Part shown: positions 1 through 64,000 of the stretch, in pieces | Layout: each line of letters begins with the position of its first letter | Position numbering within the stretch: the first letter of the stretch is position 1 | NCBI GenBank assembly: GCA_027487485.1 | Contig: JAIYDN010000070.1 | Span: forward strand, 1-64,000 | From: Planctomycetaceae bacterium | GTDB taxonomy: Bacteria > Planctomycetota > Planctomycetia > Pirellulales > Pirellulaceae | Direction of reading: 5' to 3' | DNA: 64,000 nt | Notes under the pieces: model-generated | What the model saw: the letters and a program-made list of their open reading frames with translations, nothing else | Told to the model about the DNA's origin: nothing | Database searches by the model: none | Made by a program: the position numbers and the translations under genes

Positions 1-371
1 GTAAAGCAAAATCAGTATAGTGTTGCCGTAGAATTCGTTGGATAGTAAGTTTCATCAAGCACCTTTAGAAACGATGCAAGTAGTCAACCAACGTATAAGC
101 CCCGCTAGGCCAGTTCAACTAATTGTCTACGGACTTTACTAAAAGTCCTTTTGCCTAAATTTACCATACCTTCGGTGGCTGGTGCAATCGACTCTGAGCA
201 AGGTAAACTGATTCGAGTAAATTTTTTTGATACAATTAAGTCTGCTTTTCCAGTGCTAGTCAACCGCGGTCGGGAGCATTATATTGAGTTTCGGATTGGC
301 CGAGTTTTCTTGAATTTTGGTTTTCCAGCTTATGTTGATTTTGGCTTGGCAAGAATATATGGAGTTGCATT
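1..371. other. Left-edge intergenic region upstream of the integron-type integrase
   Basis: I see no convincing gene here. The one open frame (151-522) overlaps the integrase start in another frame and resembles nothing I know. In integrons the attI recombination site and the cassette array normally lie beside the 5' end of intI, so any attI would fall here and any cassettes would be to the left of the window. A short stretch near 95-125 loosely recalls the 3' end of some attC sites, but I cannot assign core sites with confidence. Confidence 0.4.
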
Positions 372-1424
372 TTGGATGAATCCGATTCTGACTCGATGTC
401 AAAAAATGACGGCCTTATTTCTCAGGTCCGACGACTCGCTCGCACCATGCATATCGCTAAAAGGACCGAGGAGGCTTACGTTGGGTGGATCACTCGATTC
501 CTGGTCTACCATCGTGATCTGAATGGTGCTTGGATCCACCCCCTAAAATTGGGGAGCCCGGAGGTGAATGCCTTCCTGTCACACCTGGCAGTCGAGCGAA
601 AGGTGGCCGCTAGCACTCAGAATCAGGCGCTGTCGGCTCTGCTTTTTCTGTTCACCAAGGTCCTGAAAGTCGATGTCAAATTTGATGCGATTCGGGCGAA
701 AAAGCCATCCAAACTCCCTGTCGTTTTATCCGCCTCCGAGGTAGCTCGCATTTTGGAATGCATCCAGCCAAGGCCGAAAAAACTGATTGGTAGTCTTCTT
801 TACGGGTGTGGATTGCGCCTGATGGAAGCGTGCCGCCTACGCTTCAAAGATATCGATTTTGAACGGAAACAAATCATCATCCGAGAAGCCAAAGGAGAAA
901 AAGATCGGGCTGTTCCTCTGCCTCAAAAGCTTGTCGGTGACTTGAAACACCAAATGGACTTGGTCGAAAAACTTCATCGGCAAGACATCTTGGTGGGTGC
1001 TGGCTGGGTGTGGCTTCCTTACGCGCTGGCGGTTAAGTATCCGCAGGCTGGTAGGGAGCTTGGTTGGCAATACTTGTTTCCAGCCAAAAACCTTTCTTAC
1101 GATTCCCATCCTCGCGAAGCTGCAGAAGGGGTCGAGGATGAGCATGTTATCGATGGGGATCGCATGCAATTGAGGCGGCATCACGTGAATGAGAATTCCG
1201 TTCAAGCTGCCGTGAAAGTGGCTGTGGAACGAGCTGGTGTTTTGAAGAAAGTGTCCTGCCATACGTTTCGGCATAGCTTTGCGACGCATCTGCTTGAAAG
1301 CGGTAAAGACATTCGGACGATTCAGCACCTGCTCGGCCATGCGGATGTCTCGACCACTATGATTTACACTCATGTCAGTAGGCTTGGGGCGAGCGGGGTG
1401 CAGAGTCCTTTGGATCTTATTTAG
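372..1424 (+). CDS. intI: Integron-type tyrosine recombinase (IntI-like)
   Basis: Tyrosine-family site-specific recombinase of 350 residues. The N-terminal SAM-like core-binding domain covers about residues 12-105 and the catalytic domain 115-340. The catalytic set is intact: R149 in GCGLRL, K174, H297 and R300 in [11 protein letters not shown]323 in LLGH, and the nucleophile Y332 in IYTHV. The stretch at about 205-275, with [16 protein letters not shown] and a following RRHHV, is the extra patch that separates IntI integrases from XerC/XerD. That spacer is longer than in class 1 IntI. The family recombines attC and attI sites to capture gene cassettes. M9 (position 396) is an alternative start; GGAG at about 361 favours 372. 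No cassettes are seen downstream, and an array would be expected upstream, outside the window. I am confident of the family but not of activity. Confidence 0.9.
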
Positions 1425-1998
1425 CGGGTTTCGAGCAAGATCAAGCGGTGCCACCCCGCGCTGGCCGTCGAGCCCCATAGCTTTTCGTTGGGTTCACCCC
1501 AATCGGACGCTACAACTGGAAGCTACAAGCGACTCTCATCTTGAAATCTCATTTTCATTTTGGGCCTCCGTCGGGCTCGTCCCGGTCGGGGCCAACGTTT
1601 GCGTCTTTGGGTAGCTTTCAGTTGTGCGCTCCGCCGAGATAAACTCGACGGAAGCGAGAGCTGGCCCAGGTGCGGTAGCACGCCTGTAGCTTTCAGTTGT
1701 GTGCTCCGCCGAGATGAACTCGACGGAAGCGAGAATTGGCACGGGGCCGGTAGCATGCTTGTAGCTTTCAGTTGTGTGCTCCGACGAGATGAACGCGACG
1801 GAAGCGAGAGCTGGCACGGGTTCGGTAGCATGCCAAACCTGTTACGGTCGTCGGGCTCGAGGCCCTGGACCGCGATCGCGGGTGGGGGGCGCTTCGGGGT
1901 AGCGCACCAAACCTTTTGCGAAATTCGGGCACGAGGCCCTGTTTCGCTTTTTTGCGAGTGAAACCGCATGCTACTTTGGTGTTCGCTTTTCCTGGCCG
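1425..1998. other. Non-coding region with GC-rich repeats between integrase and tRNA terminator
   Basis: I see no gene with a recognisable product here. The open frames on both strands are by-products of the 75-bp tandem repeat listed separately. The flanks (about 1560-1600 and 1850-1950) are also GC-rich and contain related short words such as TCGGGCTCG, which suggests decay of a larger repeated block. Confidence 0.5.
1611..1835. repeat. Three-copy 75-bp tandem direct repeat
   Basis: Three head-to-tail units start at 1611, 1686 and 1761, each beginning GTAGCTTTCAGTTGTG and each exactly 75 bp long. They differ at only a handful of positions. Each unit carries GAGAT.AAC.CGACGGAAGCG. There are no unique spacers between units, so this is a simple tandem array and not CRISPR. 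It lies just downstream of the integrase. Function unknown. Confidence 0.9.
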
Positions 1999-2045
1999 GA
2001 AAAAGAAAAAGCCTCAGCATTCTTTTTTGAATGCTGAGGCTTTTT
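1999..2045 (-). terminator. Intrinsic terminator of the tRNA-Pro gene
   Basis: A perfect 12-bp stem (GCCTCAGCATTC with its complement) with a 6-nt loop occupies 2011-2040. Read on the minus strand it is followed by TTTTTCTTTTTCC, giving a rho-independent terminator just after the tRNA. The plus strand also has five T residues after the stem, so it may work in both directions. Confidence 0.85.
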
Positions 2046-2050
2046 GAATG

Positions 2051-2126
2051 TCGGGGTGATAGGATTCGAACCTACGACCCTCTGGTCCCAAACCAGATGC
2101 GCTAGCCAGACTGCGCTACACCCCGA
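2051..2126 (-). tRNA. tRNA-Pro (anticodon UGG)
   Basis: On the minus strand this 76-nt sequence folds as a cloverleaf. The acceptor arm TCGGGGT pairs with ACCCCGA, the D arm carries GCGCAG.CTGGCTAGCGC, the anticodon stem-loop is CTGGT-TTGGGAC-like with TGG as anticodon, and the T arm contains GGTTCGAATCC. The 3' CCA is not encoded. A strong terminator follows directly. tRNA genes are frequent integration targets, but the adjacent recombinase is of integron type and would not be expected to use one. Confidence 0.95.
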
Positions 2127-2531
2127 TTGTGTCCCTCAATCTCAACCCGTTCTGCCGCTCGATGGTTACTTCGAGCTGATTTCGAATTTCGACGAAAGCA
2201 CCGCCGCGAACCCTTTTACCGGCTCACTGCAACACTTTTACCCTACCAGCCATATCTTCGCTAGACCAATTTCCAAGCCTGATTTCGAACAAGACTACTT
2301 TCGCCAGAGAATTGCTCGTCCGGGTGCTTTGTTATTAGAAAAACTGCTTTGGCGACTGCTGCACTAGAATTGGTGCGAAGCTTGGCGTCTGGCCTCGCTT
2401 CGCGTTCACGGGAACGCGCTAGCACCCAATGCTATCCACTTTCGAGCTGTTTTGAATGTCGAACACCGAATGGAGAATGTCGAATAACGAATTGGTGTAG
2501 CGCCTGCGGCTGAGGTTGATGATTGGGCTTT
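2127..2531. other. Intergenic region, no gene seen
   Basis: About 400 bp between the tRNA and the end of the barrel-protein gene. I see no supported coding region. Around 2498-2515 it holds TAGCGCCTGCGGCTGAGG, a partial copy of the dispersed GCGGCTAGCGCC-type repeat found several more times in this window. Confidence 0.5.
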
Positions 2532-5186
2532 TTAAAATTTCCAGCGAAACTCGGTTCGCATCCCGTAGATGTCGGAGCCTCGATCGATCCAGCCGTTCAT
2601 GAAATCGATCCGCCAGATGCTACGATTGTTGATCGCTCGTTGGTAGCGTGTTCCAAGAGCATACTGCGGGCCGGCAACCGCTTTCAGCAGCGGATCGCCG
2701 TATGTGTCCAAGGCTGCAAATTCACCGATCCATTGCTGGCGGAAGTCGGCACTTAGAACGTTCAATCCGATCGCTCCGCCGTAAGCATTTGCGCCGGTCG
2801 CATTCAGCGTAGGATAGCCGGTTAACGCATCGGTCTCAAAATTGATACCAGTGTTTCGCAGAATGCCTCCCGCGTTTCCAGCCCGCGCAACGCTCTGAGG
2901 CCGACCGCTACCTACAAAGAAGTTCCAGTAGGGCACGAAGGTGCTAGGCTTGGATGAAATCAGGCTGTTTTCGAATAGCAGCAAGCCACCATCTGCGGAA
3001 CGAGTATTTGCGGGTCCTGACTGGCCGATATTGCCAATCAGTCGAATGGAATTGGAAATCCGCCCGAAATAACGACGCGTGTAGGCGATGGCTGCGTTGT
3101 GATACGATCGGCCTAGGTTATCGAAGTCATCGAGGTAAGCGTAGTCTGCTTCGATGTAACCTTGGTAGGCTTCCAAGAACCATGCGGTACCGTAAACGCC
3201 AGCATCATTGTTATCGTTCTGAAATGCTGGGCTTGTCACTTGATTGAAGCCTGCAAAGAACGTGGCCTCGAAGTTCGAAATGTTGAGCTCACGATTGTGC
3301 TTCCAGGGTGTTCCCAAGGCGAAGCCAGCGATTGCATCTTCCATCCAGATTCCATTCTGATAGAGAAGTGGAACTAAACCGCAAGTGAACGGCAAATCGA
3401 ACGGAGCGTCATCACCGATGAGACTGCCCGTGATTGCCCCGAGGTCACCTTCGAAAAATGCCGTATCGGCTTGGAAGTCGAGCTCCTCTTCGAACTCCAC
3501 ATCGTTGTCACTGAAATCGAGGCGCGTGAAGCGTCCGTTGTGGTCGAGCGGGCCTGTGAATAGGTGAAACCGTTCGGTGCCTGTGAACCGCAAATCCATG
3601 TCCAAATTGAGTCGATGAGCCCAATTGCGAATGTGTTGGCCTTGGTCGCGATGAACGCCCACCGCCGTTCGGTAGTCACCATAAACCAAGAACGAGGGTT
3701 GCAGCAAGTTGACATCGCTGAATACGGGCACACCGGGTTCATACATTCCACCGGTGTAAAACGGACGCCACCACTCTACCCAGGGGCGTTGTGTTTCTAC
3801 CGCTAACTTGCCGGTATAGGTTTGTAGTTCTAGTTGCGGATCGAGCGGCTTTGCTTCGAACGGGATGGGAGCAAAATCCATCTCTTGAAAGGGGACTTGG
3901 CATGACCCATTTGTCATTCGCGGACCCTCGGGTACACAGTCCGCTATCGGTTGGTTGGGATGCAGTTGCCAGCGATTCTCATCGAGCCGCGTTTGCCAAG
4001 AATCTGAATGAGGGACCGCCGTGGCATGCCTCGCAGCGGGGGCCAACCTTCTGTTAAGGAAGTTATAAACCGGCCCTGACATTACCTGACGTGAAGCGGG
4101 CGAGCCGTTATTCAGAATCGAACCGAATTGAGGCGAATTGCTATAGGTTCCACCGTTCCAGATCATAGGATACGAATCGTCCTGGAATTCAATCCCCTCT
4201 TGGTTCGCGAAGCCTTGATGCAGAGCCGGCGGAGCCACCGCCCCGTTCATCGAAGACGTTCCTGGGGTAGCTTGATTCCCTTGCGAATTTGCGAGAGGTG
4301 GCGGAGGGATCCGTTCCACTTTCGGTAGCGGAAAGATGCGCCTGGGTTCTGGCAGTTCAAGTTCTTGGGATGTTTTTGGTTCAAAGCCTGGGAAGTTCTC
4401 GGGGGCAGGTTGTACGGGGACTGGCACAACGCGTTCAGCCGGTGTCTGCAAGTTGGGCTTTGAAAACGGAGTTACCGACTTCTCCCGATCTTCCAGAAGT
4501 AGATCATTCTCCGATCGTTTCGGAGGTAGTTCTTCCAGCAGTTCTTCTGGATGGTCTTCATTGGCTTCTATAGGCTTCACCGCTTCTGGACTCTGGGCAC
4601 TTGGGGCTGGAGCGATAAGCAAATCGCTTGGGCTTGAGGGGGTTGATTGTGGCGACGTAAGCTCGAGAGGCTCGGAAGGTTCAACTACGGGTTTCTTCTC
4701 ATCGGGTACGGTTGTTGGCGCAAGCACGCCATAGAAATCGTCATTTCCCGACGCGGATTCCGTTGCCGGCGTTTCTTGGAGGAAGCGTCGATTCGCGGTT
4801 GGTATGGGCTTAAGATCACGTTGGTTCGCGATATTCGGAGCGGGGAACCATCGGACTTTGTCGAGCGCAACGGGGGTTGCAATAGGAGGTGCAATCCGAA
4901 GATTGGGGGAGGAGGGAGTTCCATTCGCGACGGAAGCTGGTTGCTTGATAAATAATCGCTTTGGGAGCGAGCCCTTTTGCGATTTCTGCAGTGAGTTCTG
5001 CAGTGCGTTCTTTGCCGAGAACTCGCTGGCTGAAATGCTAGCACCGGACAAGGATGGCTGATGGGCATTTGCCGAATTGGGATCGGTTAGGTTTTGCGAG
5101 AAAGCGGGAAGTGCAGCCCCGCAAATGAGCGAGACGCCTAGGAACCATTTCGCGTGGGTGTGAATTGCTTCTTTCAAGATGTTCAT
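2532..5186 (-). CDS. Putative outer-membrane beta-barrel protein paired with a multiheme cytochrome
   Basis: 884 residues. A signal peptide covers about residues 1-31 (hydrophobic FLGVSLICGAALPAFS). A long Pro/Ser/Glu-rich, probably disordered stretch runs from about 35 to 330. A C-terminal region from about 468 to 884 is rich in alternating aromatic and polar residues and ends in FRWKF. A terminal Phe after alternating residues is the usual signature of outer-membrane barrels. Its start overlaps the stop of the upstream pentaheme cytochrome gene by 4 nt, so the two are almost certainly co-translated. The pairing recalls porin-cytochrome conduits (MtrAB type) in which a barrel houses or anchors a cytochrome, but I see no sequence that identifies it as MtrB. 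The specific role is inferred from context. Confidence 0.65.
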   Translation of the reverse strand: MNILKEAIHTHAKWFLGVSLICGAALPAFSQNLTDPNSANAHQPSLSGASISASEFSAKNALQNSLQKSQKGSLPKRLFIKQPASVANGTPSSPNLRIAPPIATPVALDKVRWFPAPNIANQRDLKPIPTANRRFLQETPATESASGNDDFYGVLAPTTVPDEKKPVVEPSEPLELTSPQSTPSSPSDLLIAPAPSAQSPEAVKPIEANEDHPEELLEELPPKRSENDLLLEDREKSVTPFSKPNLQTPAERVVPVPVQPAPENFPGFEPKTSQELELPEPRRIFPLPKVERIPPPPLANSQGNQATPGTSSMNGAVAPPALHQGFANQEGIEFQDDSYPMIWNGGTYSNSPQFGSILNNGSPASRQVMSGPVYNFLNRRLAPAARHATAVPHSDSWQTRLDENRWQLHPNQPIADCVPEGPRMTNGSCQVPFQEMDFAPIPFEAKPLDPQLELQTYTGKLAVETQRPWVEWWRPFYTGGMYEPGVPVFSDVNLLQPSFLVYGDYRTAVGVHRDQGQHIRNWAHRLNLDMDLRFTGTERFHLFTGPLDHNGRFTRLDFSDNDVEFEEELDFQADTAFFEGDLGAITGSLIGDDAPFDLPFTCGLVPLLYQNGIWMEDAIAGFALGTPWKHNRELNISNFEATFFAGFNQVTSPAFQNDNNDAGVYGTAWFLEAYQGYIEADYAYLDDFDNLGRSYHNAAIAYTRRYFGRISNSIRLIGNIGQSGPANTRSADGGLLLFENSLISSKPSTFVPYWNFFVGSGRPQSVARAGNAGGILRNTGINFETDALTGYPTLNATGANAYGGAIGLNVLSADFRQQWIGEFAALDTYGDPLLKAVAGPQYALGTRYQRAINNRSIWRIDFMNGWIDRGSDIYGMRTEFRWKF

Positions 5187-7483
5187 CTCACCACGAATTC
5201 TGTCGAGTAGGGATGCACATCAATGATCGAGTCATTTAAAGACTGCAGCATGTCGGGGGTGCCGGCACAAAAGATCATGAAGTACGGGGGCTCAACTCGG
5301 CTTCGCATTCGAATACTCAATCGATAAACACCTGGCTTGCGAATCAAATTGCCTGGGATCTTGTAATGAGCGGTTCTTGAATCCAAGGGTGGTATGCTGT
5401 GCGCTTCCATTCGGATGAATGGGGGGTGATTCAGTACCGTATAGGGAACGGTTCCTGGTCGAAAGAAGGGAAGCGGGTCCAAATCAACTGGAACAGGCAG
5501 GTACATTTCACGATCGGTACCTTTGATGTTGGTGATCAAGAACTTGGTTTGGAAGTTGACGAGTTGCTTATCTTGCTGAAAGCGTCCCGCACGTACATCC
5601 AACGAATGCCAATCTAGAATATCGCCGTTGGTATCCAAGTGCCCGGATTCCCAAATGTGCGAACCATCTGGGCCAACTAAGACGGCATTCATCCACAACT
5701 GTGGCTGAGCTCCCAAAGATCCGCTGGGCATGTTGTGCCCTTCGCTGGTGTTGCTAACAATGTAGCGAACCTTGATATCCTGACCTGCTCGAAGCTCTCC
5801 GTCGAAGAATGGGCCATCGATGCGACTTCCATTTTCTAGGACCTCGGAAGCTGTGCTACGTTTGATCGCGAGCAGCTTTTCATTCTCATCGATCACTTTT
5901 CGAGCGTCCCGTCGTTCTTGTGCGGAGCTCCAAGCGGCCGGGAATTGCGATTGAAATTGACCTTGGGCAAGTCCCTTTTCAAAGGAATCCCTCCCCCAGC
6001 CTTGTCGATGATCAAACTGAAGCCATTGTTCGACGGTCCATCGCAATGATTTTTCGTTGTGAGGGAAGATACCAGGGTGTGCAAGTGGGTACCCTGGACC
6101 ATAGAAAATATGATTGGAATGTTTGCGGTTCGTATCGATGGTTTTTCCGGATACCTCAGCCGCGGCTCCGTACGTGTAGCCAAGTGGCTTTCCAGGAACA
6201 GCACCCATGTGACAGTCCTGGCAAGAGATTCCTTTCTTACATGCAGGTCCCGAGCGATACTGTTGATAAACAACCTCCAGGGCAATTCCGGGTTGCACCA
6301 TCACTTGATGGCAGCCGGCGCAGAAAGAGCTGTCGGAGAGTTGTTCGAACTTGATAGCTCCTTGGTGGATACCTTGCAGAGGGCGTTTATCATTCGGGTC
6401 GGTTTTTACCTTGAAGTTGTCCGCGTCGGCGATGACCGCTGCAATTCCATCTCCACCAATGTTGCCTACCACAGGATCGTAAGGTGATCCGGTTTCGATG
6501 CGTCGTTCCCCGTTGACGCGTCCATACCGTTCGACCACTCGATGGCAGGCAATGCAGGTGATTCCTTCGCGGAAGACAACTGGTCCGTTGAAGATGGACG
6601 CTTCACGCGGATAATCCGTTTGCGTAGCGACGGGCGCATGGCATCGAACGCAAAACGTGTTGGAGGTTCCTCGCGTCAAATCGGCAACGGCCTGTTCGAA
6701 GCGTTGAAACATGGGTGAAACGGCCGAGTAAGCGTGTCCGCTGACTCGCCATTCGTCGTATATTTTCTGATGGCATTTGGCACACGAAAGAGCCGACGGA
6801 TACTTCTCGTTGGCAAACACTTCCAGGTGTGGATCCACTGCGGCTTGTGCGTTCGCAGGGGTTTGTTCGCGTCGCTGCGAGCGATCCATTTCACGTGCAG
6901 CATCCGGCCCAAGGTTGGAAAGCGGATCCGCAGCATTGCTATTGGTGTTTGGAGCCAACAAGTCATCGCTGCCCCCGGTTGCTCCCGCTGCAGAACCCGA
7001 TGTGTTTCCCGGAGAAGTTAGCAAATCGTCATCACCCGTTTGGAGAGTACGATTGCTGGCTAAAGAATAGGAGCCGGAGTCGCGTTTTGATGCTTGCGAG
7101 GAATGAACAGAATGAGGTGCATGAGGGGCGTGAGAAGAATGAGGTGCATATCGATTGACGATCGGCTTCGAGTTGCCGGTGGTACGGTGGGGCGCTGGGG
7201 TGTTTGGCAGATCCGTTCGGTTTAGAAAGGCTCGCAGGCGTTCGGTATTGATAGGCTCGGTCGACGAGCGAGGAACACCGTTAGGGATCTGGGATAAATT
7301 CGATCGAAGTTCGGATGGGACGCCTGCGTAAGGTTCGTGATTCATGGGCCACGAACCCCCGTCAGGCGGGATGCATATGCCGGCAACTTGGGCCGAGGCG
7401 GCATTAGCGAGCAGACCAAGGATGCCTAGGGCGAACATCCATGGAAAGCTGACTTCAGAATGCCCTCTGGATTGATTGTTCAT
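5183..7483 (-). CDS. Secreted pentaheme c-type cytochrome (cytochrome c554-like)
   Basis: 766 residues with a signal peptide ending near ANAASA-Q (residue 31). A low-complexity linker (about 90-215) contains a His/Ser/Ala/Pro-rich patch. The heme domain holds five CxxCH motifs: CAKCH 234-238, CVRCH 278-282, CIACH 310-314, CAGCH 388-392 and CQDCH 421-425. Several further His residues (for example in HAYS and HNMPSG) could be axial ligands. The region around the first motif (CAKCHQKIYDEW) resembles cytochrome c554-type multiheme proteins. The C-terminal 300 residues look like a beta-rich domain without hemes. Such proteins carry electrons in the periplasm or at the surface. The barrel gene follows with a 4-nt overlap. 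The redox partner is unknown. Confidence 0.85.
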   Translation of the reverse strand: MNNQSRGHSEVSFPWMFALGILGLLANAASAQVAGICIPPDGGSWPMNHEPYAGVPSELRSNLSQIPNGVPRSSTEPINTERLRAFLNRTDLPNTPAPHRTTGNSKPIVNRYAPHSSHAPHAPHSVHSSQASKRDSGSYSLASNRTLQTGDDDLLTSPGNTSGSAAGATGGSDDLLAPNTNSNAADPLSNLGPDAAREMDRSQRREQTPANAQAAVDPHLEVFANEKYPSALSCAKCHQKIYDEWRVSGHAYSAVSPMFQRFEQAVADLTRGTSNTFCVRCHAPVATQTDYPREASIFNGPVVFREGITCIACHRVVERYGRVNGERRIETGSPYDPVVGNIGGDGIAAVIADADNFKVKTDPNDKRPLQGIHQGAIKFEQLSDSSFCAGCHQVMVQPGIALEVVYQQYRSGPACKKGISCQDCHMGAVPGKPLGYTYGAAAEVSGKTIDTNRKHSNHIFYGPGYPLAHPGIFPHNEKSLRWTVEQWLQFDHRQGWGRDSFEKGLAQGQFQSQFPAAWSSAQERRDARKVIDENEKLLAIKRSTASEVLENGSRIDGPFFDGELRAGQDIKVRYIVSNTSEGHNMPSGSLGAQPQLWMNAVLVGPDGSHIWESGHLDTNGDILDWHSLDVRAGRFQQDKQLVNFQTKFLITNIKGTDREMYLPVPVDLDPLPFFRPGTVPYTVLNHPPFIRMEAHSIPPLDSRTAHYKIPGNLIRKPGVYRLSIRMRSRVEPPYFMIFCAGTPDMLQSLNDSIIDVHPYSTEFVVR

Positions 7484-7869
7484 TCGGAGTTCTGGTATCG
7501 AGAATCGCCTGAAATGGCTAGCATTTGTGCGCCATACAACAAATACAACTGTTACCCGTCGAACATTGGGATCGACCGTTACAGTCGGATTTCTCAGGAA
7601 ATAGAGTCCAGTAGGAAACGACTATGGAAACGTCAAGGACCACCCAAGTGGCAGGGATGCACTAGTCGTTACATTTTGCCAAAGACTTTTCGCAATCTCG
7701 AGTGACTTCACGTTTCTCTTGAAGACACTCTGTGAATGGCATCCCAAGATTGTTCGACTGGATTATTCCTACTGATCCACAGAGGCTCCTCGCGTAGCAC
7801 GATTTGTTGCAGCCGAGAGTTCCGTGGTGGGTGTCTGCGGTTGAAAACCAAGGATGAGTAATCTGGGCC
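7484..7869. other. Divergent intergenic region upstream of the cytochrome operon
   Basis: About 390 bp between two divergent genes. It should hold the promoters of the cytochrome-barrel operon (minus strand) and of the small membrane-anchored protein (plus strand). I see no clear hairpin or operator and no supported ORF. Confidence 0.4.
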
Positions 7870-8451
7870 ATGCGAATGTTTCGCAAAAGCAAACCCGTAT
7901 TTAGACACATAGAACGATCGCTTCGTCCGAGAGAAGATGCATCTGTTATGAAAGATACTACCCCATCCTATCGCTGCAAAGTAACCAAAGGGAACTCACG
8001 TGCTTCCTTAAAATTGGGATTAAAAAGCTTTCCAGTTCAGGTGGTGGAAATGAGTCGGGATAGTTTCAGCGTGCGCGTTCCCGTGAGAATTGCCAATCGA
8101 GTGAAGGTTGGCAGCAAACCGAAACTTCTTTACCAAGAAATGCTGTGGCGAGTTTGTTGCACTCAGAAATGGGTCAGTGAAAACCAGCTTGTCGACTTGG
8201 AATTTCAACAAATCGCTGAGTTAACCCCCTTAAAGATCGTCAATCAATCGGTTGGCGGCTCGGCAGGTCATGTTCTTGCAAATCCCCATGATAGCAGCTT
8301 GAAGGTTGCTTCATTCGCCGCATTGGTTTTAACCATCTTGATCATGCCGGCTTGGGGAGGACAGTGGGGGACTTCCGATGCAATTTGTAATGCAGTTCAG
8401 ACGGTTTGGGATACGCTAGGGCAGATGGTTGGGTTAAAACGCTCCACTTAG
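7870..8451 (+). CDS. Small protein with possible PilZ-like domain and one C-terminal membrane helix
   Basis: 193 residues of unrecognised family. Residues about 33-120 form a beta-rich stretch (SFPVQVVEMSRDSFSVRVP, then a hydrophobic strand pattern ending in VDLEFQQI). This is the layout of PilZ-type or similar small barrels often seen in planctomycetes, but no RxxxR motif that would mark c-di-GMP binding is clear. One hydrophobic helix lies near 146-162 (VASFAALVLTILIMPAW). A later ATG at 7948 (residue 27) is a reasonable alternative start. No neighbour gives its function. Confidence 0.5.
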   Translation: MRMFRKSKPVFRHIERSLRPREDASVMKDTTPSYRCKVTKGNSRASLKLGLKSFPVQVVEMSRDSFSVRVPVRIANRVKVGSKPKLLYQEMLWRVCCTQKWVSENQLVDLEFQQIAELTPLKIVNQSVGGSAGHVLANPHDSSLKVASFAALVLTILIMPAWGGQWGTSDAICNAVQTVWDTLGQMVGLKRST

Positions 8452-8508
8452 TCCAACCGCACTTTTGGCGTTTGGCTGGATGTGTTCTCCGTTTAGCAGG
8501 AGGCTGAC

Positions 8509-9426
8509 TTGCCCTACGTTTGGATGTTGATTGGATCTTTTTTCTTCGCCGTGATGGCATTGCTGGCGGAGTCCTTAGCCGACCAGTTCACCTACCCTTG
8601 GATTACATTCATACGTTCGGGGGTTGCTACGGTGCTGGCGTTTTCTCTTGCCATAGCGGGTGGTGCCAAGCTCGTATTCTTGAAGCCGCGTACCTTGTGG
8701 GCTCGATCGATTTCAGGCTGGGCGGCTATGATTTGCGGGTTCTACGCGCTGACTCATTATGACGCCGCAATCGTCTTGGCGTTGACCAACATGTATCCCT
8801 TGTGGGTCGCGATATTATCCTGGCCTATGCTTGGCAAGATACCAGCGAGACCGACTTGGTTAGCTTTAGGGGTGAGTTGCTTGGGCGTTTGGCTGGTGTA
8901 TTCCAGCGGAATCGAGACCAATCCGAAGGTGGTTAGCCAATCGTACAATCCCCAGGTTGCTATCCCATCGGCAATCCTCGCAGGAATCCTGAGCGGCGTA
9001 GCGTTGATCAACTTGCATAGGGTGAAGGATCTGGATACCCGTTCTGTGGTGACGCACTTTTCCGGGGTCGCAACCACACTGAGCCTTTTGGTTTGGTTGG
9101 TTGTCCCCCTGGATCCGCCCACTCGGGCCTACGATCAATCTTCGTTGGTGAGAATCATCCTGGTTGGGGTCGCAGCCACGATCGGTCAGCTCTGTTTGAC
9201 CATGGCGTTTTCAAAAGGTGCACCGGCACGAGTCAGTGTCGTGGGATTGTCGCAAGTCGCGGTTGCAGTGGTTGTGAAGGGAGTGCTTGAGGGACGCATT
9301 CCCACGATTGGAAGCTTGGTCGGCATGATCTTGATCGTGGCTGCAACCGTTTGGGTTATCCTTGCTTCCGATGCTGCACCCAACTCAAGCGATCCTAATC
9401 TGCAGGGTAAGCAACTCGAGCCATGA
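8509..9426 (+). CDS. EamA/DMT-family transporter
   Basis: 305 residues, almost entirely hydrophobic, with about ten predicted membrane helices arranged as two repeats of the EamA fold (about 1-135 and 145-290). This family (drug/metabolite transporter superfamily) moves small metabolites or amino acids; the substrate cannot be read from sequence. The start is TTG at 8509, preceded by a perfect AGGAGG at 8498-8503 with 5 nt spacing, which decides the start. It is a single gene with no clear partner. Confidence 0.85.
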   Translation: MPYVWMLIGSFFFAVMALLAESLADQFTYPWITFIRSGVATVLAFSLAIAGGAKLVFLKPRTLWARSISGWAAMICGFYALTHYDAAIVLALTNMYPLWVAILSWPMLGKIPARPTWLALGVSCLGVWLVYSSGIETNPKVVSQSYNPQVAIPSAILAGILSGVALINLHRVKDLDTRSVVTHFSGVATTLSLLVWLVVPLDPPTRAYDQSSLVRIILVGVAATIGQLCLTMAFSKGAPARVSVVGLSQVAVAVVVKGVLEGRIPTIGSLVGMILIVAATVWVILASDAAPNSSDPNLQGKQLEP

Positions 9427-9792
9427 GACTTGTTTTATTACAGGACTACGTGCTAGCATTTCTCGCGACTACTAAATGTAGTTGGCTGTTTGCATTTCAT
9501 TCTTGATCATGTAACTTGCTCCTACATGAACGACGTTCAAGGTTCCCAGTATCTTGTACGTCGAAAACGAGGGATCGGTTTCATTGGTGCGAGGTACATT
9601 TTTCTCAAATTATTTTTTGTTCGCACATTCTTGACTGTGTCATTAGCAAGCATTGATGGATGGAATCCGTAGCCTGCAAAATGATGTATCAAAACTAGCG
9701 CGGGTATTATCGAGAAAAGTGTTCAAGCTGCAAAACTAGTTCTTCTGAAGCTTTTGTTTTATATCACTTTTCCTATAGGAGGATCCTATCGA
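9427..9792. other. Intergenic region, no gene seen
   Basis: About 365 bp, more AT-rich than its flanks. I see no supported ORF. The end holds the ribosome binding site TAGGAGG of the next gene. A promoter for that gene probably lies in the AT-rich stretch at about 9590-9770, but I cannot place its boxes securely. Confidence 0.4.
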
Positions 9793-10542
9793 ATGGCTCA
9801 ACGACCGCTGATTGGTTTGAATTGTGATTTGAAGGGGGCCAGTCAAGGCACCCCATCCTTCTGCTATCTAGCAGCAGGTTACTTTGATTCGATTGCGAAT
9901 GCAGGTGGAATTCCCGTTCTTGTTCCGCCAACAAGCGATCCCGATATGCTTGAGCAATTGTTGGACCGGCTAGATGGTTTTGTATTGGTGGGTGGTGCAG
10001 ATCTCGATCCACGCAACGATGGTTATATGCTGCACAGTTCTGTCAAACCCATGGAACCACGACGCGAAGAATTCGATCGTCGTCTAGCGCAAGAAATCGC
10101 GAATCGCAAGATGAGCCTTATGGCGATCGGCGTCGGCTTACAACTGATCAATGTGATCCAAGGCGGAAATCTCTTCTATCATCTGCCTATTGATATGCCC
10201 TCTGCCATTCCGCACCGGGACCCTCACGATATCAATCACCGCCATTCCTTAGTGGTCGAGTCCGATTCTATTTTAGGCCGTGTTTATGGTGAAGGTGAAA
10301 TACGAGTGACAAGTCGCCACCATATGGCCATCGATCGATTGGCGGACTGTTTCCGAGTCACTGGCCGATGCCAAGACGGAGTCATTGAAGGGATCGAGAG
10401 CATTGATCCTGATTGGTTTGTATTCGGCTGCCAATTCCATCCTGAATCCCCTGCTGCGAGCGCGCTCGACATTCGCATCTTTGAGGAATTTGTCGAAGGC
10501 GTTGCAGCGAAGTCCGGTTCTCTTCAGCTGGCCGGCTCGTAA
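9793..10542 (+). CDS. Class I glutamine amidotransferase-like protein lacking the catalytic Cys (PuuD/peptidase C26 family)
   Basis: 249 residues. The fold is that of gamma-glutamyl-GABA hydrolase-type class I amidotransferases: N-terminal PLIGLNCD, then DGFVLVGGADLDP (about 61-73), the nucleophile elbow, and FGCQFHPESP with H216 and E218. At the elbow, where active members read CRG, this protein has IGVGLQ, so the nucleophile Cys is Gly (G113, codon GGC). H216 and E218 are kept. Hydrolysis by the usual mechanism is therefore not expected; it may be a binding or regulatory pseudo-enzyme. The start is ATG 9793 with TAGGAGG upstream; the longer frame from 9754 contains that Shine-Dalgarno site. 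Neighbours give no pathway. Confidence 0.85.
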   Translation: MAQRPLIGLNCDLKGASQGTPSFCYLAAGYFDSIANAGGIPVLVPPTSDPDMLEQLLDRLDGFVLVGGADLDPRNDGYMLHSSVKPMEPRREEFDRRLAQEIANRKMSLMAIGVGLQLINVIQGGNLFYHLPIDMPSAIPHRDPHDINHRHSLVVESDSILGRVYGEGEIRVTSRHHMAIDRLADCFRVTGRCQDGVIEGIESIDPDWFVFGCQFHPESPAASALDIRIFEEFVEGVAAKSGSLQLAGS

Positions 10543-10876
10543 GCGTATTTAACGACTGATAAACCACGATTGGGCCTTCATGGATGAAGGCTCATGTCTG
10601 GTACATCGAAAAAACGAGATAATCCGCAGTTGGAAGCGGAGTACAGCTCGGTCGTAATCGCTTGCCACCGCAGGGGATTTGTATGGACTTTGCCTGTATT
10701 GGGCACGGATGCCCGGTCTCGTTTCACCAAAGCGTTTCACCATTGCGTTTCGACGCAAGGCAAATAAAAATGGCGAGGCTAGCTCAACGAGAGCTAACCT
10801 CGCCAACGGGGGAAGGGAATGCAGGTCGCGAAGATGCAAGAATTTCTAATCGCGGCCCACAATTCAAAATAGGTCG
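10543..10876. other. Intergenic region with two hairpins
   Basis: No supported ORF. It contains an 8-bp inverted repeat at 10573-10590 (GCCTTCAT/ATGAAGGC) and the terminator-like hairpin at 10760-10804 listed separately. Confidence 0.4.
10760..10804 (-). terminator. Terminator-like hairpin oriented on the minus strand
   Basis: An almost perfect 14-bp stem (GGCGAGGTTAGCTC pairing with GAGCTAGCCTCGCC) is followed on the minus strand by ATTTTTATTTG. No minus-strand gene lies upstream of it: the next sequence in that direction is the antisense of the plus-strand binding-protein gene. It could end an antisense or small RNA, or simply be a palindromic repeat. Confidence 0.5.
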
Positions 10877-12037
10877 ATGGCGATTTGGTACCAAATCAAT
10901 TCTTACGAAATCGTCATTTGTTCCGTGCACCCAACATTCAACTTCACCGTTCGTAGTGGTTATTCTGGCGTTTTGTGCCTTCTTGGGGCATGGTTATGCG
11001 TTTCAGGCTGCACAACCAGACCTGAAAACAGCGTCGTTTTGTACACCTCTGCCGATCGCGAGTACGCAGCCCCGATCCTGGACGCGTTTGATCGCAATCA
11101 TCCCGGCGTCGAAATCGCACGTCAATTTGACGTGGAGGCATCCAAGACCCTTGGGCTGGTAACTCGGATTGAACAAGAGCAATCGCGAACACGCTGCGAC
11201 GTGTTCTGGAATAACGAGATCCTACACACGATTCGGCTTCAGCAGAAAGGATTGCTAGCAAAGCGTTCGTGGCAGATCCCTGCGAACTGGCCGAAGCAGA
11301 TGCGAGCCAGCGACGGCACTTGGGTTGGTTATGCGGGACGCGCTCGCGTTTTGCTCGTCAACAAAGAACGACTTGCGGATGCCTCGCAATGGCCTAAGAG
11401 TGTTTTCGAGCTAGCCGATCCCAAGTGGCATCATCGATGTGGAATGGCGTACCCAGTCTACGGCACCACTGCTACGCACATGGCAACCATACGGTCCGTT
11501 GCCAAGGGGTTGGTTATGACGGAAGCATGGGCAAAGACCTTTACCGATGAAAGCTCGCACGTGAATTGGGACTCTTGGTTGGATCTCGCTGCGAAGAATT
11601 CGGTGGTGCTCGCGGGCAACAAGCAGACGGCCCAAGCGGTCAGTCGTGGTGAGTTGGATTGGGCGTTAACCGACACCGACGATGCGATGATTGAAAAGGA
11701 TTCGGGGAATCCTGTGGAACTGATTTTTCCCGACCAAGCCGACGGCCAATTCGGTACGTTGTTGATCCCCAATACGATTGGCGTTCTTCGGGATGCGCCT
11801 CATCCAGCAGCGGCAGCGTTGCTTGCCGATTATTTGATGAGTGAAAAGGTGGAAGCTCGACTAACCATGGGCAATGGTGCGCAGTTTCCCGTTTGGCCGA
11901 ATTCGTCTGAGAAGTCCCGGCTAACTCAAGGCAAAACCATTCGTTGGGCCGAAGTCGATTTTGAATTGGTCGCCAAAGATTGGGACTCCACGTTGGAACG
12001 GATCAAACGAGCCTTTGACGCGGACAAAAAACAATAG
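10877..12037 (+). CDS. Iron-type ABC transporter substrate-binding lipoprotein
   Basis: 386 residues. A hydrophobic segment (GVLCLLGAWLCVSGC) ends in a lipobox with C45, so it is probably a lipoprotein. The mature part begins VVLYTSADREYAAPILDAF, the typical opening of ferric-iron or Fbp/AfuA-like periplasmic binding proteins, and continues with DVFWNNE and VGYAGRARVLLVNK as in that family. Its usual partners, a permease and an ATPase, are absent nearby, so it is an orphan here. The ATG at 10877 gives a long N-terminal tail; GTG at 10925 would give a more usual lipoprotein signal. The ligand (ferric iron or another anion complex) is inferred. Confidence 0.8.
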   Translation: MAIWYQINSYEIVICSVHPTFNFTVRSGYSGVLCLLGAWLCVSGCTTRPENSVVLYTSADREYAAPILDAFDRNHPGVEIARQFDVEASKTLGLVTRIEQEQSRTRCDVFWNNEILHTIRLQQKGLLAKRSWQIPANWPKQMRASDGTWVGYAGRARVLLVNKERLADASQWPKSVFELADPKWHHRCGMAYPVYGTTATHMATIRSVAKGLVMTEAWAKTFTDESSHVNWDSWLDLAAKNSVVLAGNKQTAQAVSRGELDWALTDTDDAMIEKDSGNPVELIFPDQADGQFGTLLIPNTIGVLRDAPHPAAAALLADYLMSEKVEARLTMGNGAQFPVWPNSSEKSRLTQGKTIRWAEVDFELVAKDWDSTLERIKRAFDADKKQ

Positions 12038-12123
12038 TCATTCAAAGGGTGGATTGGCAAGGCTGACTGAAAACTTCCCCCGAGTAAGAAAAAGGGGGCG
12101 AGAATACCGCATTCATGAAACGG

Positions 12124-13548
12124 CTATCGACGAAGGTCGTCTTGATTGCGAAGCAACTTGGAAAGTCGCGATTCTTCCTGAGCGTAATCGATCAATGTGA
12201 AACGAGAGGGACGAATACTCGATTTGGCCTTTTTCGCGGAATCGGATACATCGGCTAACGCGAATTGAGAGACCAACATCTTTTCGCTCAATTCGTTCTG
12301 CTGCGACACAGCCTCCTTAAGTTCGGCAACGGTACCTAACCGCATTTGGTTTTTGGCCTCCTTGATTTCTTTGTCCTTCAACGAGATTGCCGCATTCACT
12401 TGTTGCATTTCCGCTTTGAGTGAGGTGCGTCGTTGAAGATCTTTCTGCTGCCAATCCGCCATTCGTGTAGGAAAGGATCGCACTTCATCTTCGTATTGCC
12501 TTTGCTCCGAGCGATACTTATCCATTTTGCGGCGGTATTCTCGTTTTTCACTTTCCGATGGCTCGTCGACGACAACTCTCTTTCCTGTATCTTTGTCTGT
12601 TTTGTAGGTTGTTTTCGGTTCGACAGGAATTTTGGGAGCGACGGGGGGCCGTGGTTTACCTTCTGTCTCCTTATCCCATTCGTTATTGAGCACTTTTTTC
12701 GTGGCAAAAAGTTGTTTGCGAATCATCTCCACTTCGTCGATCGCTTTTGTTTCCTCTTCCATTCGTTCCTTGATGGATTCGACGTTTGTTTTCGCGTCTG
12801 CTAGTTCTCTTTCTAAAGAACTGACAACTGCCTTTGCTTCGTCGAGACTTAAACTACGAAACTCATCAACACGAGCTAGTATCGCTTTACCGTGTTGGTT
12901 CGATTTTTCCCATTCCGTCCGGAATCGCGAAGTATCAGATTTGCTAGCAAGTGTTTCCAATGCACTTTTAGCATTTTGGACTGCTGCGGTTGGAATGGCC
13001 TTTTGCTGTTCATCCGCTTCTAGCATACCGAGCAGTGCGCCTAGATCTTCGATCAAAGCAACCCTGTAACTGCTTTCGAGCGTATCGGTGGAGACCAAAC
13101 CGACGATTTTCTCGAAGATCTCTTCCGCATCTTGCGTTGATTCGGCTTCCAGCAGCAACCAAAGCTTTAGCTGATGCTGCCCCAGCTGCAAATGGGGCGA
13201 GGATGAACTCTTCATAGGGTTGGACTTAAGGCATTTCCAAGCTTTGGAGAATTGGCTTTGCTGAATGTGAACGATGGAGGCAGCTTGGGTTGCCACCGAG
13301 CGGCAGGGGGACTGAGGTGGGATTTGAGAAAGGATCTCGTCCACTTTGTCGCGTTCAGGACTATTCGGCTGTTGAATCATAGAAATCAGCGACTTCGCAT
13401 GCTTGATGTCCACTTCCTGTGCGAATATCGCCGGCAACGAAAAAGAGAACAGCAGCATCCATCCAGGAAGTGAGACAACTTTCATGAGATAGATGTATCG
13501 AAGCACAAGGGTAAGTTTTCTTTTACTCATCCGTCTGGGTCTTTCCAT
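12124..13548 (-). CDS. Secreted or periplasmic coiled-coil protein, unknown function
   Basis: 474 residues; not recognised. A signal peptide starts at the internal ATG 13485 (MKVVSLPGWMLLFSFSLPAIFAQ), which is the more likely start and gives 453 residues. The middle and C-terminal parts are strongly charged and coiled-coil-like: about 235-290 (ELADAKTNVESIKERMEEE) and about 330-440, rich in E, K, Q and R. The N-terminal third looks helical and repeat-like, possibly TPR-related. It is convergent with the binding-protein gene. It may be a periplasmic scaffold, but nothing specific can be said. Confidence 0.7.
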   Translation of the reverse strand: MERPRRMSKRKLTLVLRYIYLMKVVSLPGWMLLFSFSLPAIFAQEVDIKHAKSLISMIQQPNSPERDKVDEILSQIPPQSPCRSVATQAASIVHIQQSQFSKAWKCLKSNPMKSSSSPHLQLGQHQLKLWLLLEAESTQDAEEIFEKIVGLVSTDTLESSYRVALIEDLGALLGMLEADEQQKAIPTAAVQNAKSALETLASKSDTSRFRTEWEKSNQHGKAILARVDEFRSLSLDEAKAVVSSLERELADAKTNVESIKERMEEETKAIDEVEMIRKQLFATKKVLNNEWDKETEGKPRPPVAPKIPVEPKTTYKTDKDTGKRVVVDEPSESEKREYRRKMDKYRSEQRQYEDEVRSFPTRMADWQQKDLQRRTSLKAEMQQVNAAISLKDKEIKEAKNQMRLGTVAELKEAVSQQNELSEKMLVSQFALADVSDSAKKAKSSIRPSRFTLIDYAQEESRLSKLLRNQDDLRR

Positions 13549-13789
13549 GGCTCACGAAAACCAGAGTGGCAGTCCGACACAACGATTCGAAGCCAATGTT
13601 CTTGCAAACTAGGCTACGAACACGACCAAGATTATGGTGCATGCATAGGCCTGGGTGCAACAAAACAAAAGCATGTTTGCCAAATCTTCTTCCCAGGGGC
13701 CATGTTGGACACGAAGAGCAGGATCTTCTCGTTGGGGCAAAAAGTGTATATTTGTAACTGAAGTACTCCTTTCAGAACGGCTGCCTTGT

Positions 13790-16027
13790 ATGAATCGAAC
13801 ATCTCTTGGAAATTTATCGCGCGATTTCAACGCAAGCGTTGTCGTTTTTCTGGTTGCGCTTCCGCTGTGTTTGGGTGTGGCTCTGGCTTCAGGTGCACCG
13901 CTCATTTCTGGGATTCTTGCAGGAATCGTGGGTGGGTTGCTTGTGGGGGCCATGAGTGGATCGCAGACAAGCGTTAGCGGTCCGGCAGCAGGTCTTACCG
14001 CCATCGTGGCAGCTCAACTGGAAGTCCTCAAGTCGTTTGAAACGTTCCTGTTGGCTTTGTTTTTGGCGGGCATCCTTCAAATCGCGATGGGCTTGTTGCG
14101 AGCCGGCACTCTTTCGGCATTTTTCCCTTCTGCAGTGATCAAGGGGCTTCTCGCTGCGATTGGTGTGATTCTGATTTTGAAACAGATTCCACACATTTTG
14201 GGGCATGACAATGATCCCCAAGGAGAAATGCGATTCGAACAGCCGGATCACGAGAATACTTTTTCCGAGATTGGTCGGCTGTTCTTTGGCGAGGTGCACC
14301 AAGGGGCGATGGTGATTGGGCTGCTGTCCTTGCTGCTATTGGTGAGTTGGGACAGTTTCAAGATCAGCAAGAAGAGCCCGATCCCCGTTCCCTTGATAGT
14401 CGTGTTGCTGGGTATTGGATTGAGCGAGCTGTTTCAACGGATTGGCGGAGAGTGGTCCATTCAAGCAAGTCACTTGGTGGAGGTTCCCGTTGCAGAGCAA
14501 TATCGCGACCTGCTTGGCTTTTTGAGAATGCCCCAATGGGCAGACTGGAATCAGCCGGCCGTCCTTACAGCCGCCGTTACGATCGCATTCGTCGCGTCGC
14601 TGGAAACACTTTTGAATCTCGAAGCGATCGACAAGATAGATCCTCAGCAACGAATCTCGCCACCGAATCGCGAGCTTCTGGCTCAAGGGGTTGGGAACAT
14701 GGCTTGCGGTCTGATCGGCGGGCTACCCATCACTTCGGTGATCGTACGCAGCTCCGTCAACATTAACTCAGGTGCACGCAGCAAACTGTCCGCAATTATC
14801 CACGGTGGTCTTCTCTTGTTGAGCGTCGTTTTCCTGCCCACGTATCTCAATCAAATTCCCCTGGCATGCCTGGCGGGCATTCTTCTTGCGACCGGATTCA
14901 AACTTGCAAGTCCGACCGTCATCTCGCAAATGTATAAGGAAGGGGTCCAACAGTTCGTTCCGTTCATGGTTACCTTAGTGGCTATTGTTTTGACGGACTT
15001 GATTATCGGCGTAGGAATTGGACTGGCGGTAAGTTTTGGCTTTATCTTGGCGGGAAATGTCCGCCGTCCGATCACTCAGATCAAGGAGAATCATCTCGCT
15101 GGCGAAGTCGATCATATCCAACTGGCCAATCAGGTTAGCTTTCTCAATCGAGTTGCGCTCGAGAACGCATTAAGCCAAGCCGAACCTGGAAAGCACTTGC
15201 TTTTGGATGCGGAAGAAACCTATTACATGGACCCGGACATCCAGAGTTTAATCCGGGATTTCATTGCGAAAACTGCGGTCGCTCGGAGGGTATTAGTCAG
15301 CACCAAAGGCTTCCGGCCCGAATTTCGAATCCCCAATCGCATTCTGTTCACGGAGTTCACCACACAGCAACTTCAAGAGCGGATGTCGCCTGGTGACGTT
15401 CTGAACGCTCTTCGGGAAGGTAACCAGCGATTCCGCTCTGGCACTCGACTGACGCGCGATCTCGGACGGCAATTGTCAGGCACATCGTCGGGGCAACATC
15501 CCCTTGCGATTGTACTGACCTGTATCGACTCCCGTTCGCCGGCCGAGATCATATTTGACGTTGGCCTTGGCGACATTTTTACCATTCGCATTGCGGGAAA
15601 CGTGGTACGGTCGAAGGTGCTTGGCAGCATGGAGTATGGTACTGCGGTGGCCGGCGCACGACTCATTCTTGTGATGGGGCACACCCGTTGCGGAGCTGTG
15701 ACCACCGCGGTAGATCTACAGTGTTCCGGTAATAACGTCAAAGAAGCGACAGGGTGCGACCACTTGGATTTGATTATCGACGAGATTCAAAAGTCGATCG
15801 ACCCAACTGTGGCACCTAGGATTGCGAGTGCATCTGACGAACTGAAAAAGACGATAGTTGACGAAGTTGCGAAGAAGAATGTCATCCACGCGGTGAACTT
15901 GATACCTCAAGAAAGCGCGACCATCCAACGACTTCTAGATTCCAATAGAATTGCGATCGTGGGTGCGATGTACGATGTCGTCAGTGGTGAAATCGAGTTC
16001 TTAACCGATCAGGCTATCGGTCTATAA
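13790..16027 (+). CDS. SulP-family anion transporter fused to beta-carbonic anhydrase
   Basis: 745 residues from ATG 13790. Residues 1-430 are a SulP membrane domain (LPLCLGVALASGAP near the N-terminus, about 10-12 helices). Residues 440-525 resemble a STAS domain. Residues 535-745 are a beta-class carbonic anhydrase with the zinc ligands C578 (in CIDSR, with D580/R582) and H631/C634 (in HTRCG). Fused SulP-carbonic anhydrases are known in bacteria and are thought to move bicarbonate and interconvert it with CO2 at the inner membrane. All zinc-site residues are present, so the enzyme domain should be active. The upstream extension to 13655 is not needed. Sulfate as substrate cannot be excluded. 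Confidence 0.92.
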   Translation: MNRTSLGNLSRDFNASVVVFLVALPLCLGVALASGAPLISGILAGIVGGLLVGAMSGSQTSVSGPAAGLTAIVAAQLEVLKSFETFLLALFLAGILQIAMGLLRAGTLSAFFPSAVIKGLLAAIGVILILKQIPHILGHDNDPQGEMRFEQPDHENTFSEIGRLFFGEVHQGAMVIGLLSLLLLVSWDSFKISKKSPIPVPLIVVLLGIGLSELFQRIGGEWSIQASHLVEVPVAEQYRDLLGFLRMPQWADWNQPAVLTAAVTIAFVASLETLLNLEAIDKIDPQQRISPPNRELLAQGVGNMACGLIGGLPITSVIVRSSVNINSGARSKLSAIIHGGLLLLSVVFLPTYLNQIPLACLAGILLATGFKLASPTVISQMYKEGVQQFVPFMVTLVAIVLTDLIIGVGIGLAVSFGFILAGNVRRPITQIKENHLAGEVDHIQLANQVSFLNRVALENALSQAEPGKHLLLDAEETYYMDPDIQSLIRDFIAKTAVARRVLVSTKGFRPEFRIPNRILFTEFTTQQLQERMSPGDVLNALREGNQRFRSGTRLTRDLGRQLSGTSSGQHPLAIVLTCIDSRSPAEIIFDVGLGDIFTIRIAGNVVRSKVLGSMEYGTAVAGARLILVMGHTRCGAVTTAVDLQCSGNNVKEATGCDHLDLIIDEIQKSIDPTVAPRIASASDELKKTIVDEVAKKNVIHAVNLIPQESATIQRLLDSNRIAIVGAMYDVVSGEIEFLTDQAIGL

Positions 16028-16057
16028 GACGATTGACTTGCGAGAAGTCACATACGC

Positions 16058-16855
16058 TCAGAAGTGGGAAGTTTCGCGCTCCGAGGAACAGACGAGCACA
16101 TCTTTCAGGTCCGCTTGCAAATGCTGAGCGAGGCAGTTCATCGCAAAGAACTCGCTCGCGTGATGGCCGATCAACAGCATGGCGATCCCGCGGGATTCTG
16201 CCTCCAAGCATTGATGGTAGGTTGCTTCGCCGGTCAACATGGCGTCGCAGCCACGACTCGCCACCAGTCCCAACATACTCCCACCGCTGCCGCAAACAAT
16301 TCCAACCTTGCGAACGCCATGTGTGTCAGAGTGAGTTGATTTCGCTTGAATGTCTGGGATATGCTTCCGAAGCCGTTCAAAGAGCTCTTCGATCGTATGA
16401 GGCTGTTGACCGTGGACGTATCCATAACGCCCCACGCCAACGGATTCATCTATCTCAGATCCACTGGCAAAGTTTTGAAGAGGTCGGACCGATGTCAATT
16501 CCAACATCTCTGCCAGTTGCTGGTTGATACCTTTTTTCGCATTGTCCCAGGCGGTGTGAGGCGAATAGATTGCGATTCCAGCCTCAATCGCCTGTAGTAA
16601 GAGCTTGCCTGTCGATGTGTCGTTGGTGATGCGAGCCAGGGGTTTGAATGGGATTGGGTGATGACACACGACCAATTGAGCTTGTCGTTCCATCGCTTCC
16701 GCCAAGGTAGTTGGCGTAAGCGTCAGGCAAGTCATCACCACCGAGACGTTTTTTTCTGAGGAACCCACCAACAGTCCAACGTTGTCCCAAGATTCCGCGT
16801 ATTCCAACGGTGCGATCTGGTGTAAAGCACTTAGTATCGTGGCGAGTTTCATCAT
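16058..16855 (-). CDS. Nif3-like dinuclear metal-centre protein (YbgI/Nif3 family)
   Basis: 265 residues, the usual length of the short bacterial form. The N-terminal half has AESWDNVGLLVG and VVCHHPIPF, whose two His bind metal in this family. The C-terminal half has GSGGSMLGLVASRGCDAMLTG and GHHASE, completing the dinuclear site. Members form hexameric toroids; the biochemical role is unsettled and GTP cyclohydrolase annotations are weakly supported. Its start overlaps the stop of fmt by 4 nt, so it is translated from the same transcript. Confidence 0.9.
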   Translation of the reverse strand: MMKLATILSALHQIAPLEYAESWDNVGLLVGSSEKNVSVVMTCLTLTPTTLAEAMERQAQLVVCHHPIPFKPLARITNDTSTGKLLLQAIEAGIAIYSPHTAWDNAKKGINQQLAEMLELTSVRPLQNFASGSEIDESVGVGRYGYVHGQQPHTIEELFERLRKHIPDIQAKSTHSDTHGVRKVGIVCGSGGSMLGLVASRGCDAMLTGEATYHQCLEAESRGIAMLLIGHHASEFFAMNCLAQHLQADLKDVLVCSSERETSHF

Positions 16856-17868
16856 GATGTTAATTGACTCAGGATTCGATGAGATCCGGAAACAGGTTCG
16901 ACATGCAATCTTTCGTATCGCGAATAGCCTCGGACGAATTCGGATGCGTCCATCGACCGTTTGCCTGCGGGCTGAACGGATTCAAGGACCAAGATGCCAT
17001 CGGTCGTAACAAGCTTTAGGGCTGCGTCCGATTGCCCCACAAGAAGATCCCCTGGCTTTCCGATCGTTGCATCCACTTGGACGTCGACCGCACGAGCTTG
17101 AGACACGATCAAGCGAAGCGATTTGCCATCGGGGAAAACCACATTGGTGAAGGTGCCTGGCCATGGCTGCAACCCACGCACCAAGCGATCCAATAGTCGA
17201 GCTGGGTACTGCGGGTCCAGTTGCCCATCCTGCTTGTTGAGCCTCGGGGCCTTGGTCATTTTCTGTTTGTCTTGAAGGATGCCCAGTTCGGTGCATTCTT
17301 CGAGCGATCGTTTGGATTCTAGATCTCGAACGGATGCCAGGGTGGATTCAACCCCGAGCAGGCTGAGTCGACGTTCTAATTGTTCCGCAGTTTCGGACGG
17401 TAGAATTTCCGTTACAAGTTGATGAAGAACGGGACCGCCGTCCAAGGTGGGAGTCATATGAATGATCGAGACGCCAGCGGTTGGGTCGCCGGCCAAGATC
17501 GACCATTGCACTGGAGCAGCCCCGCGGTGTCTGGGCAATAACGACCCATGCAGATTGATACCGCCCAGTTTGGTGGCGGACAGGGCATGTTGTGACAGGA
17601 TTTGGCCGTAGTCGCACACGACCATCAAATCGGCCTGAAGCGAAGCAAGCCAATCCATCGTTTGAGGTTCATTGATGGAAGCCGGGTCGAAGATGGACAG
17701 CCCATTTTCGGAGGCCCATACGCGTACAGGACTAGGGGGTGGAGCTTTCTTTGCAGAACCAACGACCGCGGGCCTGGTAATGACTGCCGCGATATCTTGT
17801 CCGGAGATTCTTAGGGCATCAAAGCTTGGGACAGCAAAAGGACCTGTCCCCATCAGTATCAGTCGCAA
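16852..17868 (-). CDS. fmt: Methionyl-tRNA formyltransferase
   Basis: 338 residues starting at TTG 17868, with GAGAGG six bases upstream; the reading frame extends further to 17925 but that part lacks family similarity. The N-terminal formyltransferase domain has MGTGPFAVPSFDAL, then GGINLHGSLLPRHRGAAP, which holds the catalytic Asn/His and the SLLPRxRG loop, followed by DxTAGVSI. The C-terminal domain (about 215-320) with LRGLQPWPGTFT binds tRNA. It formylates initiator Met-tRNA using 10-formyl-THF. The Nif3-like gene follows with a 4-nt overlap; the usual partner def is not next to it. Confidence 0.95.
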   Translation of the reverse strand: MRLILMGTGPFAVPSFDALRISGQDIAAVITRPAVVGSAKKAPPPSPVRVWASENGLSIFDPASINEPQTMDWLASLQADLMVVCDYGQILSQHALSATKLGGINLHGSLLPRHRGAAPVQWSILAGDPTAGVSIIHMTPTLDGGPVLHQLVTEILPSETAEQLERRLSLLGVESTLASVRDLESKRSLEECTELGILQDKQKMTKAPRLNKQDGQLDPQYPARLLDRLVRGLQPWPGTFTNVVFPDGKSLRLIVSQARAVDVQVDATIGKPGDLLVGQSDAALKLVTTDGILVLESVQPAGKRSMDASEFVRGYSRYERLHVEPVSGSHRILSQLTS

Positions 17869-17961
17869 GGATAACCTCTCGATCGGCGTATCAACGAAAA
17901 TGGGCAAGCAAAAGTGCCTGCCCAAGATCGTATCTTAGATGGAAGCTTTGTCGACCTGGTA

Positions 17962-18288
17962 TTAAACCATGTCCTTGAGCTTCTTGAGAGGACGAACCTT
18001 AACGGCTGTCGAAGCTGGCTTTGGATCTGCCCATTTCATTTCACCCGTTTGTGGGTTACGAACTTGGCGCTTTGGAAGAGCCTTCTTCTGAATGCGGACG
18101 ATCTTGCACAAATCTGGAATGACGAACGAGCCAACGCCCTTCTTACCAACGGAATTCGAAATCTCAACCTTGAGGGCCTCGAAAACTTCCGCAATTTGCT
18201 TCTTGGAAAGACCAGTCGCTTCAGCGATGTTGGTGAAGATCTGGACCTTGGTTAGTGGCTTTTCTGTCTTGGCAGCTGCTTTCGCCAT
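17962..18288 (-). CDS. HU/IHF-family DNA-binding protein
   Basis: 108 residues from ATG 18288. The frame stays open upstream to 18495, but that part has no HU character. LTKVQIFTNIAEATGLSKKQ at the N-terminus and the following dimerisation helices match HU-type histone-like proteins. The strand and arm region (about 60-90) has PKRQVRNPQTGEMKW, with the conserved RNPxTG tip of the DNA-bending arm. A Lys/Ala-rich start (MAKAAAKTEK) and a charged tail (VRPLKKLKDMV) extend the core. It packs and bends chromosomal DNA. Transcribed alone. Confidence 0.92.
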   Translation of the reverse strand: MAKAAAKTEKPLTKVQIFTNIAEATGLSKKQIAEVFEALKVEISNSVGKKGVGSFVIPDLCKIVRIQKKALPKRQVRNPQTGEMKWADPKPASTAVKVRPLKKLKDMV

Positions 18289-18516
18289 GCGATAAATCCC
18301 TTTTACAAACGTCGAATCAAGTATCGTGTCCAACCGAGAGGACAGCTTTGGTTTTGCTGAATTAAAGGTTGCCGGGGGCAAAATGCAACCGGGAAACGCG
18401 GATTCCAACCCAAAAACCCTGGTTTTCGTTCGATTTTGTCCCAAAATCACTGAAAATCCCGATGGTTTTTGCCATTCAAGCCGTCCGGACAGCATTTCGC
18501 CTGGCTTCAGGAATTG

Positions 18517-18861
18517 TCAATTTAGGGGATATTTCAGACGATTTCGAACCATTTTGAGCTCCAAAGCGCGGCTCAAATCAATCCCCAAAACCTCGGCTAT
18601 TCTCAAGGTGTAGGCCAGCACATCGGCAATCTCCTGAGCTACCGGCGAATCGTCCGTGATGGAATCCGGTGCAGCTTCCGTCCCCGTCCACTGAAAATGT
18701 TCCATCAGTTCGGCTGCTTCGATCGCGATCGACATGGCCAAGTTCTTGGGCTGGTGAAAACGTTCCCAATCGCGTTCCGCAACAAACTGATTCACGATGG
18801 CTTTGAGTTCTTGGATTGTAGTGAAAGTATCGCTTCGATTGGAAGATGCTGGAATGTTCAT
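18517..18861 (-). CDS. MazG-like nucleotide pyrophosphohydrolase (RS21-C6/dCTPase type)
   Basis: 114 residues. The all-alpha MazG fold is indicated by LAMSIAIEAAELMEHFQW (the ExxE metal-binding helix) and QEIADVLAYTLRIAEVLG (the ExxxD helix). These motifs coordinate magnesium and hydrolyse nucleoside triphosphates to the monophosphate and pyrophosphate. The short form is most like dCTP/5-methyl-dCTP-cleaving house-cleaning enzymes, though the substrate cannot be decided from sequence. Start at ATG 18861; a single gene facing away from the peroxiredoxin gene. Confidence 0.9.
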   Translation of the reverse strand: MNIPASSNRSDTFTTIQELKAIVNQFVAERDWERFHQPKNLAMSIAIEAAELMEHFQWTGTEAAPDSITDDSPVAQEIADVLAYTLRIAEVLGIDLSRALELKMVRNRLKYPLN

Positions 18862-18946
18862 GTTTCTAAGCCTTGACGATCTCTGGACAATAGGGACGAT
18901 TGACGATTCGACTTCACTTTAACACAAACCATCCAGGAAATTATCC

Positions 18947-19540
18947 ATGTCCGTTTTGGTCACCAAACCAGCTCCGAATTTCAAAGCCAATGCAGTCCTT
19001 CGCGATGGATCCATCGCTGAAGTCTCTTTAAGCCAATTCAAGGGCAAGTACGTCTTGCTGTTCTTTTACCCGCTCGACTTTACGTTCGTGTGCCCCACCG
19101 AGATTATCTCGTTCTCGGATCGAGCCAAGGAATTCACGGACCTGGGAGTGGAAATCATCGGTGTATCGGTGGACAGCGAGTATTCGCACTTGGCCTGGCG
19201 GAACTTGAGCCGCAAGGAAGGCGGGATCGGCAAAGTCGAGTACACGCTGGTAGCGGACTTGAACAAGCAGATTGCTCGCGACTATGACGTTCTAGTTGGC
19301 GACGCCGTTGCCCTTCGCGGACTGTTCTTGATCGACAAAGACGGAGTCGTCCGCCATCAAGTTGTTAATGATTTTCCGCTTGGACGAAGCGTCGACGAAG
19401 CACTTCGCATGGTGAAAGCTTTGCAATTTGTTGAAACTCACGGGGAAGTATGCCCCGCCGATTGGCAAGAAGGAAAGCGCACAATCAAGGCGACCGTTAG
19501 CGAAAGCAAGGAATTCTTCGGCGCTGAGTACGCGGAGTGA
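18947..19540 (+). CDS. Typical 2-Cys peroxiredoxin (AhpC/Prx1 type)
   Basis: 197 residues. The peroxidatic Cys C49 lies in FTFVCPTE and the resolving Cys C169 in GEVCPADW, the arrangement of typical 2-Cys peroxiredoxins. A GGIG motif near 92-95 is present, which in sensitive (eukaryote-like) members helps overoxidation. It reduces peroxides in the cytoplasm with thioredoxin or AhpF as donor. No AhpF lies nearby. Single gene with its own upstream region of about 85 bp shared with the divergent MazG-like gene. Confidence 0.95.
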
Positions 19541-19542
19541 GG

Positions 19543-19610
19543 TGTAAGGCTTAAGGTATAAGGTGTAAGGTATAAGGTGTAAGTCTTATGGCTTAAACCT
19601 TACAGCTTAT
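19543..19610. repeat. Short direct repeats of AAGGTGTAAGGTATAAG type
   Basis: Directly after the peroxiredoxin gene there is a degenerate 7-14-bp repeat (words GGTGTAAGG, CTTAAGGTATAAGG, GGTATAAGG), ending in a looser inverted copy (ACCTTACAGCTTATCGCTTATCGC). It looks like slipped-strand expansion. No coding potential. Confidence 0.7.
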
Positions 19611-19656
19611 CGCTTATCGCTTTTGAAGAACGCGGCTAGCGTCTGCGGCTCAGTGA

Positions 19657-19695
19657 GGGGGCGATTGAAAATGCCTTAGCAGCCGAATCGCCCCC
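19657..19695 (+). terminator. Possible terminator hairpin after the peroxiredoxin gene
   Basis: A perfect 10-bp GC-rich inverted repeat (GGGGGCGATT / AATCGCCCCC) with a 19-nt loop is followed by ATTATTTTG. The T-tract is weak, so it may instead be part of the dispersed GCGGCTAGCG-type repeat that lies immediately upstream (19631-19656). Confidence 0.45.
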
Positions 19696-19760
19696 ATTAT
19701 TTTGAACGTTTTGTTAATTAGGTCGTTCCTTTTGCAGATGGATAGGTATGTGCGTTTTCA

Positions 19761-20279
19761 ATGACCGTTTCAACGAATCCTCAGGAACAATCACCACCAG
19801 CATCTTCAGCCTTGACTCACGTAAGTGATTCCGGCGAGGCACGCATGGTGGACGTAGGCAGCAAGCAAATCACAAGACGAGTCGCGTGCGCAACCAGCAA
19901 AGTCACGCTTTCGCTGGAAGCCGCCGAAGCCGTGCGGTCAGACACTCTGAAAAAGGGTGATTGCATCGCGGTCGCCAGAATTGCAGCAATTCAAGCTGCA
20001 AAACAGACCAGTCTCTTGATCCCATTGTGCCATGTTCTCTTGATTGATTCCGTTGAAATGAGCTACGAATGGACCTCGTCCACGGAGCTTACCTGGAAAG
20101 CTGTTGTCAAATCGACTGGCAAAACGGGTGTCGAAATGGAAGCGCTTACCGCGGTCAGTGTCGCAGCATTGACCGTTTACGACATGTGTAAGGCAGTTGA
20201 TCAGGCCATTGTGATTTCCGATATCATGCTCCTGGAAAAATCCGGCGGAGCTAACGGGAGTTACCTAAGAAGCAAGTGA
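19761..20279 (+). CDS. moaC: Cyclic pyranopterin monophosphate synthase MoaC
   Basis: 172 residues, family length. It carries the signatures ARMVDVGSK, TSLLIPLCHVLLI and GVEMEALTAVSVAALTVYD, which line the active site. With MoaA it converts a GTP-derived intermediate into cyclic pyranopterin monophosphate, the first step of molybdenum cofactor synthesis. No other moa gene is in the window. It is followed after 7 bp by a polyprenyl synthase gene, so the two are probably co-transcribed without an obvious metabolic link. Confidence 0.95.
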   Translation: MTVSTNPQEQSPPASSALTHVSDSGEARMVDVGSKQITRRVACATSKVTLSLEAAEAVRSDTLKKGDCIAVARIAAIQAAKQTSLLIPLCHVLLIDSVEMSYEWTSSTELTWKAVVKSTGKTGVEMEALTAVSVAALTVYDMCKAVDQAIVISDIMLLEKSGGANGSYLRSK

Positions 20280-20286
20280 AATCTCC

Positions 20287-21420
20287 ATGGATTCGACCAA
20301 AACGTTTCGGCAACCCAACGTCTTCATCAACGAGACTTCTGGAAGGATCGGATTCCCTTCAAGCACGCAGCCCCGAGTGTACGACGCTTCAACAGTTCGT
20401 CGGACAGAGCAACTCACTGTTTCAGGTGAATTGAATGCAGAAGCGTACCGAATGTTGCTCCAATCTGCCATGGCTCCTATCTCATCGGAACTGGCCCGCG
20501 TTGAAGCTGTTTTGAAGTCAGAACTTCAGTCGGGCAATGCATCCATCCGAGAAATGCTGGAGTACGTTGGGGAGCTTGGCGGAAAGAGATTGCGCCCTTG
20601 CTTGTTATTGCTCGCTGCGAAAGCTTGCGGTGAACCGACCGAAGAGTCGGTGCGGTTATCGGCTGTTGTCGAATTGGTCCATACCGCAACGCTAGTGCAT
20701 GATGATGTGCTAGACAAAGCACTTGTTCGCCGCCATAAGCAAACGGTCCATGAACGATGGGACGTGCCATCGAGCATCTTGATTGGCGATTGGCTGTTTG
20801 CGCATGCTTATGGACTTGCGAATCGAGGTAGCTCGACCATACCAGGTCGCTGGATCGCGGATGCGGCCAAGCAGGTTTGCGAGGGTGAGATTCTGCAAGG
20901 ACAAAGCATTCGCCATTTTGAAATCGGCATCGAAGAGTACATCCAACTGCTTGAGGCCAAAACGGGAGCATTGTGCGCCGTGAGCTGTTCTCTAGGCGCA
21001 TGGAGCGGCGGCGGAGACGAAACGGCCTGCCACCGACTGCAGCGGTTCGGACTGAAACTTGGGACTGCGTTTCAAGTTTACGACGACTGGTTGGACGTTT
21101 GGGGAAATCAAGATTACGCCGGCAAAACGCTCGGGACCGACCTAACTTCCTTCAAGCCAACGTTACCAGCGCTGCGGGCTCTGAGCTCGATGGCCACCGA
21201 AGATAGGCTACGCCTGATCCAGAGCTTGAATCAAGGCGATGACGCAGCGTTGGTAGAACTACAAAAAGCGATTATCGCTTCGGATGCCTCGGACTTCACT
21301 CTTGCGTACGCCAAGCGGTTGATTGCCGAGGCGATAGAACAACTGGACACCCTAACAGAATCCGCCGCGGTTGTTTCGCTGCGGCAGCTAGCTCTAGCGT
21401 CCGTCAGTCGTAAGGGCTGA
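20287..21420 (+). CDS. Long-chain polyprenyl diphosphate synthase
   Basis: 377 residues. The two aspartate-rich motifs of trans-prenyltransferases are present: LVHDDVLD (DDVLD 139-143) and YDDWLD (266-270). GGKRLRP lies at 98-104. These bind magnesium-complexed allylic diphosphate and isopentenyl diphosphate. Small residues near the first motif agree with a long-chain (C35-C50) product for quinone side chains, similar to IspB/HepT. The N-terminal ~50 residues are not family-like, and the ATG at residue 56 could be the true start. It lies just after moaC, probably one transcript. Confidence 0.92.
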   Translation: MDSTKTFRQPNVFINETSGRIGFPSSTQPRVYDASTVRRTEQLTVSGELNAEAYRMLLQSAMAPISSELARVEAVLKSELQSGNASIREMLEYVGELGGKRLRPCLLLLAAKACGEPTEESVRLSAVVELVHTATLVHDDVLDKALVRRHKQTVHERWDVPSSILIGDWLFAHAYGLANRGSSTIPGRWIADAAKQVCEGEILQGQSIRHFEIGIEEYIQLLEAKTGALCAVSCSLGAWSGGGDETACHRLQRFGLKLGTAFQVYDDWLDVWGNQDYAGKTLGTDLTSFKPTLPALRALSSMATEDRLRLIQSLNQGDDAALVELQKAIIASDASDFTLAYAKRLIAEAIEQLDTLTESAAVVSLRQLALASVSRKG

Positions 21421-21442
21421 TCGGACAGGGGCTTTCACGGTC

Positions 21443-21802
21443 TTAATTCGGGGAAGACTCGTCGCGGGCTTTCATTTTTTGCTTTAGTTCCCGGTTCCTT
21501 TTGGCGGTCGCGTCGGCGATCCGGGAGACATAAAGCAACCCCCAGATTGCGACGACCATTCCGAACACGAACCCTACCAGAATGAAGAACTGCGTTCCAA
21601 GCAGGGTGTCCAAGTAGTGTCCGAGAACGCCAGGGACGCACATCAAGATCATGACCGCGATCGCTCTTGAAAAAGCGTTCGTGTTAGCTTGAGTTTCAAT
21701 CCGAGCCAAATCTGCCTCTGTCATATCTTCCGGTCTTTCGCCCTGGTTGTTTTGGACGTCAGGTTGCTCCGACTGGTTGTGATTTGACGATTCTTGGGAC
21801 AT
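21443..21802 (-). CDS. AtpZ/AtpI-like two-helix membrane protein
   Basis: 119 residues from ATG 21802 (a TTG at 21856 would add 18). A hydrophilic Gln/Asn/Glu-rich N-terminal stretch (1-40) is followed by two membrane helices (about 44-64 and 72-92) joined by GHYLDTLLGT, then a basic-acidic tail. The Gly-x-x-Leu-Asp hairpin between two helices is the pattern of AtpZ/AtpI proteins, which assist ATP-synthase assembly or magnesium supply. No atp genes are adjacent, so the assignment rests on topology alone. Confidence 0.6.
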   Translation of the reverse strand: MSQESSNHNQSEQPDVQNNQGERPEDMTEADLARIETQANTNAFSRAIAVMILMCVPGVLGHYLDTLLGTQFFILVGFVFGMVVAIWGLLYVSRIADATAKRNRELKQKMKARDESSPN

Positions 21803-21970
21803 CTCGCGTTGCCTTGGGTTGACTTCTGAACGATTTTGGCCAGCTTTCGCGGGCAATTGCGACTGATCTGTCTAGAAATGAAGATCAGGAGTAAGCATAC
21901 TTGGATTCCACCTTAGCGGGATTGCAATCCCATTTTGGCTTATGTTGTCCAACCTGTGATGGAGTTTCCA

Positions 21971-23440
21971 TTGAGCGCATCAAAAAACAAGCCGAAGAGC
22001 TCGCAAAAACCTTCTACCTCCAAAATTAGCAAAACTGCTAGCGAGAAAGCAACAGCCCCCGCTTCGAAGGTTTCCAAAGGTAAGGTTGCAGCCACAGCTA
22101 CAGCGAAGGCCACCCCTGTAAAATCGTTTGCCCCGAAGACGAGCGCTCCCGTTTCGAAAACAGCCACGAAAAACCCCGCGAAACCAGTCAAGGTCGTGAA
22201 GTCGCCCAAGGCGAGCGTCTCGACAAAAGTAGTTGCGAAGCCAGCAAAATCCAAAGTCGTAGCGGCCAAAAAAACCGATACCAAAACTGTATCGGCAAGC
22301 AATAAATCGCCGGCCACACCACTGAGCTCATCCAAACAAAAGCCGAAGTCTTCGGCAGCGCCCAAGAAGTCCGTGGCAGCGGAACCGGTTGCGAAGATCA
22401 GCGAGAAGACCAAGAAAATTGCGTCCACGCCGTCTTCGATCACCCCGACCGTAAAGCCCAAGAAGCCGGTTGCTGTCAAGAAGCACTCGGAGCCAATCCC
22501 GCCCCCTTCGAACACCAACCCAGAGATCGTCGCCAAGATTCGCAAGGCTCAGGCTGAAAAAGAGCTTCGCAAGGATCTTGCGCAAACGTTACCCAAGAGC
22601 TCGCTCACACCGATCACTCAGGTCCCACCGGTCGTAAAAGGCCAGGACCGTTTGATTTTGATGGTTCGAGATCCTTATTGGCTGCATGCTCATTGGGACA
22701 TTACGCGTCAAACGGTAGATCGTGCGAAAGCATCGCTGGCGGAAAACTGGCATACCGTGAAGCCTATCTTGCGTCTGCTGAAAATGGACGACTCCGGCAC
22801 AACCTCCAATGCCGAGACGGTAGCCCGGGACATTGAGATCCATGGTGGTGTTCGCAATTGGTATATCGAAGTGGACAATCCCCCAAGCCGGTTTCGGATG
22901 CTGATGGGATACATCACCGCTGGCGAGCGATTCTATGAGCTGGCTCGTAGCAACACAGTCATCACACCCGCTCCTGGCGGAAAAAGTGCAACTGACGATC
23001 ATTGGGCGGATATCGCAAAAGACGCAGAGCACATCTATGCCATGAGCGGTGGATATGGCGATGACACTCAGACCGGCGACTTGACCGAAGTATTTGAAGA
23101 GCAGCTGAAGCGGACGATGGATGCTGACGTATTGTCCCAGTTTGGTAGCGGCGCCGAAGGATCACTGAAACGGCACAAGCATTTTCATTTTGATGTCGAT
23201 GCCGAATTGATTGTTTTTGGATCGACACATCCTGAGGCACACGTAGCCGTTGGCACGGAACCGGTGAAGGTTCGGACCGATGGTAGTTTTTCCATTCGAA
23301 TGCCATTGCCAGATCGACGTCAGGTTTTAGCAGCGACCGCGAAAAGCCGCGACGGTGTGGATGAGCAGACCGTCGTTATCGCGGTGGAACGCAACACGAA
23401 AGTGATGGAACCGCTGTCGCTGGATGCTGACGATTTGTAG
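21971..23440 (+). CDS. DUF4912 protein with Lys/Ala/Pro-rich histone-H1-like N-terminus
   Basis: 489 residues from TTG 21971, which has GGAG six bases upstream; in-frame ATGs at 21935 and 21959 are alternatives, but the second overlaps the GGAG. Residues 1-200 are low complexity, made of K, A, S, T, P and V in repeats such as KPAKSKVVAAKK, resembling histone H1-like tails. Residues about 215-320 are the DUF4912 domain (LILMVRDPYWLHAHWDI and GVRNWYIEVDNPP). A C-terminal beta-rich part (about 390-475) contains FGSTHPEAHVAVGTEPVKVR. The function of DUF4912 is unknown. The basic tail suggests nucleic acid or polyanion binding (inference). Confidence 0.85.
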   Translation: MSASKNKPKSSQKPSTSKISKTASEKATAPASKVSKGKVAATATAKATPVKSFAPKTSAPVSKTATKNPAKPVKVVKSPKASVSTKVVAKPAKSKVVAAKKTDTKTVSASNKSPATPLSSSKQKPKSSAAPKKSVAAEPVAKISEKTKKIASTPSSITPTVKPKKPVAVKKHSEPIPPPSNTNPEIVAKIRKAQAEKELRKDLAQTLPKSSLTPITQVPPVVKGQDRLILMVRDPYWLHAHWDITRQTVDRAKASLAENWHTVKPILRLLKMDDSGTTSNAETVARDIEIHGGVRNWYIEVDNPPSRFRMLMGYITAGERFYELARSNTVITPAPGGKSATDDHWADIAKDAEHIYAMSGGYGDDTQTGDLTEVFEEQLKRTMDADVLSQFGSGAEGSLKRHKHFHFDVDAELIVFGSTHPEAHVAVGTEPVKVRTDGSFSIRMPLPDRRQVLAATAKSRDGVDEQTVVIAVERNTKVMEPLSLDADDL

Positions 23441-23455
23441 GGGCAATCAACGGAT

Positions 23456-24424
23456 TCAAGGCGTGCTAACTAGCACGACCGACTGTTCATGCACTTCCAA
23501 GATCGCATCTTTGCAGGCAGCGGGAACCAGGAGTGATTGACCTCGGGACATTTCGAAGGTTTCCTGTTGGCTATGGATTGAGGCGGATCCTTTCGGGACC
23601 GTCACAATAGCCCATTGATCGGATTGGATTTCATAGCTGCCGGCGCGGTCGTATTCATCCAATGCGAACTTGTCGCATTCCACCAGCCGTCGAGCTTGAT
23701 TGGGGAGTGGCTCGGTCTTTTCCACGGCCTGAATCGGGCCCGATTCGAAATCCGTGACTTCGAGAGCTTGTTCGATGTGCAGTTGCCTAGGTTTGCCATC
23801 CTTATCCACTCGGTTCCAATCGTAGAGCCGAAAAGTACAGTCGCTAGCCTGTTGGATTTCGGCGACGAGAAGTCCTTCACCTAGAGCATGCAGAGTGCCG
23901 GCGGGGATAAAGACGCAATCTCCTGGGTTGGGATAGAGAACATGCAGACAGTCCTCGGTTCTTTCCTCGGCCACGGCTTTTTCCAGCGATTGACGGTCGA
24001 CCCCCGGTTTTAATCCGGCATACAGTTTTGCACCTGGAACGGCCTCGATCACGTACCAAGCTTCCGTTTTGCCTCGATCCGGTTGAGCCATTTTCGCGCC
24101 GTATTCGTCGTTGGGATGAACTTGGACGCTGAGTACTCTTTCGCAGTCCAGGTACTTCAGCAGTAGAGGAAAACGTTCGCTGGGAGCATCCTTTCCAAGG
24201 ATTTCCAGCGGAAATGACTCGATCAATTGCCGCAGTGTCCAGCCTGCTAACGGCCCTTCCGATACCACCGACTCCCCTTCGCGATGGTCAACAATTTCCC
24301 AACTTTCGGCCCAAATCCCGCTCCCGGGCGGTTTTTTCCCTAGTTGAGAAGCGAGACGGTCCCCGCCCCAAATGTAGGAACGAAAAATGGGTTCAAAACG
24401 AATCGGCTGTTCTGGTAAAAACAT
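23456..24424 (-). CDS. manA: Mannose-6-phosphate isomerase, class I
   Basis: 322 residues from ATG 24424; a TTG at 24469 would extend it by 15. The cupin-type fold shows in IRFEPIFRSYIWGGDRLA, VQVHPNDEYG with zinc-binding Gln/His, KTEAWYVIEA with a metal-binding Glu, and FIPAGTLHALG with a metal-binding His. It interconverts mannose-6-phosphate and fructose-6-phosphate for GDP-mannose and polysaccharide synthesis. The length matches the short Bacillus-type enzymes. Convergent with the DUF4912 gene, only 15 bp apart. No exopolysaccharide genes are adjacent. Confidence 0.93.
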   Translation of the reverse strand: MFLPEQPIRFEPIFRSYIWGGDRLASQLGKKPPGSGIWAESWEIVDHREGESVVSEGPLAGWTLRQLIESFPLEILGKDAPSERFPLLLKYLDCERVLSVQVHPNDEYGAKMAQPDRGKTEAWYVIEAVPGAKLYAGLKPGVDRQSLEKAVAEERTEDCLHVLYPNPGDCVFIPAGTLHALGEGLLVAEIQQASDCTFRLYDWNRVDKDGKPRQLHIEQALEVTDFESGPIQAVEKTEPLPNQARRLVECDKFALDEYDRAGSYEIQSDQWAIVTVPKGSASIHSQQETFEMSRGQSLLVPAACKDAILEVHEQSVVLVSTP

Positions 24425-24574
24425 GGATTGCCAAAAGCAGAAGGAAGAACAAACTGGATAACTAGCCAAAGTCTACATCAAACGAGATAACATGGCAGCA
24501 ACCATCGATCTGTGTGTGGCAGAACCTTGGTTGATTTACGCATCGCTCCGATTTGGGCCTTAGGAATCGAATTA

Positions 24575-25606
24575 ATGACAAAGAGTACTTTGAGCTTGAA
24601 GAAAGCGGACGATCTCTTCGAGAAAAGCTCGATGAGCTTCGGCGAACATCTCGAAGAGCTGCGTAGAGCGTTGGTCAAGTGCACGATTTGGTTGGCGGCC
24701 GGGCTTGCGATCGGTTTGCCCATGGCATCTTCCGTGGTCACTTACATGCAGACCCCGCTCGAACAAGCGCTTCGCGAGTTTTACAAAAAGCGAAGTATCG
24801 AGGAGATGAAAAAGGCGACAGGTGAAGAGGTTTCCAAAGACCTCACGGCCTGGATGGTTGAGAAGGAAAAGGTCAGCCATGTGGTTTTTCTCGACATCAC
24901 CCGCCTGAAAGCTTCGCTAGATGGCAGCTTGGATGTGGAACAAGCGGCCAATCCCGATGCGTCCGGGCTTCCCAAAACCGAAAATCTGGTTGCGTTTCGT
25001 GAGTTTATCGGGGTGAAAGCCAGTACCGAAGCACTTGGTCTGCAAGAACCTTTTCTGATCTGGTTCAAAGCGGCGTTTGTCGTAGCAGCGGTAGTTTCTA
25101 GCCCAGGCATTTTTTTTCACATCTGGCAATTCGTCTCAGCCGGCTTGTATCCTCATGAGCGACGGTACGTCTATTTCTTTTTGCCTACGAGCCTGATTCT
25201 ATTCTGGGCTGGGGCATGTTTAGCGTTCTTCGTTATCTTCCAGTTGGTCATTAACTTCTTGCTGGAGTTCAACGCCAGCATGGGAATTGGTGCATCACCG
25301 CGATTGACCGATTACATGTCCTTTGCATTGCTATTGCCGCTTGGTTTCGGTATCTCATTCCAGCTGCCCTTGGTCATGCTGGTCTTGGAAAGACTGGGGA
25401 TCACCTCGATCGGTTTGTACGTTTCGCAGTGGCGAATGGCGATCTTGATCATCTCATTTGTGTCGATGATTTTGACCCCCGCCGATATCGCCAGCATGCT
25501 TGGTATGGCCATTCCTTTGGTAGGTCTCTACTTTATTGGAATTGCCATGTGTGCCTATCTGCCGCGAAGTGCCATGCTACGGGGTGAGGCACGCGACCCA
25601 ACCTAG
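24575..25606 (+). CDS. tatC: Twin-arginine translocase subunit TatC with enlarged first periplasmic loop
   Basis: 343 residues from ATG 24575 (TAGGAA upstream); the frame's longer start at 24512 is unlikely. Six membrane helices are visible. MSFGEHLEELRRAL carries the Glu essential for signal recognition, and SAGLYPHERR carries the second conserved Glu. Between helix 1 and helix 2 (about residues 55-147) lies a loop of about 90 residues, rich in charged residues; E. coli TatC has about half that. TatC is the receptor for twin-arginine signal peptides. No tatA/B is adjacent. The gene is followed by a GNAT gene after 8 bp. Confidence 0.93.
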   Translation: MTKSTLSLKKADDLFEKSSMSFGEHLEELRRALVKCTIWLAAGLAIGLPMASSVVTYMQTPLEQALREFYKKRSIEEMKKATGEEVSKDLTAWMVEKEKVSHVVFLDITRLKASLDGSLDVEQAANPDASGLPKTENLVAFREFIGVKASTEALGLQEPFLIWFKAAFVVAAVVSSPGIFFHIWQFVSAGLYPHERRYVYFFLPTSLILFWAGACLAFFVIFQLVINFLLEFNASMGIGASPRLTDYMSFALLLPLGFGISFQLPLVMLVLERLGITSIGLYVSQWRMAILIISFVSMILTPADIASMLGMAIPLVGLYFIGIAMCAYLPRSAMLRGEARDPT

Positions 25607-25614
25607 AACTCAGC

Positions 25615-26223
25615 ATGCCTGTCGTCTATCTAAAACGCCACCGAATGCAGATCGATTTGCGTCAGCTGAACCTGGACTTGCCGGATTCACCAAACGTCCA
25701 TTCGGATCCGAAAAAAAATTATCGCGGCCAAAATGCCTTGGGGGAAATCGCCTACCTACCTTGGGGCGACAAGCTGATTACCCTGCACTCGCTCGCGAAA
25801 TGGGAAAGTTTTCGGTTCGAGATCGATGCGTCTGTATTTCCATGCTTAGGAGATCGAGAAGGCTGCAAACAGCTGATGCGAGATTTATCTCAGCGGGCCA
25901 ATTTTGTACCGGAGGCGACTTGGTTGGCCATGGGGCAACAGTCCGGCGGATTGGAAACACCTGCCGGCACGATCCAAGGTCTAAGACTCGACGGAAAGCT
26001 TGGCGCCATTCAAAACATTGGCGTCGTGCCCGCTTTTCGCGGACGAGGGATCGGTCAATCCCTGCTTCGTTTGGCGCTGCGGGGCTTCCGCGATTCAGGT
26101 TGCAACGAGGTCCAGCTGGAAGTCACTGTCCACAACCTGGGCGCGATCCGGCTTTACGAGTCGATGGGTTTCCGTTATGCTAATACTGTATTCAAGGTGG
26201 GAAACATTCCCGTTACCGGCTGA
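25615..26223 (+). CDS. GNAT-family N-acetyltransferase
   Basis: 202 residues. The C-terminal half holds the GNAT core: IQNIGVVPAFRGRGIGQSLL, with the acetyl-CoA pyrophosphate-binding R/QxxGxG/A loop, then VTVHNLGAIRLYESMGF. The N-terminal 100 residues are less conserved and may shape a substrate site. The acyl acceptor is unknown. It starts 8 bp after tatC and is followed by a good terminator, so the two form a transcription unit. Confidence 0.88.
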   Translation: MPVVYLKRHRMQIDLRQLNLDLPDSPNVHSDPKKNYRGQNALGEIAYLPWGDKLITLHSLAKWESFRFEIDASVFPCLGDREGCKQLMRDLSQRANFVPEATWLAMGQQSGGLETPAGTIQGLRLDGKLGAIQNIGVVPAFRGRGIGQSLLRLALRGFRDSGCNEVQLEVTVHNLGAIRLYESMGFRYANTVFKVGNIPVTG

Positions 26224-26302
26224 TAGCAATCGACAAGGCACCTCTGCAAGTGCCTTGGTCGCGATCTATAAGCCGCCCACTTCAGCGGCTCGCGAGATCA
26301 TG

Positions 26303-26366
26303 CGGCCCGTTTGGCAGCCTCTCTATCGCCTCGATGGCGAACTGCCAAACGGGCCGATTTATTTTT
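26303..26366 (+). terminator. Intrinsic terminator after the tatC-GNAT unit
   Basis: A perfect 15-bp inverted repeat (CGGCCCGTTTGGCAG / CTGCCAAACGGGCCG) with a 24-nt loop is followed by ATTTATTTTT. A smaller 7-bp hairpin (AAGGCAC/GTGCCTT, 26235-26256) lies just before it. Confidence 0.8.
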
Positions 26367-26388
26367 CCGGGTGGTTTCGTATACAATC

Positions 26389-27261
26389 ATGGATATGAAT
26401 CGCTCGACCGAACCCAATCTTCCAAAATCCACTTCGGACGCAGGCTCAGCCCCTAAGCTGTTGCTGAAGTTTTCCGATACGGATTCTTTGTTTTCGCGGC
26501 CAACGATTGCGGTTGCCCCTGATCGACGTGGCCAAATTCCACTGCAGCGTTTTCAAGAATTAGAGCAAGACATCCGTAACAACCCAGCGACCGCCGAGCC
26601 TTATGTGGAGCTGGGGCAAATTTATGTCGGGCAAGAACGTTGGGGCGATGCCAAACGAGTTCTCGAATCGGGGGTGGTGGCTTGTCCTGATCATGAACCT
26701 CTTTTGGTGCTTCGCGAAGATCTGCTGTTGCAACAAGCCAATCAGTTGCTTGATCAAGCCAAAACCATTTACGCACAAGATCCCACGGAACAGCACAAAT
26801 ACGATTTAGAACAAGCGGATGTCAACTTCGCGAACGAACGCATTCGAGTTTGCCGAGATCGGTATCGACGACACCCCGAGCAAAAAGAAATCTTGATCAC
26901 GTGGGCCATCGCTTTGCGTCAATTGGCACGAATTGAAGACGCGATCGAATTGCTGAACACCGCATCGGAGGCCGCAGAACTGCGATCGCGTGCGAGCCTT
27001 CAATTGGGGATGTGCTTTCAAACATTGAATCGTCCTTTGGAGGCATTAGCCGCTTTTCGCAAAGCCGCCCTTTATCGAGATCCCCCACCGGAATTGAAGA
27101 TACGACGTCGAGCGCTCGAATTAGCATTGGATCTTGCGGAATCTGTCGGCCTGGTCGATTCATCACTGTACTACGCAAAGCACTTGTTGGAAGTTTGTGA
27201 GCAAACGAATCGTCGCGCCCTGGAGCTGCGAATCAAGAACCTTGAAACACTCGAAAAGTAG
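26389..27261 (+). CDS. TPR-repeat protein at the head of the PII-FIST cluster
   Basis: 290 residues from ATG 26389; the frame stays open upstream through the terminator, so earlier starts are unlikely. TPR-like helical pairs are visible: PATAEPYVELGQIYVGQERW, VLESGVVACPDHEP, ILITWAIALRQLARIEDAIE and QLGMCFQTLNRPLEALAAFR. No signal peptide, so probably cytoplasmic. TPR arrays mediate protein contacts. It ends 12 bp before the PII gene and is probably co-transcribed with it. Confidence 0.8.
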   Translation: MDMNRSTEPNLPKSTSDAGSAPKLLLKFSDTDSLFSRPTIAVAPDRRGQIPLQRFQELEQDIRNNPATAEPYVELGQIYVGQERWGDAKRVLESGVVACPDHEPLLVLREDLLLQQANQLLDQAKTIYAQDPTEQHKYDLEQADVNFANERIRVCRDRYRRHPEQKEILITWAIALRQLARIEDAIELLNTASEAAELRSRASLQLGMCFQTLNRPLEALAAFRKAALYRDPPPELKIRRRALELALDLAESVGLVDSSLYYAKHLLEVCEQTNRRALELRIKNLETLEK

Positions 27262-27273
27262 CTCGACACCATC

Positions 27274-27621
27274 TTGAGATTGTTAATCGCTGTCATACAA
27301 CCCAACAAGCTTCAAGCAGTTCGCGAAGCCCTCCTTAAAATTGGAGTCCAACGCATGACGGTGTTGGAATCGCAAGGGTATGGTCGTCAAAAAGGGCATA
27401 CCGCCAGCTATCGCGGTGTCGAATACAAAATCAACTTGCTGAGAAAAGTCACGCTCGAAATTTTCGTCAATGAGGACTTCCTGGAAAGGACGGTTGAGAC
27501 CATAACATCGATCTCCAAAACCGGTTCCGAAGGCTGTGTGGGTGACGGAAAGATTTTTGTTTTGCCGGTCTTGGATGCAATCACCATCGATGACGAACTA
27601 CGCGGACCCGGAGCCATTTAA
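27274..27621 (+). CDS. PII-family nitrogen regulatory protein
   Basis: 115 residues, starting at TTG 27274 with no clear Shine-Dalgarno; coupling to the upstream gene is likely. It has the T-loop GYGRQKGHTASYRGVEY with Y46 and Y51, the residues at the positions used for modification in GlnB/GlnK. The second signature, KTGSEGCVGDGKIFVLPV (about 82-99), binds ATP/ADP. PII trimers sense 2-oxoglutarate and adenylate charge and bind target proteins. Neither amtB nor glnA is adjacent. Instead it sits between a TPR gene and genes for a receiver-like and a FIST protein, with a 1-nt overlap (TAATG) to the next gene. Confidence 0.93.
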   Translation: MRLLIAVIQPNKLQAVREALLKIGVQRMTVLESQGYGRQKGHTASYRGVEYKINLLRKVTLEIFVNEDFLERTVETITSISKTGSEGCVGDGKIFVLPVLDAITIDDELRGPGAI

Positions 27622-27968
27622 TGATCCTACTACTTTCCAGCGACTTGATGTTTCAGTCGCGAATCAGCAGTACAGCTCGCGCGGCAACTAAAACCTGCCT
27701 GACCGAACGATCTGTCGCGAAACTGATCGAACGAGTGACGGAACCTGGCGCGGTCACCATGATCTTGATCGATCTGACACTGCGGACGATTGATCTGGCT
27801 TTGGAGATCCCTCAAATCAAAAGTGCGTTTCCCGATGGAAAGATTCTTGCATTTGGACCGCACGTCGATGTGGAACGACTGCAAGCAGCTGAAGATGCGG
27901 GCGCCGACTTGGTGCTGACTCGAGGGCAGATGGATCGCGATCTTGTGGCGATCCTTCAAGGAACCTAA
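27621..27968 (+). CDS. Degenerate receiver-domain protein
   Basis: 115 residues with the alternating strand-helix pattern of response-regulator receivers: ILLLSSD, VTMILIDLTL, GKILAFGP and GADLVLTRGQ. The phosphoacceptor position is kept (D51), but the N-terminal acidic pair is reduced to one Asp (D8), the Thr/Ser position reads GP, and the invariant Lys appears as Arg (R101). Normal phosphorylation is therefore doubtful; it may be a pseudo-receiver acting by protein contact. It overlaps the PII stop by 1 nt and is followed 5 bp later by the FIST gene. Confidence 0.75.
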   Translation: MILLLSSDLMFQSRISSTARAATKTCLTERSVAKLIERVTEPGAVTMILIDLTLRTIDLALEIPQIKSAFPDGKILAFGPHVDVERLQAAEDAGADLVLTRGQMDRDLVAILQGT

Positions 27969-27973
27969 TACCG

Positions 27974-29155
27974 ATGTTTGCAAGCAGCGGAATCGCCGAA
28001 CATCCTTCGCTCCATGTCGCAGTTCGCAACGCCTTTCGGGTCGCATCGGACGGACTACGTGAACCGCTCGGGTGCGTCTTTTTGTTCGTTAGTGGCGAAC
28101 GATTGGCCGAACAAGCTTCTGCAATTCGCGAGACTTTATCGGAACTAGCGCCCGACGTTCCCTTCTTCGGTTGCTCGGCGGAGAGCATCGTTGGCACAGG
28201 CCGGGAAATCGAAGGGCAAAGTGCGGCAAGTGTACTGCTTCTAAGCGGTCTAAGTCGTTCCCCTTGGATTTTTCCGATGGAATGTTTGAAAACACCGGAC
28301 GGGCCGACCGTTTTAGGATTTTCTGATGAAGCTTTGGCGGAAGCCCGCGAGGCAGGTGGACTGCTGGTCGTAGGTTGCCCGATGACCTTCTCCGTGGACA
28401 TGCTGAACGATGCTTTGGAACCTGAACGTGGTCAGCCCATCGTCCCCATTATTGGTGGATACTGCAGCAGTCAAAACTGGGGAAATCCGAACCTCTTGTT
28501 TTGCAACGATTCCATCCTAACCCGAGGTGCTGTCGGCTTGGTTCTGCCCCCGGAATTGAAGTGGAAAGCCATTGTCAGCCAAGGCTGTAGCCCTATCGGC
28601 GAACCCATGATTGTCACCGCTCTGGATGGCAACACGATTACCGGATTGGGAGGCAAGCCAGCCCTGCCGATCCTGAAAGACATGATTCAACGACTGCCCA
28701 ATCGAGAACGAGAAATGGCGATCGATGCATTGCTCATTGGCCGCGCGATTACGGAATACTCCGAAACGTTTTCGCATGGCGATTTCCTGATCCGAAACGT
28801 GCAGGGAATCGATCCCGATTGCGATGGCATCGAGGTGACGGATCGCTTCCAAGTTGGCCAGACAGTGCGCTTTCACGTTCGCGACGCCGAGGGCGCCGAT
28901 GCAGATCTCCATCAATTACTGGCCAAGATGGAGACCGAAACTGCCAATAGCAAAGCTGGGCTTCTTTTTAGCTGCAATGGACGGGGCCAACGGATGTTCC
29001 TTTCGTCGAATCATGATGCATTGGCCATCGATCGCTTTTGCCCGGGGCTACCCTTGGCGGGACTATTTGCAGCTGGTGAATTCGCGCCTGTGGGCAATCG
29101 GAACCTGACTCATGGTTTTACCGCCGTCACGGCCTTCGTGATCGAAAAGACTTAG
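27974..29155 (+). CDS. FIST-domain sensory protein (FIST_N and FIST_C)
   Basis: 393 residues. The N-terminal FIST domain (about 5-205) contains FGCSAESIVGTGREIEG and CVFLFVSGE. The C-terminal domain (about 220-385) has GLLFSCNGRGQRMF and PLAGLFAAGEFAPVG, hallmarks of FIST_C. FIST proteins are signal-input modules thought to bind small ligands such as amino acids, often linked to kinases or methyl-accepting receptors. This one stands alone, without an output domain, so output would need a partner. The upstream receiver-like and PII proteins are the obvious candidates (inference from the 5-bp gap and overlaps). Confidence 0.9.
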   Translation: MFASSGIAEHPSLHVAVRNAFRVASDGLREPLGCVFLFVSGERLAEQASAIRETLSELAPDVPFFGCSAESIVGTGREIEGQSAASVLLLSGLSRSPWIFPMECLKTPDGPTVLGFSDEALAEAREAGGLLVVGCPMTFSVDMLNDALEPERGQPIVPIIGGYCSSQNWGNPNLLFCNDSILTRGAVGLVLPPELKWKAIVSQGCSPIGEPMIVTALDGNTITGLGGKPALPILKDMIQRLPNREREMAIDALLIGRAITEYSETFSHGDFLIRNVQGIDPDCDGIEVTDRFQVGQTVRFHVRDAEGADADLHQLLAKMETETANSKAGLLFSCNGRGQRMFLSSNHDALAIDRFCPGLPLAGLFAAGEFAPVGNRNLTHGFTAVTAFVIEKT

Positions 29156-29161
29156 AGCGGA

Positions 29162-30019
29162 TTATCGTTTTAAGAACTTGACGAGTATCCAATCTCCCAA
29201 AGCAGGCCAAAGAGCTGTGATGGCCGCCAGCCATTTGGCTTTCGTTGGGATCACGACTTCGCAACGCTTGGCCGATGCATCCCCCAGTATGCGATTCGCA
29301 AGTCCCACCGGTTCAAGAAGCTTCAGCTTGGCAGCTCCACCTGGGACATTGGCATCGGCAATTTCGAGCCCTCGATCTTTTGCGAGTTGTTCGTAGCGTC
29401 GGCCGGAATCTTCGCGAGCGATCGGACCCGTGCACACCAACATCACGTGGACCTTTTCGTGTTTCAATTCCAATCGCAACTGACGCGACATGGCGGTTAG
29501 CGCCGATTTCGCGGCGTTGTATCCGCCTAGATTCGGGGCTGAAACCAATCCTGCAAGGGAGCCGATATTCACGATGGTGCCGCGAGCCCTAAGCAACGAT
29601 TGCCTGAACAAACGAATTGATTGCCACGTGCAGATGAGATTGTCCTCCAGTAAGGACCGTAGATCAGCAGCCGAAACGGATGAGATCGGTCCTCTGTCCG
29701 AGCGTCCCACAGCGTTGATCAACAAATCTACTTCGTTGGTTTCCAGAAACGCTTGCAGCCGAACGTCATCGCTGGATGAATCGATGGGCTGGTCGCATGG
29801 GACAGAAATGGTTCGCAAATCGATCGAGAATCCGATTGCCTCTTGAGCACCAGCTGCCTTCGCTTTCTGGCAAGCTTGTTCTAGTCGTTCGCGATCGCGT
29901 CCCAGGATCACGATTTTGGCTCCTTGAGCCGCCGCAGCCAGAACCAAATGCAGCCCTAAACCCGACGTACCGCCAGCCACCACAACTCGCTTTTCTTTCC
30001 AATCGTTCCGCTGAGCCAT
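29162..30019 (-). CDS. Short-chain dehydrogenase/reductase
   Basis: 285 residues from ATG 30019 (GGAA upstream; in-frame ATGs 5' of it add up to nine residues). The Rossmann motif VVVAGGTSGLGLHL binds NAD(P). NIGSLAGLVSAPNLGGYNAAK carries the catalytic Ser, Tyr and Lys. A hydrophobic C-terminal helix (LAAITALWPALGDWILVKFL) may lie against the membrane, as in SDRs acting on lipids. Substrate unknown. It converges on the FIST gene with only 6 bp between. Confidence 0.9.
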   Translation of the reverse strand: MAQRNDWKEKRVVVAGGTSGLGLHLVLAAAAQGAKIVILGRDRERLEQACQKAKAAGAQEAIGFSIDLRTISVPCDQPIDSSSDDVRLQAFLETNEVDLLINAVGRSDRGPISSVSAADLRSLLEDNLICTWQSIRLFRQSLLRARGTIVNIGSLAGLVSAPNLGGYNAAKSALTAMSRQLRLELKHEKVHVMLVCTGPIAREDSGRRYEQLAKDRGLEIADANVPGGAAKLKLLEPVGLANRILGDASAKRCEVVIPTKAKWLAAITALWPALGDWILVKFLKR

Positions 30020-30253
30020 CAAAAAATTTCCAGGTTTCATAGGCAACGTTCAAGGTTCACTTGTCTCACCTTATGACAAGCATAAGGATTCCTTGCAGAG
30101 CGTCGCTGTTTCGTGGGCCAGTGTACCATGTTGACCTGGAAAGCAAATTGACGTACTCCTGTAGCCAAACGCGATGTGAAACGTGACAATACGCCTCATG
30201 CGCGACTCGCATCGCTTTCTCGTTTCTCCTTTTTTAAGAGTCGAATCAATAAA

Positions 30254-31699
30254 ATGCCACGTAATACGCTTAGCGAAGCTCGAACCAAGATTGTTGCTAC
30301 GGTGGGCCCCGCTTGCGAAGATATCGCAATTTTGACGGAGCTGGTCATTCACGGCGTGGATATTTTTCGAATCAATGCCGCGCATGGAACTCAGGCGGAT
30401 TACGCTCGAGTGCTTGCAAAGATTGAGCAGGTTCGAATCAACACCAATTTTCAAGTGGGTGTGTTGTTGGACTTAGCGGGCCCTAAGATTCGGCTTGGTA
30501 AATTGACTCAGGATCCACTGGAAGTGGACGTAGGATCGGAAGTGACCTTCGTGCGAGGGGATGTTTCCAATTCCCCAACGGAACTGACCAGCAACTACAC
30601 GAAGTTGATCGACGAATTGGCGGTTGGCCATTCGGTGATGCTGGCCGACGGGATGATTTCGATGGAGGTGGTTGAAAAACAACGCGACTCGGTTCGTTGC
30701 GTCGTCAACGTCAAGGGTACGATCCGATCGAAACAAGGAATCAATCTTCCAGGAACATCGCTGTCCGTTTCTTCAATGCGTCCCGAAGACATTGAAAACG
30801 CCTTATGGGCAGCCAAGAACAACATCGATTTCATCAGCCTTTCCTTCGTACGATCGGCTCAGGATGTTTTTTCGCTCAAGAATCTTTTGTCCTCCATGGA
30901 CGCTCAAGCATTGGTGATTGCAAAAATCGAAAAGCGGGAAGCGTTAGAACACCTGGAAGCAATCGTCGACGCGGCAGACGGAGTGATGGTGGCTCGTGGC
31001 GATCTGGGGGTTGAGATCGACGTGGCGGACACACCGGTTGCGCAGAAACGGATCATTCAAGTATGTCGCGAAAAGTTAAAGCCTGTGATCGTTGCGACGC
31101 AAATGCTAGAGAGCATGCATCACAACCGACGTCCAACCCGCGCCGAAGCAAGCGACGTTGCCAACGCGATTCTGGATGGTGCAGACGCATGCATGCTCAG
31201 CGGCGAAACCGCGATTGGTGATTTCCCAGTCATTACGGTCGACACCATGAACAGGATCATGTTGAGCACGGAGAGAATGCTCAAGACGATGCCTCAAGAC
31301 AGCAAGACCCGTTTCTCCTCTCGAGTTCACCCCATCACTTCCGCGGTGACTCATAATGCAGCCAACATTGCGGAAGCGATTGACGCAAAGCTGGTCGTGG
31401 TCGCAAGCCGATCGGGCGGGACAGCATGGGTTAAGGCCAAGCAACGCAACTACATCCCAACATTGGGCGTCAGCGATTCTGACCACACACTTCGGCGCAT
31501 GTGCTTGTTCTGGGGTATCATGCCGCACCGGGTGAAGAATCTCGATAACCCCGAAGCGCTGTTTGACGAGGTCACGCAATGGGGGATCGAACGCGGAATG
31601 TTAGCCCCGGGTGATCATGTTGTTTACGTGACCGGAACCGGACTACTGAGCAACACTCACAATCTGCTGGTTGTTCACGAAGTTCCGAAACAGGCTTAG
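30254..31699 (+). CDS. pyk: Pyruvate kinase
   Basis: 481 residues from ATG 30254. N-terminal TKIVATVGPAC, MVARGDLGVEI and IVATQMLESM are the family landmarks; the last two contain magnesium and phosphoenolpyruvate ligands. The C-terminal allosteric domain (about 350-481) is complete. It makes pyruvate and ATP from phosphoenolpyruvate at the end of glycolysis. A single gene with no glycolytic neighbours. The start at 30176 would add 26 basic residues unlike the family. Confidence 0.96.
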   Translation: MPRNTLSEARTKIVATVGPACEDIAILTELVIHGVDIFRINAAHGTQADYARVLAKIEQVRINTNFQVGVLLDLAGPKIRLGKLTQDPLEVDVGSEVTFVRGDVSNSPTELTSNYTKLIDELAVGHSVMLADGMISMEVVEKQRDSVRCVVNVKGTIRSKQGINLPGTSLSVSSMRPEDIENALWAAKNNIDFISLSFVRSAQDVFSLKNLLSSMDAQALVIAKIEKREALEHLEAIVDAADGVMVARGDLGVEIDVADTPVAQKRIIQVCREKLKPVIVATQMLESMHHNRRPTRAEASDVANAILDGADACMLSGETAIGDFPVITVDTMNRIMLSTERMLKTMPQDSKTRFSSRVHPITSAVTHNAANIAEAIDAKLVVVASRSGGTAWVKAKQRNYIPTLGVSDSDHTLRRMCLFWGIMPHRVKNLDNPEALFDEVTQWGIERGMLAPGDHVVYVTGTGLLSNTHNLLVVHEVPKQA

Positions 31700-31780
31700 T
31701 TTTGTTTCGGTAACACCCGGAAGAGGACTTTCGGGTTCGCGGTTCAACCTGGCGGTACTCGCGGTCGACAGGTTTTTTTC

Positions 31781-31825
31781 GAGTACGAGTACGAGTACCA
31801 TCGCAAGCGATTGAGTACGAGTAAG
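31781..31825. repeat. GAGTAC tandem repeat
   Basis: GAGTACGAGTACGAGTACC and, after a short break (ATCGCAAGCGATT), GAGTACGAGTAAG. The break itself contains TCGCAAGCGA, a short palindrome. It is located between pyk and the small secreted protein gene; probably slippage-derived. Confidence 0.7.
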
Positions 31826-31880
31826 AATGCTCGTAAGATTGGGCTGCCTGATCTAGGTAGATTTCGGGATGGCGGTTGTT

Positions 31881-32222
31881 TTAGAAGCCGTACGTTCCAG
31901 TCGACTGGTAGAAGGTTCCTGCACCGGGGTACATATAAATTCTTCGAGTGCGAACTGGAGGTGGGGCTAAAGTGAACACGCCTGCATTGATGGTTGGCTG
32001 AGCGTAATTGTAGCCAATCATGTCGTAGTACTTGACGATGGCACTGCGATGCTCAGAATCAGCTCGCGCTCGGGCTGTCAAATATTGCTGTACGGGAGAA
32101 ACTTCGAATCGGGCACTCTTGGCTGGTACCGAACCACCCGTCAATGGCTCGCTGTTTTGTGCGAATGCACTCAGGCTGGTCAGAATCGAAGAGAGGCAAA
32201 ATGCAAGAAGAAATAGTCGCAT
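31881..32222 (-). CDS. Small secreted protein, unknown
   Basis: 113 residues from ATG 32222, which begins a clear signal peptide (MRLFLLAFCLSSILTSLSAFAQ). The mature part of about 90 residues has no known domain. It is rich in Tyr, Thr, Ala and Pro, with a C-terminus (YMYPGAGTFYQSTGTYGF) resembling Gly/Tyr-rich surface proteins. Nothing in its neighbourhood indicates a role. Confidence 0.65.
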   Translation of the reverse strand: MRLFLLAFCLSSILTSLSAFAQNSEPLTGGSVPAKSARFEVSPVQQYLTARARADSEHRSAIVKYYDMIGYNYAQPTINAGVFTLAPPPVRTRRIYMYPGAGTFYQSTGTYGF

Positions 32223-32484
32223 GGAATGGTCGCTCGTTGAAAGAAAGGCAGAATCCAAAAGCACCATCCATGGCTACACATGACCCACTTGTCGATCGGA
32301 CCGGGATCAGACGGTTCATCGACCTAAGCCCCCTGCAAAAAACAATCGAATTCCAAAGCAAGATACAAACCCGACCAGTGTTAAAGCTTCGCGCACTGCT
32401 ATTTTTGACGCTGCGTGATAAAATGGTTCCCTTATCCCATCTCCCATTATTCCTTGTCTCTTCTTTTCTCTCTCGAGGTATCGT

Positions 32485-33366
32485 ATGTCGGAAGTTTTAG
32501 ATCTGCTTTCATCGGAGCTGGACGAAAAGCAAATTCGCGAAATTGCCAAGCATTTGGACGCGGATGAATCGCAAACGGAAGCCGCGATTGCGGCAGCTCT
32601 GCCAACCTTGATCAGCGCGATCGGTCGCCATTCGGAGACGGAACAAGGTGCTGCTATGATCTCCCAGCAAATGCAAGGGATCGGCGGTGGTTCGCTAGGT
32701 GATCTCCTGGGCGGTCTGCTCGGAGGCCAGCAACGTACCGGGGGAGCCAGCCGCGGTTCTGCCCCATCCCCATTCCCATCGGGAAACCAAACGAAACCGG
32801 CTGCAAAGTATGAGGATATCTTGCCGGATGGATTCGACGAACCGAAGCAATCGGGCAGACCTTCCTCCAATCCAGACTTGGGCTTCCCTGCAGATCGGCT
32901 CCCGCCCCAAGAACATTCTTCGCCCTTGGATCGGGCGTTAGGGCCAGGGAATGAGCTTCCATCGTCGGCGGGTTCTTCGCGCAGCGAAACAAGTCAGGCT
33001 GATTTCTCATCGAAATCAATCGATGATGTATTGGGTAATGCACTTGGGAACAAAAAGAGTCGCGTAGAAGAATCCATAGGACGATCAAGCGGCCTGGACA
33101 TGAAGAAAATCGGGCCCTTGATTGCAATTCTCGGCCCATTGGTCTTAGGGGCCATGAAGGCAAAGGCGAGCACTCGAACTTCCGGAAATTCGCGATCCAT
33201 CAATCCTGGTGATCTGACCGAGATGATGCGCGGCGAGCGGAATTCGGTCGAGAAACGACCGGGCGGAAGCATGATCGGAAAGATGCTCGATCAAGACGGC
33301 GATGGAGACTTTGATTTGTCCGACATCATCAAGCTTGGAATGCGATTTTTGTTCCCGCGTAAGTAG
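32485..33366 (+). CDS. DUF937-like protein with calcium-binding-like C-terminus
   Basis: 293 residues. The N-terminal 70 residues (LDEKQIREIAKHLDADESQTEAAIAAALPTLIS) match the helical DUF937/YidB-like repeat. A long Gly/Ser/Pro-rich linker (about 70-200) follows. Near 205-235 lies a hydrophobic segment, IGPLIAILGPLVLGAMKAK, probably a helix against or in a membrane. The C-terminus has DQDGDGDFDLSDII, which fits a dockerin or EF-hand-type calcium loop. No signal peptide is seen. Function unknown. Confidence 0.75.
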   Translation: MSEVLDLLSSELDEKQIREIAKHLDADESQTEAAIAAALPTLISAIGRHSETEQGAAMISQQMQGIGGGSLGDLLGGLLGGQQRTGGASRGSAPSPFPSGNQTKPAAKYEDILPDGFDEPKQSGRPSSNPDLGFPADRLPPQEHSSPLDRALGPGNELPSSAGSSRSETSQADFSSKSIDDVLGNALGNKKSRVEESIGRSSGLDMKKIGPLIAILGPLVLGAMKAKASTRTSGNSRSINPGDLTEMMRGERNSVEKRPGGSMIGKMLDQDGDGDFDLSDIIKLGMRFLFPRK

Positions 33367-33818
33367 TGGGCAGCAGGTGGCAGGGGTTGTTGTTATTGGA
33401 CCTGGAGTGGGTTTGACGCCCTGCATTGACACAGACAAGAGCGACAAAGATCGCAATTGATTTAGAAGCCACGATAGTGGCGGCAGGTGGTAGCCATGGG
33501 CGAAAGCCCATGGTCTTCGGCAACACAAAAAAGAAAGTCCCGGAGGGACGACAGGAGTGCCTAATTCATGCCGCCATTTCATGGCTCCGATCGTATGATG
33601 GCGTGAGTACCATGGGCTCACGCCCATGGCTACATCCTGACGTCCCTTCAGGACTAAGAAAAAGCCACGTTTCCCATGTGGGCCAACGCCCGCAGTTCAG
33701 TGAAGAAACGAGACCTATCGCGGCTAGCGCCTGCGGCTCAGTGAAAAGGCAAAAAAATCCCCAAGGCAAAGCCCCGGGGACTAGAAAAATCTCAAGCCTC
33801 AAGCCTCACACCACAAGC
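33367..33818. repeat. Intergenic cluster of dispersed palindromic repeats
   Basis: No gene. It contains a left copy (33489-33516, TAGCCATGGGCGAAAGCCCATGG) and a right, inverted copy (33611-33658, CATGGGCTCACGCCCATGGC followed by TACATCCTGACGTCC), so the block is a large dyad. A copy of the GCGGCTAGCGCCTGCGGCTC repeat lies at 33719-33744. Related copies occur at 42091-42140 and elsewhere. Open frames through here are artefacts of the repeats. Confidence 0.8.
33751..33782 (-). terminator. Intrinsic terminator of the glutathione peroxidase gene
   Basis: On the minus strand AGTCCCCGGGGCTTTGCC folds with TTGGGGATTTTTTT: an inner GGC/GCC and outer CCCC/GGGG stem followed by seven T residues, 36 bp after the gpx stop. 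The plus strand starts with seven A residues, so it is directional. Confidence 0.75.
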
Positions 33819-34439
33819 CTACTTCGCTTCCAAGGCAGCTTCGATGACCTTCATGACTTCAGCCGAATCTGGCTTTACGCCACTTCCGAAGCGCCCTACT
33901 AGATTCCCCTTGCGATCCAAAATGAACTTTTCAAAGTTCCAGGCGACAGGGCCTTTGCCCTTGGGCTGAGCGTCCACATCCGACAGGTACTTGAACAAGT
34001 CGCAAGCCTTATCCTTGCCCTTGTCAACAACATTCACCTTTTCCATCATGTCGAACGTCACATGGTACTTGCTGGAACAGAATTCTTTGATTTCCTTGCT
34101 TGAACCAGCTTCTTGGCCGCCAAACTGATTGCAGGGAACGCCAACGATCTCAAGGCCTTTTTCCTTGAACGATTCGTTCAGCTTTTGGAGGGCGTCGTAC
34201 TGAGGAGTCATGCCGCACTTGCTGGCCACGTTGACAAACATAACCACTTTGCCAGCGTACTTGCTCATGTCTGCTGGTTCGCCATCCAGCGTGTTCATCT
34301 TGAAGGTCAATGCCTTTGGAAGATCAGACTTTCCTGCTTCCTCGGCATATGCGGACGAGTTCGATCCCATTGGATCGGATGCGTTGCCTGAAACCATGGC
34401 CATAGCGGCAATCCCTGCAAGTAGTGTTTTACGGTACAT
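33819..34439 (-). CDS. Exported glutathione peroxidase
   Basis: 206 residues from ATG 34439 (AAGGAA 9-10 nt upstream). An N-terminal hydrophobic segment (LLAGIAAMAMVSGNA) suggests export, which is unusual for this family in most bacteria. The catalytic set is complete: C75 in NVASKCGMTPQY, Q109 in CNQFGGQE, W167 and N168 in VAWNFEKF, with C121 in position to act as resolving Cys. Cys-type enzymes of this kind usually use thioredoxin. It would protect the periplasm from peroxides if exported (inference). Confidence 0.9.
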   Translation of the reverse strand: MYRKTLLAGIAAMAMVSGNASDPMGSNSSAYAEEAGKSDLPKALTFKMNTLDGEPADMSKYAGKVVMFVNVASKCGMTPQYDALQKLNESFKEKGLEIVGVPCNQFGGQEAGSSKEIKEFCSSKYHVTFDMMEKVNVVDKGKDKACDLFKYLSDVDAQPKGKGPVAWNFEKFILDRKGNLVGRFGSGVKPDSAEVMKVIEAALEAK

Positions 34440-34744
34440 AGACAAATATTCCTTGAGTAGGGTGAACGTGAGCAACACAAGTCGCCCGAAATTTTTAAAA
34501 CAAAGTCAATCGACGATTCTTCGAAGTATACCAAACTGTCTAGGGCTTGATGCTTTAATTACAACCCGACGCGTAAGCGAGGGATTCTGTTGGATTGCAC
34601 GCCCCTCACTCACGCTTCGGGTTGTGATGTTTCCTTTGCCTGCGGCAAATCTATTAAAGCAACAAGCCGTCACGCGTCGGGTTGGGATTGCATAGGCTGA
34701 CGCTCGCCTTACACGACTTCATCAACATGCCGTCTGGCTTGGGG
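34440..34744. other. Intergenic region with inverted repeat
   Basis: About 305 bp upstream of gpx and downstream of the MoxR gene; it carries the inverted repeat at 34561-34625 and a third related word at 34676-34690 (ACGCGTCGGGTTGGG). No ORF is supported. Confidence 0.5.
34561..34625. repeat. Imperfect inverted repeat with arms ACAACCCGACGCGTAAGCGA
   Basis: The left arm ACAACCCGACGCGTAAGCGA (34561-34580) pairs imperfectly with the right arm TCACTCACGCTTCGGGTTGT (34605-34624). A related half-copy (CACGCGTCGGGTTGGGATTG) follows near 34672. It resembles the short mobile palindromic elements common in planctomycete intergenic regions. Confidence 0.7.
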
Positions 34745-36175
34745 CTACACCTCGTAGCTGACTTTTCCGTGTTTGCTAGCTCTGCTAATCTTGTCCAGGC
34801 TATACAGACCGGCCAAAACGAACTCGACACATGATGCTCTTACGGCAGGTTGGTCGTTTGCGTTCACTTCGAAGGCAGCTTCCCAAACCGGCGGAACGTG
34901 CTTGATTCTTTCTGCATAGTCGGCGCTGGGCAAGAGATCCCCCACTTCGATCCGCACTCCTTTGTTAAAAACATTGGCGATTTCCCCTACTCCGTGCTCG
35001 CTGGTGTATTCTTCGAACACCACCTTGATCGCATTGGCCACTAAGGAATCCAGGATTTTTCTTTCCGTCATCTGGTGGCTCCCCATCAAATCGACTTCCA
35101 ACTTGCCCAACGAACTGGAATACAAGTGTCCAAGATCGCTGATTCTTGGAACAGCAACAGATTCGCCTAGCAAAACAGCTCGATGTCTTGCCGAAGCGAT
35201 CATGGTTCGGTAGTTGGACAAGGAAAATCTGGCCGAAACCCCGGACGCTTGGTCGACATACTTGCTTTTGCGAGCCTGAGTGGTGATCTCTTCGATAATC
35301 TGAGTCATGAAGTAGGGGACTTGGACGGGGTAAGGGCCGCCCAGGTCGATCCCGCTTTCTTGCTTCAAGATTTCAATGCCCAGATCGCGATCGGTTTGGT
35401 AGTGTGTTTGGATCAAAGAACCGATGCGATCCTTCAATTGCGGAATGACTTTTCCGCTTCGGTTGTAGGTGCCTGGATTGGCTGAAAACAAAATGAAGAC
35501 ATCCAAATCGAACCGAATTGGGTATCCGCGGATTTGTACATCCCGCTCTTCCAAGATATTGAACAGACCAACCTGAACCAATTCGTCCAGCTCCGGCAAT
35601 TCGTTCATGGCAAAAATACCGCGGTGCATTCGGGGAATCAGGCCAAAGTGCAAGGCCGATTCGGAACTCATGCTAACACCGCCAGTTAACTTGGACGGAT
35701 CGATTTCGCCGATCACGTCAGCAAACTTGGTGCCTGGCGCAAGTCGCTCGACATAGCGTTCCGATCGATGCCACCAGCCGATGGGAACTTGGTCGGCAGC
35801 GTGACTGGCCAGAAAGTCCTTCGCGGTGTTCGTGATCGGTTTGAAGGGATCTTCATGAACGGGCACTTCTGGAATGTCCAGATAAGGGATGAATTCGTCC
35901 AGGAAACGAACAAGAGTACGCATGATGCGGCTCTTGGCTTGCCCTTTCTCCCCAAGAAACAGCAAATCATGCCCTGCCAGCAAGGCGATGTTAAGCTCTG
36001 GGATGACGGTATCGTCGTATCCGATGATTCCTGGATACAGCGGCTCGCCAGCAGCCAGCATTCGTAGAAAATTGGAACGAATTTCCTCTTTGACGGAGCG
36101 ACTTTTCCAACCAGAATTTTGGAGTTCGGCCAGGGTCGTGGGCTTCGGGGCAGCGATTTCAGGCATGCTTCTCAA
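34745..36175 (-). CDS. MoxR/RavA-type AAA+ ATPase (magnesium-chelatase-like)
   Basis: 476 residues. The Walker A is GEKGQAKS (75-82), with the A-K-S form usual in MoxR/RavA proteins. [12 protein letters not shown] is the Walker B region and [22 protein letters not shown] carries sensor 1. Such ATPases act as chaperones that insert cofactors or activate complexes, generally with a VWA-domain partner. No VWA gene is adjacent, so the partner is unknown. An internal start at M4 is possible. It is separated from the upstream ABC operon by about 76 bp on the same strand. Confidence 0.88.
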
Positions 36176-36251
36176 TGTTCTCAGGAGTGGGATGTTTTCG
36201 TAACATCCCTTTATAGCATGCTGGGAAGTTGGCTAGGCGTCAATTCACGCT

Positions 36252-37667
36252 TTACCGGATCACGATCTCAAAGGCGTTCGCACGGAAATGGTTGTGCTCA
36301 GGCGCCCCTGAAACAGTCAACGGGAATGCAGCGCCTGGCCCGCCTTCGTACGAAAGTTTCGCTAAGCCTTCTTCCACTTCGTAGATCAAGGGTGTTCGCT
36401 TGTTGATCGACCAATTCACAAGCGGCCAATCCGGACTGGGCAACTCGTTCAAGGCATTGGGAAACCGTCCATTGGCCTTTTGAAATCGCTTGATGGCAAT
36501 TGCGGTTTTCGTCAGTTGCTGTTGGATCGCCACGCGTTCATACGCTGTTGCTAGCTGTGGAACGCTGCTATAAAGCATCGTTAGCAAAATGGTGGAGTAA
36601 CTGAACGGACTTCTCAGAAAATATTCCTCTTCCCACCTTGCAGACCACTTGGAACACCGTTCCGGAAGTCCGGCCATACCTCCATTCGCCAAATCCATCA
36701 TCGACTGATAGTACTGCAGAATTCGCAGATCGTCGCTCGGCAGGCGGGGAATGTACTTCAACGCCTCCAGACCGCTAAATCCATCCCTCGACGTGTAGTC
36801 GTCATCGATCGTCAAAGCCATATTTCGCTCTCCGGCCAGGCATGATTTCCACGATTCGATAGGCTCTCTTTGCTGACTAAGCCACTTTGAAAGAGTTTCC
36901 AACTGTTGATCATTCCATACATCCATCCTTAGTGAGCGATTGATCATTTCATGGGCGATAGCAACTTCTGCCAAGTAAACCAAATCCGTTACCCATATCG
37001 TCTTCGAATCTACGGCAGAAGCGGTTGCCAAGCAGGACTTGATTGACTTAAGTGCTTCCTCCGTGTCCTTCTTCCAAAGCGAGTGCATCGCTTTCAGTTG
37101 CAGTAGTCGACAGACCGACCTGGATTCCTGGTATTGCGGCAAAAGTGTTTCAACACCGCCCCACTGAATGGGCCACCACACCGGTGTTGGATACTCGACT
37201 GCTTCATGGATCTTCAGAATCAGGGGATCGAAAACTTCGAGAAACTCAGCAACCCTTGGCTCACCTGGCCACTCCATGCCGGGGGTAATGTCGATGGGCA
37301 CAAAAACCTCTCCCACAAAGGGCAAGTCCGGTGCAATGCGGGACGAGGCCTCACTCAGGCTAAGCACTTCCAGCCATGCGTCGGTTCCCTCCTTGTGAGT
37401 GTGAGCATCGAACCAGGCGGCCCACGCTTCGTTGTCTAGTGGCTGCCCTTGGGCCTTCAATTGCGTAAGCTCCGCATGCAGCAAACGCGACGCCTTCCAT
37501 TCTCGGTTCGCAAGCCAAATCCCAAAAACCAAGACGACTGCGAACGGGATCAAGCATAACCAAGCCACCCAGCGCAACTTACCTCGAATACCAGGTTTCT
37601 TCGCCGCCATTATTCCCTCCGCAAGATGGTTCGACCTTGTTAACGCCGTCTGTTGAATCGCCTTCAT
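36252..37667 (-). CDS. Membrane-anchored protein of the GntR-ABC operon, unknown
   Basis: 471 residues; family not recognised. One N-terminal membrane helix (WLCLIPFAVVLVFGIWLAN, about 34-53) is followed by a large, mostly helical extracytoplasmic or peripheral part with many Trp residues. The pattern QQQLTKTAIAIKRFQKANGRFPNAL near the C-terminus is common in planctomycete proteins of this layout. The gene overlaps the ABC permease stop by 4 nt, so it is a fixed member of the operon and may act with the transporter. Confidence 0.75.
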   Translation of the reverse strand: MKAIQQTALTRSNHLAEGIMAAKKPGIRGKLRWVAWLCLIPFAVVLVFGIWLANREWKASRLLHAELTQLKAQGQPLDNEAWAAWFDAHTHKEGTDAWLEVLSLSEASSRIAPDLPFVGEVFVPIDITPGMEWPGEPRVAEFLEVFDPLILKIHEAVEYPTPVWWPIQWGGVETLLPQYQESRSVCRLLQLKAMHSLWKKDTEEALKSIKSCLATASAVDSKTIWVTDLVYLAEVAIAHEMINRSLRMDVWNDQQLETLSKWLSQQREPIESWKSCLAGERNMALTIDDDYTSRDGFSGLEALKYIPRLPSDDLRILQYYQSMMDLANGGMAGLPERCSKWSARWEEEYFLRSPFSYSTILLTMLYSSVPQLATAYERVAIQQQLTKTAIAIKRFQKANGRFPNALNELPSPDWPLVNWSINKRTPLIYEVEEGLAKLSYEGGPGAAFPLTVSGAPEHNHFRANAFEIVIR

Positions 37668-40198
37668 TGGGCAGCCTCCTTCGATAGCTTAAGTGCATCT
37701 ATTTGTGTTTCCCATTTCCCGAACCAGCTTCCGCATGGAGATCGGATGGAATCTCGGGAGTTACCATTCATGAAGAATCTCCCTACTTCCTGACGGATCG
37801 CGTCTTGCTTGGCAAGATCGTGGGTGAACAAACATTGAGTAAGATTCCACGCGACTTGATCGATAGCTCGATCTGTCTTCCAGCGAACGGAAGTGAACGG
37901 CTTGGCCAAATCGAATCGGCCTATCTGTCCAACTTGAGAGGTCGAATTTTTGGCTTTGAACCAGTCTAGAACAATGGCCTTGTAACGAATGTCCTGGCGA
38001 GTACGTTTGTCCCGCAAGTATCCGTCCAGATCCCGGAGCAGTTCCTGGCCCAGAAAGTCTTTGGCTTCCTTTTGGTTCAGTTCGTTGAAAAGCCATGCAT
38101 CGTAACGGTCGGCTGTGCGTTGCCCATCCAGGCTAGGCGTGCTTCGAATTCCTTTGCAGATGGCGAGCATGTTCTTCATGGCTCGTCGGTAAAGATCCTG
38201 ATCCGCTTCCGTTTTCTTCGGCCCCTGCAGCTTCATGCGAAGAAGCGTCGTATCGTTGTACAACTGCATCGTCTCATGGCTCTCTTCGATTGAAGTTCCA
38301 GGAAAGAAGCTAGCCATTTGCGTTTCAATGTGTTCTACGCGTTTGGCCATACGTTCGGCGATCGGCAATCGATTCAAACCTGATGTCGTATTGGAATAAC
38401 CAAGAACATTGGACGCAAAACCACTTGGAGGATCCCAAGCCGATACAGGTTTTGCATCAGCGCTTGGAACGCTTGCGTCCGCCACGCTCTCAGCGTCATC
38501 CCCCCCCGCTATCATCATACCCATCCCCCCGCCTTCTGCAGCCATCATGCCGCTGCCAGCACCCATCATGTCCCCTCCGGCATCCGGCGAGACGTCGTTA
38601 GGGTCCACCCAAAAGTTTATCCTGTTGGAAGCGGAATAACTTTTACGGAACAGTTCCGCATCCGCCTGCAGTTTGGCGCGTTGAGCGGGAGCAATCGTCG
38701 GATAGGTGAGGTAGCTGTAGAAGAATGGCAAAAGTGGAATCACAATCGCCATGGTCAACCAAATACCGTGTTCAATCCAAAATCTCTTGGAAACCCGTAG
38801 CTCCATCCATTGCTGCGTGGTTCGGTAGGTCGCTATGAACGGAATCACACAACTGACCAGCAACAGTGCGATGGGTGTTTCGCATTCGGACACGACGAAC
38901 GCTCCGTAGGCAAATGGCACCACTGCAACGATCGGGCAAACAATGGTGGAGACGATCGCACTTCGCAGCGCTTGGCTAGCCCATTGCGAAACGGCATAAA
39001 TGACCCATGCATACGCTGCTACACCCAACAATGCGAACTGCATGACTCGCCGATCTTGATTCGAATCGTGAGTACCCACGATGGAATAGATTCCAATTGC
39101 AGCAGTGATAATCGTGAAGGTCATTAACAGTGAAAACGGGATTGCATGCCTACTGAACCAAACCATGCCCGGTGACACGCCTCGGTCAGCTAAAAATCGA
39201 ACTCGCTGATGCAATGAATCGCCCTGGAAAACAATCACGCCCAGCCCGCAGCAAGCGATGAGAAAACACCCGAGTGCTACTGGATTCGTGTCTTGTCCAT
39301 CCCGTATTCCGTAATCGAAAAAGCTATTGTACGCCAATAAAATGCCCCCAAAGGCACACAGAGCAGTGATCGCAAGCAGTATCCATCGATTCTGCTTAGA
39401 AAACTGCCAGAGCAACGCATACCTAGGTGTCAGTATTTTCGCATAGCCGAACGATTGATCAAAATAGCCCATCGTCTCGTTAGCTCGGCTCTTGGTCCGC
39501 ACGACCCTCTGTGGGCGATACGCTCGGTACGATGCAACCCGCAGTGCAACCAATGCCACCGCACAAAAGGCCAACTGAACCATCAATCGAACCCCATCAG
39601 ACGCACTCCAGAAAGAATCCGCGAGCCAGGAGTCGACCAAGGTTATTAATACAGTGACTGCCACTAAGCCAAGCAGCCCCACTAAGGTGTTGTGAAAATA
39701 CCATGCGCATGCGAGTCCTGCTACGAGGAGAAAGACGGAGTGCAAGAGGTAATAGGTAAACTCGTCACCAGTGACTGCAAAATTCCCTTGGGCGGTGAAA
39801 CTTGAGACACAGACTATAGCCAAGCTTATCACCCACATCGCGATTAGCCCAAACGCCCCAATCAACAATTTGATCCAAGCCTGAAGCGATCCGGGCACTG
39901 GCAAGGAAGCCATCCAATGCAAGGTCCTGGTTTCTCGTTCTTGCCCCACCAGCATAGCGCCGACGCCTGCCGCAAACAAAGTCGGCAATCCCAGAAATGC
40001 GACCGAACGCAACTTACCTGAGGATTCAACTTGTCGAATCATGAAGGCAAGGCAATTCAAACCGATCGAAATCAGTACAAGCATTGCGATCAACGGAGCC
40101 AGCTGCCGTGTTTCCTTCCAGACCAGCTGCCAGACCATCTTCCAACGTGAAGGCGGTGCGAGATACCGGCGGTTCTCCAAAATGGCACTAGGATTCAT
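37664..40198 (-). CDS. Large ABC transporter permease
   Basis: 844 residues from ATG 40198 (overlapping the ATPase stop by 11 nt); the open frame extends to 40408 but that part lies inside the ATPase gene. It has two groups of membrane helices, about 30-250 and 280-510, typical of ABC-2-like exporters that have been duplicated. A hydrophilic C-terminal half from about 535 includes a Met/Gly-rich patch (DMMGAGSGMMAAEGGGMGMM) and a long helical part. The Met-rich patch could bind a soft metal or be a flexible linker. Substrate unknown. Confidence 0.85.
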   Translation of the reverse strand: MNPSAILENRRYLAPPSRWKMVWQLVWKETRQLAPLIAMLVLISIGLNCLAFMIRQVESSGKLRSVAFLGLPTLFAAGVGAMLVGQERETRTLHWMASLPVPGSLQAWIKLLIGAFGLIAMWVISLAIVCVSSFTAQGNFAVTGDEFTYYLLHSVFLLVAGLACAWYFHNTLVGLLGLVAVTVLITLVDSWLADSFWSASDGVRLMVQLAFCAVALVALRVASYRAYRPQRVVRTKSRANETMGYFDQSFGYAKILTPRYALLWQFSKQNRWILLAITALCAFGGILLAYNSFFDYGIRDGQDTNPVALGCFLIACCGLGVIVFQGDSLHQRVRFLADRGVSPGMVWFSRHAIPFSLLMTFTIITAAIGIYSIVGTHDSNQDRRVMQFALLGVAAYAWVIYAVSQWASQALRSAIVSTIVCPIVAVVPFAYGAFVVSECETPIALLLVSCVIPFIATYRTTQQWMELRVSKRFWIEHGIWLTMAIVIPLLPFFYSYLTYPTIAPAQRAKLQADAELFRKSYSASNRINFWVDPNDVSPDAGGDMMGAGSGMMAAEGGGMGMMIAGGDDAESVADASVPSADAKPVSAWDPPSGFASNVLGYSNTTSGLNRLPIAERMAKRVEHIETQMASFFPGTSIEESHETMQLYNDTTLLRMKLQGPKKTEADQDLYRRAMKNMLAICKGIRSTPSLDGQRTADRYDAWLFNELNQKEAKDFLGQELLRDLDGYLRDKRTRQDIRYKAIVLDWFKAKNSTSQVGQIGRFDLAKPFTSVRWKTDRAIDQVAWNLTQCLFTHDLAKQDAIRQEVGRFFMNGNSRDSIRSPCGSWFGKWETQIDALKLSKEAAQ

Positions 40199-41177
40199 AG
40201 TCACCTCCCGCAAGAAGTTCGAGCGACGTTGCTGGAGACTTCGGGCTTTCTGAACGAGCCAACGCATTTTTCTCCTGGGCTTTCGGTGAAACCCCTCGAG
40301 TTGTTGCGATAAAGACTTCTTCCAACGAGGCAGGGCGCGAACGGACTCCATGAACGCCAGCTCGCGATTCCAAGAGCCTTGCCATGTCGTCGGTAAAGCC
40401 TTGCACAATCATGCGTCGCTGCCGACCCGAAGTCTGCTCCGACAGAACCTTGGCCCCCGCATCCAACTGCGGCAGAGCGATCAAAGAATCTTCCAAGCTT
40501 ACGGTTACTTCAAAGACATTCTCTTTGATCGAACTCATCGAATCGCACAGCCGCACCTTGCCTTGATGCAGGATCGCAACTTGATCTGCAACTCGTTCCA
40601 CTTCCGCAATCTGGTGGCTGGACAACAAGACCGTTCGGCCCGTGACAGCTCGATCGACCATGCTTTCCATGAATTCGCGCCGCACATGCGGGTCCAAGCC
40701 CGAAGTCGGTTCGTCCAAGATCAGAAGTTCGGGATCTGGAGCCAACGCCAACGCAAGAGCTACTTTCGCTCGCTGGCCCTTGCTTAGGTTCCGAATTTTA
40801 CGACTTCGAGGCAAGTCGAAATGCGAGATCGATTCGCTGTACCGATCCAAAAAGCCATCTGCATAAAAGGCGGCAGTAAACCAACCGATTTCATCGATCC
40901 GCATCCAATCGTACAAGGCAGGCTGATCCGAGACATAGCCCACCCGCCGCCGGATTTCGAGCGATTCACGCTGCGGATCCAAGCCACACACTTCGGCGCG
41001 ACCGGCAGTCGGTTGTTGGAATCCCGTCAAGATTCGAATCAGGGTTGTCTTGCCCGCACCATTCTCACCCAGTAAGGCAAAGACCGACCCCTGAGGTACC
41101 GTCAAATCGATCCCTTGCAGAGCATCGCAGCCCGAAAACTTCATCTCTAAGCCACTGACAGAAATACAGTTCGCCAT
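40188..41177 (-). CDS. ABC transporter ATP-binding protein
   Basis: 329 residues. Walker A GENGAGKTT, Q-loop TGFQQPTAGR, ABC signature NLSKGQRAKV, Walker B LLILDEPTSGLD and H-loop SSHQ are all present, so it should be an active ATPase of the YtrB/NatA-like group. A C-terminal extension of about 100 residues is less conserved. It starts where the GntR gene stops (1-nt overlap) and overlaps the permease start by 11 nt. Confidence 0.93.
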   Translation of the reverse strand: MANCISVSGLEMKFSGCDALQGIDLTVPQGSVFALLGENGAGKTTLIRILTGFQQPTAGRAEVCGLDPQRESLEIRRRVGYVSDQPALYDWMRIDEIGWFTAAFYADGFLDRYSESISHFDLPRSRKIRNLSKGQRAKVALALALAPDPELLILDEPTSGLDPHVRREFMESMVDRAVTGRTVLLSSHQIAEVERVADQVAILHQGKVRLCDSMSSIKENVFEVTVSLEDSLIALPQLDAGAKVLSEQTSGRQRRMIVQGFTDDMARLLESRAGVHGVRSRPASLEEVFIATTRGVSPKAQEKNALARSESPKSPATSLELLAGGDYES

Positions 41178-41611
41178 TATTTCACCTCGGATGGGTTGGA
41201 GAGATTGCCCGCGTCGCTGATTCTGGCAACGCTGCCATCCAGCTTATTGAGTTGCCTGTGTACGATTTCACGAATATCGTCGGCCTCCAAGCCGCCATGC
41301 AAAGCTTCCGTCAAGGCTGACTTGAGCCTTTCCGCAATCATCGAGCGACGCTGATCGCGACAACGCTTTAGCGAACCACTGCAGACGACCAGCCCTCGAC
41401 CTCGTAACGTTTCCACAATCCCGTCCGCGAGCAAATCTTGATAAGCTCGCGCAACCGTGTTTGGATTGATTGCTAGTTCAATACTTAGAGCCCGAACGCT
41501 GGGAAGCATCTGCCCCACCTTCAGGGTTTCATCCGCAATAGCAAAGGTGACTTGCCGAACAATCTGCTCATAAATCGCCACGCCATTGCTTTCATCGATC
41601 GAAAAGAACAT
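41177..41611 (-). CDS. GntR-family regulator of the YtrA subfamily
   Basis: 144 residues. The winged-helix domain (about 8-75) has LPSVRALSIELAINPNTVARAY, the GntR DNA-recognition motif. A short helical C-terminus (about 80-144) with no large effector domain identifies the YtrA subfamily, whose genes lie beside the ABC transporters they control. AAGAGGGG precedes the ATG. It is the first gene of a four-gene unit and probably represses it by binding the palindrome at 41648-41665. Confidence 0.93.
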   Translation of the reverse strand: MFFSIDESNGVAIYEQIVRQVTFAIADETLKVGQMLPSVRALSIELAINPNTVARAYQDLLADGIVETLRGRGLVVCSGSLKRCRDQRRSMIAERLKSALTEALHGGLEADDIREIVHRQLNKLDGSVARISDAGNLSNPSEVK

Positions 41612-41647
41612 ATCGCGCTTTCCCCTCTTCTGAGTTAGCCAACTGGT

Positions 41648-41683
41648 GTACTGGTTACATAGTACGGCACACGAGATTGTCCA
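41648..41683 (-). promoter_or_regulatory. Predicted sigma-70 promoter with overlapping GntR operator
   Basis: On the minus strand TGGACA (41678-41683), a 16-bp spacer and TATGTA (41656-41661) fit a -35/-10 pair. The palindrome GTACT-N8-AGTAC (41648-41665) covers the -10 box. YtrA-type regulators bind such inverted repeats at their own promoters, so autorepression of the operon is expected. The boxes are read by eye. Confidence 0.6.
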
Positions 41684-41732
41684 GCAAGAGCTTTTTAAAA
41701 AAATTTTGAAGAGATTCCCGGGACTGGGAACC

Positions 41733-42140
41733 TTGAGCCGCAGGCGCTAGCCGCGATGGTGCGTTTATATGGCTCGGTCGCGCATGTTAGGCCCGGAGGG
41801 CCGACATATCCATTGCCGGTGGCGCGAGCCACCGGTTCACAAATCTTAAAAAAGAAAGGCCTGAAGGGCCGACACATTGGCGTCTGTGTCGGCCCTTCAG
41901 GCCTGCAATCATGTCTTTGGCACGTTCCGGTGGCTCGCGCCACCGGCATTGGATGTGCCGGGCTTCCAGCCCTTTCAAAAATGCGCAATTTCAAAAGGCG
42001 CTAGCCGCGATAACCGTATTTGGCAGGGAAACCGTAACGCGGCTAGCGCCCACGGCTCAGTAATTTGCTTGCGCAAACGACAAAGTGAGTGCCATTTGGC
42101 TCACGCCCATGGCTACATCCTGCCGTCCCTCCAGGACTAA
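41733..42140. repeat. Nested palindromic repeat cluster downstream of the oxoprolinase gene
   Basis: The region between the GntR promoter and the oxoprolinase stop has no gene. A large dyad runs from about 41790 to 41975. Its core is a 19-bp perfect inverted repeat (GGCCTGAAGGGCCGACACA at 41858-41876 with its complement at 41885-41903), and each outer arm carries a further palindrome, CCGGTGGCGCGAGCCACCGG and CCGGTGGCTCGCGCCACCGG. GCGGCTAGCGCC-type copies flank it (41733-41755 inverted, 42038-42063 direct), and 42091-42140 matches the repeat at 33611-33658. Confidence 0.85.
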
Positions 42141-42151
42141 CTACATTCCGC

Positions 42152-45100
42152 TCATCCGCCCGACAGCAACGCTTTCCCAAACCCGCCACCACCGGGCGTT
42201 AGGATCAGAATTGATTCACCGGCCTGAAGCATCAACTGCACAGAACTCTCTAAACGATGCGAATTACCCTCGAGATCGATGCGCCAGTTTTCGCCAGGCG
42301 CGCCGGAATCTCCTTGCTCAAGCCCAAACGGCGCTGACGTTCTTCGGCTGGTAACGAGCGAGACTTCTAACGAGCGCAATGCTTGGACTTGTCGAATCAT
42401 GCCATCTCCGCCAGTGTATCGTCCGATTCCTCCACTACCTTGGCGAATGTCGAAGCGAATGAGCCGCACGGGGTATCGCTTCTCAAGAACCTCGACATCG
42501 GTAAGTCGAGTGTTTGTCATATGAGAATGGACGGCATGTTCCCCATCTCCCATCGGCGTTGCCCCCGTCCCGCCACCAATGGTTTCGTAATAACCAAATT
42601 GGGAATCGCCGAACAAGAAGTTGTTCATGGTCCCTTGGCTGGCTGCGGCCAATCCCAACGCACCTAATAAACAATCGACAATCCGCTGGCTGGTTTCGAC
42701 GTTTCCACCGGCGACCGCGGGCCAATTGACTTGCAAGCCTGTACGGCCAGGATTCAAGATGCCATCGGGAATCATAAAGTCCACACATCGCAGCACACCA
42801 GAATTGAGAGGCAACGAATCCGAAAGCGCACAGCGGATGGCATACATTGTGGCAGCCGACACGATCGCCGGATTCGCATTCAGATTGCCACGTGAAACGG
42901 CTCCGGAGCCAGTGAAGTCCACTCGTAATTTTGGTTTTCCTTCTTGGTCCAAATAATGTTCCATCGAGACCACGATTTTCGTTCCATCGTCCATACCATC
43001 AGAGAAAGTCCGCTTGCTGGTTCCTAGCGATCGTATCCAAGCTTGTGTCTTTCGCTCGGATGCTGCTTGTATATGCTCTAAGTATTGCTTGATCACGTGA
43101 ACTCCATACCGATCCGCCAACTCGATCATGGCGATTCGGCCTCGCTGATTGGCTGCTTGCTGAGCGGCTAAATCTGCCAGGTTCTCCGACACGGAACGGG
43201 AAGGATATTGAGATTCCCGAAGCAGCCTTTCAACATCTTCCATGCAATTGCGGCCCGCGTCGACTAACTTCATGGGCGGAATGATAACTCCCTCTTGTCC
43301 AAGCTGAGTCGATGTGGGAGACATCGAACCAGGACATAGGCCGCCAATTTCAGCATGATGAGCTCGACAAGCCACAAAGAAATCAACGCATCCCGAAGAG
43401 GTTTGGCGTTCACCAAGGGAACTCGGCACCATGATCGGCGTGATCACCGTAATGTCCGGCAAGTGCGAGCCACCTTGGTAGGGATCGTTGGTGACGTAGC
43501 AATCCCCATCTTGCATGTCAGGATATTGCTTTAACATGCAGCGTATGGTTTCGCTCATCGCTCCCAGATGGACAGGAACATGAGGTGCGTTGGCGATCAA
43601 GTCCCCGTTTCCTGCAAACACGGCACAGCTAAAATCTCGACGATCCTTCACGTTTACGCTCATGGCGGTTTGTTCAAGCACGATCCCCATTTGATCTGCG
43701 ATGGCTGCAATTCGTTGTGCGAGCACTTCACGCAAGACCGGATCAACGGACTCGCCCGAAGCATTCACATCCGAATCCGAGGAACCATGTTCCTTGAACT
43801 CCAAAGCAATTGAGCAGTTGATCGACCGGGTAATCGAAAGAGTGCGATCGGATAGTACTTCCGCGATCCAACCCTCGTCGATGTAGGTCGTACTTCCTTG
43901 GGACACAATCAGCCCGGGCCCAACCAGCTTACTCCCCGGTGCCAGCTCGTGCCGCTGTGCAATCGCGATTGGCTTCTGGATGGGATTGGCAGCGGGAGCT
44001 TCGCCTTGGGAACTACCATCGTTCCTTCCCGTATTCGTTATCGAGATTTGCTCTGGCAAGTTTTCAGCGGGAACGCGGTACGTGCACTTGATGGAGCAAA
44101 CTTCGATATCTTTACCGGGCCGGACATATCCAAATCGGTTCTGATGTTCCGCAAGAAACTGTGTCGCAAGCAATTGGCCAACTAGCTGTGCGTCTTGAGC
44201 AAGTTGCGAATGGGTCGCAGCGACCATGAGCGATCCTTCTGTACCGGAATACTTGAGCTCCAATTCAATCGATTCCTGAGGGATCGACCAATCGATACGT
44301 TCGTCTTTGAATTCAAGCTTGGCCTCGTCCCGAATGCTTTGCAGCACTTGGCTCCACCCATCAGGCTCGATCGTCCCCAGCGTGGCATAAATGGGTCTCG
44401 AGATGGCCCTTTGCACCGATGCCATTCCCATCCCCAGAGCACTCAGCAGACCTGCTTCCGGTGGATCGATCACATGTTGGATTCCCAGCAGGTCTGCGAT
44501 TTCGCAAATATGCTGTCCCGCGGCACCTCCAAATCCAAGGAGCGAATGTTCACGAGGATCCGCCCCTTGCGAAATGGAGATACTGCGAACGGCGGCTGCC
44601 ATATGTTCGTTGGCGATACGACGAAAGCCATTCCCCAATTCTTCTTCGCTGAATTGGGTAGCACCTGCTGGAACGGTTGCGAGCATGGCCGCAAGCACTT
44701 CTTGCAAACGGCGCGAGGCGGCGTCGCGATCCAAGGGAAATGGAAAGTGCGATTCGGAGATTCGCCCCGCAAGAAGGTTTAGGTCGGTAATCGTAAGTCG
44801 ACCACCGCGACCGTAACAAGCGGGCCCCGGGTCCGCACCAGCGCTTTGAGGCCCCACTCGCAATTGAACTCCGTCAAACCAGCAGACACTCCCACCGCCA
44901 GCAGCCACGGTATGTATGGCAAGGGTCGGAGTCATCATACGAACCCCAGCCTTCACCGTCTCTTGTTCCAACTGGACAGATCCATCGATGCGACAGACGT
45001 CCGTGCTGGTTCCTCCCATATCCAATCCGATGCATTTGGGGATTCCTAACGCTTTGGAATAGGCCTCGATGGCAACCGCCCCTCCCGCAGGTCCCGAAAG

Positions 45101-46135
45101 AACGCTGTCCTTGCCTCGATATAAGCTCGATGCAACAAGCCCACCAGCGCTGGTGAGGATCCTGAGGTCGGTATCATGTTCCAAGCCAAATTGCTCGGAC
45201 ACCTGATTCAAGTACTGCTGAACGACGGGGGTCAAGTAAGCATCCACCAAGGTTGTTTCAGCGCGGGATACGGCTTTGATCCTGGGGGCAATCCGGCTGC
45301 TCACGCAGATACAAGGAAACCCAATCCGCTTCGCCATCTCTTCAACCGCTAGCTCATGAATCGGATTGCAGTACGAATGCAGCAGGCAGATTGCGATCGA
45401 ACGAATACCACTTCGGTACAAATCCTTCAAGCGAAGCTCTGTCGACTCAAGATCGATGGGCCGAAGCACATTACCCGACGCATCCAACCGTTCATCGATT
45501 TCCACCACCTGGGCGTGGAGTGGAATTCTCTTTCGGACATGAAGGTCAAACAGCTGAGGTCGCTCCTGGTATCCGATTCGGACCAGATCCGCGAAGCCTT
45601 GCGAGGTCACCAAGGCACAAGGTTCACCGGTGCGGGTCAGCAATGCGTTGGTACCTCGGGTTGTCCCCAGTCGCACTCGCATGGAGGGCAATTTCTGGGT
45701 AGGCAAACACCCAAGAATCAAGCGAGTCGCCAATACGGGCGCCTGGAGACCGCAATCGATTTCGTATTGGACCCGTAGTTCATGATCGCTGGAGGTCCAG
45801 GTGTCGCTCGATTCCAGTTGCATCCACCCTTGGTCCCGTCGCGATTGTTGGCAGCGATCGGTAGCAAGGATTTGCCCCTGAGAACCAATCCAACGCACTG
45901 CTGCCCCGTCCCAGAAATGATCGGGGGCTAGGATTCGATCTGGATCTAAGAAGCAACCAGGCTCACGCCAACCATGGACACGCCCTTTGATCTTTCCGCT
46001 GCTGAGTACTTTCAGGCAAGACTTCGTTCCGTCGGGGGACTTTACGATACAGTCCGTGAATGTCCCGCCCACATCACACCACGCCTGGTAACCGCTTGTG
46101 AAATTGCCTACAAAACTCGAAACATCCAAGGTCAT
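42152..46135 (-). CDS. Fused 5-oxoprolinase / hydantoinase A-B protein
   Basis: 1327 residues. The N-terminal part (about 17-740) is hydantoinase A/oxoprolinase: AWCDVGGTFTDCIV, then LGTTRGTNALLTRTG and CIGLDMGGTSTDVCRIDG. The C-terminal part (about 795-1325) is hydantoinase B: RIAAIADQMGIVLEQTAMSVN and YVTNDPYQGGSHLPDIT, ending in ILTPGGGGFGKA. Fused forms of this size are known from eukaryote-type 5-oxoprolinases, which open 5-oxoproline to glutamate at the cost of ATP. Hydantoin or acetone-type substrates cannot be ruled out. It is divergent from the Gfo/Idh gene, sharing an upstream region of about 107 bp. Confidence 0.9.
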   Translation of the reverse strand: MTLDVSSFVGNFTSGYQAWCDVGGTFTDCIVKSPDGTKSCLKVLSSGKIKGRVHGWREPGCFLDPDRILAPDHFWDGAAVRWIGSQGQILATDRCQQSRRDQGWMQLESSDTWTSSDHELRVQYEIDCGLQAPVLATRLILGCLPTQKLPSMRVRLGTTRGTNALLTRTGEPCALVTSQGFADLVRIGYQERPQLFDLHVRKRIPLHAQVVEIDERLDASGNVLRPIDLESTELRLKDLYRSGIRSIAICLLHSYCNPIHELAVEEMAKRIGFPCICVSSRIAPRIKAVSRAETTLVDAYLTPVVQQYLNQVSEQFGLEHDTDLRILTSAGGLVASSLYRGKDSVLSGPAGGAVAIEAYSKALGIPKCIGLDMGGTSTDVCRIDGSVQLEQETVKAGVRMMTPTLAIHTVAAGGGSVCWFDGVQLRVGPQSAGADPGPACYGRGGRLTITDLNLLAGRISESHFPFPLDRDAASRRLQEVLAAMLATVPAGATQFSEEELGNGFRRIANEHMAAAVRSISISQGADPREHSLLGFGGAAGQHICEIADLLGIQHVIDPPEAGLLSALGMGMASVQRAISRPIYATLGTIEPDGWSQVLQSIRDEAKLEFKDERIDWSIPQESIELELKYSGTEGSLMVAATHSQLAQDAQLVGQLLATQFLAEHQNRFGYVRPGKDIEVCSIKCTYRVPAENLPEQISITNTGRNDGSSQGEAPAANPIQKPIAIAQRHELAPGSKLVGPGLIVSQGSTTYIDEGWIAEVLSDRTLSITRSINCSIALEFKEHGSSDSDVNASGESVDPVLREVLAQRIAAIADQMGIVLEQTAMSVNVKDRRDFSCAVFAGNGDLIANAPHVPVHLGAMSETIRCMLKQYPDMQDGDCYVTNDPYQGGSHLPDITVITPIMVPSSLGERQTSSGCVDFFVACRAHHAEIGGLCPGSMSPTSTQLGQEGVIIPPMKLVDAGRNCMEDVERLLRESQYPSRSVSENLADLAAQQAANQRGRIAMIELADRYGVHVIKQYLEHIQAASERKTQAWIRSLGTSKRTFSDGMDDGTKIVVSMEHYLDQEGKPKLRVDFTGSGAVSRGNLNANPAIVSAATMYAIRCALSDSLPLNSGVLRCVDFMIPDGILNPGRTGLQVNWPAVAGGNVETSQRIVDCLLGALGLAAASQGTMNNFLFGDSQFGYYETIGGGTGATPMGDGEHAVHSHMTNTRLTDVEVLEKRYPVRLIRFDIRQGSGGIGRYTGGDGMIRQVQALRSLEVSLVTSRRTSAPFGLEQGDSGAPGENWRIDLEGNSHRLESSVQLMLQAGESILILTPGGGGFGKALLSGG

Positions 46136-46242
46136 CAGTTATCATCCTCAATGTGCGTGGCTAATCCCTAGACCGATAGACTAAACCGCCGTGTACAATT
46201 CGACCACCCGTTTCTATCATCTCCAGAAAGCAAAACAATCAA

Positions 46243-47283
46243 ATGACCGGATGGGCAATAATCGGCTGCGGCATGATCGCCAAATTTCATGCTCGAGCCA
46301 TAGCGGAGCTTCGAGGCTCGCAGTTGGTAGCGTGCCACAGTCGCTCCATGGAAAAAGCCAGTGCATTTGCAGCTGAATTCGGTGGCATGCCGTACGATGA
46401 TTTGAAGACAATGTTGGCGAATCCCAAGATCGATGTGGTCACGATCTGCACCCCCAGCGGGGCCCACCTTGAACCCGGAGTCGCGGCCGCAAAAGCTGGC
46501 AAGCACGTTCTCGTCGAAAAGCCGCTCGAAGTCACAACGGCGCGATGCGATCGCTTGATCGATGCCTGCGACCGTGCCGGCGTTACCCTGGGAACTATTT
46601 TCCCATCGCGATTTCATCGTTCGGCTCAGTTGCTGAAAACTGCCGCAGAAGCGGATCGGTTTGGGAATGTTTCGCTAGCTTCGGCTTACGTAAAATGGTT
46701 TCGAACTCAAGCGTATTACGACAGCGGAGCATGGCGAGGCACTTGGAAACTAGATGGTGGCGGGGCATTAATGAACCAAGCAATTCACAGCGTCGATTTA
46801 TTGCTGTGGTTCATGGGACCGGTTAAGTCTGTCCAAGCAATGACAGCACTGAGGGCGCACGAGAAAATCGAAGTGGAAGACGCCGCCACCGCGATACTGG
46901 AATTTGAATCGGGTGCCTTGGGAGTCATCGAAGCGACCACGGCAGCCTACCCTGGAACTCTGAAACGGATTGAAATTGCTGGCAATCTGGGTTCAGCAAC
47001 CCTTCAAGAAGAAGCGATCACGCATTGGAGCTTTGCGAAACCAAACAAAAACGATGAGAAAATGCAGGAGATGATGAAAGGGAATGCAACAGGTGGCGGT
47101 GCTGCGGATCCCGCTGCCATCGGACACCAAGCTCACCGGGATTTGTTTGCAGACTTCCTCAACGGAATCAAACGTGGCAAAACATGCTCGATCAGCGGGG
47201 AAGAAGGACGTAAAAGCGTTGCGCTGATCACCGCCATCTATCGATCTGCTCAACGTCGAACGCGAATCAAGCTTCCAAGCTAA
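46243..47283 (+). CDS. Gfo/Idh/MocA-family oxidoreductase
   Basis: 346 residues. The N-terminal Rossmann domain starts GWAIIGCGMIAKFHARAIAE, with the NAD-binding GxGxxA-type turn; VEKPLEVT holds the EKP motif with the catalytic Lys. The C-terminal domain has WKLDGGGALMNQAIHSVDLLLW. It probably oxidises a sugar or inositol derivative using NAD(P). Planctomycetes carry many paralogues. Substrate unknown; no sugar-uptake genes are adjacent. Confidence 0.9.
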   Translation: MTGWAIIGCGMIAKFHARAIAELRGSQLVACHSRSMEKASAFAAEFGGMPYDDLKTMLANPKIDVVTICTPSGAHLEPGVAAAKAGKHVLVEKPLEVTTARCDRLIDACDRAGVTLGTIFPSRFHRSAQLLKTAAEADRFGNVSLASAYVKWFRTQAYYDSGAWRGTWKLDGGGALMNQAIHSVDLLLWFMGPVKSVQAMTALRAHEKIEVEDAATAILEFESGALGVIEATTAAYPGTLKRIEIAGNLGSATLQEEAITHWSFAKPNKNDEKMQEMMKGNATGGGAADPAAIGHQAHRDLFADFLNGIKRGKTCSISGEEGRKSVALITAIYRSAQRRTRIKLPS

Positions 47284-47984
47284 CCGAATCAGCTCCAGCG
47301 GCACTGCGTCCGACAGTTATGATTAACCCACCCTTGAAAGTTACACCTGTTTGCGACCGTTCAAGGCTCAATTCTATCGCCGTAATTCAGCCGAACAGTT
47401 TCCGAACCACCGCTGCAGAGGTATTACGGAAAGCCGCCACGGAATTTTTCAAACATTGATAATTATGTGGTAAACACTTTTCCGATAAATTTTACAGATG
47501 ACCCCTTCGGAGCTTCGTCAGGGCAAACTCGATTTGGTCTAGCTGGGGGCAGCGTGGATCATTTCGCAAAGCTCCGTCGGGGTCATCTCTTAAAAAGCGA
47601 GGCCGTGGCTTTATCGGCAGGTAGGGGTTTCTACTTAACCACTTTGGCTCTGTTGGCGAATTTCTTTCGTCTATTGCTTGCATTGTGACGGTTAGTTTGG
47701 TTTGAAGGATCGGAGAACATTTATTTGCATCCAAGTCCTACAACAACTATCAGCAATTCAAATCTATCCATATTCCAAACCGATTGCATTGCCCGTGCCC
47801 TAAAGTCCTCATTCTAGGACTTGCACACACTGCATCTGCGTGTTTCCCGAGATCCTCGCAAATCCGCTGTTGCTGAATGCAAGCATTAGCCGATCGTCGC
47901 AAAGTCGAGTTGTTTAGGAGAACAACAGCACGGATCCCCCATGCTTCCCTGACCTTTGCGTTCGCTGACCATTCATCCAATCGC
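47284..47984. other. Long intergenic region with inverted repeat
   Basis: About 700 bp without a supported gene. An inverted repeat lies at 47500-47585: GACCCCTTCGGAGCTT and AAGCTCCGTCGGGGTC, with one mismatch and about 50 nt between the arms. ORFs in both directions across it look spurious. The glycosyltransferase frame opens at 47877, but the codons before 47985 have no family similarity. Confidence 0.55.
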
Positions 47985-48800
47985 ATGTCCGTACACCAAC
48001 GAACGATAGTTGCTTCGGCCCCAAATTCCGTGCAAGCTTGGCCGGCCGAAGTCGCCATGACCAGCTTGGACCGGACGTCTCGGCTTCTGGAGGAGGCAGT
48101 TCCCAGCGTGAAATCAGCTCCTACCTTAAGCGTCATTGTTCCGGTTTTTAACGAAGTGCGTACACTTCGCGAGATCGTTGAATCCGTGATGCGGCTTCAG
48201 GTATCGAAGCAGGTGATCATCGTCGACGATGGAAGCACCGATGGGACTCTTGAGGTGATTGAATCGCTTCGACAAGAATGCAATGTGACCATCCAATTGC
48301 ATGAGCGTAACCAAGGCAAAGGGGCTGCGATTCAATCAGGCATTCGGTTAGCCATCGGAGACATCGTAATCGTGCAGGATGCCGACTTGGAATACAATCC
48401 TCAAGATATTTTGAGTGTTATTCAACCGATCTTGGACGGCGAAGCCGATGTGGTTTTTGGATCCAGATACCTCGCAAATTCGCATCAAGATCAATCTGCG
48501 TTTCATCGCTTTGGCAATGCAGTGCTTACCGGCTTAAGCAATTGGATGACTCAGCAAAAGCTCACCGACATGGAAACTTGTTACAAGGCTTTCCGCAGGC
48601 CGCTTCTCCAGAGCATTCCGATCGAGCAGAAGAGATTTGGCTTTGAGCCGGAGATAACTGCCAAGCTTGCCAAGAAGAAAATCGTTATTCGCGAGGTTCC
48701 GATCCGGTACCAGAGCCGTTCCTGGAAAGAGGGCAAGAAGATCGGGGTCAAAGATCTGTTCAATACCTTGTGGTGCATCTTGCGTTATCGTTTTGGTTAG
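47985..48800 (+). CDS. Family 2 glycosyltransferase (dolichol-phosphate mannosyltransferase-like)
   Basis: 271 residues from ATG 47985; the frame is open from 47877, and ATG 48057 (residue 25) is another choice. The GT-A fold begins LSVIVPVFNEVRTL; VIIVDDGSTDGT and HERNQGKGAAIQSGI follow, and QDADLEY holds the DxD metal motif (132-134). SRSWKEGKKI near the end is typical of GT2 enzymes close to polyprenyl-phosphate glycosyltransferases. No membrane helices are evident. It would transfer a sugar from a nucleotide to a lipid carrier or other acceptor (substrate unknown). Confidence 0.9.
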   Translation: MSVHQRTIVASAPNSVQAWPAEVAMTSLDRTSRLLEEAVPSVKSAPTLSVIVPVFNEVRTLREIVESVMRLQVSKQVIIVDDGSTDGTLEVIESLRQECNVTIQLHERNQGKGAAIQSGIRLAIGDIVIVQDADLEYNPQDILSVIQPILDGEADVVFGSRYLANSHQDQSAFHRFGNAVLTGLSNWMTQQKLTDMETCYKAFRRPLLQSIPIEQKRFGFEPEITAKLAKKKIVIREVPIRYQSRSWKEGKKIGVKDLFNTLWCILRYRFG

Positions 48801-49177
48801 CAATGTCGAACAGTTGTCCTCAACTGTTCATGAAGCTTGCAGCGATCCCCCATCTCAAGCTCATGTTTGCAGGCATTAAATCGCTCGGATGAAAATCGAA
48901 AAATGCATTTGAAGCGTTGTGTTCTGGTTTCTATCAGTCAGGATGGATGCCGAGTTGGCAGTTCCGAGCAGTTGAGGACAACTGCTTTACAATGTCGAAC
49001 AGTTGTCCTCAACTGTTCATGAATCTTGCAGCGATTCCCCATCTCAAGTTCACGTTTGCAGGCATTCAACGCTCGGTTGAAAATTCGAAAAACACGTTGG
49101 AAACGTTTTGTTCTGGTTTCTACAGTTGGGATGGAAACCTGGTTACCAGTTCTGAGTAGTTGAGGACAACTGCTTTA
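48801..49177. repeat. Tandem pair of ~189-bp elements bounded by CAGTTGTCCTCAACTG palindromes
   Basis: Two copies, 48801-48989 and 48990-49177, are clearly alike but diverged (substitutions spread through the body). Each opens with CAATGTCGAACAGTTGTCCT and the palindrome CAGTTGTCCTCAACTG and ends with the exact complement, CAGTTGAGGACAACTG, followed by CTTTA. The ends are thus 16-bp inverted repeats, each also self-complementary. No ORF with a known product is seen. A miniature mobile element or a structured RNA gene are both possible. Confidence 0.85.
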
Positions 49178-49220
49178 CAATGTTTCAGCTCGATGTCCGA
49201 GACTAACCAAGAAACGATTT

Positions 49221-50408
49221 TTAGTTCGGCTTGGTGGGAACTGGGCAGCCTAAAAGCGGTTCGTCCATCGCGCGTAAATCCGTCGTTGGTAATCCCGCCG
49301 GGTAAGAAGCACGCGTTAAGCCAATAGCTGCCTCTGCAATTTGAAGATGTTGGTTTTTCGTTGATTGGTAAAATGTGTTCGCTGTCTTGGGCAATTTTGG
49401 ACTGCCGTGCAGCGGCTTGTCGGAGATGCACAAAAGCGATGCAGATGGGATTCGATAACGAAAGCCATTTGCGGCTACCGTGGCAGATTCCATATCGACT
49501 CCAATACTTCGGCTCGCCTTGAGATCATTCATCTTTCGGCTAATGGCCAACTCCCAATTGCGATCCGCGGTGGTGTAAACGACTCCCATCCGATAGGGAA
49601 GCCCTCGTTCCTCAAGAACTCTGGCAAGGTTTCGATTGAGCAAGAAGCTGGGCGTTACGGGGACGGACCTTGGCAAGGCATCATCCAGGACCAAATCATC
49701 GCGCATGTAGCTAGTTGCCAACACAAAGTCACCAATCTCTTGGTGATTACGAATCCCTGCACAGTGTCCGACCATCAACATTGCATCCGGTCTTAAAACA
49801 GCTAAGTGGTCTGTAAAGTTTTTAGCGTTTGAGGGTCCCACACCAATGTTCACAATGGTAATGCCATTGCTATCCATTTCCGGCGAATGCAAGGTTGGCA
49901 TTTGCACGTCGCTGCGAGAAGATGCAATCGCGTTTGGATGCAATTGGCGAAACGCATCCATGTGCATCTGGTAGTTCGTTAGCAAAACATAGCGTTGGAA
50001 GTCCTCTGCTCGCGTACCGGTGTAATGCTCCAGTCGTTCAAGCGACAATTCAACTCGTTCTGGGCCAAACAAAAATACTTTCTTGAGTGTCTGGTCAAAA
50101 TTAGATTCGTCGATGGCTGTCAGTAACGAAGGAGAATGGAGATCGATCCTCATTTGGGACGGGGTGATTTCGATCTCCGCTCCTCGCTCCGCAAGCTTCA
50201 GCAATTCCCGACGCAGATACCACCGATAGGCCGTAGGTCGCGCGATCTTACCCGAGATGGTGGGGTTGTGCTTGGACCAATGCCTGACGACGGTAACTTT
50301 GGAATAACGTCCTTGAGCGTAGTGTTCCTCCATTCTTCGACACGCTTCGTCGATTGCAGCAGGAAGTCCATCGAGGTTGGTTTGCGAAATTCGATAGACT
50401 TCTGACAT
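49221..50408 (-). CDS. amn: AMP nucleosidase
   Basis: 395 residues. N-terminal helical domain (1-150), then the nucleoside-phosphorylase-like catalytic domain with IVNIGVGPSNAKNFTDHLAV, MLMVGHCAGIRNHQEIGDFVLA and GVDMESATVAANGFR, where the last holds the ribose-binding Met-Glu. It splits AMP into adenine and ribose-5-phosphate and helps set adenylate levels. The length is somewhat shorter than E. coli Amn (484). The gene stands alone between two repeated elements and the esterase gene. Confidence 0.9.
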   Translation of the reverse strand: MSEVYRISQTNLDGLPAAIDEACRRMEEHYAQGRYSKVTVVRHWSKHNPTISGKIARPTAYRWYLRRELLKLAERGAEIEITPSQMRIDLHSPSLLTAIDESNFDQTLKKVFLFGPERVELSLERLEHYTGTRAEDFQRYVLLTNYQMHMDAFRQLHPNAIASSRSDVQMPTLHSPEMDSNGITIVNIGVGPSNAKNFTDHLAVLRPDAMLMVGHCAGIRNHQEIGDFVLATSYMRDDLVLDDALPRSVPVTPSFLLNRNLARVLEERGLPYRMGVVYTTADRNWELAISRKMNDLKASRSIGVDMESATVAANGFRYRIPSASLLCISDKPLHGSPKLPKTANTFYQSTKNQHLQIAEAAIGLTRASYPAGLPTTDLRAMDEPLLGCPVPTKPN

Positions 50409-50487
50409 GCGTTAGCTCCGGCTAAATTTCTTGTTTTGGAGGATACTAGATAGCATCCAGGGTACGTGATAGCATCCCCAGCTCCAA

Positions 50488-51387
50488 TTATTGCTGGTTC
50501 TTCCAGTCTCGCCAAAGCCACTTTAACGATTCAGGCATGATTGCGCCGCCATGTTTGTCGTTGTGCCCTCCAGTTCCATATACAAATTCATAATCGTATT
50601 TTGCGAACTTGAGTGCTGCTGCCATTTCCTGGTTTGCAAGAGGCCAGTTTCCAAATTGGTTGTCCAAGTCTCCGCTTCCATCTTGCAAGAAGACTCGAAT
50701 GGGCTTCGGTGGGGTTTTACGAATCTTCGGGGGGTAGTTGTGTCCGCCTCGGAGATCCACAAAGCTGCCTACATGGCTCAGTACTTTGCGAAACATATCA
50801 GGACGTTCCCAGGCTACCGTGAAAGCACAAATACCACCCGAACTGATGCCGCCAATCGCTCGCATGTCTGGGTTGTCCGTCAACTTGTAGGTCTTTGCCA
50901 GTTCAGGAAGCATTTCGTCGATGACGAATTTGGCGTACTGATCTCCCAGTGAATCGTATTCAAAAGATCGGTTCGCGGGCGATGGCTCCCAACCCGGTTT
51001 GCTGGGAAGAGCTCCCTTGTGACCGGGATCCAGAAACAACCCGATCGTGATTGGCATGTCACCTGAATGAATCAAGTTGTCCATCACCACGGGCGCTCGA
51101 AATGTACCATCGCGTTTGACGTAGGTGTGCCCATCTTGAAATACCATCACGGCGGCTGGTTCGGAACCATCGTATTGCGCTGGTACGTACACGTAGTATC
51201 GTCGCTTTGTTCCTTCGAAGATTTTACTTTCCCATGTGTGCTCGGTCACTTTTCCTTGCGGAACATCGGCTTGAACTTGAGACTCAGGTCCAAGCTTATA
51301 CTCGCTGTCGTCCGATCTGGCTTGTTGAGCCATCGGCAAAAGACTTAGCCCAGCGCACAACGCAAAGCTCCAACAGTTTTTCTTCAT
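50488..51387 (-). CDS. Secreted alpha/beta-hydrolase esterase (enterochelin-esterase-like)
   Basis: 299 residues from ATG 51387, starting a signal peptide (WSFALCAGLSLLPMAQQA). The esterase-D/Fes fold shows in RYYVYVPAQYDGSEPAAVMV, the nucleophile elbow GGISSGG, and a C-terminal GGHNDKHGG with the catalytic His. Members hydrolyse siderophore esters, feruloyl-polysaccharide esters or acyl thioesters. The sugar-related neighbours give only weak support for a carbohydrate-ester role. Confidence 0.85.
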   Translation of the reverse strand: MKKNCWSFALCAGLSLLPMAQQARSDDSEYKLGPESQVQADVPQGKVTEHTWESKIFEGTKRRYYVYVPAQYDGSEPAAVMVFQDGHTYVKRDGTFRAPVVMDNLIHSGDMPITIGLFLDPGHKGALPSKPGWEPSPANRSFEYDSLGDQYAKFVIDEMLPELAKTYKLTDNPDMRAIGGISSGGICAFTVAWERPDMFRKVLSHVGSFVDLRGGHNYPPKIRKTPPKPIRVFLQDGSGDLDNQFGNWPLANQEMAAALKFAKYDYEFVYGTGGHNDKHGGAIMPESLKWLWRDWKNQQ

Positions 51388-51486
51388 GTTTTTCGATTCA
51401 AGAGAGGTACAAAGCAAAAAAGCAAATTCTGAGTAGGTCGGAGCCCGAAAGCTCCTGCATCTGGAAAGAAGACCGTTCCGACGATT

Positions 51487-53355
51487 CTAGTCCCGTTCCA
51501 GTTTTAGATTCCCCCATAGACCCCAATCAGCACCATTCCCATCACCAGCATCTTCGGTGATCAGGGTCAATTGATTTACCTGGCGAACATCAAGCTGAAA
51601 TGAACCGAGTGAAGCATTTGGTTGCGATCGCCACAATTCTTTCCCGTCCGCCAGGACGATGAAGGTTACCGACCCATCGTGACCGTCCGCAAGCCCTGCG
51701 ATTCCAATTAGTTTATTCCACTTTCCGCCGAGCTCGTAGGTGTAGCTGCTTGGGGCGTGCGCATACAGCCCTTTAGGTATCAGTTGACCAGAGATCGATA
51801 GAATCAAAGACTTCTCGGGCAAACGATTGGCGACAGGCTTCAACCACCCAACCTTCGCATCGACCCATTTGCAATCGCTGAGCCAATACGACTTCCCTTC
51901 GACCTGGATTGGGCCCGTTCGCGTTCCCTTTGCGATTGAATCAACGAGCGAATCTGCCACATCCAAAACTAGCTGGTCCGTTGGCGTGTTTCTTTTAGAT
52001 TCTTGGATGCTATTAAGTTCGCGGTCGATCGCGTCTTGATCGCGTTGGTTGATCGCTTCGATCAATTTGGAAAGTCGCTGCTTGGCCTGGTACGAAGTTA
52101 CCTCCACCGATCCATCGGCCGAAACAGAGTATGGGATGGAGGCGAGTTGATCTCCGATATTACCACCTTGGACTTGGCAAGCCACGATGCGTAGCGAACC
52201 TGATTTGTTCTTCGCAAGAGCGTTGCAGTTGAGCGAGAAGCTGCCATCTTCTTTGGGTATTGCCGTGACTGTGGTTGCATCGTAGTCCGATCCACCTGAA
52301 GGATCCATGTAGCCAACGATGGCATAAACAGGCGGGGATGCAGTGACGGTACCAGTGAACACAAACGACTTGCCATCTGCCGCGATCTCAATTGTCTGGT
52401 TCGATAACTGGGCATCGCTTGGTAGTTCACGTCCTTTATCGGAGCGTGAGAACAAGGGGTGGCTAGCTAGACGCAATGCTTCCCCGAGAGTCAAAAACGA
52501 TCCGCGTCCTTCTTTTCGGACTTCTTCGCGATAGGTTTGGTTTCCATTTCCCATTAAGGCCGTTCCAAACGCACGTCCTTCGTCGGGTCTTTGGCGATTG
52601 TGCGGCAGTCCTAGAGCGTGTCCAAGCTCGTGACAGACACCTCCGACGAAAATCGTGTTGTAGCGACCGATCGAGATATCGCCGTACTGCGAGTCCCGGA
52701 TCAGGGGGCTTTTTTCCGATAGCCTAGCTGGATCAAGAATGGGTGAGTCCACTTGCCATGCGGTCCCACCCTGCACGCCACCACCTGCATAGTAGGGGCT
52801 GTTTTGGTTGATCGTTCGTTTGTCGGGATCCCAGTTGCTCATGTTGCAAAAGATAACGACGGTTTCCGAATCCGCTTGGATGCCCGCCTTCTGGAGCGTT
52901 GGAATGCACTCTCGTCGGATTCGGTTCCCACTTTCAACTCCGTACTCGGAATAGGGCTTTTGTCCTTGAACCAGGTGGATGCGAAGCGCTCCATCCTGTT
53001 CTAAATCCAAGGATACCGTTCGATCCCCAAAGCCTAACCGCGACATTTCCTTTCGGTAGAAATCTTGAATGTCCAGTAAAACCCGAGTCAGTCGCTCGCG
53101 ATATTCAGGAGCAGGATCACGGTCCGAAGGAGTCCAATAAACGATGTGAAGCGTCCGCTGGCAAGAAACAGGGGACTCGCGATGATATGCATCCAAAATT
53201 CGCAGTGCGGCGGGAACTTGCTTCTCAATGGCTTCCTGGGGAGTTTCCTGGGGGGCTTTCAGGGGAGTTTCCGCATGGATCCGCGCAGTCCCGAGCAAAA
53301 GGACCAACGCGACGAAGATGGCAACTGTGCCAAAAAGGGAGCCTTTTGTGTGCAT
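51487..53355 (-). CDS. Secreted metzincin-like protease with C-terminal NPCBM domain
   Basis: 622 residues from ATG 53355, which starts a signal peptide (VAIFVALVLLLGTARIHA); the frame is open to 53583 but that part overlaps the divergent gene's upstream region. The catalytic zinc motif HELGHALGLPH lies at 242-252, with a candidate Met-turn in ALMGN (about 266-270). The C-terminal region (about 480-622, with GLYAHAPSSYTYELGGKW and WGNLKLERD) is an NPCBM-like galactose-binding domain, found in planctomycete secreted enzymes. It probably cleaves extracellular proteins or glycoproteins while held on carbohydrate (inference). Confidence 0.88.
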   Translation of the reverse strand: MHTKGSLFGTVAIFVALVLLLGTARIHAETPLKAPQETPQEAIEKQVPAALRILDAYHRESPVSCQRTLHIVYWTPSDRDPAPEYRERLTRVLLDIQDFYRKEMSRLGFGDRTVSLDLEQDGALRIHLVQGQKPYSEYGVESGNRIRRECIPTLQKAGIQADSETVVIFCNMSNWDPDKRTINQNSPYYAGGGVQGGTAWQVDSPILDPARLSEKSPLIRDSQYGDISIGRYNTIFVGGVCHELGHALGLPHNRQRPDEGRAFGTALMGNGNQTYREEVRKEGRGSFLTLGEALRLASHPLFSRSDKGRELPSDAQLSNQTIEIAADGKSFVFTGTVTASPPVYAIVGYMDPSGGSDYDATTVTAIPKEDGSFSLNCNALAKNKSGSLRIVACQVQGGNIGDQLASIPYSVSADGSVEVTSYQAKQRLSKLIEAINQRDQDAIDRELNSIQESKRNTPTDQLVLDVADSLVDSIAKGTRTGPIQVEGKSYWLSDCKWVDAKVGWLKPVANRLPEKSLILSISGQLIPKGLYAHAPSSYTYELGGKWNKLIGIAGLADGHDGSVTFIVLADGKELWRSQPNASLGSFQLDVRQVNQLTLITEDAGDGNGADWGLWGNLKLERD

Positions 53356-53570
53356 TTCTGGATGATTTATGGCTGGATAAACGAAATTGAAAATTGGGAA
53401 ATTGGGTAAAGTAAGGTACTTTTGATTGCAAGAGATGGCTAGCAAAGTACCATGGAACCATTCTAATGCCAAACTCACGATGGTTCTTCGTTTTCGGGCC
53501 GGGTTCAACTCGGACGGAAGCATGGTATGTTTTCCCTTCCTCATTTTGTTCCGTAACTGGGTCGATCGAC

Positions 53571-54227
53571 ATGCGAATACCAACAGTTTTTAGTCTTTTT
53601 GCACTTGTGACCGCGTCCTTTTCGGGGGCTGCTCTGGCACAGGATCCACGGGATGAAATGTACGGAAAAGCGGTTCATGCGTTCTTCCGTGGGGATGTCG
53701 ATCATGCGGAATTGTTGCTGAACGATGCGATCGCTGCAGGCACCGTGGACCCCAGAGCTTACATTTTCCGAGGCCTTTGCCTGTCCAGAAATGGAATTGA
53801 AGCAGGAACTGCTGATTTCCAAAAAGCGGCTGACCTTGAAATCAACGGTGCACGAAAGGTCGTCAACGTTGGACAAGCTTTGCAGCGAATCCAAGGTCCA
53901 GTTCGTGCCGAGATTGAGAAGGCTCGCCTGAACGCTCGATTGGCTGCAAGAGCCCGATCGCAAGAGATGGGCAAGCTTAGTGGTGGCGCAGACGGGCTTG
54001 TTGTACCACCTAGAAACGACCCAGCTCCAGCCCCAAGCAATCTAGCACCCAACGATCCTTTCAACGCTGGAATGACCAAAGGGGACGCCAAGGCAATGGA
54101 AGGAAAGCCGAAGAACACTCCGCCAGTCGATGACTTCGAAGCGGAACTCAATGGCGACGCCCCTGCCATGGACGACCCTGCTGCGGAACCAGCCGCAGCC
54201 GCTGAAGAAGATCCATTTGGCCCGTGA
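53571..54227 (+). CDS. Secreted TPR-like protein, unknown
   Basis: 218 residues from ATG 53571, which starts a signal peptide (MRIPTVFSLFALVTASFSGAALAQ); the longer frame is unlikely. Residues about 30-105 form two or three helical pairs (YGKAVHAFFRGDVDHAELLL and DPRAYIFRGLCLSRNG), typical of TPR. The C-terminal 100 residues are Ala/Pro/Asp/Glu-rich and acidic (EAELNGDAPAMDDPAAEPAA). Divergent from the protease gene. Unknown function. Confidence 0.75.
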   Translation: MRIPTVFSLFALVTASFSGAALAQDPRDEMYGKAVHAFFRGDVDHAELLLNDAIAAGTVDPRAYIFRGLCLSRNGIEAGTADFQKAADLEINGARKVVNVGQALQRIQGPVRAEIEKARLNARLAARARSQEMGKLSGGADGLVVPPRNDPAPAPSNLAPNDPFNAGMTKGDAKAMEGKPKNTPPVDDFEAELNGDAPAMDDPAAEPAAAAEEDPFGP

Positions 54228-54277
54228 TCGCTTTTGGCTCAATTGCTCTTTAGGCTTAATCGCCCATGCGACTTGGA

Positions 54278-55444
54278 CTATGCCGCTTTGCTACTTGAAG
54301 CAGCGGCATAGAATCGCTTGATGCCAGCAACGACCGTATCTTGTTCTTGCTCGGTGAGTTCAGGATAGATCGGCAAGTTCAAAATCTCTTTCGAAGCACG
54401 CTCGGTCTTAGGAAGCGTGCCTACGAAGTAGCCCAGATCGTGGAAGCATTCCTGCAAATGCAAGGGCACTGGGTAATAGACTTCGCTTCCGATTCCCATG
54501 TCGGTTAAGTGCTTTCGGAGTGGGTCGCGTAGACCATCAGGCACACGGATACTGTACTGGTTCCAAACATGGACCGCTTCCGGTGTTTGGTAGGGAAGCT
54601 CGAAGTATTCGCTTAGGCCTTCGCCCGCGAATAGTTCCGCATATCTCTGTGCGTGGCTTGCCCGCTTCTCTGCATACTCTTGAAGGTGAGCAATCTTGAC
54701 ATTCAGGATCGCGGCTTGGATCGTGTCCAATCGGCTGTTGATGCCAACCAGTTTATGGTAATACCGAGGCTGCATGCCATGCGAAGCAAGCAGACGCAAT
54801 TTTGCGGAAGTGATCTGGTTGTTGCAAACCATCATTCCACCGTCACCCATCCCACCTAAATTCTTGGTTGGATAGAAGCTCAAGCATCCAATATCGCCCC
54901 AGGAACCGGCAGGCTTGTCTTGGTACTTGGCCCCGATCGCTTGAGCTGCATCCTCGATGATCGGAATTCGATGCCGAGCACCAATGGCGCAAATCTTGTC
55001 CATCTCTGCGCATTGTCCAAACAAGTGCACGGGGATGATAGCTTTTGTACGGGAGGTGACATTCGCAGCCACTTCATCAGGGCATAGGTTGTAAGTCTTT
55101 GGATCGATGTCGACAAAGACTGGAATCGCACCGAGCCGACTGACGGCGGAGGCGGTTGCGAAGAAGGTAAAGCTTGGACAGATGACTTCGTCCCCAGCTT
55201 GAATGTCGAGCGCCATCAATGCTAGCAATAGGGCATCGCTTCCGGAGGCACAAGCAATGGCTTGGCTGGTCTCGCAGAGCCCGGCGACGGTGCACTCGAG
55301 TTCGCCTACTTGCGGGCCATGAAGAAAGCGTCCGCTGTCAACAACCTCTGCGATAGAGGCCATGATCTGGTCCCGGAGAGGCCGATTTCCGCGATTAACA
55401 TCGAGCAAAGGAACAGGCGACGAGGTCGGTTTTGAGTTCGACAT
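54278..55444 (-). CDS. DegT/DnrJ/EryC1/StrS-family aminotransferase
   Basis: 388 residues. It is PLP-dependent: the Schiff-base Lys is K194 in SFYPTKNLGGMGDGGM, and EDAAQAIGA carries the Asp that holds the PLP ring. DEVICPSFTFFATASAV binds phosphate. Such enzymes aminate keto-sugar nucleotides for LPS, glycoprotein or exopolysaccharide building. No matching dehydratase is adjacent. The ten last residues are Ala/Ser-rich, of no clear use. Confidence 0.93.
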   Translation of the reverse strand: MSNSKPTSSPVPLLDVNRGNRPLRDQIMASIAEVVDSGRFLHGPQVGELECTVAGLCETSQAIACASGSDALLLALMALDIQAGDEVICPSFTFFATASAVSRLGAIPVFVDIDPKTYNLCPDEVAANVTSRTKAIIPVHLFGQCAEMDKICAIGARHRIPIIEDAAQAIGAKYQDKPAGSWGDIGCLSFYPTKNLGGMGDGGMMVCNNQITSAKLRLLASHGMQPRYYHKLVGINSRLDTIQAAILNVKIAHLQEYAEKRASHAQRYAELFAGEGLSEYFELPYQTPEAVHVWNQYSIRVPDGLRDPLRKHLTDMGIGSEVYYPVPLHLQECFHDLGYFVGTLPKTERASKEILNLPIYPELTEQEQDTVVAGIKRFYAAASSSKAA

Positions 55445-55576
55445 GCTTGTTGGTGAGTCCTTCCATGGACGAGTATTGAGGCTTAGCCCTTGCAGGTTAC
55501 CGCGATCACCCTATTCAGGTCAAGGGAAGGATCGTACGGTTTTTGCTAAGCCAAAAAGGAATGTTTATTACAGTGT

Positions 55577-56476
55577 TTATTGCAATGCAAGCATCTTCGC
55601 CAACGCTTGCATGGCGGTTCCCATGGCAGGCCTGGTTTGCAGGTACGTTTCCCACCAATCCATCAGGGCGGGGACTAGCTGCGAATGGATATCTTGGTCT
55701 TTTGGAACTGGAATATGCCATTGCTCGATGGCCAATTCCATCATCGATTCGTTGCATCGGCTCAGTTCGAGCACTTCGGCTGCGGCTAGCGTTGCTGGCA
55801 ACATCGCCAATGGTCCAAGCCTCGCTATCAGATGAACCCCGATGTGCTCGCTATTTGCGGGAAGTTCCAAGTTCAATTGCGACAGCATCCAAGCCAATCG
55901 CACCACTTCCGGCAGTTCAATCATGGGGTTTACCAGAACGGCTTCGGTGCGCACGAGATTCAGTTCCATATGCGCAACACCGGAACCGCCCACGGCAGGT
56001 TGCAGCAGTACAACCCGTGCTTCTTCAACGAGAAGACTTTTGTGAGTCAATCGGCCTAAATGAGCGAGAAGCCCCGGCCCGTACCCAAGCCAATGCTCCT
56101 GAAGCGGCCGAGCACGCAAAGGCAGTTGTTCCAGTAGCTTGGGGTAGATTGGATTGAAGGCTGCTTCCAAATCCGAAATCAGGCCAGACAGCTGAACGCT
56201 CATTCTTTCGTCCGAGGTGTTCAGACCAAACTTTCGGAGAACGGCGATTGCCAAATCATGATTGGATTCCAAATTTGCTGCGTTTCCGACCAACAAATAC
56301 CAGAATCTTGGAGATTGAAACTGAGCCACATTTTCAATCCAGGCACCTAAATTCGCAGCGTAAGGAGCGATCGCGTCGGTGAGCCGTGAATCGATCAGTT
56401 TTAATTGATGCAAATGAATGGCTTCGGCGGCATGCAGGGCGCTCGCCGAGGCACTCGGATTCCAATTTAATCGCAT
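55577..56476 (-). CDS. Helical protein overlapping chorismate mutase, unknown
   Basis: 299 residues; not recognised. It is predicted mostly helical, with many Leu/Ala residues, few Cys and no signal peptide or membrane helix. A segment HLIARLGPLAMLPATLAAAEVLELSR resembles the core of HD-like regulatory helices, but the metal-binding His-Asp is not evident. It starts with a 1-nt overlap (TAATG) to the upstream chorismate mutase gene, so the two are co-translated and may be functionally linked. Confidence 0.7.
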   Translation of the reverse strand: MRLNWNPSASASALHAAEAIHLHQLKLIDSRLTDAIAPYAANLGAWIENVAQFQSPRFWYLLVGNAANLESNHDLAIAVLRKFGLNTSDERMSVQLSGLISDLEAAFNPIYPKLLEQLPLRARPLQEHWLGYGPGLLAHLGRLTHKSLLVEEARVVLLQPAVGGSGVAHMELNLVRTEAVLVNPMIELPEVVRLAWMLSQLNLELPANSEHIGVHLIARLGPLAMLPATLAAAEVLELSRCNESMMELAIEQWHIPVPKDQDIHSQLVPALMDWWETYLQTRPAMGTAMQALAKMLALQ

Positions 56477-56931
56477 TATTCAGGGGTCTTATTGGTTTCG
56501 CGGATCAGCATCTGTTCGCTGATCCATTGCTCCAGCTCTTTCCAGTCCACGGGCGGAAGCTTGCTCAAATCAGGACGGAGCGAAATCGCCTTATGAATAT
56601 AAACGTGATGGATATCTTTCTGAGACTTGGTCGTGTTCCAGTGGAGTAGAATACGGATGCAAAGCCCGAGGGAACCTGGGACTTCCACCTCGTAACCGCA
56701 CAGCAAAGGAACATCCAACCACCCCATTTGCCGAGCAGCCAACGCGGGAAATTCCGCATTCACATCCCGAGTGACCGTGAAAACGGCGCTTGCCACATCC
56801 GTGGGATCGATGTCGTTTCGCCGAATGATCAGGGCCAAAAGCTGGCGAGTTGCATTTAGGATGGCTTCCCGCGTATTCTGCTCAACTGTCGTGGCGCCGC
56901 GAACGCCGCGACATACCGTTCTATCCGACAT
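56476..56931 (-). CDS. aroH: Chorismate mutase, AroH type
   Basis: 151 residues, slightly over the usual ~125 because of a C-terminal extension. [19 protein letters not shown] at the N-terminus and the later [20 protein letters not shown] carry the Arg and Glu residues that bind chorismate in AroH trimers. It converts chorismate to prephenate, the branch to Phe and Tyr. The C-terminal part ([20 protein letters not shown]) is longer than in Bacillus AroH. No aro genes are adjacent except the overlapping unknown gene. Confidence 0.92.
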
Positions 56932-57019
56932 GCATTAGTCCTTTTCAAATCTGCACAATTAACGAAAATCCGTATTGCTACAGTACCCAGTTTTTTAACG
57001 GCTGCAAAGCCACGATACC

Positions 57020-58504
57020 ATGCTTACCGAAGATTCCATCATTCCAACCAATCCATTGCCTGATTCCGATACCAACGCGGAGCTCGATCCTAAACATTTT
57101 TCAGTTTTGGTAGTGGATAACGATCCTGCACATGCCAGGGCCATGACCGAGAGCCTGGAAAAAACAGGTTACCGCTGCACGGTTGCAACCAGCGGTCCTG
57201 AAGGCAAGCGGATGCTGGAGCAGAATACCTACGATGTCGTCATTACCGACTTGGTGATGAACGAAGTGGACGGGATGCAAATGCTGGCACTAGCCCGACA
57301 GCTGATTCCCGACTGCCAAGTGATCATGGTCACGGGCCATGCAACGGTGACGAAAGCGGTCGAAGCCATGCAGCTTGGGGCTTTTAATTTCTTGGAGAAG
57401 CCGATTACCCCTAATCGGTTGCGAGCCATTACGGCCAAGGCGGTGGAGTCGGTCCAGCTGAAACAAACCAACCTGGAATTGCGAAGAAGGTTAGACGACC
57501 GTTTTGGATTTGACGGCATCGTCTATGCGGGCCCACAGATGCAAAACCTGATCGACAGGCTCAAGCGGATTGCTCCGACCGATGCGACCGTTCTTATTAC
57601 CGGCGAAAGTGGTACAGGCAAAGAACTGATCGCGCGGGCAATTCACCAGAATAGTCCTCGAAAAAATAAGCGGCTCGTGGCATTGAATGTCCGAGCGGTT
57701 TCCGAGAACCTTGTTGAAAGCGAAATGTTCGGCCACGTGCGTGGATCGTTCACGGACGCCGTCACCGATCGCGAAGGTGCTTTCCAATATGCGGACGGCG
57801 GATCGTTGTTCCTGGACGAGGTGGGCGACATGCCTATGAGCACGCAGATCAAACTGCTGCGTGTTTTGGAGGAGCATCAAATCACTCGAGTCGGGGACAA
57901 CAAGCCGATCAAAGTCAATGTGCGATTGATCTCCGCCACCAATCGGCCCTTAGATGCCATGATCGACGAAGGCCATTTCCGAAATGATCTTTACTACCGG
58001 TTAAAAGTAGTCACCGTTCACTTGCCTCCGTTGCGGGAAAGACGGGACGACATCATTCCTTTGATGGACCATTTCCGAAAGACCTTTATTCGACGACACA
58101 ATCACGGCCCCTGCAATTTCTCCCCGATGGTGACTCGAAAATTCCACGCCTACGATTGGCCAGGCAATATCAGGCAATTGAGAAATTTTGTTGAGACCAT
58201 GGTCGTGCTCGATACAGACGGTCGGCTGGATTTGGATGACTTGCCACCTGAGCTCATTGAACCCGGAGTGGACGTTTCGAACGAGATGCTCGCGGGCACA
58301 TTAATCCATACTGGGTTAGCGACCATGGGCAGCGAATTGTCTCCACCGTCTGAATTGATTGGCAAGACGATGGACGATATTGAGCGATGGGCGATTGAAG
58401 AAACGCTTAAATTAACAGCGGGAAATCGCGAAGAGGCCGCTAAGATCTTAGATATTGGTGCGAGAACGCTCTATCGCAAGCTCGACAAATATCGGCAAGA
58501 TTGA
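57020..58504 (+). CDS. NtrC-family response regulator with altered GAFTGA loop
   Basis: 494 residues in three domains. Receiver (about 27-145): D77, T105 and K127 as expected. AAA+ (about 165-405): Walker A GESGTGKE (195-202), Walker B GSLFLDEV, arginine-finger region RNDLYYRL. C-terminal Fis-type helix-turn-helix (about 450-494): NREEAAKILDIGARTLYRKL. Activators of sigma-54 polymerase carry GAFTGA in loop L1; here the segment reads VRGSFTDAV (242-247 GSFTDA), with the second Gly replaced by Asp, and the usual NC at 'NCAAI' is NV. ATPase residues are intact. Contact with sigma-54 may be changed. A BFD-like gene follows after 20 bp. Confidence 0.9.
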   Translation: MLTEDSIIPTNPLPDSDTNAELDPKHFSVLVVDNDPAHARAMTESLEKTGYRCTVATSGPEGKRMLEQNTYDVVITDLVMNEVDGMQMLALARQLIPDCQVIMVTGHATVTKAVEAMQLGAFNFLEKPITPNRLRAITAKAVESVQLKQTNLELRRRLDDRFGFDGIVYAGPQMQNLIDRLKRIAPTDATVLITGESGTGKELIARAIHQNSPRKNKRLVALNVRAVSENLVESEMFGHVRGSFTDAVTDREGAFQYADGGSLFLDEVGDMPMSTQIKLLRVLEEHQITRVGDNKPIKVNVRLISATNRPLDAMIDEGHFRNDLYYRLKVVTVHLPPLRERRDDIIPLMDHFRKTFIRRHNHGPCNFSPMVTRKFHAYDWPGNIRQLRNFVETMVVLDTDGRLDLDDLPPELIEPGVDVSNEMLAGTLIHTGLATMGSELSPPSELIGKTMDDIERWAIEETLKLTAGNREEAAKILDIGARTLYRKLDKYRQD

Positions 58505-58524
58505 TTTTCCCGAAGTAGATCTTT

Positions 58525-58824
58525 ATGGAACCCGACGACGAACTGTGTCTTTGCTTTCACATCTCATGGCGCAAAGTCATCAACTACATTCGCATCCATC
58601 GCATTCGCACCCCAAGTAGGTTGAACGAGTGTGGTGGTGCTGGGACGGGGTGTGGATGGTGCCGTCGTCAACTGGAGAAGTTGACGGAGCAAGTGAACGA
58701 GGTTGCTCCGGATTCCGAAAGCATCGAGCAGTGGCTGAAGGACCGATCGCCTAACAAGCAAGCCTATAGCCAAGAGCGAGAGTTGTATCGGAAGCAAAAG
58801 CGCGATTCGACTTTGCCGAATTAA
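58525..58824 (+). CDS. BFD-like [2Fe-2S]-binding protein
   Basis: 99 residues. Two Cys pairs, CLC near the start (C8, C10) and GTGCGWC in the middle, fit the bacterioferritin-associated ferredoxin type fold, followed by a helix and a charged tail. Such proteins supply electrons for iron release or serve as regulatory Fe-S modules. The immediate neighbour is the NtrC-like regulator, 20 bp upstream, on the same strand. No bacterioferritin is in the window. Confidence 0.8.
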   Translation: MEPDDELCLCFHISWRKVINYIRIHRIRTPSRLNECGGAGTGCGWCRRQLEKLTEQVNEVAPDSESIEQWLKDRSPNKQAYSQERELYRKQKRDSTLPN

Positions 58825-58832
58825 CTTCAGTG

Positions 58833-59066
58833 TTATTTGAAGTTGTTGTTGGAGTATGTGAAGCTTCGTGAAGGTCGGCTGTAGCTGGCTTTCGATCTTT
58901 CAAAAACCCCGGAAGTTCTGGAACGAAGAGGGTATCTCGCGGCGAGCTGAGTCGCGTTGCCATCCTTGAAGGCAAGGCCGATCTTGGGTGCATGAGTCAG
59001 TGCAAAGGCGCCGCAAAGGACAAGGGTCAACAGCACGCAGTTCATAGCGGTACGAATTCGGGTCAT
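58833..59066 (-). CDS. Small exported protein with strong RBS
   Basis: 77 residues. AGGAGA lies six bases before the ATG at 59066, and the N-terminus is a signal peptide (MNCVLLTLVLCGAFALTHA after a basic start). The mature part of about 50 residues is basic, Ser/Arg/Tyr-rich, with no known domain. It converges on the BFD-like gene, 8 bp from it. Real on start and signal evidence, but the role is unknown. Confidence 0.6.
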   Translation of the reverse strand: MTRIRTAMNCVLLTLVLCGAFALTHAPKIGLAFKDGNATQLAARYPLRSRTSGVFERSKASYSRPSRSFTYSNNNFK

Positions 59067-59457
59067 GCGAGTTCTCCTGGTTTTAGCGAATGCAATGGTC
59101 TAAAGGCTTCCTTGGATTGTAATTGAAATCGATAGGTGTATCGGATTCGAAATCGCTTGGAAGTGCTAATACACCGAAGCAAGTGGTGTACCAAATGGAC
59201 GGAAGCAGCTTGGAGGTCTGTGTTTTCCGCTTGGGAGAAGTGCAAAAGTTGCACGAATTTTCAACAAAAGTGAAGCTCTCTCTTTGCCGTGCAATCAAGG
59301 GCGACCTAGCTTTGCCACGGAATTTACTGCTTCGCGTTGAGAGTCTCCTCTGTTGCGTTTTGTCAACAGCATGATGGAAACAAGCCACACACGGTGCAGA
59401 AATGACTCAAGTTGACACGTAATACTTGCTTTACTTCATGTTTTTAAGAAGAAGACT
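59067..59457. other. Intergenic region, no gene seen
   Basis: About 390 bp. A plus-strand open frame at 59123-59374 has no signal, no ribosome site and no recognised domain, so I did not call it. The region should hold the promoters of the small exported protein and the beta-helix gene. Confidence 0.4.
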
Positions 59458-61392
59458 ATGCGCACCGCATTTCGATTGCCTTCCACCTTGTTGCTTGTAG
59501 CAACCACGGTCGTTCCCAGTTTAGGGGCTACCGACTTGCACGTATCCCCCAGTGGGGATAATGCGAATGACGGTACCGAAACAACACCGTTTGCCACCTT
59601 GGAGCGCGCTCGCGATGAGATTCGAGCGATGCGAACGTCGCAAGGCGAAAATTTAGGGCCAGTCACGGTTTGGATTCATCCTGGTGTTTACGCGTTGAAA
59701 CAATCGATCCTGTTCACCGAACAAGACTCGGGCACAGCAGAATCGCCCATCCACTACCGAAGCCTAGGGAGCGAATCCCCCGTTTTCACCGGAGGAGCCG
59801 TTCTTACGGCAGGGCAGAAGAAAGACAATCGCGACCTGTTCGACATGCTTCCAAAAGCATCCCGCGAAAATGTTCAGTTCTATACCATTGAGCAACTTCT
59901 CGATGATGCTACCGCCGAACCTCATACGCGAGCGTTGGGCAAGACCATGTCACCTGCTCCCATGGAACTTTTTTGTGGGGCTTCGGTCCTTCCTCGAGCA
60001 GGCTGGCCTAATGCCGAATGGGCAACTGCAAAGCTGCATCCATCCAAAAACAATACTCTATCGTTGGATCGTAGGCTCGATCCGCGTGATCTATCCCATT
60101 GCTGGGTTCACGGCTTCTGGTCCCATGATTGGGCGGATTCGTTCGACAAAGCTTCCTATTCGCCGGTAGGCAACAAAAAGACAGAAATCGCGATTCAGCT
60201 CGATACCAATGACGGGACGATTCGTAACGGAGCCCGATTCCGTTTGGAAAATCTTCTGACGGAGCTGGATGCACCAGGCGAATGGTACATCGATAGTTCC
60301 ACCCATCGAGTTGTGGTATGGCCATCGTCGACGGAAGATAGCCGTTTGGTAGTCTCCGCTTTAGAAACAGCGTTTTCGATATATGAAACGCAGTATGTCA
60401 CCTTCGAAGGCTTGACGATCGAGGGGACTCGAGCGATGGGGATCGAAGTGGTTGGTGGACGCAATGTCCGTCTTGACAACTGCACAGTTCGTTATTCTGG
60501 AAATGTCGGCATTAACCTGTACCACGGTCACGAGCACTCCATTGTGCATTGCGACGTGCACGGAACAGGTTCGAGCGGAATTCGAATCGAGGGAGGAGAC
60601 CGAACGACACTGGAGTCAGCTGGTCATACTTGCACGGATAACGATATCCACGACTGCTGCTATAGCTATTGTGCTCAGCGACCTGCAGTTGCAGTGTATG
60701 GGGTAGGCATCCAAGTCCATTCCAATCGAATTTACAATCAACCCGATGCCGCGATTGCTTTGCATGGCAACGAACACTCGGTTGAATCCAATGAAATCCA
60801 TCACGTTTGTCAGGTAGCGGACGATGCTGGAGCCATCACCTTGGCTCACGATCCAACCTTTCGCGGCAATCACATTGTACGCAACCACATTTTCGACATT
60901 GGCGGACTAGGTCACAAAGACATCGTTGGAATTTATCTGGACGACTTTGCAAGCGGTACCCAAGTCGAAGGCAATGTTCTGGAGCGGACTGTGCGTGGAA
61001 TCGTCATCGGCGGCGGTCGCGACAACCTGCTTGAGAAGAATGTAATCGTCGATTGCCTTGCTGGAATCCAAGTTGACTGCCGAGGACAAAGCTGGGCCAA
61101 GCAGGTCTTTCAAGGCGAAACATCGATTTATCAAAAGTACTGTGCGGCGATTTCGCATGACACAGATGTCTACGCGGAACGCTATCCACAACTTGCAACT
61201 GTATTGGACGATGAACCTCAAGTTGCGAAGGGCAATACGATCCGGCTCAACGAAATCCGATGCCCTATCGCGATCGACTTGCAGGACGGGTTGAGCGAAT
61301 CGGTTGTACAGCTTGAACAGAATCAAACCGAGGCAAAATCCATGCTGGTAAACATGGATTTGCATGAAGCAACTCTTACAAAAATGGACTGA
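59458..61392 (+). CDS. Secreted right-handed beta-helix protein (pectate-lyase-like fold)
   Basis: 644 residues with a signal peptide (LPSTLLLVATTVVPSLGA). DLHVSPSGDNANDGTE.TPFATLERA is the opening of right-handed parallel beta-helix proteins that act on polysaccharides. From about 310 the repeats with asparagine and short hydrophobic turns (YVTFEGLTIEGTRAMGI, NVRLDNCTVRYSGNVGI and GIRIEGGDRTTL) build the helix. It probably binds or cleaves a plant or algal polysaccharide (inference); catalytic residues cannot be named. Its stop lies 7 bp before a response-regulator gene. Confidence 0.88.
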   Translation: MRTAFRLPSTLLLVATTVVPSLGATDLHVSPSGDNANDGTETTPFATLERARDEIRAMRTSQGENLGPVTVWIHPGVYALKQSILFTEQDSGTAESPIHYRSLGSESPVFTGGAVLTAGQKKDNRDLFDMLPKASRENVQFYTIEQLLDDATAEPHTRALGKTMSPAPMELFCGASVLPRAGWPNAEWATAKLHPSKNNTLSLDRRLDPRDLSHCWVHGFWSHDWADSFDKASYSPVGNKKTEIAIQLDTNDGTIRNGARFRLENLLTELDAPGEWYIDSSTHRVVVWPSSTEDSRLVVSALETAFSIYETQYVTFEGLTIEGTRAMGIEVVGGRNVRLDNCTVRYSGNVGINLYHGHEHSIVHCDVHGTGSSGIRIEGGDRTTLESAGHTCTDNDIHDCCYSYCAQRPAVAVYGVGIQVHSNRIYNQPDAAIALHGNEHSVESNEIHHVCQVADDAGAITLAHDPTFRGNHIVRNHIFDIGGLGHKDIVGIYLDDFASGTQVEGNVLERTVRGIVIGGGRDNLLEKNVIVDCLAGIQVDCRGQSWAKQVFQGETSIYQKYCAAISHDTDVYAERYPQLATVLDDEPQVAKGNTIRLNEIRCPIAIDLQDGLSESVVQLEQNQTEAKSMLVNMDLHEATLTKMD

Positions 61393-61399
61393 ACCGACA

Positions 61400-61870
61400 A
61401 TGACAAACACAAGTTTTCCGCACCTGCTTTTGGTTGATGACGACATCAGCATCCTGAGACTTATTGAGAAGGTGCTCAAGAAATCTCTTGGTGATGCAAT
61501 AACGATGGAATCGGTGGTCGACGCCCGCGATGCCATCGCACGCATCGATCAAGGAGACGTCGAACTATTGATTACAGATCTCGAAATGCCAGGTATTTCG
61601 GGACTCGACTTACTTCAGCGAGCAAAAAAGCAAAAGCCTTGCACCCAAGTCATTTTGCTAACCGGTTCCACCGATTCCGATTCACTGCTTGATGCCCTGG
61701 AAATGGGCGCGAACGATTATCTCGTCAAGCCTGTGGATCTACAGATGTTGGAACAACTGGTCAGCGAAGCCATGCAGCGTTTGTCGCGGTGGAAACAAGC
61801 CCTCCGTGAAACATGGGCAAAAAAGCGAATCGCCGAACGCATTTTACTTCAGTCCGTCCAAAACCCATAA
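61400..61870 (+). CDS. Single-domain response regulator
   Basis: 156 residues from ATG 61400. Complete receiver: acidic pair in LVDDD, phosphoacceptor D60 in LLITDLEMPG, T88, and K110 in YLVKPVDL. Beyond the receiver (about 125-156) there is only a basic helix, so output is probably by protein contact. It is followed by an HPt gene and a hybrid-type histidine kinase, making a phosphorelay. Confidence 0.92.
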   Translation: MTNTSFPHLLLVDDDISILRLIEKVLKKSLGDAITMESVVDARDAIARIDQGDVELLITDLEMPGISGLDLLQRAKKQKPCTQVILLTGSTDSDSLLDALEMGANDYLVKPVDLQMLEQLVSEAMQRLSRWKQALRETWAKKRIAERILLQSVQNP

Positions 61871-61923
61871 CTTCCCTTTACTCACTTTCCTATCGACTTT
61901 TCACAACTAAAGAGTGATCCAAC

Positions 61924-62238
61924 ATGACCAATCGAGACATTGCACCCATCTATTCAACGCTTGCAACGGACCCAGATTTTGCAGAGCTAGTGACGGAGTA
62001 TGTTAGCGAGATTCCAGACCGAGTGAATTGCTGCGTCGAATTCGTCAAAACACAAAACTGGCCAGAGCTAAAACGCTTTGCTCATCAAATTAAAGGCTCT
62101 GCTGCCAGCTATGGGTTTGAGCAAATCACCGTGATTGCAGGTCTTCTGGAAGCAGCGTTAGCACGAGATACAGAGCTCGAGCAAAAGCTAAAAATGGCAG
62201 AAGATCTTATCGCAAATCTATCAGCGATTCGGTCTTAA
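61924..62238 (+). CDS. HPt phosphotransfer protein
   Basis: 104 residues, all helical. The phosphorylated His is H54 in FAHQIKGSAASYGF, the standard HPt motif. HPt proteins pass phosphate between receiver domains. It lies between the single receiver and the kinase gene, 53 and 64 bp from each, presumably in the same operon. Confidence 0.92.
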   Translation: MTNRDIAPIYSTLATDPDFAELVTEYVSEIPDRVNCCVEFVKTQNWPELKRFAHQIKGSAASYGFEQITVIAGLLEAALARDTELEQKLKMAEDLIANLSAIRS

Positions 62239-62302
62239 CGCACTTTTGAGCACCATTTTTTGAACTCCAACATTCTTTATCTCTTTGCGATTGCATTAAG
62301 TC

Positions 62303-64000
62303 ATGTCTGAGCCATCTGCTAGCAAGAACATCTTTAGGGAGCTGTTGCCATGGGCACCGGGGCTTCTTATGTTTGCTTGTGGGGCACTGCTTACCTTCGT
62401 TTGTTGCCAGGTCGGATTTTGGGTGTGCATGGTAAGCTTGGCTTTGGCAGCACTATGGTTGCCCTTGTTCAATCGACGGTCGCGGGCCGTTGCGATCGCC
62501 CTTGAAATGACGAAAGATCTAGAAAGGTCCAAGCACGAGGCCGAAGTTGCTCTCCGTGAAGTTGCTGCATTTCGAATGGTGATCGATCAGCATTCCATCG
62601 TTTCGATCACGGATCGACAAGGTAAAATCATCGATGCCAATGCCGAGTTTTGCAGGGTAAGCGGCTATAGCCTAGAAGAACTAATCGGTCAGAACCACAG
62701 CATACTCAATTCAGGATACCACCCGCCTAAGTTTTGGGTTTCTGTTTGGAAGAAGATATCGTCTGGGAAATCATGGCGGGGCGAGGTTTGCAATCGAGCC
62801 AAAGATGGAAGCATCTATTGGGTTGATAGCATCATCTGCCCATTCTTTGACTCAGAAGGCAAAATCGAAAAGTACGTTTCCATTCGGCATGACATCACCG
62901 TTCGGAAGGCTGCTCAGCAAGAGATCGCAGCGAGTGAAGAGAAGTTTCGATTGATCGCGGATGGAGCACCTCTGTTGATTTGGACTTGCCGGGCAGACGG
63001 CAAAGCGGCGTACTTCAACGAACCATGGCTAAGATTTACAGGGCGAGACTTCTTAAAAGAAGTTTTCGATGGATGGAAAGACAATCTTCATCCAGATGAT
63101 AGAGCTGCATTCTTAGAGAAATTTCACCAGTCCTACAAAGACAGAAGCGTTTTCGAAATCGAAAGCCGAATGCGGCGTAATGACGGTGAATACCGTTTGA
63201 TGATGTTTCGAGGAAACCCGCAGTTTGACACGACCGGATGTTTTCAGGGCTTCGTCGGCGCTTCTTTCGATCTAACCGAATTGCGGGACGCTCAGTATCG
63301 AGCGGAAAGTGCCAATCGATCGAAAAGTGCGTTTCTTGCGAATATGAGCCATGAGATTCGAACACCACTGACTGCCATTCTTGGTTACGCAGACTTGCTG
63401 CAGGATGAAGGACGTAAAATCCAAGAGGAGGAGCGAAAGGAAGTTGTAAGCACCATTCGAAGGTCAGGTGAACATCTTCTCGCGATCATTAACGACATCC
63501 TCGACATTTCAAAAATCGAAGCGGAAAAAATCACTTTAGAACGAGTCGATACGCCGATCGATGTTGTCCTTCATGAAGTGGCAAGCCTCTTTCAATCCAA
63601 ATCGAAAGAGAAGGGGGTTTCCTTTGAAACGAAACTTAGTACCCCCGTACCAAAAAGCATTATTAGCGACCCAACACGCTTCCGGCAAATTCTGATGAAT
63701 TTGGTTGGGAACGCAATCAAGTTCACAGAAAAGGGAACTGTATGCCTGGACGTTCATGTCTCAAATTCGTCCGAGCCGAAGTTGGTTTTTGACATTCACG
63801 ATACGGGGGTTGGCCTAGACGAACAACAAATCAAGGCGCTGTTTATGCCGTTTAGTCAAGCCGACGAAACGGTCTCTCGTAAGTTTGGCGGAACCGGCCT
63901 TGGGCTTACCATCAGTCGTCGATTGGCAAGGATAATGGGCGGTGATGTACTGCTATATCGTACCGAGCTAGGAAAGGGCTCCTGTTTCCGCCTTGAACTA
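62303..64000 (+). CDS. Membrane sensor histidine kinase with two PAS domains (partial, runs off the right edge)
   Basis: The frame is open from ATG 62303 to the window end (566 codons) with no stop. Two membrane helices lie near residues 15-34 and 36-55 with almost no periplasmic loop. PAS 1 is at about 90-200 (SITDRQGKIIDANAEFCRVS) and PAS 2 with PAC at about 212-328. The HisKA domain has H350 in NMSHEIRTPL. The HATPase domain shows the N box (LMNLVGNAIKF), G1 (DTGVGL) and G2 (GGTGLGL). The minimal outer loop suggests it senses an internal or membrane signal. A receiver domain may follow beyond the edge, since an HPt gene is next to it. Confidence 0.92.
   Translation, partial: MSEPSASKNIFRELLPWAPGLLMFACGALLTFVCCQVGFWVCMVSLALAALWLPLFNRRSRAVAIALEMTKDLERSKHEAEVALREVAAFRMVIDQHSIVSITDRQGKIIDANAEFCRVSGYSLEELIGQNHSILNSGYHPPKFWVSVWKKISSGKSWRGEVCNRAKDGSIYWVDSIICPFFDSEGKIEKYVSIRHDITVRKAAQQEIAASEEKFRLIADGAPLLIWTCRADGKAAYFNEPWLRFTGRDFLKEVFDGWKDNLHPDDRAAFLEKFHQSYKDRSVFEIESRMRRNDGEYRLMMFRGNPQFDTTGCFQGFVGASFDLTELRDAQYRAESANRSKSAFLANMSHEIRTPLTAILGYADLLQDEGRKIQEEERKEVVSTIRRSGEHLLAIINDILDISKIEAEKITLERVDTPIDVVLHEVASLFQSKSKEKGVSFETKLSTPVPKSIISDPTRFRQILMNLVGNAIKFTEKGTVCLDVHVSNSSEPKLVFDIHDTGVGLDEQQIKALFMPFSQADETVSRKFGGTGLGLTISRRLARIMGGDVLLYRTELGKGSCFRLEL

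Follow-up and report, generated by a model that had tools for sequence, protein, structure and literature searches.

A PII paralogue, a degenerate receiver and a FIST protein encoded by a conserved gene module in Pirellula

The described systems closest to the locus reported here are the PII proteins GlnB and GlnK, the NosP/NosK/NosR pathway and receiver-like proteins such as Osp. In methanogen GlnKs, T29, Q39, G87, D88, K90, Arg101' and Arg103' contact the nucleotide and Arg9 and Lys58 bind 2-oxoglutarate, as given in the accessible part of the source (PMC8395244). GlnZ-DraG, in the section of that paper available, is a precedent for an interface between PII and a partner that does not involve the T-loop (PMC4285133). 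The partners listed for GlnZ include a histidine kinase, the only one of the two with pulldown support, and NtrX; no degenerate receiver is mentioned among them in the available portion of the text (PMC7646526). NosP is a FIST-only protein that senses NO via haem and acts on a histidine kinase (PMC12570481, accessible text), while Osp is a single-domain receiver-like protein that inhibits a histidine kinase by direct protein binding (PMC9430884, accessible text). A literature search, mostly among non-subscription papers, gave no described system with the gene set reported here, in line with the original prediction, and no paper describing planctomycete PII paired with a receiver or with FIST.

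The locus lies within a 64,000-nucleotide stretch (the window; positions 1 to 64,000 of contig JAIYDN010000070.1, assembly GCA_027487485.1) of a Planctomycetaceae bacterium, genome G000 in our samples. It consists of the following features:

26303-26356, + strand: terminator-like hairpin, 15-bp arms then ATTTATTTTT, between a GNAT gene and the TPR gene
26389-27261, + strand: TPR protein, 290 aa from the ATG at 26389; Pfam TPR_2, 3.3e-07
27274-27621, + strand: PII paralogue, 115 aa, TTG start; Pfam P-II, E 4.1e-24
27621-27968, + strand: standalone degenerate receiver, 115 aa, 1-nt overlap with the PII stop codon (TAATG)
27974-29155, + strand: standalone FIST protein, 393 aa, FIST_N and FIST_C; Pfam FIST 8.7e-28, FIST_C 3e-22

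Re-reading of the window returned the same four gene positions as first described, with the same intergenic gaps of 12 nt (TPR/PII), -1 nt (PII/receiver) and 5 nt (receiver/FIST). The hairpin stands directly upstream of the TPR gene, carries a T-rich tail and has a folding energy of -39.4 kcal/mol (z -5.97); a simple scan limited to shorter loops missed it. It is likely the 5' border of a transcription unit and, judged from the sequence, the TPR, PII, receiver and FIST genes downstream of it may share one transcript. No promoter-like site was found in a simple scan of the locus.

PII, the pseudo-receiver and FIST form a conserved module in Pirellula. In a sample of 27 Pirellula genomes that includes the window genome, 19 carry FIST together with the window-type PII and eight carry neither; the receiver is found in all 27. 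The PII of 16 FIST-bearing genomes is 62-76% identical to the window PII over 114-115 residues, and two others are incomplete (G002, at a contig end, 99% over 72 residues; G011, 69% over 100 residues). The best PII in each of the eight FIST-less genomes is 45-47% identical to the window PII, and those fetched from three of the eight (G001, G012 and G019) belong to another PII class. PII, receiver and FIST are contiguous in 13 of the 19 FIST-bearing genomes (G000, G002, G004, G006, G008, G014, G015, G016, G018, G020, G021, G023 and G025), counting G002 and G014, in which a contig end cuts the PII and the FIST gene, respectively. Receiver and FIST are adjacent with PII elsewhere in five (G005, G011, G022, G024 and G026), and in G007 contig ends separate the PII-receiver pair from the FIST gene, each lying at the end of its own contig. 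In this neighbourhood analysis the expectation that the genes stay together in relatives holds for PII, receiver and FIST in Pirellula and fails for the TPR gene.

In the seven FIST-less Pirellula genomes read of the eight (L138-L141 and L143-L145), the receiver has no adjoining PII. A PTPS-like gene directly precedes it at L139, L140, L144 and L145, confirmed by Pfam for L140, and FIST-bearing relatives such as L045 have the order PTPS-PII-receiver-FIST. The seven FIST-less sequences group on a long branch of the receiver tree as one clade (97/95). The absence of both PII and FIST may therefore go back to one event, and the 19/8 split may be the product of that single event. DUF2203, MazG-like and PTPS-like genes occur upstream of the PII/receiver site at L045, L049, L139, L140, L144 and L145. 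Considered as candidates because they lie upstream of PII in several Pirellula, they are taken as neighbours of the site, not as members of the module.

Across the order Pirellulales, the widely conserved core is PII plus the pseudo-receiver, and FIST does not stand beside it. The order sample comprised 196 genomes, searched with profiles for receiver, FIST and PII. The receiver profile matches 152 of them, a few of the weakest matches (e.g. G077, G096 and G225) lying in long frames that may be other receivers, and the FIST profile matches 83, or 81 with two weak ones (G158 and G202) left out. At E 1e-45 the PII profile matches 143 of the 196, which is not a class count since the profile does not separate classes (a class-2 PII, L182, scores E 1.1e-50); its matches were used for positions only. 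In at least 73 of 150 receiver genomes PII immediately precedes the receiver in the same orientation, no more than 1 kb away, as counted from the 150 receiver rows and the best 118 of the PII rows among the matches listed. The median gap is 30 nt, and these genomes are spread over 10 families; 36 of the 73 have FIST somewhere in the genome and 37 have none. An adjacent PII was not seen among the matches listed in the other 77 receiver genomes, 22 of which are accounted for by the reduced PII described below.

The receiver is present in 80 of the 81 FIST genomes (the exception, G101, is 77% complete) and in 70 listed genomes without FIST, and so does not depend on FIST. Forty-five genomes were counted with neither, among which G063 and G220 have unlisted receiver matches. 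Fisher's test of FIST-receiver co-occurrence gives 1.6e-11, a value overstated because the genomes are related. FIST adjoins the receiver in three of the 80 order-sample genomes with both, all three Pirellula, and in none of the 77 others; the FIST link is therefore a Pirellula feature. At 19 FIST loci outside Pirellula (L050-L068), no recurrent partner was found beyond blocks common to a few loci. Fused proteins were considered as evidence of binding, and no frame with two of the domains occurs in the loci examined.

The window PII matches the P-II profile (PF00543) with 85.3 bits against a cut-off of 25, and is by profile a PII with an apparently altered effector site. It retains T29, R38, Q39, K58, GDGK and both of the T-loop tyrosines originally noted, Tyr46 and Tyr51. 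Gln occupies position 9, the C-terminus contains RGPGAI, and three residues are inserted before GDGK relative to 2gw8. T104 and D106 stand at the R101 and R103 places, leaving no Arg pair. Among 28 window-class sequences, Y46, Y51, Q39, K58 and GDGK are present in all and T29 in 27; Arg is found at the R103 place in none and at the R101 place in four, and Gln9 is invariant in the aligned members. The class does not carry the full nucleotide and 2-oxoglutarate contact set of the methanogen GlnKs. Both C-terminal Arg residues are present in 13 of 13 sequences from two other PII classes examined. On the PII tree the window class forms one group, poorly supported (39/0; 36% of bootstrap trees). 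In G000 the canonical PII is encoded elsewhere in the genome, apart from the window PII and beside a gene for a GlnD-type uridylyltransferase; in G037 the canonical PII adjoins a gene for an ammonium transporter. A second non-canonical PII class (L174, L176, L177, L179, L180, L182 and L188-L191) has the C-terminal Arg pair in 10 of 10 sequences and Tyr51 in only one of 10; some of its loci lie near a gene for an ABC transporter ATPase or a tatC-looking gene.

A reduced PII is encoded in f8, an eleventh family beside the ten with the PII-receiver pair. Missed by the first search, it was found with the receiver-adjacent PII of G061 as the query in 74 receiver genomes, and is present in 24 of the 35 f8 genomes searched (loci L194-L216 and L218). 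The reduced proteins have about 100 aa or little more, with no T-loop sequence and no GDGK (e.g. L183:5369-5668); a few carry short unrelated insertions at the T-loop and GDGK sites. Y46 and Y51 are gone in all 10 f8 sequences tabulated. Downstream of the reduced PII and in the same orientation, 22 of the 24 have the receiver, within 140 nt in 20 and at 441 and 583 nt in two; one of the 20, L215, reaches a contig end there and its receiver match is a fragment of 20 bits. At L197 and L206 the reduced PII was found to have no adjoining receiver. The P-II profile recognises all 18 aligned reduced PIIs (E 0.01 or better), and the best structural matches of the one that was modelled (pLDDT 91.1) are PII proteins. 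The f8 PIIs lie on a long branch of the PII tree. As read from these sequences, the PII-receiver pair of f8, whatever its role, operates without a T-loop.

A full receiver active site has two acidic residues, an Asp, a Thr or Ser, and a Lys. The window receiver matches Response_reg (PF00072) at E 0.0077 with 16.8 bits, below the cut-off of 30.2; the sequence thus supports the receiver call weakly, and the model carries it. A match at E 0.01 or better is found for 10 of 21 aligned receiver sequences. The model (pLDDT 95.7) has the CheY-type (beta-alpha)5 fold and its structural matches are receivers, and the product of 27621-27968 is predicted to adopt a receiver fold. An assignment as a KDPG aldolase fragment was rejected: the NCBIfam and Pfam matches are weak and partial, and the model matches receivers over its full length.

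D8, S13, D51, L52, H81 and G102 are invariant in the 21-sequence alignment, and the family has the signature FGPHV ... RGQF. The loss of the usual Lys and of one acidic residue, already noticed in the window protein, recurs in its relatives: R101 stands in for the Lys and Gly79 for the Thr/Ser in at least 90% of the 21, residues 6-7 are acidic in none, and the active site keeps Asp51 (21/21) with at most one of the two acidic residues; D8 and D51 are both present in the window receiver. Outside the alignment, L160, L231 and L235 have Glu at the D51 place. In the phylum sample of 294 genomes, 38 match the receiver profile and 34 of these 38 lie outside the order, with some of the weakest matches in long frames; no PII was found near the receiver in the stretch fetched at 12 loci outside the order. 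The same degenerate receiver family occurs with no PII nearby in other planctomycetes (L224-L235, L168 and L171). At L235 the gene before the receiver, and at L234 the gene two upstream, look by eye like lipoyl synthase genes.

The FIST protein contains FIST_N and FIST_C, and with FIST and FIST_C as the only Pfam families above cut-off, the claim that it has no output domain holds. No partner histidine kinase stands beside it: none was found among the nine window proteins around the cluster scanned with Pfam.

The genomes show the gene linkage; the complex, its ligands and its output are putative. The receiver family is distributed more widely than PII or FIST and is therefore taken as the effector, with PII and FIST as putative inputs. 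The original prediction had named the pseudo-receiver or the TPR protein as effector; the former is the better candidate, being wider than the sensors, and the latter drops out as a bystander. We propose that the module is a PII-controlled pseudo-receiver, in which the receiver effector is bound via the PII body and FIST is a later input, and give this reading a little under an even chance. The pseudo-receiver would act as a protein-binding switch without canonical phosphotransfer, probably by keeping a partner, for instance a histidine kinase, occupied. The PII trimer would bind the receiver using its core and C-terminal tail for at least part of the interface, not the T-loop alone, and would hold or release it depending on a metabolite in the altered cleft. 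FIST would bind a small ligand and act on the same receiver. That FIST reports a small ligand and PII the nitrogen or energy state was part of the original prediction, and may be so; the window PII is missing some of the residues that contact nucleotide and 2-oxoglutarate in PIIs already studied. A bolder version, which we hold tentatively and consider rather less probable than not, is that the pseudo-receiver is the dedicated target of a Pirellulales PII branch that binds it via the PII body; the f8 PII would have turned T-loop-less and nucleotide-blind while continuing to serve the pseudo-receiver, and Pirellula would have added FIST as a ligand sensor, making metabolic and ligand signals converge on a phosphorylation-independent receiver.

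Three other readings have to be weighed against the proposed one. A system of four genes in which the TPR protein is the effector would fit the 12-nt gap to PII and the terminator-like hairpin just upstream of the TPR gene. The orthologue of that gene is present as one copy each in 26 of the 27 Pirellula genomes, G002 being the one in which none was found, and it lies away from the window-type PII in all 17 other genomes that hold both, on a different contig in 16 and 0.88 Mb apart in one (G005). In G002, the nearest relative, the contig stops inside PII and the TPR-PII junction is invisible. No TPR match was found at the other PII, receiver or FIST loci searched, and neither PII nor receiver nor FIST turned up around six TPR genes (L236-L241). 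The separation in 17 of 17 genomes leads us to reject the gene as a fourth member, and we regard a TPR effector as highly improbable; at the window locus the TPR gene would be a bystander. The PII-receiver adjacency could instead be mostly inherited gene order with a loose functional meaning, e.g. shared expression. When 22 PII-receiver loci were compared pairwise within 5.5 kb, with genes called by length only, 87 of the 231 pairs had one or more other neighbours in common, and a larger block recurs at many order loci; a shared ancestral site thus explains part of the adjacency. Against this, the remaining 144 pairs share nothing detected except the PII-receiver pair itself, which persists in several contexts and with a strongly reduced PII. 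At least three genomes from the family f17, G052, G115 and G158, retain a window-class PII with no receiver match and no FIST; PII therefore has another use in f17, and these cases speak for inherited order and against a strict dependence of PII on the receiver. On balance we consider inherited order unlikely as the main explanation, though it keeps some weight.

The remaining reading resembles the NosP pathway: FIST would be a sensor of haem/NO or another ligand acting on a histidine kinase whose gene lies elsewhere, the pseudo-receiver a decoy or brake for that kinase, and PII a passenger. A standalone FIST gene beside a receiver recalls the NosP operons with NosK and NosR (PMC12570481, available text), receiver-FIST adjacency persists in the five genomes with PII elsewhere, and the receiver-like Osp inhibits a histidine kinase (PMC9430884, available text). 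This reading is nevertheless unlikely: the Pfam scan of nine window proteins revealed no kinase, PII-receiver pairs occur much more widely than receiver-FIST pairs, and FIST and the window-type PII are absent from the same eight genomes.

PII beside a pseudo-receiver, with FIST added in many Pirellula, hints at an undescribed use of common signalling parts, and would be a first indication that PII, receivers and FIST sensors are linked. The orphan receiver family, which occurs in several parts of the phylum, gains in PII a candidate partner open to testing, and f8, which has discarded the T-loop and kept the receiver neighbour, would offer a naturally occurring test of PII signalling without the T-loop.

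Compared with known systems, the window PII has in common with GlnB and GlnK the PII fold, a T-loop with Tyr51, Q39, K58 and GDGK; unlike them, it is paired with a degenerate receiver, has no Arg at the 101 and 103 places and has Gln at position 9, while the f8 PII is entirely without T-loop and GDGK. As in the NosP/NosK/NosR pathway, in the available part of its description (PMC12570481), a standalone FIST protein is encoded beside a receiver protein. The window locus differs in having PII and no kinase among the neighbours scanned, and its receiver has no output domain and an altered active site. Osp, an inhibitor of CckA, and CosR, the top VIA match, have the receiver fold in common with the window receiver, whereas the latter has PII as its gene partner, Arg in place of Lys and a signature of its own.
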